From contig VXUA01000076.1 of assembly GCA_009837185.1 (NCBI GenBank), forward strand, positions 1 to 49,411: a stretch of 49,411 bases of DNA, read 5' to 3'. Source of the stretch: Gammaproteobacteria bacterium. Its GTDB lineage: Bacteria; Pseudomonadota; Gammaproteobacteria; Pseudomonadales; Azotimanducaceae. The position numbers were made by a program, and so were the translations under genes. Below the pieces are notes generated by a model, which searched no databases, was not told the origin of the DNA, and saw only the letters and a list, made by a program, of their open reading frames with translations. Shown here piece after piece: positions 1 through 49,411 of the stretch; within the stretch, counting starts at the first letter, position 1, and the number at the start of each line of letters is the position of its first letter.

Positions 1-1
1 G

Positions 2-829
2 GGTGGTGGTGGCGGCGGTCAAAAGCCCGCACCAAAACCGAAACCCAAAGTGGAGTTTGACAATCAAAATGCCCGAGAGCTCAAGAACTGTATAGCGAAC
101 AAGCTAGACAAACTTGACCTTAAGAAAGCAGAAGAGATCAAAAAGAAAAAATATCTAGGCTGCTTTGCGAAATTACAGTGGGATATCACATTTACTAAGA
201 CCGACTTCAGTTGGCGATCGGACCAATCTGCTAGCGGGCTCTTGGGAATGACCTACTATACCAACACCATCGAAGGTAATACCGTCCCCGACAATACTGT
301 TTATCTCTATCCTCTCGCAATCCAAAACAGGGTAAACTCCGACAAATGGAAAAGGGCCGGCGTGACGTTTGACAATCTTTCCGAATTCGTAGCTCTCGAA
401 GAAATGGTGCATACCATCCAAGGCCATAACGCGAAGCAGGAAAATAGCGACTGGAAAAATCCAGAGCCCTACGAGTGGCGCGACTGGCAGATACAAGCGA
501 ACATTGTCGCCAACGTCTGGTACAAACAACTTAAAGACAACAAAAACGCTCCGATTTCAATGTACGACACGAATGTGATTAATAAACATCGGAACGGCAA
601 ATGCGAACTCACAGGTACGTTCCTGAAAAACAAAGACAACTATATCAAGTACGTAAAGCAGTTGAAAAACAAAAATTTAACCGAGACAGAGAGAAAGGAC
701 ATAGAAGAAGATAAAGCCGACATGGTAGATTATTTCGACAGAGAACTCCGTAAATTGCAAAACTACTTAAGTCCCCTTTTCGATAAAGCCGAGAAATTAA
801 ATTGCTCCAAAAAAGAGAAGCAGCCTTGA
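2..829 (+). CDS. C-terminal part of a large protein, toxin-like terminal domain (5' truncated)
   Basis: The frame is open to the window edge, so only the last 275 residues are visible. They begin with six glycines and a Pro/Lys-alternating linker, followed by a lysine-rich domain of about 255 residues. A segment around 408-425 reads E-E-M-V-H-T-I-Q-G-H. It resembles the HExxH-type helix of secreted DUF4157-like domains, but the first His is replaced by Glu. A Gly-rich and PKP linker before a unique C-terminal domain is the usual layout of RHS or other polymorphic toxins; that assignment is inference because no core repeats lie in the window. A GTG at position 50 could be called as a start but is very probably internal. 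The stop overlaps the next gene as TTGA, suggesting translational coupling with 826-2148. Confidence 0.55.
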   Translation, partial: GGGGGGQKPAPKPKPKVEFDNQNARELKNCIANKLDKLDLKKAEEIKKKKYLGCFAKLQWDITFTKTDFSWRSDQSASGLLGMTYYTNTIEGNTVPDNTVYLYPLAIQNRVNSDKWKRAGVTFDNLSEFVALEEMVHTIQGHNAKQENSDWKNPEPYEWRDWQIQANIVANVWYKQLKDNKNAPISMYDTNVINKHRNGKCELTGTFLKNKDNYIKYVKQLKNKNLTETERKDIEEDKADMVDYFDRELRKLQNYLSPLFDKAEKLNCSKKEKQP

Positions 830-2148
830 CCCAGAAAACTAGCGTGTCGCGCTGGCTATGGCGCTTGGGATGCGGTCTCGGACTAGTTGCTGCAGTCGTT
901 GTTTGTGTTCTTCTAGTCCTGCACGATCGGGTCGCTACCGATCCTGTTGCACTGGAGACAAACGTGTCGAGCGCGGTTGTTCCTTCTCCACTACCTCCAA
1001 CCGCTCTTGCCGAAACACCATCACCACAGCCCCTCTTGGACTTTCCTCTCGGCTCGGTGGAAGAGGGGTGCGGCTTGAGCGAGTTTCCATCATACTGGGA
1101 GGTCGGCGACCTCTTGAATTGGGGGGAAAGTTTCAGCGACTTCTTGGACAACGAACTTTCTCAAGCCTTAGAGTCCGAAGAATGCAACACCGCGTTAGAG
1201 GCATATATCAACAGCAGCAACCCGTATCTCTGGATGGGTTACCGCACTGAGGATGTGGCTACGTTTGCGTTTGTCGTGTTGGATGAGCCGTTAACCTTTG
1301 AGCGTATCTTTGCCGATCCTGCCGGTGATTTAGCTCGGGTGCAAGACGCGCTCTCGAACCCCGAGTGTTTGCTGGAAGGAGACGAAACTAATTGGGAGTT
1401 AAAAGAAACCTGTCATGCAGACGCGTTTATGAACTACGCGATGTTTAATCGATATTGCTATAACTCTGGAAGAATTCGCGCGAGCGCGGTGGACGCCGAA
1501 GATCCAACACCGGAGCAAAACGTAAGCAGGTGGAAACACGATTTAGAAGAAGCCTGGATCGAAAAAAAGTGTGATACGTTCGCGCCTGAGCTAAGGCTCA
1601 CAGCAGATCGATATCCGGAACTCACAGAGTGGCTTTGGTCGTTAACGAACCCGGAAGAAAGAGATATGATGGAAGTGCTTTACGGTAGAAAGTCAATGTT
1701 GTCTGGTAACCTTATCGAACACGCTGCCCGCCTCGGCGACAATGCGGCAGGACTCACTCAAACAATTGGAGGACTTCACATGGAAGCGGGAGCTAGATAC
1801 GGGCGATTTTCTTGGTTGCTGACGAGTAACAAATGGCAGGATTTTGCAATGAAAGATAGTCCCAGCACCGATCGTTTCCTACGCACGTTCAAAATGCTAG
1901 CGCTGGCTAGCGCGCGCAGACCCGATCCCCGCGACGAGATCGAGTTTGATTGGGAATGGGTGGCACGCCATTTGTGTGAGCCGCCCTACTCCCCCGATAT
2001 TCACTACGAAGATGACGAGCTCCCAGAACTCAAAAGCTGTAAAGAGATCGTCCACGAACTGCGCCAGAGTGAGCTTAATATCGCGCCAGTGCATCGCGCG
2101 TTGGACAAGTTCGAACAGGTGGCTTTGGAGCTAGAAGTGTACGAGTAA
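826..2148 (+). CDS. Membrane-anchored protein of unknown function
   Basis: Encodes about 440 residues. I place the start at the TTG that overlaps the stop of the preceding gene (TTGA), with AGAGAAG just upstream; a TTG at 802 in the same frame is the alternative. The N-terminus has basic residues, then one hydrophobic segment (about residues 10-30, rich in Val/Leu/Ala), then a Pro/Ser/Thr-rich stretch. This suggests a single-pass protein with a large exported domain. The rest is acidic, Trp-rich and contains paired cysteines (for example in SLEECNTAL-like and CEPPYSPD segments), compatible with disulfides outside the cytoplasm. I recognise no family. Its tight overlap with a toxin-like C-terminus makes an immunity or accessory role possible, but nothing in the sequence proves this. 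Confidence 0.6.
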   Translation: MTQKTSVSRWLWRLGCGLGLVAAVVVCVLLVLHDRVATDPVALETNVSSAVVPSPLPPTALAETPSPQPLLDFPLGSVEEGCGLSEFPSYWEVGDLLNWGESFSDFLDNELSQALESEECNTALEAYINSSNPYLWMGYRTEDVATFAFVVLDEPLTFERIFADPAGDLARVQDALSNPECLLEGDETNWELKETCHADAFMNYAMFNRYCYNSGRIRASAVDAEDPTPEQNVSRWKHDLEEAWIEKKCDTFAPELRLTADRYPELTEWLWSLTNPEERDMMEVLYGRKSMLSGNLIEHAARLGDNAAGLTQTIGGLHMEAGARYGRFSWLLTSNKWQDFAMKDSPSTDRFLRTFKMLALASARRPDPRDEIEFDWEWVARHLCEPPYSPDIHYEDDELPELKSCKEIVHELRQSELNIAPVHRALDKFEQVALELEVYE

Positions 2149-2384
2149 GCGGCGATTGATCGCTACTTTGCGATCGGCACCGGGTGTCTGCGGTCGCTTG
2201 AACTGAAACTGACGAAGGTCTACGGATCCCAAGCACCCGCGCGCCCCGATCGAGCTAGGAGCGTCTGAGTAAATGTAAGGGTCATAATAACCTGATAGAC
2301 CCGACGCCCTGTGGAGTCGAATGCACCAATCAATCTTTGAGGGGGCCTGTTTATGGCATTAATTGAAAATACCAAAAGGCTTGT
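2149..2384. other. Intergenic region with a short inverted repeat
   Basis: Follows the membrane-anchored protein gene. A 6-bp inverted repeat GATCGC/GCGATC lies at about 2157-2176, without a following T-run, so it is not a convincing terminator. The outer-membrane protein gene starts at 2385 in an A/T-richer sequence. No gene is seen. Confidence 0.3.
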
Positions 2385-2915
2385 ATGAAAACCGTTTTCT
2401 TCTTTATTTTGCTTGTTTTTTCCGCTTCGGCTGTTGCAGAGAGCAAAGTCAATTTTTACGTGTTTGGAGGTCTTTCAATATACCAAGAAGATTTCGAAAC
2501 CCCGGTAACCAAGGTAGGTGAGGGGGTTGGCTATCGCGGTGGAATCGGCGCGCAATTGAATACCACGCTTGGTCTTGAATTTATCTATGATCGCGCTCCC
2601 GCGATCAATTCCGGAACCTTGCATCGTAAGCCACTTGAACGAGATTCAGAGGAGCGGAAATATTTATACACTTCCTTAGCTGGAACCTTTACGTTTTCTA
2701 ATGCTGGGAGCGTTTCTGCGGTCATGAAATTCGGGCTCTCTCATTCCACCGCAGAAATAAATCCATTGAACTTTGATGAAGTAAGAGAAGTATTTTGGTC
2801 GATAGGCTTAAAAATTGACGTAAACAAACAATTCGCGTTGGAATTTTCCCATAACCATACATTCGGCGAAACAGAGGTAAGATTTTTCAGCGGTATTTTG
2901 CGTTTTGATTTTTGA
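2385..2915 (+). CDS. Small outer-membrane beta-barrel protein
   Basis: Encodes 176 residues. A clear Sec signal peptide (MKTVFFFILLVFSASAVAES, cleavage after AVA) is followed by alternating hydrophobic and polar beta-strand segments (YRGGIGAQL, LGLEFIYDR, FALEFSHNH) and ends in aromatic FDF, the C-terminal Phe signature recognised by the BAM complex. Size and pattern match the 8-stranded OmpA-like or OmpW-like barrel superfamily (outer membrane protein beta-barrel domain). No OmpA peptidoglycan-binding domain is present. Function is unknown. Confidence 0.75.
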   Translation: MKTVFFFILLVFSASAVAESKVNFYVFGGLSIYQEDFETPVTKVGEGVGYRGGIGAQLNTTLGLEFIYDRAPAINSGTLHRKPLERDSEERKYLYTSLAGTFTFSNAGSVSAVMKFGLSHSTAEINPLNFDEVREVFWSIGLKIDVNKQFALEFSHNHTFGETEVRFFSGILRFDF

Positions 2916-3018
2916 CTTCGCGGTGCGGACGCGCGCTTGATCTACGCTCCAGGAAAACCTACCGGAAGACGAACAAGTTAGTTACTACAAAAGCATTAGC
3001 TTTGCTGTCTCTACGCAA

Positions 3019-3216
3019 GTGCCACCTAAGAAAATATTGGAGATTCTCCCAAACATACCAGTTACGGAGTCACAATCAAAAATTGCCGAAAGAGTCCTCA
3101 TGTTTAGTGCATTTCAAAAAGACGAAGAGCCCCTATCAGCGGAGGATCGAGACACGCTGTTGGAATACGTAGCACCCTCTGATTTACGGCGCGTCCAAAT
3201 GTTTCTGAATCGGTGA
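3019..3216 (+). CDS. Small hypothetical protein or gene remnant
   Basis: A 65-codon frame from GTG 3019 that ends 7 bp before the next gene. The frame is actually open and coding-like from 2941, just after a TGA at 2938, and reads as an acidic helical segment (L-P-E-D-E-Q-V-S-Y-Y-K). No ATG, GTG or TTG lies between 2941 and 3019. The end after helices (SAEDRDTLLEYV, DLRRVQMFL) looks like a natural C-terminus. It may be the tail of a gene whose 5' end was lost or frameshifted. No family recognised. Confidence 0.35.
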   Translation: MPPKKILEILPNIPVTESQSKIAERVLMFSAFQKDEEPLSAEDRDTLLEYVAPSDLRRVQMFLNR

Positions 3217-3223
3217 ACCAACC

Positions 3224-4681
3224 ATGAATAAATCCAGAAAAAGCATCTATATCGCGGCACTCATAATTAGCTTCCTGATTTGTGTTGGAATCCTTGGGAC
3301 ACTGTTTTGGATGAACCGGGACAATTCGCGAGCGCTCGTTCGAGACTCTGAGGAGCAACAAAGCGAACTTCGAGGTCAAGGTGGTATTGGATCGGAAACT
3401 ATCATGTCGCAACGACAAAACGGTTCGATTACGGACATTCACTCACTTGCAGAACTGGTGAAAGAACCCAGTAGTACTTTTGATACCAAACGAACGATAC
3501 TCCGTGTGGTCGTTAGTTTAGACGAAGAACGGATACTAGGAATATTTAAAGAGTCTCTCGAAGTTCCAAACTTTTTAGGATCTCTCGAAATGAAACACTG
3601 GGTGCGGAGTGTCTTACTGTCAAAATTAGCTAGTTTGAACCTCCCAAAAGCTCAGGAACTGATTGAACAACTGGATGAACCGGAACGGGAGTCTGTTTTA
3701 TATGGCGTTATGCGCGAGTGGAGTCCGGTACATACAGAAAGAGCGATCAAATTTTTGTCAACATTTGACGGTCGCGTTCGAAGTCGAGGATTTCAAGGGC
3801 TCATAACGGGAAGACATTTTCTGTCGCACGCTGATTTGATGGAAATCGGTACCGAGTTAGGATTTTCAGAGGAGTACATAAACAGATTGTTCGATTGGTG
3901 TCAACTAGCCATTCAACCAATGTCCTTAGATGACTTAGAAACTGTATTTAAAAATGCTGACGTGAACGATCACCAGCAATTGATTCAATTGAGACGAAAA
4001 GCCGCGCGGTACGTTTTAGCGGAAGGATTAGACGCTCTACCTGATGTGCTTGAATTGTTTGATATAGTGCCAACAGAAGACGCGACTAGCTTGTCTAAAT
4101 CCATGGTGCGTATAGGTCGTACAAGATTGATATCCAGCGTATCGGCAGAAGACCCAGCAAGTGTCTTTGATTTTGTATTGGGCTTGGTTGAAGATATCGA
4201 CGTGGATTTACTATCTGCGGTTAGCGAAGTGTGGTTTGCATCCGATCCGGAAGAATTGTGGTATAGGTTACAGGAAGAGGACGTTAGGAACTATCAGGCT
4301 GAAATAACGGAGAGCGTTATTGACCGTTGGGCTAGAAATGATCCACATTTAGCTCTTGTATCGCTGAATCACTTTCCGGCAGAATATCACGACGAAGCTT
4401 ATTTAGCGATTGCGAACACAATATCGCATGACGCTCCTCTCGAAGCACTTGCACTTCTACCTCTGACGGGTGTTTGGCCGGAAACTCCAATGGATCTTGA
4501 GAGCATGACAGATGTGTCTTCTCTTCGTTCTTTTAGACCAATCTACGAAATCCGAAGTATAGTTTCTGCAGCTGCGAAATCGGATCCTGTTGCTACTATT
4601 GAATGGTTAAATTCCGACGCATCCCGGTTGGACGAGTCAACGCTGCAACAATATCTCGATACTGTCCTGGGCAACGGCTGA
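3224..4681 (+). CDS. Membrane-anchored helical-repeat protein, N-terminal portion (frameshifted)
   Basis: Encodes 485 residues. The N-terminus has basic residues followed by one transmembrane helix (about residues 8-31), then a charged linker, then an alpha-helical solenoid. Recurring units carry W-x-x-x-D-P-x-x-A (for example WARNDPHLALVSL and AAKSDPVATIEWL), in the style of TPR or Sel1-like repeats found in periplasmic scaffold proteins. The frame stops abruptly at 4681, while the +1 frame continues the same repeat pattern from about 4668 through 5213. A single-base change near 4665-4681 therefore appears to have split one protein of about 660 residues. Function unknown; a protein-interaction scaffold is the likely role. 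Confidence 0.65.
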   Translation: MNKSRKSIYIAALIISFLICVGILGTLFWMNRDNSRALVRDSEEQQSELRGQGGIGSETIMSQRQNGSITDIHSLAELVKEPSSTFDTKRTILRVVVSLDEERILGIFKESLEVPNFLGSLEMKHWVRSVLLSKLASLNLPKAQELIEQLDEPERESVLYGVMREWSPVHTERAIKFLSTFDGRVRSRGFQGLITGRHFLSHADLMEIGTELGFSEEYINRLFDWCQLAIQPMSLDDLETVFKNADVNDHQQLIQLRRKAARYVLAEGLDALPDVLELFDIVPTEDATSLSKSMVRIGRTRLISSVSAEDPASVFDFVLGLVEDIDVDLLSAVSEVWFASDPEELWYRLQEEDVRNYQAEITESVIDRWARNDPHLALVSLNHFPAEYHDEAYLAIANTISHDAPLEALALLPLTGVWPETPMDLESMTDVSSLRSFRPIYEIRSIVSAAAKSDPVATIEWLNSDASRLDESTLQQYLDTVLGNG

Positions 4682-4718
4682 TCCAGAAAGTGCTTTCGAA
4701 GTAGCACTTCTAACACCG

Positions 4719-5213
4719 GTGAAAGAAGGAAAGACCGCGCTAGAAGCAACGGTAGTACAATGGTTGGCGTATGGAGATGTAGATCGAGCGATCACTCTTC
4801 TACCAAGAGTTCGCGAGGGTGAATCAAAATTAGAGGTTTATAAAAGTATTGCTGGGCAATTGGAAGAAGAAGACAGAATCTCTGAGGCGATTCAGTTAGG
4901 AGATCAATTACCTGAAGACCAGAAAGAAGACTTCCTTCAAAGACTCTCGCTCAATGTTGCTCATCGCGCACCTTTCAGTCACTTGGAAGCTGGGATTCGT
5001 GAACTTCCGACTAAAGAATTGCAGTCGCGGGCTGCGAGGTCGGCAATGATGTTCTCAGGCACGTTTATGTTACCTGAGTTAAGCGAGCACGAAAGAGGTC
5101 AATTGAAAGAGTACCTCACTGACGATGACAAAACGATCGTCGAAATGGTGGAAAGTGTTGCCTTGGACAGTTTAAAGGAGGATCTACCGAAGATCCCAGC
5201 TCCAGGGAATTGA
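4719..5213 (+). CDS. Helical-repeat protein, C-terminal portion separated by frameshift
   Basis: Encodes 164 residues from GTG 4719, but the reading frame is open and repeat-like from about 4668 (W-A-T-A-D-P-E-S-A-F-E-V-A), overlapping the end of the preceding frame. It carries the same W-x-x-x-D and A-I-x-L-L helical repeat grammar as 3224-4681 (WLAYGDVDRAITLLP, SEAIQLGDQL). No ribosome-binding site is seen before 4719, so independent translation is doubtful. It is best read as the second half of a broken gene or as a sequencing or assembly indel. Confidence 0.6.
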   Translation: MKEGKTALEATVVQWLAYGDVDRAITLLPRVREGESKLEVYKSIAGQLEEEDRISEAIQLGDQLPEDQKEDFLQRLSLNVAHRAPFSHLEAGIRELPTKELQSRAARSAMMFSGTFMLPELSEHERGQLKEYLTDDDKTIVEMVESVALDSLKEDLPKIPAPGN

Positions 5214-5383
5214 AAGATTAAATATTCGAGGGACACATAGACAACTCGAAGCCAGTCCACTTCGTCGGAATTTCTGATTGTGAATGTCCGACCCCTCGAC
5301 AAGCGACGTTTTTAATCAGCGTTGTAACCGGAAATTTACTAGAAGTAAGAGCTCGCTCCAACACGACACTAATTAAAATCTGA

Positions 5384-7072
<1,689 letters not shown>

Positions 7073-7074
7073 CC

Positions 7075-7911
7075 ATGAAGTTACTAGACTTTGAAGTTGG
7101 TAATCGCGCACCAATTTTTCTTATTTCAGGCCCTTGTGTAATTGAAACTGAAGAGCTTGCGCTAGAGACTGCTCAAACGCTCAAAGACGTTACCGACCGT
7201 TTAGAAATTCCTTTCGTCTTTAAGAGTTCGTTTGACAAAGCGAACCGTTCCTCTCTCGGCAGTTATCGGGGACTAGGTATCGACGAAGGATTACGGATTC
7301 TGCAAAAGGTCAAAGACGAAGTACAAGTACCCGTTCTTACCGACGTGCACGAATATACGCCACTTGACGAAGTTGCCGATGTAGTCTCAATTCTCCAAAC
7401 TCCAGCGTTTTTGTGTCGACAGACAGACTACATACAGAATGTTTGTCGTCAGGGCTTGCCGGTAAATATAAAAAAGGGACAATTTCTCGCGCCAGCGGAT
7501 ATGGTTCATGTGGTGAGCAAGGCAAAAGCTACGGGCAACGAAAGCATCTTGGTTTGCGAACGCGGCGTGAGTTTCGGTTACAACAATCTAGTATCGGACA
7601 TGCGATCATTGGCGATCATGCGTCAAACAGACTGTCCTGTGGTGTTTGATGCTACTCACTCTGTTCAGATGCCTGGCGGTTTGGGAGGGCAGTCGGGTGG
7701 ACAGCGAGAAATGATCCCAGTACTCGCTCGAGCGGCTACAGCCGTGGGAGTAGACGGCCTCTTTATGGAAACTCATCCCAATCCCGAGGAAGCGAAGTCC
7801 GACGGACCGAACGCGTGGCCACTACACCTCATGGAACCATTACTCAAAGAACTTGTTGAACTAGATGCGATAGTTAAGTCTTACGACTACATCGAGCAAT
7901 CGGTCTCATGA
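7075..7911 (+). CDS. kdsA: 3-deoxy-D-manno-octulosonate 8-phosphate synthase
   Basis: Encodes 278 residues, matching the family (284 in E. coli). It condenses phosphoenolpyruvate with arabinose 5-phosphate to KDO-8-phosphate, the first committed step to the lipopolysaccharide inner core. Family motifs are visible: [10 protein letters not shown] near the N-terminus, [12 protein letters not shown] (substrate loop), TDVHE, and [12 protein letters not shown] near the C-terminus. It starts 2 bp after pyrG and its stop overlaps the enolase start by 4 bp (ATGA), the classic pyrG-kdsA-eno arrangement, which implies cotranscription. Confidence 0.97.
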
Positions 7912-9230
7912 GTACGATCGAGTCACTTCACGCAGTCGAACTCCTCGACTCGAGAGGGAATCCAACTGTAGAAACAACTGTGCGTTTGAATTCTGGAGCG
8001 GTGGGTAGCTTTCTAGTTCCTTCCGGTGCTTCAGTTGGCGCGGAAGAAGCCATTGAGCTCAGAGATTCAGACTCCCATCGCTACTTGGGTAAAGGCGTAC
8101 AGGGTGTCGTTTCTAATGTCGAACAAACCATCGCACCAGTCCTTACAAGCCTAAGTGCGGTTGAACAGGAGCTGCTCGATCAAACACTCATTCACCTCGA
8201 CGGGACGGAACGAAAGACTCGTCTTGGTGCCAATGCCATTCTCAGTGTGTCGGGTGCGTTTGCACGCGCCCAAGCGAATGAACAGGGACTTCATCTTTAT
8301 GAGTACCTTGCGAATTGGTCCAACAACGATGATGTACGAATGCCGGTTCCCATGATGAACGTGCTAAATGGGGGCGCGCATGCAAACAACAATATCGATA
8401 TTCAAGAATTTATGCTAGTACCTGTCGGAATGTCTGATATTGCATCCGCAATCAGATGCGGTGCTGAAATATTTCAGGTCTTAAAACAACTGCTCGCGGA
8501 CGAAGGGCACTCCACCGCCGTTGGCGATGAAGGCGGTTTCGCCCCCAACCTAGATTCCGATCGAGCCGCGCTCGATTTTCTTATCCAAGCAATTGAACAA
8601 GCAGGTTACCATCCCGGAAATGACGTCGTTTTAGCTCTAGATTGCGCCGCGACGGAGTTCTTTGACTCGAACAATTACGTACTTAAGGGACAAGGTCAAA
8701 CCCTTTCCGGTGAGCAATTTGTTACTTACCTGCAGGAATTGGTCAATGATTATCCCATAAAGTCTATCGAAGATGGATTGGCTGAGAACGACTGGAACTC
8801 GTGGAAACTACTCACAGAACGACTAGGAAAAGACATTCAGCTCGTCGGGGACGATATCTTTGTGACCAACACGAACTTTTTGCAGCGTGGTATCGAGAAT
8901 GGCGTGGCCAACGCAATTTTGATCAAGCTCAATCAGATTGGTACATTGACCGAGACGTTAGACGTCATGCGCTTGGCATGGTCGGTCGGATACAACACAA
9001 TAATCTCGCATAGGTCAGGCGATACCGAAGATAATTTCATCGCCGATCTCGCCGTTGGCACAGGAGCTGGCCAGATAAAAACTGGATCTTTGTGCCGTTC
9101 CGAACGTATTTCTAAGTACAATCAACTCATGCGCATGGAAGCGCAGGAAGGTCACATGAAATATTGTGGTCTCCAAGAAATACTAATTCACAGGGAGCGT
9201 GATCACCAATGCGGATACTCTTCTGCATAG
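7908..9230 (+). CDS. eno: Enolase
   Basis: Encodes 440 residues (about 430 is usual). It converts 2-phosphoglycerate to phosphoenolpyruvate in glycolysis and is often a component of the RNA degradosome. Landmarks: [11 protein letters not shown] at the N-terminus, [10 protein letters not shown] in the active site (catalytic Glu), the Mg2+ ligand region [24 protein letters not shown] (catalytic Lys), and [10 protein letters not shown]. The start ATG overlaps kdsA by 4 bp. The last 22 bp overlap the ftsB start, slightly extending the C-terminus relative to homologues. Confidence 0.97.
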
Positions 9231-9493
9231 CACTATTTATTCTTGGTGCTTTTCAATACACTTTTTGGTTCGGCCCCAACGGCTACTTCGCACTCCAGCA
9301 ACTAGCGTACGAAATTGAGGCGCAACAAGAACTAAACCTATCGATTCTCCAGGCTAATCTCGAATTACGAGAGGAAATCGCCGAATTGCGATCCAGTCAT
9401 ATGTTGATCGAGGAGATCGCTCGACGTGACTTAGGAATGATCGCACCCGGAGAGACGTTTTATCTTGTTGTCGACTCCACCGATCAATACTGA
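9209..9493 (+). CDS. ftsB: Cell division protein FtsB
   Basis: Encodes 94 residues. One N-terminal transmembrane helix (residues 2-20, including the typical [10 protein letters not shown] turn) is followed by a periplasmic coiled coil (about residues 28-65) and the conserved end [15 protein letters not shown]. FtsB forms the FtsQLB complex that activates septal peptidoglycan synthesis. AGGGAG sits 9-10 bp before the ATG, supporting this start inside the 3' end of eno. In many gammaproteobacteria ftsB is followed by ispD and ispF; here truD follows directly and overlaps by 29 bp. Confidence 0.94.
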
Positions 9494-10415
9494 TTGGACT
9501 CGTGCGTATGCGGGGTGTCGAGTGGTGGGAACCTTACGGGACCAGTTAGCAGACTTTCAAGTCTTCGAAGTGTTTGACCGAGTCTTTTCTGGACACGGAG
9601 AACATCTTTACATTCTTGTGCAAAAGCAAGACATAAACACAAAGGATGTTCAGCGTTTGCTAGCGCGCCATTATGGGGTCTCGCTAGTAGATGTTTCTTA
9701 CGCGGGTCTCAAAGATAAGCGTTCCATCGCGCAACAATGGTTCTCGATTCGACTGCCAAAAACGGCACAGAGACCCACAGATAAACACTTTTCAGTTCTC
9801 GAAGAGACGAAACACGATCGAAAATTACGCCCTGGCGATCATCTGGGAAATCGGTTCCAAATTCGGATTCGCAACGTTTCCAAGAGTGCTAATCTCGCGC
9901 CTGATGCGCTACAGCAACCACTTCCGAACTACTTCGGACCACAGAGATTCGGTTATCAAGGTAATAATTTGCATCGTGCATTGGACTGGGTCTCGCAATC
10001 TACACCAAGAATAAAACGCGGTGTTCGTGCGTTGTACATGTCTGTCCTTCGATCTCTTGTATTCAATGAAGTGCTGGCTAGTCGCATCCGCAGTGATACT
10101 TGGCGCACCACATTGAATGGCGACGTAATGTTAGAACACTTTCCTACCGGCCCACTTTGGGGTCGAGGCCGGCTCTCCACTTCAAGCGACGCATTGGTCA
10201 TTGAAAAAAGTGTAGAGCGACAAAACAAAGCCGTTTGCGATACTTTGGAATGGGTGGGGCTGAAACAAGAACGGCGCGCTCTGGTTATGCGTGCTTCAGG
10301 TGTAGCGATTCAGCAAGAAGACGACGCTATTGAGCTACGTTTTGTGCTACCGAAAGGATCGTACGCAACGGTTGCGCTGAACGAATATTTTGACGTTAAG
10401 GAGGCTCGAGCATGA
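9465..10415 (+). CDS. truD: tRNA pseudouridine(13) synthase TruD
   Basis: Encodes 316 residues (E. coli 349). It isomerises U13 to pseudouridine in tRNA. The signature AGLKDKRSIAQQWFSI is present with catalytic Asp84, and the N-terminus has the family's G-T-L-R-x-x-x-x-D-F-x-V element. PNYFGPQRFG, another TruD hallmark, lies mid-protein. The start is a TTG (9465 or 9468) inside ftsB; no ATG is available. The inserted TRUD subdomain appears compact, accounting for the shorter length. The stop overlaps the pcm ATG (ATGA). Confidence 0.93.
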   Translation: MLSTPPINTDWTRAYAGCRVVGTLRDQLADFQVFEVFDRVFSGHGEHLYILVQKQDINTKDVQRLLARHYGVSLVDVSYAGLKDKRSIAQQWFSIRLPKTAQRPTDKHFSVLEETKHDRKLRPGDHLGNRFQIRIRNVSKSANLAPDALQQPLPNYFGPQRFGYQGNNLHRALDWVSQSTPRIKRGVRALYMSVLRSLVFNEVLASRIRSDTWRTTLNGDVMLEHFPTGPLWGRGRLSTSSDALVIEKSVERQNKAVCDTLEWVGLKQERRALVMRASGVAIQQEDDAIELRFVLPKGSYATVALNEYFDVKEARA

Positions 10416-11077
10416 ACTTGAACCAGTTGAACAGTACTGGGATGACATCGCCACGTACTTTACAACGTCTAATCGATCGCTTGGTGGATCGAGGGATTAC
10501 CGACGACCGAGTCTTACGTGCGATGGAGGCGGTACCACGGCATCTGTTCGTAGATTCATCGTTAAAGCACTTAGCTTATGAAGACATGTCGTTACCCATA
10601 GGCAAACGTCAAACCATTTCCCAACCATTTGTGGTAGCTCGGATGAGTCAAGCCGTGCTCGAAATGCCCTCGATTCGTTCGGTGTTAGAAATTGGTACTG
10701 GCAGCGGGTATCAAGCCGCTATTTTGTCCCATCTTGTTGCCTCAGTGTACAGTGTAGAACGCATTCACTCCTTGTCTTGGCAAGCAAGAAAGCAAATGCG
10801 CCAGCTAGAGATTAACAACGTGAAGTTGAAATTTGGCGACGGTCAGGAAGGCTGGGAAGAACACGCACCCTTTGACGTGATCATGTTCACAGCAGCGACG
10901 CGCCAGGTACCGACCGCGTTAATGGAACAGCTTTCCGACCATGGTCGCATAATCGTTCCACGAGTTTCACGCGCGGGTCAAGAACTGGTACTCATGCAGC
11001 GCTCCGATCAGGGTTGGAAGGAAGAAGTCGTCCAGCCCGTCGTTTTTGTTCCAGTATTGACGGGGACGGAATATTGA
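10412..11077 (+). CDS. pcm: Protein-L-isoaspartate O-methyltransferase
   Basis: Encodes 221 residues. It uses S-adenosylmethionine to methylate L-isoaspartyl residues and start repair of aged proteins. The sequence shows VPRHLFV, the substrate loop GKRQTISQPFVVARM, the SAM-binding motif VLEIGTGSGYQAAIL, and GRIIVP near the end, all canonical for PCMT. It overlaps truD by 4 bp and its stop overlaps the TTG start of the DUF368 gene. The usual surE partner upstream of pcm is absent. Confidence 0.95.
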   Translation: MNLNQLNSTGMTSPRTLQRLIDRLVDRGITDDRVLRAMEAVPRHLFVDSSLKHLAYEDMSLPIGKRQTISQPFVVARMSQAVLEMPSIRSVLEIGTGSGYQAAILSHLVASVYSVERIHSLSWQARKQMRQLEINNVKLKFGDGQEGWEEHAPFDVIMFTAATRQVPTALMEQLSDHGRIIVPRVSRAGQELVLMQRSDQGWKEEVVQPVVFVPVLTGTEY

Positions 11078-11976
11078 CGTTGAAAGAACCAGTCGAACCA
11101 TCGCGCACATTTCAGCCCTTAGCTGTATTTGGGCTAGTAGCGCGCGGTGCTGTAATGGGAGTAGCAGAAGTCCTTCCGGGAATATCGGGCGGTACGGTCG
11201 CGCTGATACTCGGGGTGTATGAACGCATGGTCGGTGCGTTGTCCAAATTGGCACTAGTCTCAAAAGATCTTGTACAAATGAAATGGACGAGTTTGCGCCA
11301 ACTTCTGGAACCATTAGTCGTGTTGGTACCTCTGCTCTTGGGAATGTTAATTGGTGCCTTCGTTGCTATTAACACCATTGTTCACCTCGTGGACGCTCAT
11401 TACGTGTTCGTGTCCGGCGCGATCTTTGGTATGGTACTTGGGGCTATCGTCTTTACGTTTCGAGCTTCGACACTAAATCGTTTGTTTTTATTTCTCCCAT
11501 TGGGTTTGATTGTCTCTTTGGCAATTGTTTTCTTACCACAGAGTGATTCGCCTGCAGGATGGATCTTGATCTATGTCGGTGGCTTTTTAGCTTTTGGAGC
11601 GTGGATTTTGCCTGGAATATCAGGCTCACTATTGTTATTGATTCTTGGACTCTGGCACACGATGCTTGAAGCATTTCATTCCTTAGATTGGTTGAAAATG
11701 CTATTGTTTCTAACAGGAATTCTCACCGGTTGGTTGGTTTTCTCACATCCTGTCAAAGTTCTTCTTGAGCGGTATCGAACTTCGGTAATAGCGGTGTTTT
11801 GTGGTCTTCTCCTCGGATCGCTTTGGAAGGTGTGGCCTTGGCGAGAGGAGGGGTTTCCGGTGCTCCCCCATCAATATGAAGGGAACGCCGAGATTGTCGC
11901 GGTCATCTTGCTAATGATCGCTGGTTTTGGACTTGTAATGGTTCTATCTCATGTATATACGAAAAATTCTTCTTAG
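11074..11976 (+). CDS. DUF368 family polyprenyl-phosphate transporter
   Basis: Encodes about 300 residues, with a TTG start overlapping the pcm stop (TTGA); an in-frame TTG at 11014 gives a longer, less plausible N-terminus inside pcm. It is a polytopic membrane protein of about 8 helices with the DUF368 hallmark G-A-V-M-G-V-A-E-V-L-P-G-I-S-G-G-T and a second inverted copy (WILPGISGSLLLLILG). DUF368 proteins have been implicated in recycling undecaprenyl phosphate across the inner membrane (PopT-type). Its position between pcm and the cell-wall regulator nlpD fits an envelope role. Its 3' end overlaps nlpD by 26 bp. Confidence 0.9.
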   Translation: MTLKEPVEPSRTFQPLAVFGLVARGAVMGVAEVLPGISGGTVALILGVYERMVGALSKLALVSKDLVQMKWTSLRQLLEPLVVLVPLLLGMLIGAFVAINTIVHLVDAHYVFVSGAIFGMVLGAIVFTFRASTLNRLFLFLPLGLIVSLAIVFLPQSDSPAGWILIYVGGFLAFGAWILPGISGSLLLLILGLWHTMLEAFHSLDWLKMLLFLTGILTGWLVFSHPVKVLLERYRTSVIAVFCGLLLGSLWKVWPWREEGFPVLPHQYEGNAEIVAVILLMIAGFGLVMVLSHVYTKNSS

Positions 11977-13183
11977 TTCAGTCCTTGGCGCATTGGCGAT
12001 AGCCTATTTGTCGGGGTGTGCTCCTATTGTCCCTGCACCAACAATAGAGCGGGTCATCGTTCCAATTGATAGAGATTCACGACGAGTCTACCATTATTAC
12101 GTGAAATCTGGAGATACGTTGTACGCGATTTCTCGATTACACGGGCTATCAGTTGATCAAATCGCGCAAATGAACGATATTGCAGAGCCATATGTCATTC
12201 ACCCTGGACAACGGCTAGTTGTGGACTACGAGCTGATCTCTCGGGAAGGGACTAGTATTGGTGATGCGATTCAAAGTAACCCCCAAAAACAGATTTCGTT
12301 GGCGTCTCAGAAAGACAACTCGACATCCAAGGCTAACACCTCTAAGACAGAGTCTTCGGGAGTCAAAGTAACGAAAATGCCGAGACCGCCGACTACGAGA
12401 CAAGTTTCGTCTTTGAATACATCTCAGTCTGACAAAACTGCCGTAAACACCAAAGAATCAGAACAGAAAACAAGCCCCAATTCAGGACGAACTCAGAATA
12501 AACCAATTGCCGATAACCGACCTGTAACAACTTCGAGCGATGAAGTTGTCGCTGAGTCTTCTACCGCTCAGACAAACACAGTAACCGAACCCAAAACTGA
12601 GTCTCCGGCACCTTCGAAACAGGCACCCATAGAAACAGCGTCGAATGAAGTTTCAAAGCAAAGCAACGATTCATCTACCGCTTCAGCTGCATCTGAAGAT
12701 GATGCAAGTCCGAGCTTTGTAGCCAGAACAGAACCGATTAATGCTCTGCCAGAGTCTGCGTCCGAACAAAGTGTTGAATCCTTACCCAAAGGATGGACCT
12801 GGCCTGTTTCGGCGAGTCCGACTAATTCGTTTGGGAAAGATGATGGTTTGAATTATTTCTTGAATCAGGGGAATCAAGTGGTGGCTGCAGCATCGGGGCG
12901 TATCACTTACGCTGGCGTTGCTTTGAGCGACTTTAAATACATGGTGCTCATCAAGACGCCTGACGACTATGTGATACAGTATGATTTCAATGTCGATCTC
13001 TCCGTTCAGGAAAACGATCTAGTATCGAAAGGTCAAGATCTCGTCAAGATCGTGAACAATAGCAAGCGACAACAAAGTACAGGGTCGGATGAGTATCGAA
13101 AAGTGTTCTTTGCTATTCGGAAAAAAGGCGTGCCTCAGGATCCGAATAAGTTGATTGGGAAACCGAAAGCCAAGGGAATTTAG
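11951..13183 (+). CDS. nlpD: Murein hydrolase activator NlpD (LysM / degenerate M23 lipoprotein)
   Basis: Encodes 410 residues. A lipoprotein signal peptide with lipobox LSGC (Cys23) is followed by a LysM peptidoglycan-binding domain (about residues 48-97: HYYVKSGDTLYAISRLHGLS...), a long Ser/Thr/Gln-rich disordered linker (about 105-285), and a C-terminal LytM/M23 domain (WPVSASPTNSFGK...GLNYFLNQGNQVVAAASGRITYAG). The zinc ligands of active M23 peptidases are missing, as expected for NlpD/EnvC-type activators, which switch on AmiC-class amidases at the septum. The usual downstream rpoS is not present; convergent fdxA follows immediately. Confidence 0.93.
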   Translation: MYIRKILLSSVLGALAIAYLSGCAPIVPAPTIERVIVPIDRDSRRVYHYYVKSGDTLYAISRLHGLSVDQIAQMNDIAEPYVIHPGQRLVVDYELISREGTSIGDAIQSNPQKQISLASQKDNSTSKANTSKTESSGVKVTKMPRPPTTRQVSSLNTSQSDKTAVNTKESEQKTSPNSGRTQNKPIADNRPVTTSSDEVVAESSTAQTNTVTEPKTESPAPSKQAPIETASNEVSKQSNDSSTASAASEDDASPSFVARTEPINALPESASEQSVESLPKGWTWPVSASPTNSFGKDDGLNYFLNQGNQVVAAASGRITYAGVALSDFKYMVLIKTPDDYVIQYDFNVDLSVQENDLVSKGQDLVKIVNNSKRQQSTGSDEYRKVFFAIRKKGVPQDPNKLIGKPKAKGI

Positions 13184-13507
13184 CTAACGCTCAAGATATT
13201 TAAGCTTATCTTTAACGTCGCGCCACTCGGCCTCGTCAGGAGGTGGATCTTTAGCTTCAGCAATATTTGGCCACACCTCTGCTAGCTCCGCGTTTATGGC
13301 CATGAATTCTTGTTGATCCTCCGGTAGTTCGTCTTCCGGATAGATTGCGTCGACTGGACATTCTGGTTCGCACAAGGCGCAATCGATACACTCGTCCGGA
13401 TGGATCACCAACATGTTCGGACCCTCGTAGAAACAGTCGACCGGACAGACTTCGACACAGTCTGTCAATTTGCATTTGATGCATGCTTGTCCGATTACGA
13501 ATGTCAT
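13184..13507 (-). CDS. fdxA: 7Fe ferredoxin FdxA
   Basis: Encodes 107 residues from the ATG at 13507; an upstream in-frame extension to 13636 is possible but not family-like. It begins [29 protein letters not shown] and contains [16 protein letters not shown], the cysteine pattern of the 3Fe-4S/4Fe-4S ferredoxins, followed by the acidic C-terminal extension seen in FdxA. It acts in cytoplasmic electron transfer. Its stop abuts the nlpD stop. In Pseudomonas-like genomes fdxA sits between rpoS and mutS, so synteny is partly retained. Confidence 0.95.
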
Positions 13508-13822
13508 AGTTGCTGCGTGGCGTTCAAATGATTGATATATACAAAGAGTGCACAGCGCAGGGGTTGCGCTTCGGGTATGTGGAGTGTTCGATCCAGATCC
13601 AGTTAAATCATTCTGGATTGGGGAACCTGTATCCAATTTCCTCTATTCCATATTGTATCGACTTGGACGACAATTGATTGAGAAATTCTTACTTGATAAA
13701 ACGACCGACGAGTCGTTGTAAATCGAATTTAGAGCTTTGTATTTTTGTTCGTTATGGACACTCAACGTGTTTAGACAGCGATTCCAAATAATATTAGCAG
13801 CGAATGGATGGATGTTGTTGAC
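13508..13822. other. Intergenic region between divergently placed fdxA start and EF-hand gene end
   Basis: Holds the fdxA promoter region (not resolved) and an inverted repeat AACGAC/GTCGTT at 13700-13717. Read on the minus strand, the repeat is followed by T-rich sequence, so it may terminate the minus-strand EF-hand gene. No open frame looks coding. Confidence 0.35.
13700..13717 (-). terminator. Weak candidate terminator of the EF-hand gene
   Basis: A 6-bp inverted repeat with a 6-nt loop, about 105 bp beyond the stop at 13823. On the minus strand the 3' arm runs into TTTTATC. The stem is short, so this is tentative. Confidence 0.3.
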
Positions 13823-14854
13823 TCAGAGCTCCACATCGCCGAAATCGGCCATTGATTCACGAACAAAATACACGATTTCAGCAATCGTGATTTGTGCATC
13901 ATTGTTTTCGTCTAAGTTCTGAAAGGTCGGGGTCCGATCATCATTCGAGAGACCAAACGTCTCATCGTCCTGGGTCATAGACAATAAATTTTCGTCATTT
14001 GGAAAAATCGTATCTTGAGCATTTTCCCATTCCCGTTCAGACAGAGCGAGATCGTCGTCTGCATCAAAGCGTCCCACGCGCACAATGCAATTTAGTTCGA
14101 ATAAGCAGAGGTTGATCCCCATCGCGACACGTTTGCCGTCCAACTCTACCGTCTGACTGGTTAGGTCGAACGCTGCTTTGTTGCTGAGATTCGGTAACAA
14201 TTTTTGGTCAAAATACAGCGGATCAAGTTCGATTTTCAGGTCTAAGGACAAGATGTCAGTTTCGATCACTGTATGTCCCTCGACTCGTAACGTCGCAACA
14301 AAATAAGCGAAGGTGTTCACAAAGTCTGTCAAGGACTCGTCGTCGAGTGTGATCTGTACGTGTGTACTTCCATCATTTAAAAACCCCTCTTTGATCTGGT
14401 GTTCCAAAAGTGGCGCGTAGTGAATTACCATTAATTCAGTATCCGATACTTTGTCATCTTTATTAATGTCACCGCTGTAGAACAGTAAGGTAGCCCACGC
14501 GTTGGCTTCTGCTTCTTGGAGTGAATGTTCTAAAAACAGATTTAACAACTCTAGTTCGGTAAGTGCTCCGTCCGCATCTTTGTCTCCTTCATCAAAGTCA
14601 AAGCCCGCCCCCCAAAACTGCGCGATGATGGTGTCGTAATCCGGCAGCGTTCCAGTGCGAGCTCCACCAGTGGGTTGTATCGATTGTTCGTTTATTTCAA
14701 ACCCTTGATATTTAAGAGAGATCGAATTAGTTTGAATTGGCAGGGCTTGCCGTTCGGGATCGGAGTTTTCGTCTGTCGATGGTTCTTGCCCCAACAACGG
14801 TGACGCCGCCATACCGACGAAATAACAAATCCAAATCAACCTTCGAGCAGTCAT
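13823..14854 (-). CDS. Secreted EF-hand protein
   Basis: Encodes 343 residues from the ATG at 14854, giving a standard signal peptide (MTARRLIWICYFVGMAASPLLG); a GTG at 14896 with GGGG upstream is an alternative start. Calcium-binding loops of EF-hand type are visible: DKDADGALTELE, DINKDDKVSDTE, DADDDLALSERE and DENNDAQITIAE. The middle region (about 150-250) is beta-rich with no recognised domain. It is not closely related to the three paralogues downstream in the transcript direction of this cluster. Likely a periplasmic or secreted calcium-dependent protein; substrate unknown. Confidence 0.75.
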   Translation of the reverse strand: MTARRLIWICYFVGMAASPLLGQEPSTDENSDPERQALPIQTNSISLKYQGFEINEQSIQPTGGARTGTLPDYDTIIAQFWGAGFDFDEGDKDADGALTELELLNLFLEHSLQEAEANAWATLLFYSGDINKDDKVSDTELMVIHYAPLLEHQIKEGFLNDGSTHVQITLDDESLTDFVNTFAYFVATLRVEGHTVIETDILSLDLKIELDPLYFDQKLLPNLSNKAAFDLTSQTVELDGKRVAMGINLCLFELNCIVRVGRFDADDDLALSEREWENAQDTIFPNDENLLSMTQDDETFGLSNDDRTPTFQNLDENNDAQITIAEIVYFVRESMADFGDVEL

Positions 14855-15087
14855 TGGAGAAATAGTATGAAATGCAACGTGGACAAGAGAAAACACTACC
14901 CCAATATGGAGTACATAAAAATTTTAGTGAATTACGCGCGGTACGGTTTCCCGCGCGTGTCTTACTCTTGCAAGTTGCTTACGGCAACTGCGACTACTCG
15001 GTGTTGTTACAAGTAGTTATGGGTCAAGTATGAATCAGTGTGTCGACGACTAGATCGCTAAACAAGTATTAGTTAGTGTCCAGAGTT

Positions 15088-15801
15088 TTAATCTTTAGCT
15101 TTTTTATCGATCTCAACGTAGACTTCAAACGTACTACTCGTTGAAGCTGCTGGAGCGGCCAAACTGTAGCTAGCCCAGACCATCTCATCTGCTGCGAGTC
15201 GGCTCATCAGGATGTCGGATATGACTCTGTCATTTTCGCTTTTGAAAGCTTCTTTGTGTGAGACGATGCCGTCGGCGTCTTCGTCAAGAAGTTCAAGCTC
15301 GTCTAAGTGACTATTGAATTCGTGCAATTCAACAGCACCATTCTCGTCGGTGTCGTACTCTTCTAATCCGAGTTGTAAGCGATGGCTCTGCAGCTTTTGG
15401 CGCCGCTCCTCATACTCATCTCTATTCCAAACACCATCTCCGTTGGTGTCGACAACTTCAAACTCGTCGAATTCAGTTGTCCAGTTCATGAATCTGCTCT
15501 GGATAGCCTGGACACGTCGACTGTATTCCCGAAGTTCCTCATTGTTCATGTCGGGAACCTCAGATTCCATCTCGCTCAAATCGATTTCGTCGAAAGTAAT
15601 TGAACTACTGTTATCTTGATCCAGAAGTTCAAACGTCTTGGTTGAACGATCGCGTAGATCTTGGATTGCTGCGCCCGAAGAAAACCAATCAACCTCGAAT
15701 AACTGAAGCCCAGATTCTTTAACCTCGTCTGCGAACGCACTAAAAGAAAAACAACACAAAGTTGCAAAAATACAACTCGGTAAGATTCGATTAAATCTCA
15801 T
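15088..15801 (-). CDS. Secreted EF-hand protein, paralogue A1
   Basis: Encodes 237 residues. GGGAG lies 8 bp before the ATG at 15801, which decides this start over an upstream TTG at 15822. The signal peptide ends in SAFA. Four EF-hand loops follow: DQDNSSSITFDE, DTNGDGVWNRDE, DTDENGAVELHE and DEDADGIVSHKE. It is nearly identical over the central 130 residues to 16971-17705 and more distantly similar to 16082-16825. A conserved non-EF motif, F-M-N-W-T-T-E-F-D-E-F-E-V-V, joins the first and second EF pairs. Calcium binding is inferred from loop sequence; the role is unknown. Confidence 0.8.
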   Translation of the reverse strand: MRFNRILPSCIFATLCCFSFSAFADEVKESGLQLFEVDWFSSGAAIQDLRDRSTKTFELLDQDNSSSITFDEIDLSEMESEVPDMNNEELREYSRRVQAIQSRFMNWTTEFDEFEVVDTNGDGVWNRDEYEERRQKLQSHRLQLGLEEYDTDENGAVELHEFNSHLDELELLDEDADGIVSHKEAFKSENDRVISDILMSRLAADEMVWASYSLAAPAASTSSTFEVYVEIDKKAKD

Positions 15802-16034
15802 ACTAAAACTCCCATGAATCAATGTTGCGAAAGCCGGTACAGTATCGTTTTAGATGCAGTTCCACCTATGTTAGTTACATCTATTGTTGATTTTATCCGC
15901 TAGAGCAGCACTGAAGATTTTTTACTAATAGTACTCTCGAGCACTAGATAAACAAAGCCTCTACAGGTCATTGAATTTTTTACTGAATAGCGACGGCACC
16001 TCTGCAAGTGCCGTCGTCGAGAGATAGTGTAATT

Positions 16035-16054
16035 AAAAAAGGTTCGGGAGAACC
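16035..16054 (-). terminator. Rho-independent terminator after EF-hand paralogue B
   Basis: On the minus strand GGTTC-TCCC-GAACC is followed directly by six T residues, 28 bp beyond the stop of 16082-16825. A second, longer inverted repeat (CGACGGCAC at 15991-15999 with GTGCCGTCG at 16008-16016) lies just downstream and may reinforce it. Confidence 0.55.
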
Positions 16055-16081
16055 CCTAAACCGTCGAAGAATTTGAGTGGG

Positions 16082-16825
16082 TTATTCTTTTTTGCTTTCT
16101 TCTACTTCAGTTTTTCTATGGATGACTTCCATATGTACTCCACCGCTTACCGCACCTTCCGGAAGGGTTTTCAATAAAGTGGGACCACCAACCATAATAG
16201 TCCCATCGGTGTGCAACTGTTGCTTTAACACGTCGGTTATAACATGGCTGTTTTTACTCTTGAATGCTTCTTCTCTAGATACTGTGCCGTCTCCATCTTC
16301 GTCAAGCATTTCCAATTCGTCCAAGTGACTGTTAAACTCGTGTAACTCTACCGCTCCGTTTTCATCCGTATCCCATTGTTTTATTCCTAATTCTAGGCGG
16401 TGGAGATTAAGATTTTCCCTGCGAGCCTCATACTCTTCTTCGCTCCAATACCCGTCACTGTTCGTATCGACAACCTCAAACTCGTCGATCTCTTCCGACC
16501 AATTCATGAATTTGCTCCGAATTGCATTGATGCGCTGACGATTTTGTTGTAGTTCGGCTGGGTTCATCTTCGCCATCATATCAGTTTCGAATTGAGTTAG
16601 GTCGATTTCATCAAGCGTGATAGACCCACTGTTGTTTTCATCCAATAACTCGAAAACCTCAGTTGAGCTGTCGCGTAACTCCTGAATCTGTGCACCTTGT
16701 TTAAACCAACCTAGCTGATCTAGGAACTCTAAGCCCTCTTTAGAGGATTCGTTCGCCGAAGCGTTTAAACCTCCCAATGCAAGAACAGTTATCGCGAAAC
16801 TTGCAAGACAGCGACTAAATTTCAT
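16082..16825 (-). CDS. Secreted EF-hand protein, paralogue B
   Basis: Encodes 247 residues. The ATG at 16825 is preceded by GGGAGAGAAG. The signal peptide (MKFSRCLASFAITVLALGG, then NASANES) is followed by the same four-loop layout as its neighbours: DENNSGSITLDE, DTNSDGYWSEEE, DTDENGAVELHE and DEDGDGTVSREE. The F-M-N-W motif is conserved. It lies between the two near-identical copies A1 and A2 but is clearly more diverged, so it is an older duplicate. A hairpin with a T-run follows its stop (16035-16054). Confidence 0.8.
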   Translation of the reverse strand: MKFSRCLASFAITVLALGGLNASANESSKEGLEFLDQLGWFKQGAQIQELRDSSTEVFELLDENNSGSITLDEIDLTQFETDMMAKMNPAELQQNRQRINAIRSKFMNWSEEIDEFEVVDTNSDGYWSEEEYEARRENLNLHRLELGIKQWDTDENGAVELHEFNSHLDELEMLDEDGDGTVSREEAFKSKNSHVITDVLKQQLHTDGTIMVGGPTLLKTLPEGAVSGGVHMEVIHRKTEVEESKKE

Positions 16826-16970
16826 ACTTCTCTCCCGTGAGTGAAAATTGCGAAAAGGTAGATAGTAGTATTAGATGAACATTTGATGAAAAAGGTTACC
16901 ACTTTTCGTTTCGTTCCCTATTGTGCGAGAACTGGGTTCTCGACGCTTGGGTAGCTCGAAGACGAGATCT

Positions 16971-17705
16971 CTATTTGTCGACCTTGTCAGCCTCTTTCTG
17001 TTTGATGAACATATATCGCGTCGCTTTAGCTTCAGCTTCAGCTTCGATGTCCGTGTTAACCGCTTTGACGCTAGCCCAGATCATTTCATCTAACTTCAGT
17101 TTATTCAGAACGTCGGATATAACGTTATCATCTTTACTCTTGAATGCTTCTTGATGCGAAACTGTTCCGTCAGCGTTCTCATCAAGAAGTTCCAATTCGT
17201 CCAGGTGGCTGTTGAATTCGTGCAACTCAACAGCACCGTTTTCGTCGGTGTCCCATTCTTTTAAACCGAGTTCTAAGCGATGGCTCTGCAGATTTTGGTG
17301 GCGAACTTCGTACTCATCTCTGTTCCATACGCCATCACTATTGGAGTCTACGACTTCAAACTCATCGAATTCAGTTGTCCAGTTCATGAATTTGCTGTGA
17401 ATAGCATTGACACGTCGACTATATTCCCGAAGTTCCTCGTTGTTCATGTCTGGTACCTCAGATTCCATCTCACTCAGGTCGATTTCGTCAAAAGTTATTG
17501 AACTACTGTTATCTTGGTCCAAAAGTTCGAATGTCTTGGTTGAACGATCGCGCAATTCTTGTATCGTTGCGCCCGATCCAAACCAACCCAAGTTTGACGT
17601 GACGTATTGTTGTTTGGCTTCATATTCGTCATCTGCGATGGTGCAAAGGGATAAGCATCCCAATGTCAAGCAGGTCCAGTTGGTTAAGACTCTTTTGAGT
17701 TTCAT
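16971..17705 (-). CDS. Secreted EF-hand protein, paralogue A2
   Basis: Encodes 244 residues. GGAGAAG, 4-5 bp upstream, supports the ATG at 17705 rather than an upstream in-frame start. An N-terminal signal peptide (MKLKRVLTNWTCLTLGCLSLCTIA) precedes four EF-hand loops (DQDNSSSITFDE, DSNSDGVWNRDE, DTDENGAVELHE, DENADGTVSHQE). It is near-identical to 15088-15801 in the core, while the N- and C-termini differ, which points to a recent duplication or gene conversion confined to the calcium-binding part. It is the first gene downstream (in its own direction) of mutS. Confidence 0.8.
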   Translation of the reverse strand: MKLKRVLTNWTCLTLGCLSLCTIADDEYEAKQQYVTSNLGWFGSGATIQELRDRSTKTFELLDQDNSSSITFDEIDLSEMESEVPDMNNEELREYSRRVNAIHSKFMNWTTEFDEFEVVDSNSDGVWNRDEYEVRHQNLQSHRLELGLKEWDTDENGAVELHEFNSHLDELELLDENADGTVSHQEAFKSKDDNVISDVLNKLKLDEMIWASVKAVNTDIEAEAEAKATRYMFIKQKEADKVDK

Positions 17706-17794
17706 TTTCTTCTCCGTTGAATTTAGCATATTAACCGCAGTATGTCTCTAAGTCCTACGCGATTTCTGTTTGAAAGAATAGACCTTTGATAATT

Positions 17795-20377
17795 TTACGA
17801 CTTCAACTTGTCCTCTTTTTCTACCGCAATCTTCAACTCGTACAGAAGTTCTAGTGCTGCTCGTGGCGAGAGATCGTCGATATTCAGGGTTTTTAGTCGT
17901 TCTATTGTAGGGTGTTCAAATTCGTCCTCAGGAATCTCTTCGGTGAATAGGTCAGTGAAGTCCGTAGCTTGACCTTGACTCGCGGCCTGTTCTAACTTGT
18001 GCAAATGGTTTCGCGCGTGTTGCAACACTCTGCCAGGTATCCCCGCAAGTTTTGCGACCTGAATACCATAGCTTTGCGAAGCTGCACCGGGTTCGACAGT
18101 GTGTAGGAAAACCACTTTCCGTTTATGTTCCAGCACACCAAGATGAACATTTTCAACACTGGGTAATTCTTGCGCTAAAGCGGTAAGCTCCAAAAAGTGA
18201 GTAGAGAACAGTGTGAAGGCTTGGACCCGCTGCGCCATCGCCGCCGCTATGGCTAATGCTAGCGCTAGACCATCGTACGTGCTAGTACCGCGTCCAATTT
18301 CGTCGAGTAAGACCAGACTCGATTCCGTAGCGTTGTGCAAGATTTGCGCTGTTTCGGTCATTTCAACCATGAACGTCGAGCGACCACCGAGCAAATCGTC
18401 GGAGGCACCAATGCGTGTGAAGATGCGGTCAATCGGTCCGATGAGAGCACTCTTTGCAGGTACAAAACATCCGATATAGGCAAGAATGACAATCAATGCA
18501 GTTTGGCGCATATAGGTGGACTTACCCCCCATATTCGGACCGGTTACGATGAGCATACGACGAAATTTATCAAGTTCAATGGAATTGGGGACAAATTCGT
18601 GCTCCGCTTTGATTGCCAGAATAGGATGTTTACCATCTTCAATTGTTAGTACGCTGGTAGTAGTAAATTGTGGTCGTACGAAGCGGTACTCGTGACTGGC
18701 TCTGGCGAAGCTATTGAGGACGTCCAATCTTGAGAGTACTTCGGCAAGCTGGCGTAGTTTTTGCGACTCCTTTGAAATCTCCTGAACAAGTTCAACGTAC
18801 AACTCTTTTTCAAGTGCTAACGCTTCTGCCTCGGCAGTGAGAAATCGCTCTTCAAATTCTCGGAGCACCGGGGTAATGTACCTTTCGCTATGTTTCAGTG
18901 TCTGTCGACGAACATACTCGCTTGGAACTTTGCTAGCTTGTGCGCGTGAAATCTCAATGTAGTAACCATGTACTCGATTAAAACCCACGCGTAGAGTGGG
19001 GATTTGGGTGCGTTCTCGCTCGCGGTCTTCGAGTTCAGCAAGAAATCCGGATTCGTTGTCACGTATTTGGCGAAGTGTGTCAAGATCAGCGTTAAATCCA
19101 AGTTTGAACATTCCCCCATCTCGAGCAGTGCCTGGTGGATTGTCAACGATTGCTCGGTCAATGAGCTGCATCGTATCCGTCAGGTCGGGTACGGATTCGA
19201 AAGCGTTCCACTCGGATGCTACGTTCAGTGTTTTAATGGTTGGTTGAAGTTCTTGAAAGCTGTAGATAGCTGTGCTAATTCGTACTAGATCTCGTGGTGT
19301 AGCTGATGTCATGGCAAGCCGCGTAACTGTGCGTTGAACATCTCCGAGTGGTCGTAGTTGTTGATAGATTAGGTCTAGGAACTGGTGGTCCATCAGTGCT
19401 TCCACGACATTAAGACGTTCGACAACTACAGTAGTATCGGTGCTGGGTTCATGCAACCAGTGTCGCAGGAGACGGGATCCCATGGGAGTCGCGGTGAAAT
19501 TTATTGTGTCATATAGAGTCCCTGCGACTTGTTCCGAGCCAATTTTTACGTCGATCTCCAAATTTCGACGGGTTTGTGCATCAAGTTGTAGAGTTTGATT
19601 GTCGTGATATTGCTGGATCGACTGAATGAATTCCAACGACTGCCGATAGGCATCTTGCGCGTAAGATAGAGCCGCAGCGGCTGCGCCAACTTCGCTACTG
19701 TCGCTGGAAATACCGAAACCTGTCAAGTCTTGGGTCTGAAAGTGCCGCGTGAGGGCGGCTAAACCTAGTTGATCATCAAAACGTAGCGGATCAAGTTCGC
19801 GAAATTCCCGACCGTCTAACTCAAGATTGGCGTATTCGGGTATGACGATCTCGGCTGGATTGATTTGCTCCAGCAGGCTTGTAAGTTCCGAACGAGTCTT
19901 AACGGTTGCAACATTGAAGATGTTCGTAGACAGATTGATCCAGGCAACACCATATTGATTGGTACGTTTACTTGCGTTGTTGATTGTCAGTAAGACACTT
20001 TCTTGATCACTTTGTATCAGTGATTCGTCAGTGATCGTACCCGGTGTGATAACGCGAACGATTTGCCGTTCAACCGGCCCTTTGCTGGTGTTCGGGTCGC
20101 CGATTTGTTCACAAATCGCGACGGTTTTGCCACGTGCTACTAGTTTCGTCAGATAACTCTCGACAGCATGATGCGGTACTCCGCACATCGGAATTGGGTT
20201 TGAGCTTTGTTTATCTCGCGCGGTGAGAGTAATCTCCAACAATTCCGCAGCTTCGATAGCGTCGTCAAAGAACAATTCATAAAAGTCGCCCATACGAAAG
20301 AAGAGCAAATCGTTTGGATGCTGCGATTTCAACTCCAGATACTGGCGCATCATTGCTGTATGGGTGGGCTTGTTCAT
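17795..20377 (-). CDS. mutS: DNA mismatch repair protein MutS
   Basis: Encodes 860 residues (E. coli 853). The mismatch-binding Phe-x-Glu motif is present (FYE, residues 32-34). The Walker A motif GPNMGGKST lies at about 612-620, with [14 protein letters not shown] as Walker B/signature and FSTHFLELT as the switch region. The C-terminus keeps the small helical tetramerisation-like segment. It recognises base mismatches and recruits MutL; no mutL is in the window. It is transcribed divergently from recA with a 246-bp gap. In related genomes fdxA or cinA is its immediate neighbour. Confidence 0.97.
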
Positions 20378-20585
20378 CGAAGCTGTTAGGTGGCTCTTTC
20401 TAGGTTTATCAATACTCTAGGTTCAACCAATAAATTATGAGCAGTGGGTGGTTGTATTTGAAACATCTATGTGTGCCATCTCGCTAGAATTCCTATCCGG
20501 TTTCTGTATCGGATTTCAGTTGATTATTTTGGGACTATATTTGTCCGAACTTCGAAAAAACTTTAAAAAAGCCCTTGAATTTTGA

Positions 20586-20601
20586 CTGAATATCTATACA
20601 G
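20586..20601 (+). promoter_or_regulatory. LexA (SOS) box of recA
   Basis: CTGAATATCTATACAG fits CTG-N10-CAG, with flanks ...TTGA and TAACC close to the enteric consensus. It lies 23 bp before the recA ATG and overlaps a plausible promoter (TTGAAT at 20575 with TATACAGT as a -10-like element). LexA repression of recA is established in gammaproteobacteria. Confidence 0.8.
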
Positions 20602-20623
20602 TAACCGATAACAAGGAGATATT

Positions 20624-21643
20624 ATGAGCAATTCTGCGAAAGACAGAGCTCTGGAAGTAGCACTGTCGCAAATAGAGAAACAGTTTGGTAAGGGCTCAAT
20701 GATGCGCTTGGGCGAGCAACGACAAGAGGAAATCCCCGTGATTTCCACTGGATCGCTCGCACTCGACATCGCACTTGGCGTTGGTGGTTTACCACGAGGT
20801 CGCGTCGTCGAAGTGTACGGTCCCGAGTCTTCTGGAAAAACGACGTTGACATTACACGTCGTCGCGGAAGCGCAAAAACTAGGTGGCACCTGTGCGTTCA
20901 TTGATGCCGAGCACGCGATGGATCCAATTTATGCCAAAAAGCTTGGTGTGAACACTGAGGAACTGTACGTATCGCAACCTGACACGGGCGAGCAAGCTTT
21001 AGAAATCTGTGACATGATGGTACGTTCCGGAGCGATTGATGTAATTGTCATTGACTCGGTCGCCGCGCTCACGCCGAAGGCCGAACTCGAAGGCGAGATG
21101 GGTGACTCACACGTTGGTCTCCAAGCGCGATTGATGAGTCAAGCATTGCGAAAAATGACCGCAAACATTAAGAATTCCAATACTTTGGTGATTTTCATAA
21201 ATCAAATTCGAAGCAAGATTGGTGTTATGTTCGGCTCACCCGAAACCACCACAGGTGGGAATGCGCTAAAGTTTTATGCCTCCGTACGTTTGGATATTCG
21301 TCGCATTGGACAGATTAAGGAAGGCGATGAAGTTCAGGGTAATCAGACCCGTGTGAAAGTACTAAAGAACAAGGTTGCACCGCCGTTCCGTCAAGCGGAG
21401 TTTCAGATCTTGTATAACGAAGGGATCAACTACGTCGGTGAGATTTTGGATATGGCCGTCGATCAAGGTTTATTGGAGAAGTCGGGTACTTGGTATTCAT
21501 TTAATGACGAGAGAATTGGACAAGGACGGCGCAACGCCGAATTGTGGCTCAAAAACAATGACGAAGTTTCCAATGAAATCGAAGCAAAAATCCGCGCTAA
21601 AGTATTTCACCAAGAGGTAACCGAAGACGGGACCGAGAACTAG
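20624..21643 (+). CDS. recA: Recombinase RecA
   Basis: Encodes 339 residues. It forms ATP-dependent filaments on single-stranded DNA for homologous recombination and stimulates LexA self-cleavage. Walker A is GPESSGKTT at about residues 66-74; the stretch [15 protein letters not shown] carries Walker B; loop L2 ([23 protein letters not shown]) is intact, as is the acidic C-terminal tail. AAGGAG lies 7 bp before the ATG. recX follows after 20 bp, so the two are probably cotranscribed under the LexA box at 20586. Confidence 0.98.
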
Positions 21644-21663
21644 AGAAGTTGTAAACTGAGTTC

Positions 21664-22146
21664 GTGTCGAGACATAGGCCGACTCTAGACGCATCGCAAC
21701 TTAAAGAAATTGCGCTGAGGTTGCTTGCACGCCGCGAGCATTCCACTTACGAACTACGAACAAAACTACTAGCTCGAGGTGGCAGTGTCGAAGCGGTATC
21801 AGCCACACTTGACGAACTCAACACAGAGGAATACTTATCGGATTCTCGATTTACCGAAGTAGCGGTTCGCGCGCGTTTGCGTACGAACGATGGTCCAATC
21901 AAAATTCGCGCCTATTTGGTGCAACGTGGTATCATAGAATCGCTAATTAAGCAACATCTCCCGATCGATCAAGATTTTTGGCTTGAACGCGCGTTGAAAT
22001 TAGATCAATTGAATTGCCAGAAACGCAATATTTCAACCCAGGAAGTAGCGACGCACGAATCGTGGTCCTTTCGAAGCCGATTGTTAAAGAGTCGAGGTTA
22101 TCCAGCGAATATCATTCGACAGGTTTTGGAGTCGAAGCCTGATTAG
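21664..22146 (+). CDS. recX: Regulatory protein RecX
   Basis: Encodes 160 residues from a GTG start 20 bp after recA. It shows the three-helix-repeat layout of RecX: ALRLLARREHSTYELRTKLLARG, then YLSDSRFTE, then GPIKIRAYLVQRGI, then SRLLKSRGYPANIIRQVLE. RecX caps and disassembles RecA filaments. The gene order recA-recX-alaS matches many gammaproteobacteria. Confidence 0.92.
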   Translation: MSRHRPTLDASQLKEIALRLLARREHSTYELRTKLLARGGSVEAVSATLDELNTEEYLSDSRFTEVAVRARLRTNDGPIKIRAYLVQRGIIESLIKQHLPIDQDFWLERALKLDQLNCQKRNISTQEVATHESWSFRSRLLKSRGYPANIIRQVLESKPD

Positions 22147-22223
22147 TAAGGACGAGTGCTTGCTTATAAAGGTCATAAGACTCTATCTTAAGAGCCAGTC
22201 GATCCATATTTAGAAGATCCAAA

Positions 22224-24842
22224 ATGCGAACTGAAGAAATTAGACGAACATATCTCGAATACTTTCGAGAATTAGATCATAAGGTCTTTCCCTCAGCACC
22301 CTTAGTGCCCCAAAACGACCCAACCATCATGTTCACCGTAGCAGGAATGGTGCAGTTTAAAGACCAGCTCATTGGAGCTGAGACTCCAACCGTACGACGC
22401 GCAGCTTCCTGTCAGTTGTGCCTGCGTGCCGGTGGTAAGCACAACGATCTCGAAAATGTCGGCTACACGGCTCGCCACCATACGCTGTTCGAAATGCTTG
22501 GGAATTTCAGCTTCGGTGATTACTTCAAAGAAGAAGCAATTGACTGGGCGTGGAAATTCGTCATGGATGTATTGGATTTTGATCGAGACCAGATTTGGAT
22601 TTCGGTACATCCGACTGATGATGTCGCTCGTGATCTGTGGACGCGCAAAATTGGAATAAAGGCAGAACGCGTAGTCGATCATGCTGACAATTTTTGGGAA
22701 ATGGGAGAAACCGGTCCCTGCGGTCCAAACACCGAAATCTTTCTTGATCAAGGACCTGAGCTCGAAGGCGGACCGCCAGGTTCACCCAACGAAGACGGAG
22801 ATCGATTCCTAGAGTTTTGGAACTTGGTGTTCCCACAGTTTGATCGGCAACCAGATGGGGAATTAGTGCCACTAGCTGCCCTTGGAATTGATACTGGATT
22901 GGGTTTAGAACGCACAGCAGCGTTGATCCAAGGAGTCAACAGTAATTACGAGACGGATCTGTTTTCGCATGTAATCCAAACGACGGCCAGAATCGCGAAT
23001 ATCCGCGATCCAAATAAGGTTCAACAAGAACCGTCTTTAAAAGTGATTGCAGACCACATCAGATCATGCGCATTTCTCATTTCGGACGGAGTCTTGCCGA
23101 CGAATGAAGGACGAGGTTATGTCTTACGCCGGATCATACGCCGAGCTCTGAGGCACGGGTACAAGCTAGGAATTCAAGACCCCTTCTTTCACACTCTGGT
23201 AGGTCCACTTGCCGAGAGCATGGGAGAAACATATCGCTCGCTCACCGACAATCTAGAGCGAATCAGCACCTCGATACAGCGTGAAGAAGAAAAGTTTGCA
23301 AAAACACTACGCAACGGTATGACGCTGCTGGAAACCGAAATCGAAAACCTGTCAGGGAAGGTAATCGACGGTGAAATTGCGTTCAAGTTGTACGATACCT
23401 ATGGCTTTCCTCTAGATCTCACCGAAGATGTCGCACGCGAAAAAGACTTGACCGTTGATTGCGACAGTTTTAACGAACTCATGGAGCTCCAACGAATTCG
23501 AGCTCGTGCGGCAAGTCAATTTGAATCCAAACAGGACAGCAAACTACGGTTTGATACGGAGGTCGAATTCGAGGGTTATCACAGCCTCAACGTCGCCTCA
23601 TTAATCACAGACATATTTAAAACTTCAAACGGAACTCCAGATCCGGTTGATATGTTGAACGAAGGTGATACTGGCATCCTCGTGCTCGATCGTACTGGCT
23701 TTTATGGGGAAGCAGGAGGGCAAATTGGCGATACCGGAGAAATTTCGTCGTCAACTGGTACCTTTCAAGTGCGTGACACACAACGGATGGATCGTCAATT
23801 TCTGCATTATGGTGAGGTAACTCGCGGAGTACTTGGAAAAGGCGAAACGGTTACTACTCAAGTGGATTCAATTCGACGTCAAGATATTGCTCGAAATCAT
23901 ACCGCGACTCATTTATTACACGCAGCCTTGAAGAAAGTATTGGGACCACATGTACAGCAACGTGGTTCTTTGGTTACTCCAGATAGACTTCGCTTTGATT
24001 TCTCACACGATCAAGCGTTAACTCAGGACGAAGTTGAAGCATTAGAAGATTTGGTAAACGCTCAGATCGCGTTAAATAGTGAAGTCAAAACAGACGTGAT
24101 GCCGTATGACGAAGCAATTGCTAGCGGAGCGGTCGCAATGTTCGGCGAAAAGTACGATGACGTTGTTCGCGTGCTTGATGTGGGAAATGGTTTTTCTGTA
24201 GAACTCTGTGGTGGCACGCATGTGCTATACGTTGGAGAAATTGGTTCGCTCAAGATATACGCCGAAACAAGCATCGCGGCTGGAACTCGTCGCATTGAGG
24301 CCGTTACGGGTCGCGAAGCACAAGCTCGCGCTCGTTCGAATGAACGTACTTTGCAGCAATTAGCTCGAGTATTTCAAACTCAAACTAGCGAGCTCCCAAA
24401 TCGCGTCCAGTCCTTGATCGAAGAAAAAGCCGAGCTACTACAACAGATTAGGTCATTGTCGCAGCAGAGTCATGCGGATGTGGGCAAGGAACTTGTCGCT
24501 AACGCTGTCGAGATTAACGGAGTGTGTGTGGTGAGTGCTCAGGTAAATGGTGATGCAAAAGAAATGATGTCAATTTATGATGAAATCGCGTCAAAACTAC
24601 CGTGTAGGGTGGTGGTTTTGAGCGTCGAAGTACATAACAAGATCCAGCTCGTTTGTGGGGTCTCGAAGGACTTACGAGATCAGTTGCGCGCTGATAAGTT
24701 AGTGACCTTTGTTGGCGTTCAAGTGGGTGCCCGAGGAGGTGGTACACGGGAACTAGCTCGTGCTGGTGGCGGGACAAATTCTTCCGCGCTCGCCGACGCA
24801 TTACGGTCGGTTGAGACTTGGGTCGCTGAACGCACAACCTAA
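22224..24842 (+). CDS. alaS: Alanine--tRNA ligase
   Basis: Encodes 872 residues (E. coli 876). The class II catalytic core is N-terminal (starting MRTEEIRRTYLEYFRELDH, with motif 2 near FEMLGNFSFGDY). It is followed by the tRNA-recognition region, the editing domain with the zinc-binding HTATHLLHAAL and CGGTH motifs, and the C-terminal DHHA1 domain ending in GGGTNSS...ALRSVETWV. It charges tRNA-Ala and hydrolyses mischarged Ser/Gly-tRNA-Ala. lysC begins 6 bp after its stop, indicating one transcript. Confidence 0.98.
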   Translation: MRTEEIRRTYLEYFRELDHKVFPSAPLVPQNDPTIMFTVAGMVQFKDQLIGAETPTVRRAASCQLCLRAGGKHNDLENVGYTARHHTLFEMLGNFSFGDYFKEEAIDWAWKFVMDVLDFDRDQIWISVHPTDDVARDLWTRKIGIKAERVVDHADNFWEMGETGPCGPNTEIFLDQGPELEGGPPGSPNEDGDRFLEFWNLVFPQFDRQPDGELVPLAALGIDTGLGLERTAALIQGVNSNYETDLFSHVIQTTARIANIRDPNKVQQEPSLKVIADHIRSCAFLISDGVLPTNEGRGYVLRRIIRRALRHGYKLGIQDPFFHTLVGPLAESMGETYRSLTDNLERISTSIQREEEKFAKTLRNGMTLLETEIENLSGKVIDGEIAFKLYDTYGFPLDLTEDVAREKDLTVDCDSFNELMELQRIRARAASQFESKQDSKLRFDTEVEFEGYHSLNVASLITDIFKTSNGTPDPVDMLNEGDTGILVLDRTGFYGEAGGQIGDTGEISSSTGTFQVRDTQRMDRQFLHYGEVTRGVLGKGETVTTQVDSIRRQDIARNHTATHLLHAALKKVLGPHVQQRGSLVTPDRLRFDFSHDQALTQDEVEALEDLVNAQIALNSEVKTDVMPYDEAIASGAVAMFGEKYDDVVRVLDVGNGFSVELCGGTHVLYVGEIGSLKIYAETSIAAGTRRIEAVTGREAQARARSNERTLQQLARVFQTQTSELPNRVQSLIEEKAELLQQIRSLSQQSHADVGKELVANAVEINGVCVVSAQVNGDAKEMMSIYDEIASKLPCRVVVLSVEVHNKIQLVCGVSKDLRDQLRADKLVTFVGVQVGARGGGTRELARAGGGTNSSALADALRSVETWVAERTT

Positions 24843-24848
24843 TCCTCA

Positions 24849-26093
24849 ATGAGTTTGATCGTAACGAAGTTTGGTGGCACGTCGTTATGTGATCTTGAAC
24901 GAGTTCAAGCTGCCGCACAAAAAGCCGTAGCCTGCCGTCAGGAAGGACACGAAGTCATTGTTGTTGTGTCCGCAATGGCCGGCGAAACAGATAAGCTGGA
25001 AGATCTCGGATACTCGATTTCAACTCGTCCAGACCCCCGGGAAATGGACGTACTGTTGGCATCCGGCGAGCAAGTGTCTATTGCGCTCATCGCTATGGCA
25101 ATTCAAGATCTTGGAGTACCAGCAATGTCCTATTTGGGAAATCAAGTGCCTGTGTACACCACTGAGTGTCATCAACGGGCAAGAATTACTGAAGTTGGAT
25201 GCGAAGAACTGCGTCGTTCAATAGATCAAGGAGCAATTCCAGTCGTTGCAGGATTTCAAGGAGTTGCCTCCACTGGTGAGATTACTACGATTGGTCGCGG
25301 CGGATCGGATACTACCGCAGTGGCGATTGCTGTCGCTATGGGGGCTTTGGAATGTCGCATCTACACTGATGTTGATGGCGTATATACCGCGGATCCACGC
25401 ATAGTCGAACAAGCGAGACGCATGGATCGTGTGACTTTCGAGGAAATGCTTGAACTTGCTGCTCTCGGGGCTGAAGTGTTACACTTGAGGTCGGTCGAAT
25501 ATGCTCGTAGGTATTCGATACCGCTAAAAGTGTTTTCAAGCTTCATAGACGGTCCAGGAACACTAATTGTGGAAGAAGGAGAATCAATGGAACAGCCAGA
25601 AGTGTCTGCCATAACTTTCGATAAGAACGAGGCTAAAGTAACTATTACAAACGTTCCAGACATCCCAGGCATCGCTTATCAATTATTGGGTCCGGTAGGC
25701 GATGCGAATATCTCTGTCGACATGATCGTACAAAACGTAAGTAGAGATGAACGAACGGATTTGACGTTTACCGTACCGCGAAATGATTTTGAACAGAGTC
25801 TGGAAATTTTGCGAGATCAAGTTATTCGTTTGCGACGTGAGGCGGAAGATCCCACTCTGTACGAAATGGAAGTGATCGGAGATGACGCAATCGCTAAGGT
25901 AACCGCGGTCGGTTTAGGCATGCGTTCCCATGCAGGAATTGCTACGAAAATGTTTGAAACGCTAGCTCAGTACGGTATCAATATACAGATGATCTCGACC
26001 TCGGAGATCAAGATCTCAGTCGTGATACACGAAGACTTTTGCGAATTGGCCGTTCGAATGCTTCACTCCGCGTTTGATTTGGGAGCCGATTGA
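24849..26093 (+). CDS. lysC: Aspartate kinase (lysine/threonine-sensitive type)
   Basis: Encodes 414 residues. It phosphorylates aspartate, the first step toward Lys, Met, Thr and diaminopimelate. The kinase domain begins with IVTKFGGTSL; FQGVASTGEITTIGRGGSDTTA and YTDVDGVYTADPR mark the nucleotide and aspartate site. Two C-terminal ACT domains (from about residue 262) bind the feedback inhibitor. The length and tandem ACT layout match the monofunctional Pseudomonas-type enzyme. A strong internal start within it (25587) would yield the separate beta subunit. Confidence 0.96.
   Translation: MSLIVTKFGGTSLCDLERVQAAAQKAVACRQEGHEVIVVVSAMAGETDKLEDLGYSISTRPDPREMDVLLASGEQVSIALIAMAIQDLGVPAMSYLGNQVPVYTTECHQRARITEVGCEELRRSIDQGAIPVVAGFQGVASTGEITTIGRGGSDTTAVAIAVAMGALECRIYTDVDGVYTADPRIVEQARRMDRVTFEEMLELAALGAEVLHLRSVEYARRYSIPLKVFSSFIDGPGTLIVEEGESMEQPEVSAITFDKNEAKVTITNVPDIPGIAYQLLGPVGDANISVDMIVQNVSRDERTDLTFTVPRNDFEQSLEILRDQVIRLRREAEDPTLYEMEVIGDDAIAKVTAVGLGMRSHAGIATKMFETLAQYGINIQMISTSEIKISVVIHEDFCELAVRMLHSAFDLGAD
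25587..26093 (+). CDS. lysC: Aspartate kinase beta subunit (in-frame internal start)
   Basis: Within lysC, ATG 25587 is in frame and preceded by GAAGGAG with a 5-6 bp spacer, better than the site of the full-length start. Translation from here gives 168 residues, exactly the two ACT domains. In Bacillus, Corynebacterium and Pseudomonas aspartokinases the same internal initiation makes the beta subunit of an alpha2-beta2 enzyme. The internal site is seen; its use here is inference from those families. Confidence 0.6.
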   Translation: MEQPEVSAITFDKNEAKVTITNVPDIPGIAYQLLGPVGDANISVDMIVQNVSRDERTDLTFTVPRNDFEQSLEILRDQVIRLRREAEDPTLYEMEVIGDDAIAKVTAVGLGMRSHAGIATKMFETLAQYGINIQMISTSEIKISVVIHEDFCELAVRMLHSAFDLGAD

Positions 26094-26104
26094 ATATTCG
26101 AATA

Positions 26105-26120
26105 CTGTATAATATAACAG
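26105..26120. promoter_or_regulatory. LexA-like box between lysC and csrA
   Basis: The palindrome CTGTATAATATAACAG matches the gammaproteobacterial pattern CTGT-N8-ACAG exactly and is preceded by TA. A perfect -10 hexamer TATAAT (26108-26113) lies inside it; no good -35 is seen 16-18 bp upstream. It starts 12 bp after the lysC stop and 215 bp before csrA. Which transcript it controls is unclear. Confidence 0.5.
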
Positions 26121-26151
26121 GACAACAAATAATTCCTGAATCTTGGAACCA

Positions 26152-26212
26152 CTTTGTTCGTTTGAGGTAATTCACTTGCCCATGCTGTTCCTGACTGGCT
26201 TTACGAACAAAG
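26152..26212. other. Long-loop inverted repeat in the lysC-csrA intergenic region
   Basis: CTTTGTTCGT (26152-26161) pairs perfectly with ACGAACAAAG (26203-26212), with a 41-nt loop. TTTTT occurs about 12 nt beyond. Together with the LexA-like box upstream this could be the body of a short RNA, or merely the lysC transcript end. Only the repeat itself is certain. Confidence 0.4.
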
Positions 26213-26275
26213 ATATTTGGTGTTTTTATTCCGAGTAAAATTAATTGTTGATAAAAGGAAATTATGTACGCGAGG

Positions 26276-26303
26276 CGTCTAGTTAGATAAGGGCAACTAG
26301 ACG
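26276..26303 (+). promoter_or_regulatory. Hairpin in the csrA leader
   Basis: CGTCTAGTT (26276-26284) pairs with AACTAGACG (26295-26303) in a 9-bp stem with loop AGATAAGGGC, about 30 bp before the csrA ATG. The downstream Shine-Dalgarno GGAGGAGG (26322-26329) contains two GGA motifs, the core recognised by CsrA, so autorepression as in E. coli is plausible. A tiny 8-codon frame (ATG 26264, MYARRLVR) with AGGAA before it runs into the stem. Confidence 0.45.
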
Positions 26304-26334
26304 AAGCGGAGTACCATTCACGGAGGAGGTTGCG

Positions 26335-26505
26335 ATGCTTATCCTCACACGACGCATCAATGAGACATTAGTAATCGACGGTAAGATTGAAGTAACTGTA
26401 TTAGATACACGGGGAAATCAGGTACGAATAGGAATCGCTGCACCTCGTGACGTGATCGTCCACAGAAAAGAAATCTTAGAAAAGAAACAAAAGCAGAAAG
26501 CCTGA
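26335..26505 (+). CDS. csrA: Carbon storage regulator CsrA
   Basis: Encodes 56 residues, short enough to be missed by length filters. The protein is [16 protein letters not shown]... followed by the [17 protein letters not shown] core, the canonical CsrA beta strands plus C-terminal helix; the RNA-binding residues Arg6/Arg7 region and V-H-R-x-E-I are intact. CsrA is a dimeric mRNA-binding protein that blocks or stabilises transcripts at GGA motifs. A very strong GGAGGAGG lies 5 bp before the ATG. The neighbourhood alaS-lysC-csrA-tRNA is conserved in gammaproteobacteria. Confidence 0.96.
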
Positions 26506-26576
26506 TTCTTCGTATTTAGTGTTTGTGCTGGTCGTGAGGTAGCTTAGTCTTGCCTTATCTCTTACAAGTAATCCAT

Positions 26577-26653
26577 GCGCCTGTGGCCAAACTGGATAAG
26601 GCACCAGTCTACGAAACTGGCGACTACAGGTTCGAGTCCTGTCAGGCGCGCCA
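26577..26653 (+). tRNA. tRNA-Arg (ACG)
   Basis: A 77-nt cloverleaf with encoded CCA. Acceptor GCGCCTG pairs with CAGGCGC; the anticodon stem CCAGT/ACTGG encloses the loop CTACGAA (anticodon ACG, read as ICG); the T-loop is TTCGAGT. It decodes CGU/CGC/CGA after A34-to-inosine editing. It follows csrA, as in enteric genomes. Confidence 0.96.
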
Positions 26654-26672
26654 ATTTGGTCGCAACGACACT

Positions 26673-26762
26673 GGAGAGGTGGCCGAGTGGTTGAAGGCGC
26701 TCCCCTGCTAAGGGAGTATGGGCAGAAACCCATCGAGGGTTCGAATCCCTCCCTCTCCGCCA
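26673..26762 (+). tRNA. tRNA-Ser (GCT)
   Basis: A 90-nt class II tRNA with encoded CCA. Acceptor GGAGAGG pairs with CCTCTCC; the anticodon stem CTCCC/GGGAG holds the loop CTGCTAA (anticodon GCT, decoding AGC/AGU). A long variable arm (TATGGGCAGAAACCCATC) precedes the T arm with TTCGAAT. It lies 19 bp after tRNA-Arg, probably on the same transcript. Confidence 0.96.
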
Positions 26763-26860
26763 ATGTTCGTGCTTGTCCGACTGCGCAACGAACTCTAGCA
26801 GTACTCAAACACTCCAAGAAAATCAAAAAAAGAGGTGAAGCACTTGCTCCACCCCTTAGA

Positions 26861-26924
26861 GCTGAAGGCGAACCTTCAGCGAAGCGATAGTCGAATAAGG
26901 GCTAGTTAATCAAAACTAACTAGC
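26861..26924. repeat. Two perfect inverted repeats downstream of the tRNA pair
   Basis: GCTGAAGG-CGAA-CCTTCAGC (26861-26880) and GCTAGTTA-ATCAAAAC-TAACTAGC (26901-26924) are both 8-bp perfect stems. They lie between the tRNA genes and the convergent EF-hand gene end at 26934. Neither is followed by a T-run on either strand, so they are not textbook intrinsic terminators, though they may be processing or termination hairpins for the convergent transcripts. Confidence 0.4.
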
Positions 26925-26933
26925 TGGAAGAAA

Positions 26934-27515
26934 TTAAGGAGATCCACCTCCTGGGCGTTGCCAATTTCCGCCGCCACCTTGACCGCCTTGACCACGTTGC
27001 CAATTGCCACCGCCTTGTTGCATTCGATCTCGCATTCGTTCCATGTACGCTTCGACGTCAAAAGCTTCCGTCAGTTCCTCAGAAGTGATACTTCCGTCGT
27101 CGTCGGCATCGACTTCTGCAAACTTCGCATCGTACAGCTTCTTGAGCGCATCTTCTTCGCTCTCGTCGTCTTCTGCTGACTCGTCAGCCGTAGCTTCCTC
27201 TTCTTCGGCTTCGGAAGCCTCAGCGTCTTCGTCGTCAGACTCTTCTTCGTCTTCAGCATCGTCTTCTGCAAACCAAGAACTGTACCTTTCGTTTGTGGCA
27301 AATTCCATAAATTCTTCTTTTGACAATTCACCATCGTCGTCAGTGTCCATGGTTTCCATGGCGCGATCAACCATGCGTGGTTTCCAGGATTCTGGATCCC
27401 TGTTACCGCCACCTTGGCCTCCTCCCCAGCCACCACCACCTTGGCCTTGCGCGAGCAAGGGGAGTACAAAGATTAGAGAGAGTGCCGAAATGGCAATCAA
27501 TAGTTTGCTCTTCAT
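26934..27515 (-). CDS. Secreted acidic EF-hand protein, Gly-rich
   Basis: Encodes 193 residues. A signal peptide (MKSKLLIAISALSLIFVLPLLA) is followed by a Gly/Trp-rich segment, an EF-hand loop DTDDDGELSKEE, an Asp/Glu/Ser/Ala low-complexity stretch of about 45 residues, a second EF-hand DADDDGSITSEE, and a C-terminal Gly/Gln/Trp-repeat tail (GGGNWQRGQGG). It is probably exported, with calcium-binding and interaction tails. It lies 124 bp downstream of another acidic EF-hand gene on the same strand, with a hairpin between. No specific family recognised. Confidence 0.75.
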   Translation of the reverse strand: MKSKLLIAISALSLIFVLPLLAQGQGGGGWGGGQGGGNRDPESWKPRMVDRAMETMDTDDDGELSKEEFMEFATNERYSSWFAEDDAEDEEESDDEDAEASEAEEEEATADESAEDDESEEDALKKLYDAKFAEVDADDDGSITSEELTEAFDVEAYMERMRDRMQQGGGNWQRGQGGQGGGGNWQRPGGGSP

Positions 27516-27575
27516 ATTGTTGTTCCCAAAAAGTTAGTAAAAACTTGCTTTCAAACTATTTTACGAAGAGGTTTG

Positions 27576-27599
27576 AAAAATCCTTTAGAGAAGGATTTC
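27576..27599 (-). terminator. Terminator between the two acidic EF-hand genes
   Basis: On the minus strand AAATCCTT-CTCTA-AAGGATTT is followed by T residues, 41 bp after the stop of 27640-28176. An overlapping inverted repeat TTTCAAAC/GTTTGAAA lies just beyond it. The two EF-hand genes are therefore probably separate units. Confidence 0.5.
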
Positions 27600-27639
27600 T
27601 ATTGTTTTACGACAACACGCCGATTACGAGAAAGACAGA

Positions 27640-28176
27640 TTAACCTTCCTCCTCTTCGTCTTCTTCGTCGCTTTCTTCATCGTCAGATTCTTCTTCTTCG
27701 TCTTCAGAAATATCTTCGCCCATCATTAGTTTCATAATTTTTTGCGAGATATCAAACTGAAAATCCGCTGTTTCGTCTAATGACATTAAGTCGTCATCGT
27801 CACCATCGGCACCTTCAAACATCTTTTTCATTCGTTCTGCTTTTTCTTCGTCAGTTTCCCCGTCCGGTGCACCCAGCTTCTTCATAGCAGCCTTCATCTC
27901 TGCAGGCATCATCTCTGCCCCCTGTGCCATTTCAGCTTCCGCCTCGTCCACCATCGTTGTGAATTCGTCAAGGGAAAGACTACCGTCCTCGTCTTCGTCA
28001 TATTCCTTCATTGACACTTCAGCTGACTCTTTTGCCTGTGCTTTCATCATTTCTTTCATTTCTTCTTCAGATGGCATCTGAAAGCCGCCCATACCTCCTT
28101 GTTGCGCTATGACTGCTCCTCCCACGACTGTTAGCAGTGAGACAAGTACGGTCACGATTGATTTTTGGGTTTTCAT
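27640..28176 (-). CDS. Secreted acidic EF-hand protein, Met-rich
   Basis: Encodes 178 residues. A signal peptide (MKTQKSIVTVLVSLLTVVGGAVIA) precedes Gly/Met/Gln-rich sequence, a helical Met/Lys/Glu-rich region, an EF-hand loop DEDEDGSLSLDE and a second, less canonical loop DGDDDDLMSLDE. The last 25 residues are almost wholly Asp/Glu/Ser. GGAGAAG lies close before the ATG at 28176. It resembles its neighbour 26934-27515 in layout rather than in detail. Function unknown. Confidence 0.75.
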   Translation of the reverse strand: MKTQKSIVTVLVSLLTVVGGAVIAQQGGMGGFQMPSEEEMKEMMKAQAKESAEVSMKEYDEDEDGSLSLDEFTTMVDEAEAEMAQGAEMMPAEMKAAMKKLGAPDGETDEEKAERMKKMFEGADGDDDDLMSLDETADFQFDISQKIMKLMMGEDISEDEEEESDDEESDEEDEEEEG

Positions 28177-28738
28177 AAGAACACTTCTCCTTGAGTTAAA
28201 GATTCTTGACTAAAGTCAGTCAAAACTTTCGGTGCCTTTTCCAAGCACCACCAATTGTTCGCAAGAACGATATCTCTTCAGTCTACCCTTCTTACTTGGC
28301 CATTTAAAGTCACTTACAGCACCAAACTAACCACAACTTAGTTGTGCAAATTCAGTGTGTGATCTTTTGAGGTCCACACATTACGATTTTAACCAGTTAA
28401 TCGGGAAGAGTTTCAATTCGAACGACAATCCTCATTATTCACCCTCTAGTGCCCGTTCGAATACTCTCAGTTTCTTCCAAGAACTTCGTCAGATTGACGT
28501 CCCGTGCTTGGTTCGTTTGATGAAGACTTGTCTATGACCGATTCAATTAATTGCTTGATTGTCGTAGCATCCTATTTAGGGGCTATAGCTTGTTCATCGA
28601 CTGAGTGATGCGGCATGTCCCCGGCTACCGCAAACTGGTTGTTGGAGTCTAACTATCTTGTGCGCAGAGACTTGAACTTGTCAGTTTCGCTCTAAAGCTA
28701 ACTCTTCAAGAGAACTGAAGTGAACTACGACGCTGATC
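28177..28738. other. 562-bp region without a supported gene
   Basis: Contains the upstream region of the Met-rich EF-hand gene and the 3' flank of the formaldehyde dehydrogenase gene. A small inverted repeat GGTGC/GCACC lies at 28231-28249. A 60-codon plus-strand frame (28355-28537) has no ribosome site and non-protein-like composition. Nothing else is seen. Confidence 0.4.
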
Positions 28739-29860
<1,122 letters not shown>

Positions 29861-29927
29861 TTAATTGTTTTGGAAGTAGGGTGCATCGAAGGTGTGCATG
29901 GCGTTTAATTCTGGTTGTACTAGCTTA

Positions 29928-31289
29928 CTAGTATCGGTACAGTTCATCTTTGAAGGGACCTTCTTGGGCAACCTGGATGTACTCCGATTGTTCCGCGGTC
30001 AGTTGTGTAATCGTACCTCCGAAACCCTCCACCATGAGCCGGGCGACTTCTTCATCGAGTTTTTTGGGTAAAGCTTGGATGTCCACTGGCTCTCGTTCGT
30101 GTTTGGGTTGGGTAGCCCACGCCTGTTGAAACAAGTACACTTGTGCGAGCACCTGATTTGCAAATGAACCGTCCATCACTCGTGAAGGATGGCCCATTGC
30201 GTTTCCTAGATTGACTAACCTTCCTTCTGACAAAAGAATTAAATAGTCCGTACGATCGTCGCTTCGGAATACCTGATGTACCTGATCTTTTACTCGTTCC
30301 CAATTCCAAGTTGTGCGCATGAATTCGGTATCAATTTCATTGTCAAAGTGTCCGATATTGCACACAATGCAACCGGCTTTCAGACTGCGCAGCATGGCTT
30401 CGTCGCACACTCTAACGTTACCGGTGCAGGTTACCAAAACATCGGTCTCGCCAAGAAGTGTCAAATTGACGTCCTCTACTTGGCCCGTGTTTTTCCCGTC
30501 CAAATATGGTGAAACCACCTCGTACCCGTCCATACAAGCCTGCATGCCACAAATGGGGTCGATTTCAGCGACTCGAACGATCATGCCTTCTTGCCGTAAG
30601 CTTGTTGCAGAGCCCTTACCGACATCGCCATAGCCAATACAGAGTGCTTTCTTTCCACTGAGCAGGACATCGGTACCACGTTTAATCGCATCACTCAGAC
30701 TGTGCCGACATCCGTAGCGGTTGTCATTCTTTGCTTTGGTTACCGAGGCGTTTACGTCAATAGCAGGAATTTGTAATTGCTGCCTCTCCAATAGCTCGTA
30801 CAGCCTCCGGATTCCGGTAGTAGTCTCCTCGCTGACTCCGTGAACACGTGAAAGCACTTGAGGATATTTCTCGTGCATTGTCTGCGTCAAGTCACCGCCA
30901 TCATCAAGTAGTAAATTTGCGTCCCACGGTTTACCATCAACTAGGATGGTCTGATCTATGCACCAGTCATATTCCGCTTCCGTCTCTCCTTTCCATGCAA
31001 ATACTGGAACTCCATCAGCCGCCATTGCCGCAGCGGCATGGTCCTGAGTAGAGAAGACATTGCAGGAAGACCATCGGACTTCAGCGCCAAGGGCACGTAG
31101 GGTCCTGATGAGCACTGCTGTTTGTACGGTCATGTGCAGGCAACCGATTATCTTCGCGCCCTTTAGTGGTTGCTGACCCGCATATCTGTGTCTCAACGCG
31201 AGTAGAGCAGGCATTTCCTGTTCAGCGAGATCAATCTCGCGATTGCCGAAGTCAGCTAATGAAATGTCGGCAACTCGATAGTCGTGCAT
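29928..31289 (-). CDS. ahcY: Adenosylhomocysteinase
   Basis: Encodes 453 residues. It hydrolyses S-adenosylhomocysteine to adenosine and homocysteine, relieving product inhibition of methyltransferases. It shows [12 protein letters not shown] (substrate site), [17 protein letters not shown], the NAD-binding [21 protein letters not shown], and the C-terminal PFKDELYRY that closes the neighbouring subunit's NAD site. AAGGAACA lies 4-5 bp before the ATG at 31289. The leader (31290-31400) contains two small hairpins after a TATAAA box. Confidence 0.97.
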
Positions 31290-31330
31290 GCTGTTCCTTT
31301 AGGAAAAATCGAAGTGTCAAAGTCGTGTTG

Positions 31331-31383
31331 GCTTCACCCCAGAAGGGTGGATTGAAAGCTCGGGTATCTACCCTGATTTTATA
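31331..31383 (-). promoter_or_regulatory. Structured leader of ahcY with -10 box
   Basis: On the minus strand TATAAA (31378-31383) precedes GGGT-AGAT-ACCC (31373-31362) and then CACCC...GGGTG (31349-31335) closed by an outer CTT/AAG pairing. The region lies about 45-85 nt before the ATG. It does not match the known SAH riboswitch consensus as I remember it. It could be a regulatory leader; no -35 box is convincing. Confidence 0.35.
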
Positions 31384-31457
31384 GAACAGTAAAAAACTAT
31401 GCGTCTACAATATGCACCGTTCTCCAACGAACTTTTCATTTTCTTCGAGGTACTACC

Positions 31458-31838
31458 ATACGCATCTATTTCACCAGTTTCTTAATCGTTGTAATTGTCC
31501 TACTTCTATTGTCAGCGTGTAGTAAAGCGCCATCTTCAAACGATGGAGTCGCCGTCGTGAATGAAGCTCGTACAGGGGAAGTGATCTACAAAAAATACTG
31601 TGCCAATTGCCACCAAGGTAGTATCCCTAGATCTCCAGTTTTGGGCAAACAAGCAGACTGGACAGACCGAGTGGAAAAAGGCAGAGCAGCACTCATCGAG
31701 AACGTTCGTGTAGGCATCCCGCCAGAAATGCCGAAGATGGGGAGTTGCAGAAATTGCACGGACGAAGAATTAGGAAATGCAGTGGATTACATGCTTGCAG
31801 CGTTAGAGGAAGAGGAAACGGAAGAGGAAACGGAATAG
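31458..31838 (+). CDS. Cytochrome c5-like lipoprotein with apparent ATA start
   Basis: The conserved part has one haem c site, CANCH (Cys48, Cys51, His52 from this start), and a C-terminal PKMGSCRNCTDEEL region as in cytochrome c5, followed by an acidic tail. No ATG, GTG or TTG yields a signal peptide: the only standard start, TTG 31509, leaves just MSAC. The frame is open upstream and encodes a perfect lipoprotein signal (RIYFTSFLIVV, a Leu run, then LSAC lipobox) from an ATA codon at 31458, with GAGGT 6 bp before it. I therefore place the start at ATA, which is rare. It is likely a periplasmic, membrane-tethered electron carrier. Confidence 0.7.
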   Translation: MRIYFTSFLIVVIVLLLLSACSKAPSSNDGVAVVNEARTGEVIYKKYCANCHQGSIPRSPVLGKQADWTDRVEKGRAALIENVRVGIPPEMPKMGSCRNCTDEELGNAVDYMLAALEEEETEEETE

Positions 31839-31917
31839 TTTTTGCATGATACAATTGTTTCCGTGCATAGTCTGAAACACACCACATTGGCTCAAATTTG
31901 TTAGCAAAGACACAGTA

Positions 31918-32355
31918 ATGGATAAAAACTCAGAATTCAAACCGGGAGACATCTTGTCTCGGCGCAAGGGTCTCGTCATGCACAAGGGAATATTGTTGGA
32001 TGATGGTTCGGTCTACCATAACACCCCGCGCAGTGGTGAGCATGTATCTTCATTTTCGGCATTCAGCAAAAACCGCGATGTTTACGCTGAGCCCAGTGAC
32101 GAGTTCGCTCGCGAGGAAGCTCTCTGGGGCGCGAAGTTGTACCCTAGACGGAAGTATAACGCACTAACCAACAACTGTGAACACACGGTCTCGCGCGCCG
32201 CGAATGGAAGCCAACGTAGTCCACAACTTACTTCGATAGTTCTAAGTGGTGGGATAGCAGTGGCGACCTTAGTGCTCACCCGTTCTATTACTCTTGCGGG
32301 TGCAGGTTACGCGCTCACGCGCAAATTCACCAAGCAAAACGCAAGCTCAACATAA
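31918..32355 (+). CDS. LRAT-like (NlpC/P60 superfamily) domain protein
   Basis: Encodes 145 residues. It shows the lecithin:retinol acyltransferase fold signature: FKPGDILSRRKGLVMHKGILLDDGSVYHNTP (catalytic His in the H-K-G-I-L strand) and the NNCEHTVSRA motif with the nucleophilic Cys. A C-terminal hydrophobic segment (about 107-135) probably anchors it to a membrane. Related bacterial and viral proteins act on lipids or as thiol acyltransferases; the substrate here is unknown. It lies 79 bp after the cytochrome gene and converges with the RluA-type gene. Confidence 0.8.
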   Translation: MDKNSEFKPGDILSRRKGLVMHKGILLDDGSVYHNTPRSGEHVSSFSAFSKNRDVYAEPSDEFAREEALWGAKLYPRRKYNALTNNCEHTVSRAANGSQRSPQLTSIVLSGGIAVATLVLTRSITLAGAGYALTRKFTKQNASST

Positions 32356-32361
32356 GACTTT

Positions 32362-33033
32362 TTAGTCTTGTAGCACTTCCGTAAAGCCTGGCGGTAGAGC
32401 ACTGGTAAAGTTGTATCCTGAAGTCAGGATTAACCGGTGGCTATGCAGCATCAATCTAGAGTTCGACTGAGAAGCAGAGTGAGGCGGGCCGTAGAGCGCG
32501 TCCCCGACAATCGGATGACCGATCCAAGCAAGATGTACTCGTAGTTGATGAGTACGGCCTGTTTGCGGTTTTAGCAACAACAGGCTGCGTCGAGGTCCGT
32601 GCTGTAAAGTGCGCACTCTAGTAACGCTTACGAGTCCCTCTCGAGAATCTATCGTCCAACCATGCTGTGATGCTTCGATTTCGGATCGCGGTCCAGCAAC
32701 TCGAAAACGACTCTTTCGACCTCGACGTAATGGTAAGTTGATAGTGTAGGTCTTTCCCAGGGGGAATTTCCCACTAACCACCGCTACGTAGAACTTGTCG
32801 ACTTGTCTGTTTTCAAATAGTTTAGAAGCACTCTTCCTAAAGTTGTCAGTTTTTGCTAGTAGGAGGACGCCACTCGTACCTTTGTCAAGTCTGTGCACTA
32901 ACTTTATATTGGTATAGTGTTTTTGCAACTGTGCATACAGATTCTCTTGACCACTTCGATCTCGAAGGACGCTTATTCCAGTCGGTTTATCGACCGCCAG
33001 ACACTCTGAATCGGTGAACAAGATGTCAAACAT
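32362..33033 (-). CDS. RluA family RNA pseudouridine synthase
   Basis: Encodes 223 residues from ATG 33033 (MFDILFTDSECLAVDKPTGISV); the frame extends upstream to 33138 but without homologous-looking sequence. The catalytic motif HRLDKGTSGVLLLAK carries the active-site Asp. RTHQLRVHLAWIGHPIVGDALYG and LHSHRLIL are also typical. There is no S4 domain, as in RluA/TruC-type enzymes that modify 23S rRNA or tRNA. I cannot say which uridine is modified. Confidence 0.88.
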   Translation of the reverse strand: MFDILFTDSECLAVDKPTGISVLRDRSGQENLYAQLQKHYTNIKLVHRLDKGTSGVLLLAKTDNFRKSASKLFENRQVDKFYVAVVSGKFPLGKTYTINLPLRRGRKSRFRVAGPRSEIEASQHGWTIDSREGLVSVTRVRTLQHGPRRSLLLLKPQTGRTHQLRVHLAWIGHPIVGDALYGPPHSASQSNSRLMLHSHRLILTSGYNFTSALPPGFTEVLQD

Positions 33034-33267
33034 GGTTGGAGAACTTAAGCAAGTTTGTGCATTCTTAAGTACTAGGTTAACGCAGGTCGCTCCCGAGAGA
33101 GAATACCGATGTACGACTTGTGATTCTCGGCAGCACAAATTTCTTCAGAGTTCGTGAAGCAATTAGTCTGCGTGGCGCGATGTCATTCAGCACTAGTGCA
33201 ACACCACCTGTTCACCTAATCAAGAGTGATCCACAGAAAGCTGGGATCGTTGTAGGCGATTTTCTAT

Positions 33268-36133
<2,866 letters not shown>

Positions 36134-37555
36134 ATGAGCTTCGTTCCAGCCAGCTATATGCGGGAATTTCGTCAACTAGGGACACTCACCGCGCCACTTG
36201 TCGTGACCCAAGTATCACAAATGGGGATGACTGTGGTCGATGTAGTGGTCACTGGACGATATGGCTATGTGGATCAAGCAGGTGTAGGTCTCGCAACCAG
36301 TCTGTTTTGGCCAATCATGTTGTTGTTAACTGGTACTCTGATGGCAGTTACACCGACCGTCGCACAATTAAACGGGGCGCGCAGAGTCGCGGAAACGGGT
36401 TTTGTGGTACGGCAAGCACTGTGGCTTGCGCTCTTTCTTGCAATTGTGATCATCATAGTACTGCACAACGTGGAACCGCTCTACCGATTTATCGGGGTCG
36501 ATGAAAAAGCGATACCTATATCGGTCAACTACCTCCGCGCGGTGAGCTTTGGGATACCAGCACTTCTCGGTTATTTTGTCTTAAAAAATCTCTGCGAAGG
36601 CATGGGAATGACGGTACCAAGTATGCTCATTTTGATCTCGGCATTAACGATAAAAATACCTCTAACGTACGCGTTGGTGTTTGGCATCGGAGAATTTTCT
36701 GGATTTGGTGGTGTTGGTTGTGGCGTCGCAACTGCCTGCATTATGTGGTTTCAGCTGTTTTGCATTGTCATTGCGGTTTCTATTACGCGCATCAGACACT
36801 CGGGTGTATTTACTCGCTTTGACTCTCCAAAATTTAGTGTTATTGGCAAATTGACGAAGTTAGGTTTTCCGATCGGATTAACGATATTTGTTGAAGTATC
36901 GTTCTTTTCCTTTGCTGGGCTCATGATTGGTAAGTTAGGAGCACAAGCGACCGCTTCACATCAGATTGCAATGAGCATTGGCGGTCTGGGATTCATGATT
37001 CCTCTGGCACTTGGTATGGCCTCAACGATTAGGGTGGGTACGAATGTAGGAGCAGCTCGTTTTCACGTTGTTCGAAGAACAGTCAGTGTCGCATCTGTGG
37101 TCGGATTAGGGATCGCACTGGTGGTGGCTCTGATATTGCTAACTCTTCGCCACCAGATCGTCAGTCTGTACAGTGAGGATTCAGAGGTGCTTGCACTAGC
37201 CGCCCAACTATTGCTCTTGTGTGCGCTCTTTCAAGTTTTTGATGCTAGTCAAGTCGTTTCCGTCGGGGCGTTGCGCGGCTTTAAAGACACCACCGTCCCT
37301 ATGATTTTGGCGACTATTTCTTACTGGGCTCTAGGTATGCCGGTTGGTTATGTATTGGCATTTGGTTTTGGAGACTTGGACGGCATCGGTGCTATCGGCT
37401 TCTGGTACGGACTAGTCTTTGGATTGTTCGTCGCTGCAATTCTGCAGTTTGTTCGACTACGGTGGGTTACCAAAAATGCAGCTCAGTATGCGCCGCCAGA
37501 CACTCCTTCCAGAATTCAGAAGGGTACTTTGGAAATTGTCAAATCCCTTTCGTAG
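36134..37555 (+). CDS. MATE family multidrug/sodium exporter (NorM-like)
   Basis: Encodes 473 residues with about 12 transmembrane helices in two homologous halves. The first half begins with LGTLTAPLVVTQVSQMGMTVVDVVVTGRYG, the typical MATE N-terminus, and the second half contains GLPIGLTIFVEVSFFS-like and ATASHQIAMSIGGLGFMIPLALGMAST sequences. MATE proteins export cationic compounds in exchange for Na+ or H+. The start ATG lies after an A-rich leader. It is upstream of, but separated by 127 bp from, the yqiB-cpdA-parE-parC run. Confidence 0.92.
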   Translation: MSFVPASYMREFRQLGTLTAPLVVTQVSQMGMTVVDVVVTGRYGYVDQAGVGLATSLFWPIMLLLTGTLMAVTPTVAQLNGARRVAETGFVVRQALWLALFLAIVIIIVLHNVEPLYRFIGVDEKAIPISVNYLRAVSFGIPALLGYFVLKNLCEGMGMTVPSMLILISALTIKIPLTYALVFGIGEFSGFGGVGCGVATACIMWFQLFCIVIAVSITRIRHSGVFTRFDSPKFSVIGKLTKLGFPIGLTIFVEVSFFSFAGLMIGKLGAQATASHQIAMSIGGLGFMIPLALGMASTIRVGTNVGAARFHVVRRTVSVASVVGLGIALVVALILLTLRHQIVSLYSEDSEVLALAAQLLLLCALFQVFDASQVVSVGALRGFKDTTVPMILATISYWALGMPVGYVLAFGFGDLDGIGAIGFWYGLVFGLFVAAILQFVRLRWVTKNAAQYAPPDTPSRIQKGTLEIVKSLS

Positions 37556-37592
37556 GTCGTGTAATGTCATAGTTCGAAACCCCTAATAATAC

Positions 37593-37608
37593 TATATACA
37601 TGTATATA
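37593..37608. promoter_or_regulatory. 16-bp perfect palindrome upstream of yqiB
   Basis: TATATACATGTATATA is fully self-complementary and lies 75 bp before the chosen yqiB start and 38 bp after the MATE stop. It may be an operator or simply an AT-rich promoter element with TATATA as a -10. The regulator is unknown. Confidence 0.35.
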
Positions 37609-37682
37609 ATTGTTAGCTGACGACGATGTTATTTTTCAATTCAATTTTCGCTCTCACAACCGATTGCAGTAATATTTACTTC

Positions 37683-38132
37683 ATGCGCCCTCTCGGTCAA
37701 AGATATCGATTTGATTTGCTGGAGTATCTCAACCAGTGTGATTTGAACTATGTCTTCTTGTTTCAACTGCTCTGTCGAGACACATCTTCGTTTAGGTCAA
37801 CTGTCGTATCCCTGGGTGCTGTAAACGAAGAAACAACCTTCGAAGTCATTGACAATACTCGCTACACTTCAACAGTCAAGATCACCCGCAAAATGCCGAG
37901 TCGCGTCGGTGACCTTAAATTTACCGTACGCGTGTTTCACGACGTGCAATGTACTGATTTATTAAGCTTTCAGGGAGAGCGAGAATACGATGCGCGGTAC
38001 TCTTACCCCAATACGCGCATGCGGTCTCCGGATGAGAAAACCCAAAACACAAGATTTTTGGGTGAAATATTAAAACTGTGTGTATCTAAGGGTCGCAAGC
38101 TCGCAGAGCGATCCTCGACCCTAACCTGCTAA
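37683..38132 (+). CDS. yqiB: DUF1249 family protein (YqiB)
   Basis: Encodes 149 residues from ATG 37683 (MRPLGQRYRFDLLEYLNQCDLNYVFLFQLL), which aligns with the usual YqiB N-terminus; an ATG at 37626 gives a 19-residue extension with no family counterpart. The domain shows TFEVIDNTRYTSTVKI and the strand-rich VRVFHDVQCTDLLSFQGERE typical of DUF1249. Function is not established. It sits directly before cpdA and parE, as in E. coli. Confidence 0.82.
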   Translation: MRPLGQRYRFDLLEYLNQCDLNYVFLFQLLCRDTSSFRSTVVSLGAVNEETTFEVIDNTRYTSTVKITRKMPSRVGDLKFTVRVFHDVQCTDLLSFQGEREYDARYSYPNTRMRSPDEKTQNTRFLGEILKLCVSKGRKLAERSSTLTC

Positions 38133-38142
38133 CACGGTAATT

Positions 38143-38946
38143 TTGGAATGGACTCCAACTAACAACAAGGAAGTTTTAACAACCGTGATTGAATCTGAGT
38201 GTACTGTCCTTCACATCACGGACTGTCATTTATTTGAAGACACAAAGGTCGTAAAAAACGGTGTAAATCCGTTCGCATCTTTAGGCGCAGTCCTGACCGC
38301 GGCTTGTGCCGCAAAAACACCTGACGTTGTCGTTGCCTCCGGTGACATCGCACATGATCCAGTGCCCACAACATACAGAGTGTTTTGTGATTTAGTCCGG
38401 TCCTTTCATGAGGGACCTTTTCTCGTTGTTCCTGGAAATCATGACATTTGGGACTCGATGCAACCAATTTTCGAACTACATCCCGTTGAGTTCAGTAGTT
38501 GGACTATCGTACCGCTCGATACGCATGTTGAGGGACTGGTGTCGGGCGAGGTCTCATACGAGACTATTCTGTGGCTGCGGGAGTGTTTAGAACGCACTAA
38601 AGAAAACGTCATTGTCGTCGGTCATCACCCTCTTGTTGACATTGGAGTCGCTTGGCTAGACGCGCATCAAGTGCAGAACGCTACTGACGTCCTCTCAATA
38701 TTGCAGATGCACCAAAATGTTCAAGCTTATATATGCGGTCATGTACATCTGGAGTCCTCCAAACAACACAACAGGCTTAAGCTGTGGACGACACCTTCAA
38801 CGTGTTGGCAATTTGCTAACGACATCGACACCTTTGCGCTCTCTCCCTTAACTCCCGGTTGGCGGTGGTTAGAGCTACATGCTGATGGTACAATCGACAC
38901 TCGGGTCGAACGACTATCAGAGAGTCAAGTTGCGGGAATTTCATAA
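38143..38946 (+). CDS. cpdA: 3',5'-cyclic AMP phosphodiesterase CpdA-like metallophosphoesterase
   Basis: Encodes 267 residues from a TTG start (38143); no ATG is available near the N-terminus. It is a calcineurin-type phosphoesterase with all metal motifs: LHITDCHLF (Asp, His), VVASGDIAHD, VVPGNHD, VVGHHPL and GHVHLE. CpdA lowers cyclic AMP and so tunes CRP regulation; the activity here is inferred from family and synteny with yqiB and parE. Its stop is 1 bp before the parE start. Confidence 0.87.
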   Translation: MEWTPTNNKEVLTTVIESECTVLHITDCHLFEDTKVVKNGVNPFASLGAVLTAACAAKTPDVVVASGDIAHDPVPTTYRVFCDLVRSFHEGPFLVVPGNHDIWDSMQPIFELHPVEFSSWTIVPLDTHVEGLVSGEVSYETILWLRECLERTKENVIVVGHHPLVDIGVAWLDAHQVQNATDVLSILQMHQNVQAYICGHVHLESSKQHNRLKLWTTPSTCWQFANDIDTFALSPLTPGWRWLELHADGTIDTRVERLSESQVAGIS

Positions 38947-38947
38947 C

Positions 38948-40876
38948 ATGAACAAAGACTACTCCGCCGCGTCAATAACCGTTCTTGAAGGACTAGATCC
39001 CGTACGGCGACGCCCGGCAATGTATACCGACACAAGTCGCCCGAATCATCTGCTCCAAGAAGTGGTCGACAATTGCGTAGACGAAGTGCTGGCAGGGTTT
39101 GCGACTCGCGTTGACGTCGAACTATTACCCGATGGAAGAATTCAAGTCAGCGATAACGGTCGGGGTATGCCAGTCGACGAGCATCCCGTGCACAAGATGT
39201 CCGGTGTTGAACTAATCATGACAACTTTACACGCTGGTGCGAAATTTGACAACGAAGCATATCGTTTCGCCGGAGGTCTGCACGGCGTGGGGGTCTCAGT
39301 CGTCAACGCATTGTCAGAATGGATGGAAATTGATGTGCGGCAGAATGGTTTGCACTATCAACAACGGTTTGAAAACGGGGAAGCAAAAAGCCCGCTGTCG
39401 GTGATTGGAAACGTCGCAAAAAGAGATACCGGTACAGTCGTCACTTTCAAACCCAACGCGAGTTTCTTTGACAGTGCATCTTTGTCAATGCCACGCGTAC
39501 TTCATGTACTCCGCGCAAAAGCAATCTTGTGCCAAGGTCTTACTGTATCGCTTAAACATTGGGAGAGCAATCAAGAGTACACCGATATTTGGCTTTATGA
39601 GAAAGGTTTAGTAGGGTACATCCAAGAGAGTACCAATGGCAATTTGATACCACAACAACCGTTTGCTCACAAAGTGACTGGCGAGCATGAATCTGTGGAC
39701 GTCGCGATGGGATGGTCTAAAGAACGTAGTGATCAGCTGGCAGAAAGCTACGTGAACTTGATTCCAACTCCGCTGGGCGGTACTCATGTAAACGCTCTAC
39801 GTACTGGAATCACCGATGCGATGCGTGAGTTTTGCGGTTTTAGAGACTTACTTCCACGGGGAATTAAACTGACTGCTGAAGATGTCATGGGCCAGTGTTC
39901 TTATGTGCTGTCGGCTATGCTCAAAGAACCACAATTTAGCGGGCAGACTAAAGAACGACTTGCCTCCCGAGAGGCTACTGCCTTCATCGGTGGGGTGCTT
40001 AAAGATGCATTTAGTCTGTGGTTGCACGAACACCCCTCGGAAGGGGAACAAATCGCCGAGTTCGGTATTACCAATGCTCAGAAAAGGATTCAAGCAGCCA
40101 AGAAAATCAAACGCAAGACTTACACGTCGGGACCGGCATTACCGGGCAAACTCGCAGACTGTACCTCGCAGGATGCACCACGTAGCGAATTGTTTCTCGT
40201 CGAGGGAGATTCTGCTGGAGGCTCGGCGAAGCAAGCAAGAGATCGAGAGTATCAAGCGGTCCTACCGCTTCGTGGCAAGATTTTGAACACATGGGAAGTC
40301 GATGTTGCCACGATTCTAGGATCACAGACCGTGCTCGACATTACGCAGGCTCTCGCTGTCGAACCTGGATCGGATGACCTATCCAAGTTGCGATATCACC
40401 GAGTGTGTATTCTCGCGGACGCCGATTCAGACGGTGCACACATTGCTACTTTACTGTGTGCTTTATTCCTGCGCCACTTTCCAGAGCTCGTGCGCGCTGG
40501 TCATATCTTTATCGCAATGCCACCTCTCTATCGAATTGATGTTGGGAAAGAAGTCTTTTATGCAATCGACGAGTCGGAAAAGCAAGGGATCTTGGACCGT
40601 CTAAAGACTGAAAAATCCCGTTCTCAACCAGTGGTGCAAAGATTTAAGGGTCTAGGTGAAATGAACGCACTGCAATTACGCGAAACTACCATGGCACCAG
40701 ATACGCGTAAATTGGTTCGCTTGACGCTGAATGAACCAAACAAGACTCACGATGTAATGGACATGATGCTCGCAAAGAAACGCGCAAAAGATCGTCGCAA
40801 TTGGCTCGAGTCTTGTGGCGACGAAGCGGACATCCAACGCTATTTATCCGACGGCGCGGTCGTCGCGACTCCGTGA
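38948..40876 (+). CDS. parE: DNA topoisomerase IV subunit B
   Basis: Encodes 642 residues from ATG 38948; an upstream in-frame start at 38879 lies within cpdA. The GHKL ATPase domain shows LEGLDPVRRRPAMYTD, VVDNCVDEVLAG, DNGRGMPVD and GGLHGVGVSVVNALS. The TOPRIM region has LVEGDSAGGSAKQARDR and ILADADSDGAHIATLL. The length (ParE 630, GyrB about 800) and the lack of the GyrB insert identify ParE. With ParC it decatenates replicated chromosomes. parC follows after 24 bp. Confidence 0.96.
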   Translation: MNKDYSAASITVLEGLDPVRRRPAMYTDTSRPNHLLQEVVDNCVDEVLAGFATRVDVELLPDGRIQVSDNGRGMPVDEHPVHKMSGVELIMTTLHAGAKFDNEAYRFAGGLHGVGVSVVNALSEWMEIDVRQNGLHYQQRFENGEAKSPLSVIGNVAKRDTGTVVTFKPNASFFDSASLSMPRVLHVLRAKAILCQGLTVSLKHWESNQEYTDIWLYEKGLVGYIQESTNGNLIPQQPFAHKVTGEHESVDVAMGWSKERSDQLAESYVNLIPTPLGGTHVNALRTGITDAMREFCGFRDLLPRGIKLTAEDVMGQCSYVLSAMLKEPQFSGQTKERLASREATAFIGGVLKDAFSLWLHEHPSEGEQIAEFGITNAQKRIQAAKKIKRKTYTSGPALPGKLADCTSQDAPRSELFLVEGDSAGGSAKQARDREYQAVLPLRGKILNTWEVDVATILGSQTVLDITQALAVEPGSDDLSKLRYHRVCILADADSDGAHIATLLCALFLRHFPELVRAGHIFIAMPPLYRIDVGKEVFYAIDESEKQGILDRLKTEKSRSQPVVQRFKGLGEMNALQLRETTMAPDTRKLVRLTLNEPNKTHDVMDMMLAKKRAKDRRNWLESCGDEADIQRYLSDGAVVATP

Positions 40877-40900
40877 CACTGAGTAGTTCAGGATTCCATC

Positions 40901-43135
40901 TTGAGCATTTTTGACCACGAGTTAGACGACATAGATTTACACGAGTACACCTCGAAGGCGTATCTCGATTATTCGATGTACGTGATCAACGACCGTGCGT
41001 TGCCTTTTTTGGGCGATGGTCTAAAGCCGGTACAACGACGGATAGTCTATGCGATGCGACAACTCGGACTGACCTATCAAGCAAAGTACTCAAAGAGTGC
41101 TCGCACCGTTGGAGATGTCATCGGTAAGTTTCATCCACATGGAGAAAACGCATGTTATGAATCGATGGTCTTGATGGCACAACCGTTCTCGTTTCGATAT
41201 CCTCTGGTCGATGGACAGGGAAATTGGGGGGCACCCGACGAACCGAAGTCTTTCGCGGCACAACGCTACACGGAGTCCCGTCTAACTCGAGAAGCTAGCT
41301 TGCTCTATGAAGAACTGAATCAAGGGACCGTGGAATATATACCAAACTTCGACGGCACGCTTGAAGAACCGGTTTGTTTGCCTGCGGAATTACCCTTCTT
41401 GTTGTTGAATGGAAGTACTGGAATCGCGGTCGGCATGGCGACGGACGTTCTACCTCACAACCTTGGTGAAGTGGTTAACGCCTGCGTTGCTACGTTGCGA
41501 AACGAACGACTTCCGGTCAGCGAGTTGATGAAGGAATTACCTGGTCCAGATCTTCCGACCGGTGGATTAATAACGTCCAGTACCGAAGAACTCCAAAGAG
41601 TCTACGAAAGTGGTCAGGGCACTGTGCGCTGTCGAGCACGCTATGAACGGGAAAACGGGGATATTGTTGTCACCGAAGTCCCTTATCAAAGCTCGCCGTC
41701 GCGTATTTTGGAACAGATCGCACAACAAATGCAAGCCAAGAGACTACCGATGGTTGTCGATCTTAGGGACGAATCGGATCATGAGAATCCGGTGCGACTC
41801 GTGATCGTTCCTAAGTCGAATCGCGTGGATGTAGACCGACTGATGAGTCACCTATTCGCAACAACCGACTTAGAGCGTAGCCTTCGGATAAACCTAAACG
41901 TAATTGGACTCGATGGTAAACCGCGGGTTTACCCGCTGAATCGGCTGATTCGGGATTGGCTCCGCTACCGGAAAATCACAGTACGCCGACGAATCTTGCA
42001 CCGGGTTGAACAGATTCAACGTCGTCTTGAAATTATCGCGGGACTGCTCATTGCGTATTTGAATCTGGACGAGATCATTCGCATAGTACGAGAGGAAGAC
42101 CAACCCAAACCCGTTCTCATGCAGACCTTTTCTTTGTCCGACGTACAAGCAACTGCGATACTCGATTTACGCGTTCGACAATTGAGTCGCTTAGAAGAAG
42201 AAAAGTTAAACACCGAAAAACAAGAACTGTCAGACGAGCTTGCGAAGCACCAGCTTGTTTTAAACTCGACGCAGCGACTGAACACCCTAATTCGTAAGGA
42301 GTTGCAGGAAATATCCGATAAGTTTGGAGATTCACGAAGAACCTCCATCGTTGACGATGTTGGTCTCGCCGAATCCTATGCGGACGCTGACTTAGTTTCA
42401 AACGAACCCGTGACTGTCGTGTTATCGCAAAAAGGGTGGGTGCGAGTTGCCCGCGGGCACGGTACTGTAGACCCAATCACTCTAAATTACCGTGAAGGCG
42501 ACGATTATCTTAGCTCGTGTCTTGCTCGAATGAACGACTCGTGCGTGTTCTTCGATTCCGCAGGACGCGCTTATTCCTCTGCGATAACGGCACTGCCTTC
42601 AGCCAGAGGCCAGGGAGAACCTCTTACGAGTATATTCTCATCACCTGCTGGTTCGCGCTTTGTTGGTCTAGTGAGTAGCCATATTTCGGAAGTGTTTGTG
42701 GCGAATTCGTATGGGGAGGGTTTTCGACTACCAGTGAGTGCGGCATTGTCTCAAGTTAAAGGCGGTAAAGCTATGGTTGTACTTGACGAGAGTAGGGAAT
42801 TGGTTGCTGCCAACCCAAGTCAAGCAGACAGCATCGTGGTACTGATTACTAAAGGTGGTCGAATACTAGCTCTCCAAAGTCATGAAATTCCAGTTCGACA
42901 ACGCGGGAAAGGCGTTCGACTAATTGGAATCTCACGCAAGGATTTATTCAGCGAGGATGACGCATTGGAATTTGCAGTGAGCGTAGCACCAAGAGCGAAA
43001 GTTGCTCTCACGTCCGGACAACGTACGATGACTTTAACATCGAAACGAATTGAAGAATACGTTGGTAAGCGAGGCAACTTAGGCAAGCGGCTCCCGCGAG
43101 GCTACACGAAAGTTTCCTCAGTGAGATTGGTCTAA
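40901..43135 (+). CDS. parC: DNA topoisomerase IV subunit A
   Basis: Encodes 744 residues (E. coli 752) from a TTG start. The winged-helix breakage-reunion domain has [35 protein letters not shown] and the catalytic Tyr in [11 protein letters not shown]. The quinolone-region residues are intact. A coiled tower follows (about 360-480), and the C-terminal beta-pinwheel domain has degenerate G-K-G-V-R-L-I and [13 protein letters not shown] blades. It ends 4 bp inside the convergent epmB gene. Confidence 0.96.
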
Positions 43136-44127
43136 ATCTGAATTGTTTTTGCAGGTTGGTGAGGTACCTCGCGAACTAGACGAGGAACCATATACCCCGG
43201 AAGTTGGGGTTGGAGTTCTTTCCAGAGAGCCAGTGCAGTCGTCTCTGGCAAGTCGAAATGATGTGCACCGGCAATGGGATCGAATAGGTGCAGATAGTAG
43301 GGGACGACACCAATCTCAAAGACACGATGCATCAGTTTCGAGAGGGTCTGAACCGAGTCGTTAACTCCCTTCAGTAGGACACTCTGATTGAACACATCGA
43401 TTTGTGCATGACGAAATCTTTCGATGGCTTGCTGGACAGAATCGTCAATTTCATTTGGGTGATTGATATGTACCACGATCACCACCTTGAGTCTGGTTTT
43501 GGACAGAATCTTTGCCAGTGCAGGGGTGATTCTTTGTGGAATCATGTTGGGGAATCGTGTATGAATTCTCAAGATCTGAACGTGTTTTAAACGTTGTAGT
43601 TGTTGAATCAAAGTATCCAATTTCGTATTTGATAACGTCAGAGGATCGCCTCCCGACAATATGACTTCCACAATAGAGGGATCGTTCGTCAGTGTTTCCA
43701 ACGTTCTCTGTAAATTGGTGAGTTGATTGGTACGGTAGTCGAAGTGCCGTCGGAAACAATAACGACAATGCACCGGACAAGCTTGAGTAGCGATCACCAG
43801 CGCACGGTTAGCGTACTTCTTAACTAGACCCCCAATCAACGTAAACTCGCTCTCCCTTAGAGGATCAGTTGTGTATCCCTTCGGGGAATTTAATTCTTCT
43901 CTAGACGGTGCGACTTGAAGCAACAGGGGATCAAGTGGATTTCTCTTTTCCATCCGTTCGATGAACGTTCTCGGAATGTGCAAAGGAAATTCAGAATTGT
44001 CGACCCAGTCCACTTGCTCATCTTTAAGCTCAAGCAAGAGTTGTAGTTCTTTAGCAGAACGAACGGAGGAACGGAGTATTGCTTGCCAAACCCCTTCATC
44101 GGTTTCGACTTTGGGAGCGTGTATCAT
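43132..44127 (-). CDS. epmB: EF-P beta-lysylation protein EpmB (lysine 2,3-aminomutase-like)
   Basis: Encodes 331 residues from ATG 44127 ([18 protein letters not shown]); the frame extends further upstream only over the efp coding region. It is a radical SAM enzyme with the CxxxCxxC cluster ([13 protein letters not shown]) and PLP-dependent aminomutase features ([21 protein letters not shown]-like [14 protein letters not shown]). It isomerises (S)-alpha-lysine to (R)-beta-lysine for EpmA. It is transcribed divergently from efp with only 30 bp between the two starts, and its 3' end overlaps parC by 4 bp. Confidence 0.94.
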
Positions 44128-44157
44128 TCTTCGACGAGAAGTCGTGTAAGGAGCGTC

Positions 44158-44733
44158 ATGGCAACCTATTCTACAAACGAATTTCGTCCAGGATTGAAGG
44201 TATTGCTGGAGGGAGAACCCTGCGTATTGCTTGAAGCCGAGTTCGTAAAACCAGGGAAAGGGCAAGCGTTTACGCGAGCAAAATTCAAAAATCTTGTCAC
44301 CGGCCGAGTTTGGGAACGCACACTACGAAGCGGCGAGACGATGGAAGCTGCAGATGTCTCCGAATATGAGATGGAATACCTGTATAACGATGGATATCAA
44401 TGGCACTTCATGCGTACCGACGAGTCCTTCGAACAGTTTGCGGCAGATGAAAAAGTAGTCGGAGAAGCAAAACAGTGGATCACCGAACAAGATCGCTGTC
44501 AAGTGACTTTGTGGAACAATGCACCGATTTCGGTATCACCACCAAATTTTGTAAATTTAGCGGTAAAAGAAACCGACGCTGGCGTGCGTGGGGACACGGC
44601 GCAAGGTGGTAGCAAACCGGCGGTATTGAAAACTGGTGCAACCGTACGCGTACCGCTCTTTATCGAAGAGGGTGATGTACTGAAGATAGATACTCGGACT
44701 GGTCAGTACGTGGGTCGTAGTAAGGAAACATGA
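44158..44733 (+). CDS. efp: Translation elongation factor P
   Basis: Encodes 191 residues from ATG 44158, preceded by AAGGAGCG. EF-P stimulates peptide-bond formation at polyproline stretches. The modification loop is VKPGKGQAF with the lysine at position 34, the residue beta-lysylated by EpmA. Three beta-barrel domains are complete and the end [16 protein letters not shown] is canonical. Its promoter must lie in the 30-bp gap or within epmB. It overlaps epmA by 4 bp (ATGA). Confidence 0.96.
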
Positions 44734-45659
44734 ACCCTCGGTGGCAACCATCAGCCCCGATTGAGAATCTACAAAAACGCTCTGAGGTTCTTTGGAAAGT
44801 CCGAGAGTTTTTTCGGCACCGAGGAATTTGTGAAGTACAAACTCCAGTCGTCGGTTCGAACACAGTTGCAGACCTGAATATTGAGTCGGTGCGGTTAGCG
44901 AACGGCAACTTTTTACAGACATCTCCGGAATATTTCCTGAAACGGTTGCTCGCTGCTGGAATGCCCTCATGCTACCAGCTTGGACCCGTCTTTCGCGAGG
45001 GCGAAGCCGGTCGATGGCACAATCCCGAGTTCACCATGCTTGAGTGGTATCGTCTTGGATTCAGCTCATCAGAATTGCGCCAAGAGGTCAAGGAATTGGT
45101 CAAGTTAGTCTTGGGTCCGAGTGATGTACGTGAATATACATTCCGCGACTTCCTGTTCAATGAATTTCAGTTCGATTTTTTTGAACAGTCCGGAGAAGAA
45201 CTTCACAATGTAGCTCAAACCAATGGCTACGGTGCTGATTTTCGACGCGAGGAAGTGCTCGATTTTCTTTATTCTTCGGCTATTGCTAAATGTAATGACT
45301 CTCGATACTTCGTACTTGATTTCCCTGTTGAATCTAGCGCATTGGCTGAAGTACGAGAACTTGATGGGCATCAAGTCGTAGATCGGTTTGAATTGATCGT
45401 GAAGGGTTTAGAGATCGCGAATGGCTATAACGAACTGCGCGATCCAGCTGAACTTGAGCACCGTATGAAGCGAGATCGGTCGGCGCGGCGACAATTGCAC
45501 CGAGCAGACGTTGAGATGGACCAACGACTGTTAGAAGCGATGGAAGCTGGTCTTCCTCAATGCTCCGGTGTCGCCGTTGGATTGGATCGACTTGTCGCGG
45601 TTGCTGTTGGTGCAGAAAAAATCCAGCAAGTTCTTTCGTTTGCACACAATCAGATTTGA
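44730..45659 (+). CDS. epmA: EF-P lysine aminoacylase EpmA (GenX/PoxA)
   Basis: Encodes 309 residues. It is a truncated class II lysyl-tRNA synthetase paralogue without the N-terminal anticodon-binding domain. It shows [35 protein letters not shown] (motif 2 region with [19 protein letters not shown]) and [15 protein letters not shown] (motif 3). It attaches beta-lysine to EF-P Lys34. With efp and epmB the window holds the whole pathway up to the hydroxylase epmC, which is not here. Confidence 0.95.
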
Positions 45660-45917
45660 ACTTCCGTTTACATCAAATGTAGATTTGAAGGTGACCGAGT
45701 AGGCACAATTCTTTCGACACAAGATAGAATAGATTTTTTGATTGAATTCAACGACAATGACTGACCTTATTGTCAGATGGTTAAGTTAGGTACCTGCTAA
45801 AAGAGAACTTCAGATGGGAACACTGAGCGAAAAGTGGGTGTTTTTGTATGTATTAGGATGTTTGGTTACAGCGGGTATCTGTGTAAGTGGCAGTATTGCA
45901 TGGTTATTCGAAGGAAA

Positions 45918-45925
45918 TTTTCATG
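45918..45925. repeat. Target-site duplication, left copy
   Basis: TTTTCATG immediately outside the left terminal repeat, identical to 47248-47255. Confidence 0.85.
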
Positions 45926-45952
45926 GGGAATTATTAGGATAAATAACCAAAC
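45926..45952 (+). repeat. Left terminal inverted repeat
   Basis: 27 bp, the exact reverse complement of 47221-47247. It supplies the premature TAA that ends the 5' fragment of the interrupted gene. Confidence 0.88.
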
Positions 45953-45988
45953 CACTTGTTAGTTGTTCATCTGTGCTAAAATTTCAAA

Positions 45989-47221
45989 ATGCAACCAAAC
46001 TGGTCGAATCAAACGATCTTCACAGGTGATTGTCTTGACGTTATGCGTAGGATGAATTCTGAATGTGTCGATCTCATCTATCTAGACCCGCCGTTTAATT
46101 CTAACGCAAACTATGCAGCACCCGTAGGGAGTGAAGCTGCTGGAGCGGAGTTCAAAGATACGTGGGGATTAGACGATCTCAAAGTGGCGTGGCACGCGCT
46201 CATTCAACAGGAACATCCCGACCTCTACCAGTACCTCAAAGCAGTGCTGGATATGCACAGCAAGTCTATGATGGCATACCTCATTTACATGGTGGTGCGG
46301 ATTATGGAAATGAAACGGTTGCTCAAACCGACAGGGAGCATTTACCTACATTGCGATCCTTACGCCAGTCATTACTTGAAATTGCTACTAGATGTAATTT
46401 TCGGTAAAGAGTGTTTTAGAAACGAGATTGTATGGTGCTATACCGGACCGGGGGCTCCTAATCAAAAACAGTTTTCGCGAAAACATGACATCATTCATTG
46501 GTTTTCCAAAAGTGAGAAGTGGAAATTTAATAACCAATTAGTAAGAGTGCCTCACAAAAAACCTATTGGACAGGGAGGTACTTCTGCCAAATGGGCGAAC
46601 GGTGAAGATGTATACGAAAAATATCAGAATGGGAAAATTCCTGAAACCTGGTGGTCGAATTTTTCACCAGTAGGACGAATTAAAAGTGAACGCGTCGGCT
46701 ATCCCACACAGAAACCTCTTGCACTGTTAAATCGAATCATCAAAGCTAGTTCCCATGAAGACGATGTTATTTTGGACCCGTTCTGCGGTTGTGCGACGGC
46801 TTGTATCGCGGCGGAGATGCTCGGTCGACAATGGGCGGGGATTGATGTTTCGCCTAAGGCTGCAGAACTTGTAAAACTACGTATGGATCGAGAACTTGGA
46901 ATATTTTATCAGGGAGCGCATTTGTTGGATGATGCAATCGAACGGACTGATATTGCACCTCTTCGCAAATACAATTCAAAAGAGAACAGAGAGACACTCT
47001 ATGGCAAACAGAGGGGTATTTGTAATGGATGTAGAGAGCATTTTCAAGATCGCCATTTAGAGATAGACCATATCGTACCCAGCTCACACGGTGGCGGAGA
47101 CCATCTTACCAATCTCCAATTACTCTGTGGTAGTTGTAATCGTATCAAGGGGAATAGACCGATGGAATATTTAACCTCTCGATTACAACATTCCAATCTA
47201 ATGACATTTGCTGCAGGGTAG
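45989..47221 (+). CDS. Beta-class DNA methyltransferase fused to an HNH endonuclease domain
   Basis: Encodes 410 residues. The methyltransferase motif IV, DPPF (residues 33-36), precedes motif I, DPFCGC (263-268), the order of beta-class N6-adenine or N4-cytosine enzymes; the target-recognition region lies between. A C-terminal HNH domain (about 335-395) has zinc pairs Cys345/Cys348 and Cys380/Cys383 and the catalytic E-I-D-H (358-361) followed by G-G-G-D-H-L-T-N-L-Q-L-L. Methylation and cleavage modules in one chain suggest a single-protein restriction-modification or modification-guided nicking enzyme. A -10-like TAAAAT lies about 15 bp before the ATG; the stop overlaps the right terminal repeat by one base. 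Confidence 0.9.
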   Translation: MQPNWSNQTIFTGDCLDVMRRMNSECVDLIYLDPPFNSNANYAAPVGSEAAGAEFKDTWGLDDLKVAWHALIQQEHPDLYQYLKAVLDMHSKSMMAYLIYMVVRIMEMKRLLKPTGSIYLHCDPYASHYLKLLLDVIFGKECFRNEIVWCYTGPGAPNQKQFSRKHDIIHWFSKSEKWKFNNQLVRVPHKKPIGQGGTSAKWANGEDVYEKYQNGKIPETWWSNFSPVGRIKSERVGYPTQKPLALLNRIIKASSHEDDVILDPFCGCATACIAAEMLGRQWAGIDVSPKAAELVKLRMDRELGIFYQGAHLLDDAIERTDIAPLRKYNSKENRETLYGKQRGICNGCREHFQDRHLEIDHIVPSSHGGGDHLTNLQLLCGSCNRIKGNRPMEYLTSRLQHSNLMTFAAG

Positions 47222-47247
47222 TTTGGTTATTTATCCTAATAATTCCC
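47221..47247 (-). repeat. Right terminal inverted repeat
   Basis: 27 bp, the exact reverse complement of 45926-45952; its first base is the last base of the methyltransferase stop codon. Confidence 0.88.
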
Positions 47248-47255
47248 TTTTCATG
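47248..47255. repeat. Target-site duplication, right copy
   Basis: TTTTCATG immediately outside the right terminal repeat, identical to 45918-45925. Confidence 0.85.
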
Positions 47256-47628
47256 AATATCTTGCCATCTGCGGTATGGGCATTGGTATTGCTGCGATCC
47301 TTCAAGCCACAACCTTGATGATTACCTCCAAGCGCATTTCTCATGAGCACAAAAATATCTCCACTGGAAAGTTCCTCCAGACTCTCTTTCGGTTGTTAGG
47401 TTCGAAAGTATCTGTAGGCGCGTCCATGCATCTCGTGGGTGTGAGCTTACTCATGTCGAGCATGATGATTTGGAAGACCTACAGTCAATTTTTTGGTGTA
47501 TGGTTAGGTGTGACCAGCGTCGGATATATGGTCGTCATGCCGATACTACATTGGACAGATTTACGATTTACGTCGGGCACGAAGCACGCCCGTTACAGAT
47601 AACTTAGACCTACGATCGGGGTTCGCTG

Positions 47629-48360
47629 TCAAGTGGTTCTGCGCTCGGCCACGAGTATTGGCATTTGATCCCAAGTGCGATTATCCAACAACCTACCGTT
47701 ACGTTTCTTAAATACACCACCCCATTGTTTGAAGAAAAAAGGTACGTTGTTCTCAATACATTGATCGCGGATTTCTCGTACCCACGAACCCCGAATCGGA
47801 CGCGCACCAGGACCAGACTCTCCACCCACTATGATCCAATCAATCTTATCCAACTGAAGTGCAGGCAGTGGACCAAGCAAAGGCTCTAGTGAAAGGAACT
47901 TAACCTCGGCACTTGTTTGTTTAAGACGATCCAGTCGGTCGGCCCATCGACTCGATTCGATACTTGTACCGAGCCAAATGTTCCTAGTCCAATTGAGTAC
48001 TTTGTTTAACTCCACAACGCGAGCAGGTCGCTTTGTGAGGACTTGAAAGACGTGCTGCTCGGTAAGATTCATCGTTTGGAAGACTGACTGAATAAATGAA
48101 GTTGGGACTGCGTCGTGAAACAGATCCGACATGGAGTTCACGAAGATACGACTTGGTTGCTTCCACTTTAACGGGTCCTTTACAACTGATGAATGAGTCG
48201 TGACTTCGAATCCGTTCGAGTACTTTTCAGCTCGCATTGCCTTGAGACGCACCGACATCCTCTCCGCGTAGCAGTTCTTACATCCATGACTAACCTTGGT
48301 GCATCCTGTTACTGGATTCCAAGTTGTGTCAGTCCATTCAATCTTTGAATTTGCTGCCAA
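47629..48360 (-). CDS. DUF5131 family protein (phage Gp37/Gp68-like)
   Basis: Encodes 243 residues. It has the family N-terminus IEWTDTTWNPVTGCTKVSHGCKNCYAE, whose Cys-x6-Cys-x2-Cys pattern resembles a radical-SAM-like iron-sulfur site, then FVNSMSDLFH, VFQVLTKRP, WLGTSIE and IVGGESGPGARP, all typical of DUF5131. Members occur in phages and mobile islands, often next to a three-Cys-motif partner (TcmP) proposed to act with them in defence. No such partner is present here. It converges on the interrupted membrane-protein gene, 26 bp beyond its end. Biochemical function is not established. Confidence 0.85.
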   Translation of the reverse strand: MAANSKIEWTDTTWNPVTGCTKVSHGCKNCYAERMSVRLKAMRAEKYSNGFEVTTHSSVVKDPLKWKQPSRIFVNSMSDLFHDAVPTSFIQSVFQTMNLTEQHVFQVLTKRPARVVELNKVLNWTRNIWLGTSIESSRWADRLDRLKQTSAEVKFLSLEPLLGPLPALQLDKIDWIIVGGESGPGARPIRGSWVREIRDQCIENNVPFFFKQWGGVFKKRNGRLLDNRTWDQMPILVAERRTT

Positions 48361-48591
48361 CAGAGTTTTCCTTCACGAGTCTGTTTTCCACGCTAACGCT
48401 AGAAATTCTAGCTGTGTTAAAAATTTAAGGTCGTGCTAATTCGACCAGTCCTGCTTATTTTCTTTGTAGCATGGAAGAATTCCACAGAAGTTCTACAATC
48501 TAGCGAAGCAGTCGCCGTGCAAAAACTCTTTGATCACAAACGAAGTTTGAATTCAAGGCGTACCTATCTGCCCAATTCTGCAAGAAACACT

Positions 48592-49140
48592 ATGCAATCA
48601 CCTCTAATCTGGATCGACCTCGAAATGACCGGACTGAATCCTCAGTCTGATGTGATATTGGAAATTGCTGCAGTTATTACTGACGACAGTCTCAATTTCA
48701 TCGGCGAAGGAGTCTCATTAGTCATCCATCAGTCCGAAGAGGCGTTAGCTGCGATGGACGATTGGAATGTGAAGCACCACACAGAATCAGGACTCATCGA
48801 CCGAGTGCGGCAGTCGGAAGTGTCTCTTGAAGAGGCCGAGGCAGTGACCTATGACTTTGTCTCAACATACACCCAGCCGCGCAAGTCCCCACTCTGTGGA
48901 AACTCAATCTCGCAGGATCGCAACTTTTTACGTCAATACATGCCTACACTCGAAGCGCACTTTCACTATCGTAACATCGACGTAAGTACGGTGAAAGAGC
49001 TAGCAAAACGATGGGCACCCAAGGTGAAGCGGAAATTCACGAAAGCGAATAAACATCGTGCGTTGGACGACATCAAAGAGTCAATTCGAGAACTGGCTTA
49101 CTACCGCGAACACTTTATTGAGGAACAGTTTCGACTGTAA
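48592..49140 (+). CDS. orn: Oligoribonuclease
   Basis: Encodes 182 residues (E. coli 181) from ATG 48592; the frame is open upstream to 48433 but with no homologous sequence. It is a DEDDh exonuclease: [12 protein letters not shown] (Exo I Asp/Glu), [11 protein letters not shown] (Exo II) and [11 protein letters not shown] (Exo III His/Asp), plus [12 protein letters not shown]. It degrades 2-5 nt RNAs, including pGpG from cyclic-di-GMP turnover. Its 3' end overlaps the convergent queG gene by 26 bp. Confidence 0.96.
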
Positions 49141-49411
49141 GTCGATTGAGTGCCCAAGTGATGTGTTCCTGACAAAGCACATCATCGCGTGTAGTCATTT
49201 CCGCTTGTTTTAGTTGCAAAGCGTTCACCAATTCTTCTGAATGGGGAGCGTTTCCCGCCGCGACAGCTAAGTTTCGCACCCACTGTTGGTAGTTGATCCG
49301 ACGAAGTGCCATACCCAACGTCCTTTCGCGAAACGTATCTTCATCCCAACCAAGCAAATCGACAATTTTGGCCCGATCTAGCTCGTGGCGTGGCGCGAAG
49401 TCTGCAACTTC
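49115..49411 (-). CDS. queG: Epoxyqueuosine reductase QueG, C-terminal fragment (runs off window)
   Basis: The last 98 residues are in the window, entering from the right edge in frame ([25 protein letters not shown]). The sequence [30 protein letters not shown] is the QueG C-terminal HEAT-like region. The iron-sulfur and cobalamin domains lie outside the window. QueG makes the final step of queuosine in tRNA. A TTG at 49357 is internal, not the start. Confidence 0.9.

Follow-up and report, generated by a model that had tools for sequence, protein, structure and literature searches.

The question raised by this locus is how a unit that holds a single gene, for a methyltransferase joined to an HNH nuclease, and no transposase came to lie between perfect terminal inverted repeats in the middle of another gene. 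The window, meaning the whole 49,411-nucleotide stretch of DNA that was analysed, contains the following features at this place, each given with the evidence on which it rests.

45814 to 45925, plus strand: 5' part of the split host gene, left duplication copy included (frame restoration, orthologues)
45918 to 45925, no strand: target-site duplication TTTTCATG, left copy (sequence)
45926 to 45952, plus strand: left terminal inverted repeat, 27 bp, at the methyltransferase-start side (sequence)
45989 to 47221, plus strand: methyltransferase-HNH gene, 410 aa (open reading frame; TAG stop 47219-47221)
46067 to 46873, plus strand: N6_N4_Mtase domain PF01555, residues 27-295 (above Pfam cut-off)
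46439 to 46687, plus strand: variable central segment, residues 151-233 (segment-wise identity comparison)
47021 to 47158, plus strand: HNH nuclease domain PF01844, residues 345-390 (above Pfam cut-off)
47221 to 47247, minus strand: right terminal inverted repeat, 27 bp (sequence)
47248 to 47255, no strand: target-site duplication TTTTCATG, right copy (sequence)
47256 to 47602, plus strand: 3' part of the split host gene (frame restoration, orthologues)

The two arms agree at 27 of 27 positions, or over 30 nt at 97% when extended, and the duplication directly outside them is 8/8. With its repeats, the unit measures 1,322 bp, 93% of which is the single open reading frame, whose stop codon shares one base with the right repeat. 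In a scan of the whole window for repeats of at least 17/20 with a duplication of at least 7/8, this unit was the sole pair, and the same criterion gave 0 pairs in 10 order-1 Markov resamples of the window. With a laxer repeat threshold of at least 13/20, 2 pairs are present in the window as against 4 over all 10 resamples; among the inverted repeats listed for the window (within 6 kb), the next has 30 nt at 77%. Positions 40258-41074 of the window hold a pair that scores 13/20 in its repeats and 8/8 in its duplication, probably by chance, because the resamples yield such pairs at a comparable rate.

Excision in silico of the unit together with one duplication copy restores an intact frame of 152 aa, for whose C-terminal part there is no Pfam match. 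Of the 17 further genomes of the genus, two have an orthologue of this host gene, uninterrupted in both G013 (87% identity) and G002 (62%), and the remaining 15 have no match at E<=0.001. At the empty site of G002 both sides are collinear with the window, epmA included (2,081 bp, 72%). In G013, the junction and the downstream side are collinear (1,530 bp, 83%); the alignment begins nine codons into the host gene, the upstream side differs, and epmA was not found upstream of the host gene in the stretch examined. The repeats, the duplication, the single dominant gene and the restorable host gene, all described in the initial annotation of this locus, are therefore borne out. The same annotation had treated empty-site strains that lack the membrane gene altogether as a sign against its reading; both G002 and G013 keep the gene, uninterrupted.

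The link to a transposase family comes from the sister genome G013, the only one of 57 relatives searched in which the first 23 bases of the end are present with at most 2 mismatches. They belong to a 2,653-bp element, L073 (3044-5696 of that locus, equal to G013 C23:66543-69195), so that the ends of the window unit match those of a transposase-bearing IS1595 element, with 2 mismatches in 27 in the first repeat and 5 in 27 in the second. L073 encodes a 319-aa protein with the domains DDE_Tnp_IS1595 and Zn_ribbon_IS1595, both above the Pfam cut-off, and also carries a methyltransferase-HNH frame in the same direction as the transposase. Its duplication, 7/8, is weak because it lies within a T run.

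Homologues of the gene were examined at 43 loci (21 from the genus, 10 from wider genome contigs and 12 from the source genome, whose more distant matches were excluded), which after removal of three duplicates (L016/L114, L017/L103, L019/L102) leave 40 distinct ones. A first inverted-repeat scan of 13 homologues from the source genome and others, made without a duplication test, gave only few; later scans added the test. Matching ends of at least 17/20 with a duplication of at least 5/8 bound 11 of the 40 distinct loci, and at 15 the distance to an IS1595 transposase is 3 kb or less. The duplication is 8/8 at L108, L117, L119, L121, L056, L013, L015, L020 and the window unit, and lower at L073 and L102 (6/8). 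Nine of these 11 loci have the transposase inside; the other two are the window unit and L119. Transposase and methyltransferase are both enclosed at L108, L117, L121, L056, L013 and L015, all with 8/8 duplications, and at L102, while the element at L020, with the duplication A8, contains a gene fragment only, the main copy adjoining it. The hosts of the bounded loci are this genus (Gammaproteobacteria), Dadabacteria (L013), Dehalococcoidia (L015) and Latescibacteria (L020). Homologues never bounded by such repeats elsewhere, the other pattern held to speak against a mobile unit, are thus not what was found; they are bounded in other genomes, nearly identically so in L073.

L119 (G013 C27) is 1,358 bp long, with 20/20 ends and an 8/8 duplication, AACAAAAA, and its methyltransferase is broken, being spread over three frames. 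Beside the Dadabacteria element, at L013:6827-7269, there is a 443-bp unit with 20/20 ends (GGTAATTACCCC...) and an 8/8 duplication, TAAATTTA, which is apparently a small non-autonomous element.

At 25 of the 40 distinct loci no IS1595 transposase was found within 3 kb, and therefore the gene also occurs outside such elements. The closest protein relatives, L102 and L103, are without window-type ends: the repeat of L102 differs at 9 of 27 positions, and L103, a locus at a contig end, yielded no repeats. A second recurrent setting of the methyltransferase family was observed at L025 (G000 C45:22500-30500), L026, L028, L030, L104 and L120, where the methyltransferase start lies directly 3' of a paralogous protein, about 465 aa long and hydrophobic at its N-terminus. 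This protein is whole in L025, L026, L104 and L120, and L028 and L030 are placed here by similarity of the upstream DNA; C45 has two such units in tandem, and no terminal repeats were found at the loci of this group.

The source genome, an 86-contig draft that is 95% complete, has 28 matches to the 410-aa protein, several of the homologous genes lying at contig ends, and 9 IS1595 transposases. With up to 3 mismatches, the 27-bp end occurs at 3 places in it, and the first 17 bases of the end at 10 places, as against 2 for a reversed control pattern; once the window and C70 copies are set aside, the remaining places seem to be solo ends or to have arisen by chance. The C70 copy (G000 C70:72676-73067; L004:2677-3068) is a 392-bp unit whose ends differ from those of the window at 2/27 and 5/27 positions and which retains only the methyltransferase start and the HNH end, laid out as in the window. 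No 8-bp duplication was found at its borders, and a search with its joined flanks placed them on the same strand of G013 with 12.7 kb between them (76% and 95% identity, the left match being possibly to a paralogue); a simple insertion is therefore less likely than some rearrangement next to the unit, such as a deletion.

Neither the 27-bp nor the 17-base search (up to 3 mismatches) found an IS1595 transposase with matching ends in the source assembly, and therefore the unit looks orphaned there and may now be stuck. No cognate transposase was thus found in an assembly that is 95% complete, the gaps of which may explain the absence. The transposase that moved the unit may so be missing from the assembly, may have diverged, or may have been supplied upon the unit's arrival. 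The initial annotation had proposed a search for an insertion sequence with the same ends and for further copies of the unit; of the former, one with nearly the same ends exists in the sister genome and none was found in the source assembly, and of the latter the C70 unit has near-same ends and lacks the duplication.

Other ends were noted in the source genome. Three of the nine transposases (C39, C25, C19) are adjoined by ends starting GGGAATTAT, which diverge further in. The site C39:7464, upstream of an IS1595 transposase, was considered as an end and was rejected; it is taken as chance because a nearer GGGAATTATATACTTGAC end stands between it and the transposase. At C47 (L058), 20/20 ends starting GG enclose a transposase and a distant (32%) methyltransferase, with a duplication of only 4/8. 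An end-like GGGAATTATTAAGATAG is present at L062:1501-1517 (G000 C27:148670), for which no partner end was seen by eye in the stretch read.

The passenger holds methyltransferase and nuclease domains in one chain (PF01555 and PF01844), as is expected of a single-protein Type II restriction-modification enzyme, and the PADLOC models that it matches are those of Type II, which scores best, Type III and orphan methyltransferases. Compared over residues 1-150, 151-233, 234-325 and 326-410, and counted as percentages of aligned residues, its identity is 92%, 31%, 75% and 65% to L103, 84%, 35% (31 of 83 aligned), 81% and 89% to L102, and 63%, 67%, 57% and 65% to the Dadabacteria protein L013. These identities form a mosaic, and therefore the central segment was inherited apart from the rest of the enzyme; it is probably the target-recognition region, a role with which the mosaic fits. 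At the C-terminus of L117 (2612-3934 of that locus, inside an IS1595 element), T5orf172 (PF10544) replaces HNH, and L056 (943-4500) and L119 have T5orf172-like C-termini as judged from reading their translations. The less ordinary aspect of the case is that the central segment and the nuclease domain are swapped between relatives, which suggests that the elements both spread and reshuffle one-protein restriction-modification-like genes.

For the N-terminal part, dN/dS is 0.05 against L102 (dS 2.3, near saturation) and 0.05 against L103 (dS 1.0), the two comparisons in which dS was computable (four others gave none), so that this part is under strong constraint. A promoter scan before the gene gave nothing convincing: the region has 2 sites, and shuffled sequence 3.7. 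Among 50,697 phage records, 287 match the window protein, only 2 of them with at least 80% query coverage, and the 15 phage matches listed align to the methyltransferase part only. Of 298 other genomes sampled across the phylum, 1 has a match at E<=1e-60; the close family is therefore rare beyond the genus and the wider genome-contig records already matched.

The unit is very probably a non-autonomous derivative of the IS1595 family with a methyltransferase-HNH passenger, and other accounts of it have to be weighed against that reading. It is highly improbable that a selfish methyltransferase-HNH gene moved in a homing-like manner by means of its own nuclease, with the repeats incidental. The presence of HNH in the same chain and the 25 homologue loci away from IS1595 transposases would suit such movement, but perfect inverted repeats with an 8-bp duplication mark DDE transposition and not homing, the relatives with such ends encode the IS1595 transposase, and L056, L117 and L119 keep ends and duplication with a T5orf172-type region in place of HNH, which is hence dispensable for movement. 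A contribution of the HNH domain to its own movement, as initially suggested, finds no support, and it was rejected as unneeded. Equally hard to credit is the loss of a transposase gene from the unit during metagenome assembly: the unit is internal to a 49-kb contig, with a complete reading frame and a perfect duplication, no other copy of the end was found beside a transposase in the assembly that might cause a collapse, and G013 holds another transposase-less unit, L119, all of which outweighs the number of contigs in the draft and the homologous genes at their ends.

A different matter is whether the passenger, instead of being restriction-modification-like, is an orphan methyltransferase with a regulatory role towards the element or the host, its HNH domain being inert or nicking only. 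The PADLOC list does include orphan models, and the idea would be a serious contender, somewhat short of an even chance; against it, the nuclease part is constrained along with the methyltransferase in several relatives, or is replaced by another nuclease-type domain. It touches the job of the passenger and not the nature of the element, and may be compatible with an IS1595 derivative.

That the unit is such a derivative is based on direct observations, namely the ends, the duplication, the empty sites of relatives, and transposase-bearing elements with near-same ends or the same gene family. It has no DDE_Tnp_IS1595 transposase of its own, as an IS1595 element in the strict sense would, hence its classification as a derivative; the perfect repeats and the duplication with empty sites are those of an IS1595-derived, or mobile insertion, cassette. 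The ancestor would have been an IS1595-family insertion sequence with this passenger, from which internal deletion would have removed the transposase gene, so that the passenger came to fill the interior. When the unit inserted, its repeats would have been bound by an IS1595 transposase of the DDE/zinc-ribbon type supplied in trans, which would have carried out the insertion and produced the 8-bp duplication. The passenger would be a one-protein restriction-modification-like enzyme, its specificity shifting by exchange of the central segment. Both mobilisation in trans and the function of the enzyme we infer from these comparisons. The earlier proposal, in which a transposase that makes 8-bp duplications moves the passenger in trans and IS1595 is one of the candidate families, gains support from the ends, the transposases and the gene family of the relatives. 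The points against the IS1595 reading are the weak duplication of L073, the different ends of L102 and L103, the 25 loci without a transposase within 3 kb, the C70 unit without duplication, and a source genome in which no transposase with window-type ends was found.

Sequence in this case links a methyltransferase cassette without a transposase to a specific transposase family. With the empty sites, and an autonomous relative whose ends nearly match, mobilisation in trans can be tested directly. IS1595 elements bear methyltransferase-nuclease genes in several bacterial phyla, and the exchange of recognition and nuclease segments is a possible route for the spread of restriction-modification specificities. 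A bolder and rather doubtful proposal is that IS1595 is a dedicated vehicle, across several phyla, for one restriction-modification-like family of single proteins with an exchangeable HNH/T5orf172 nuclease and recognition segment; the enzyme would serve as an addiction or defence module that retains even transposase-less copies, and the elements as a pool in which recognition segments are shuffled.

Among known systems, 8-bp duplications and, outside the IS1016 group, a zinc finger are usual for IS1595 members (excerpt of PMC8101967), and ISApl4 of this family has mostly A/T-rich 8-bp repeats and forms circles (excerpt of PMC12561309). The transporter-IS form of IS1595 resembles the window unit in its 8-bp duplication, its ends starting GG and a passenger unrelated to transposition, and the relatives of the unit encode the IS1595 zinc-ribbon DDE transposase; the unit itself differs in having no transposase and a methyltransferase-nuclease fusion as passenger. 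The mobilisable IS1595-type elements tISCpe8 and MTnSag1 have cargo other than a methyltransferase-nuclease, as far as the passages on them go (PMC5704250). Similar too are the mobile insertion cassettes (MICs), described along with insertion sequences that have passenger genes (excerpt of PMC3129680), in which IS ends surround a passenger without a transposase and movement in trans is presumed; in the present case, however, the cognate insertion sequence is in the sister genome and none was found in the same genome. The view that the arrangement is unusual was thus half right, for it matches this known notion. Some restriction-modification units, as reviewed, are flanked by inverted repeats that are imperfect and by a short duplication (excerpt of PMC3874152) and are in this respect like the window unit, which differs in that its transposase family is identified and its enzyme is one protein. 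Among the neighbours of IS1, 'site specific DNA methyltransferase' is over-represented, at 37.2% of couples (excerpt of PMC9208149).

The protein itself resembles the beta-type N6/N4 DNA methyltransferases, its residues ~100-300 matching the solved structures of RsrI, MboIIA and CcrM, and differs from RsrI, MboII and CcrM in the HNH domain added at its C-terminus and in its variable central segment. Furuta et al., in 2010, reportedly described inverted repeats and a short target duplication at the borders of restriction-modification units. The 2009 work of Siguier et al. on IS1595 is said to relate IS1 to IS1595 in its title and may mention passengers of the methyltransferase kind. No priority is therefore claimed, even if no IS1595 element with a methyltransferase-nuclease passenger was found in the titles and opening abstracts searched. 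The principle, of transposase-less cassettes and of insertion sequences with passengers, is already known, and what is new is a clean example tied to a transposase family.
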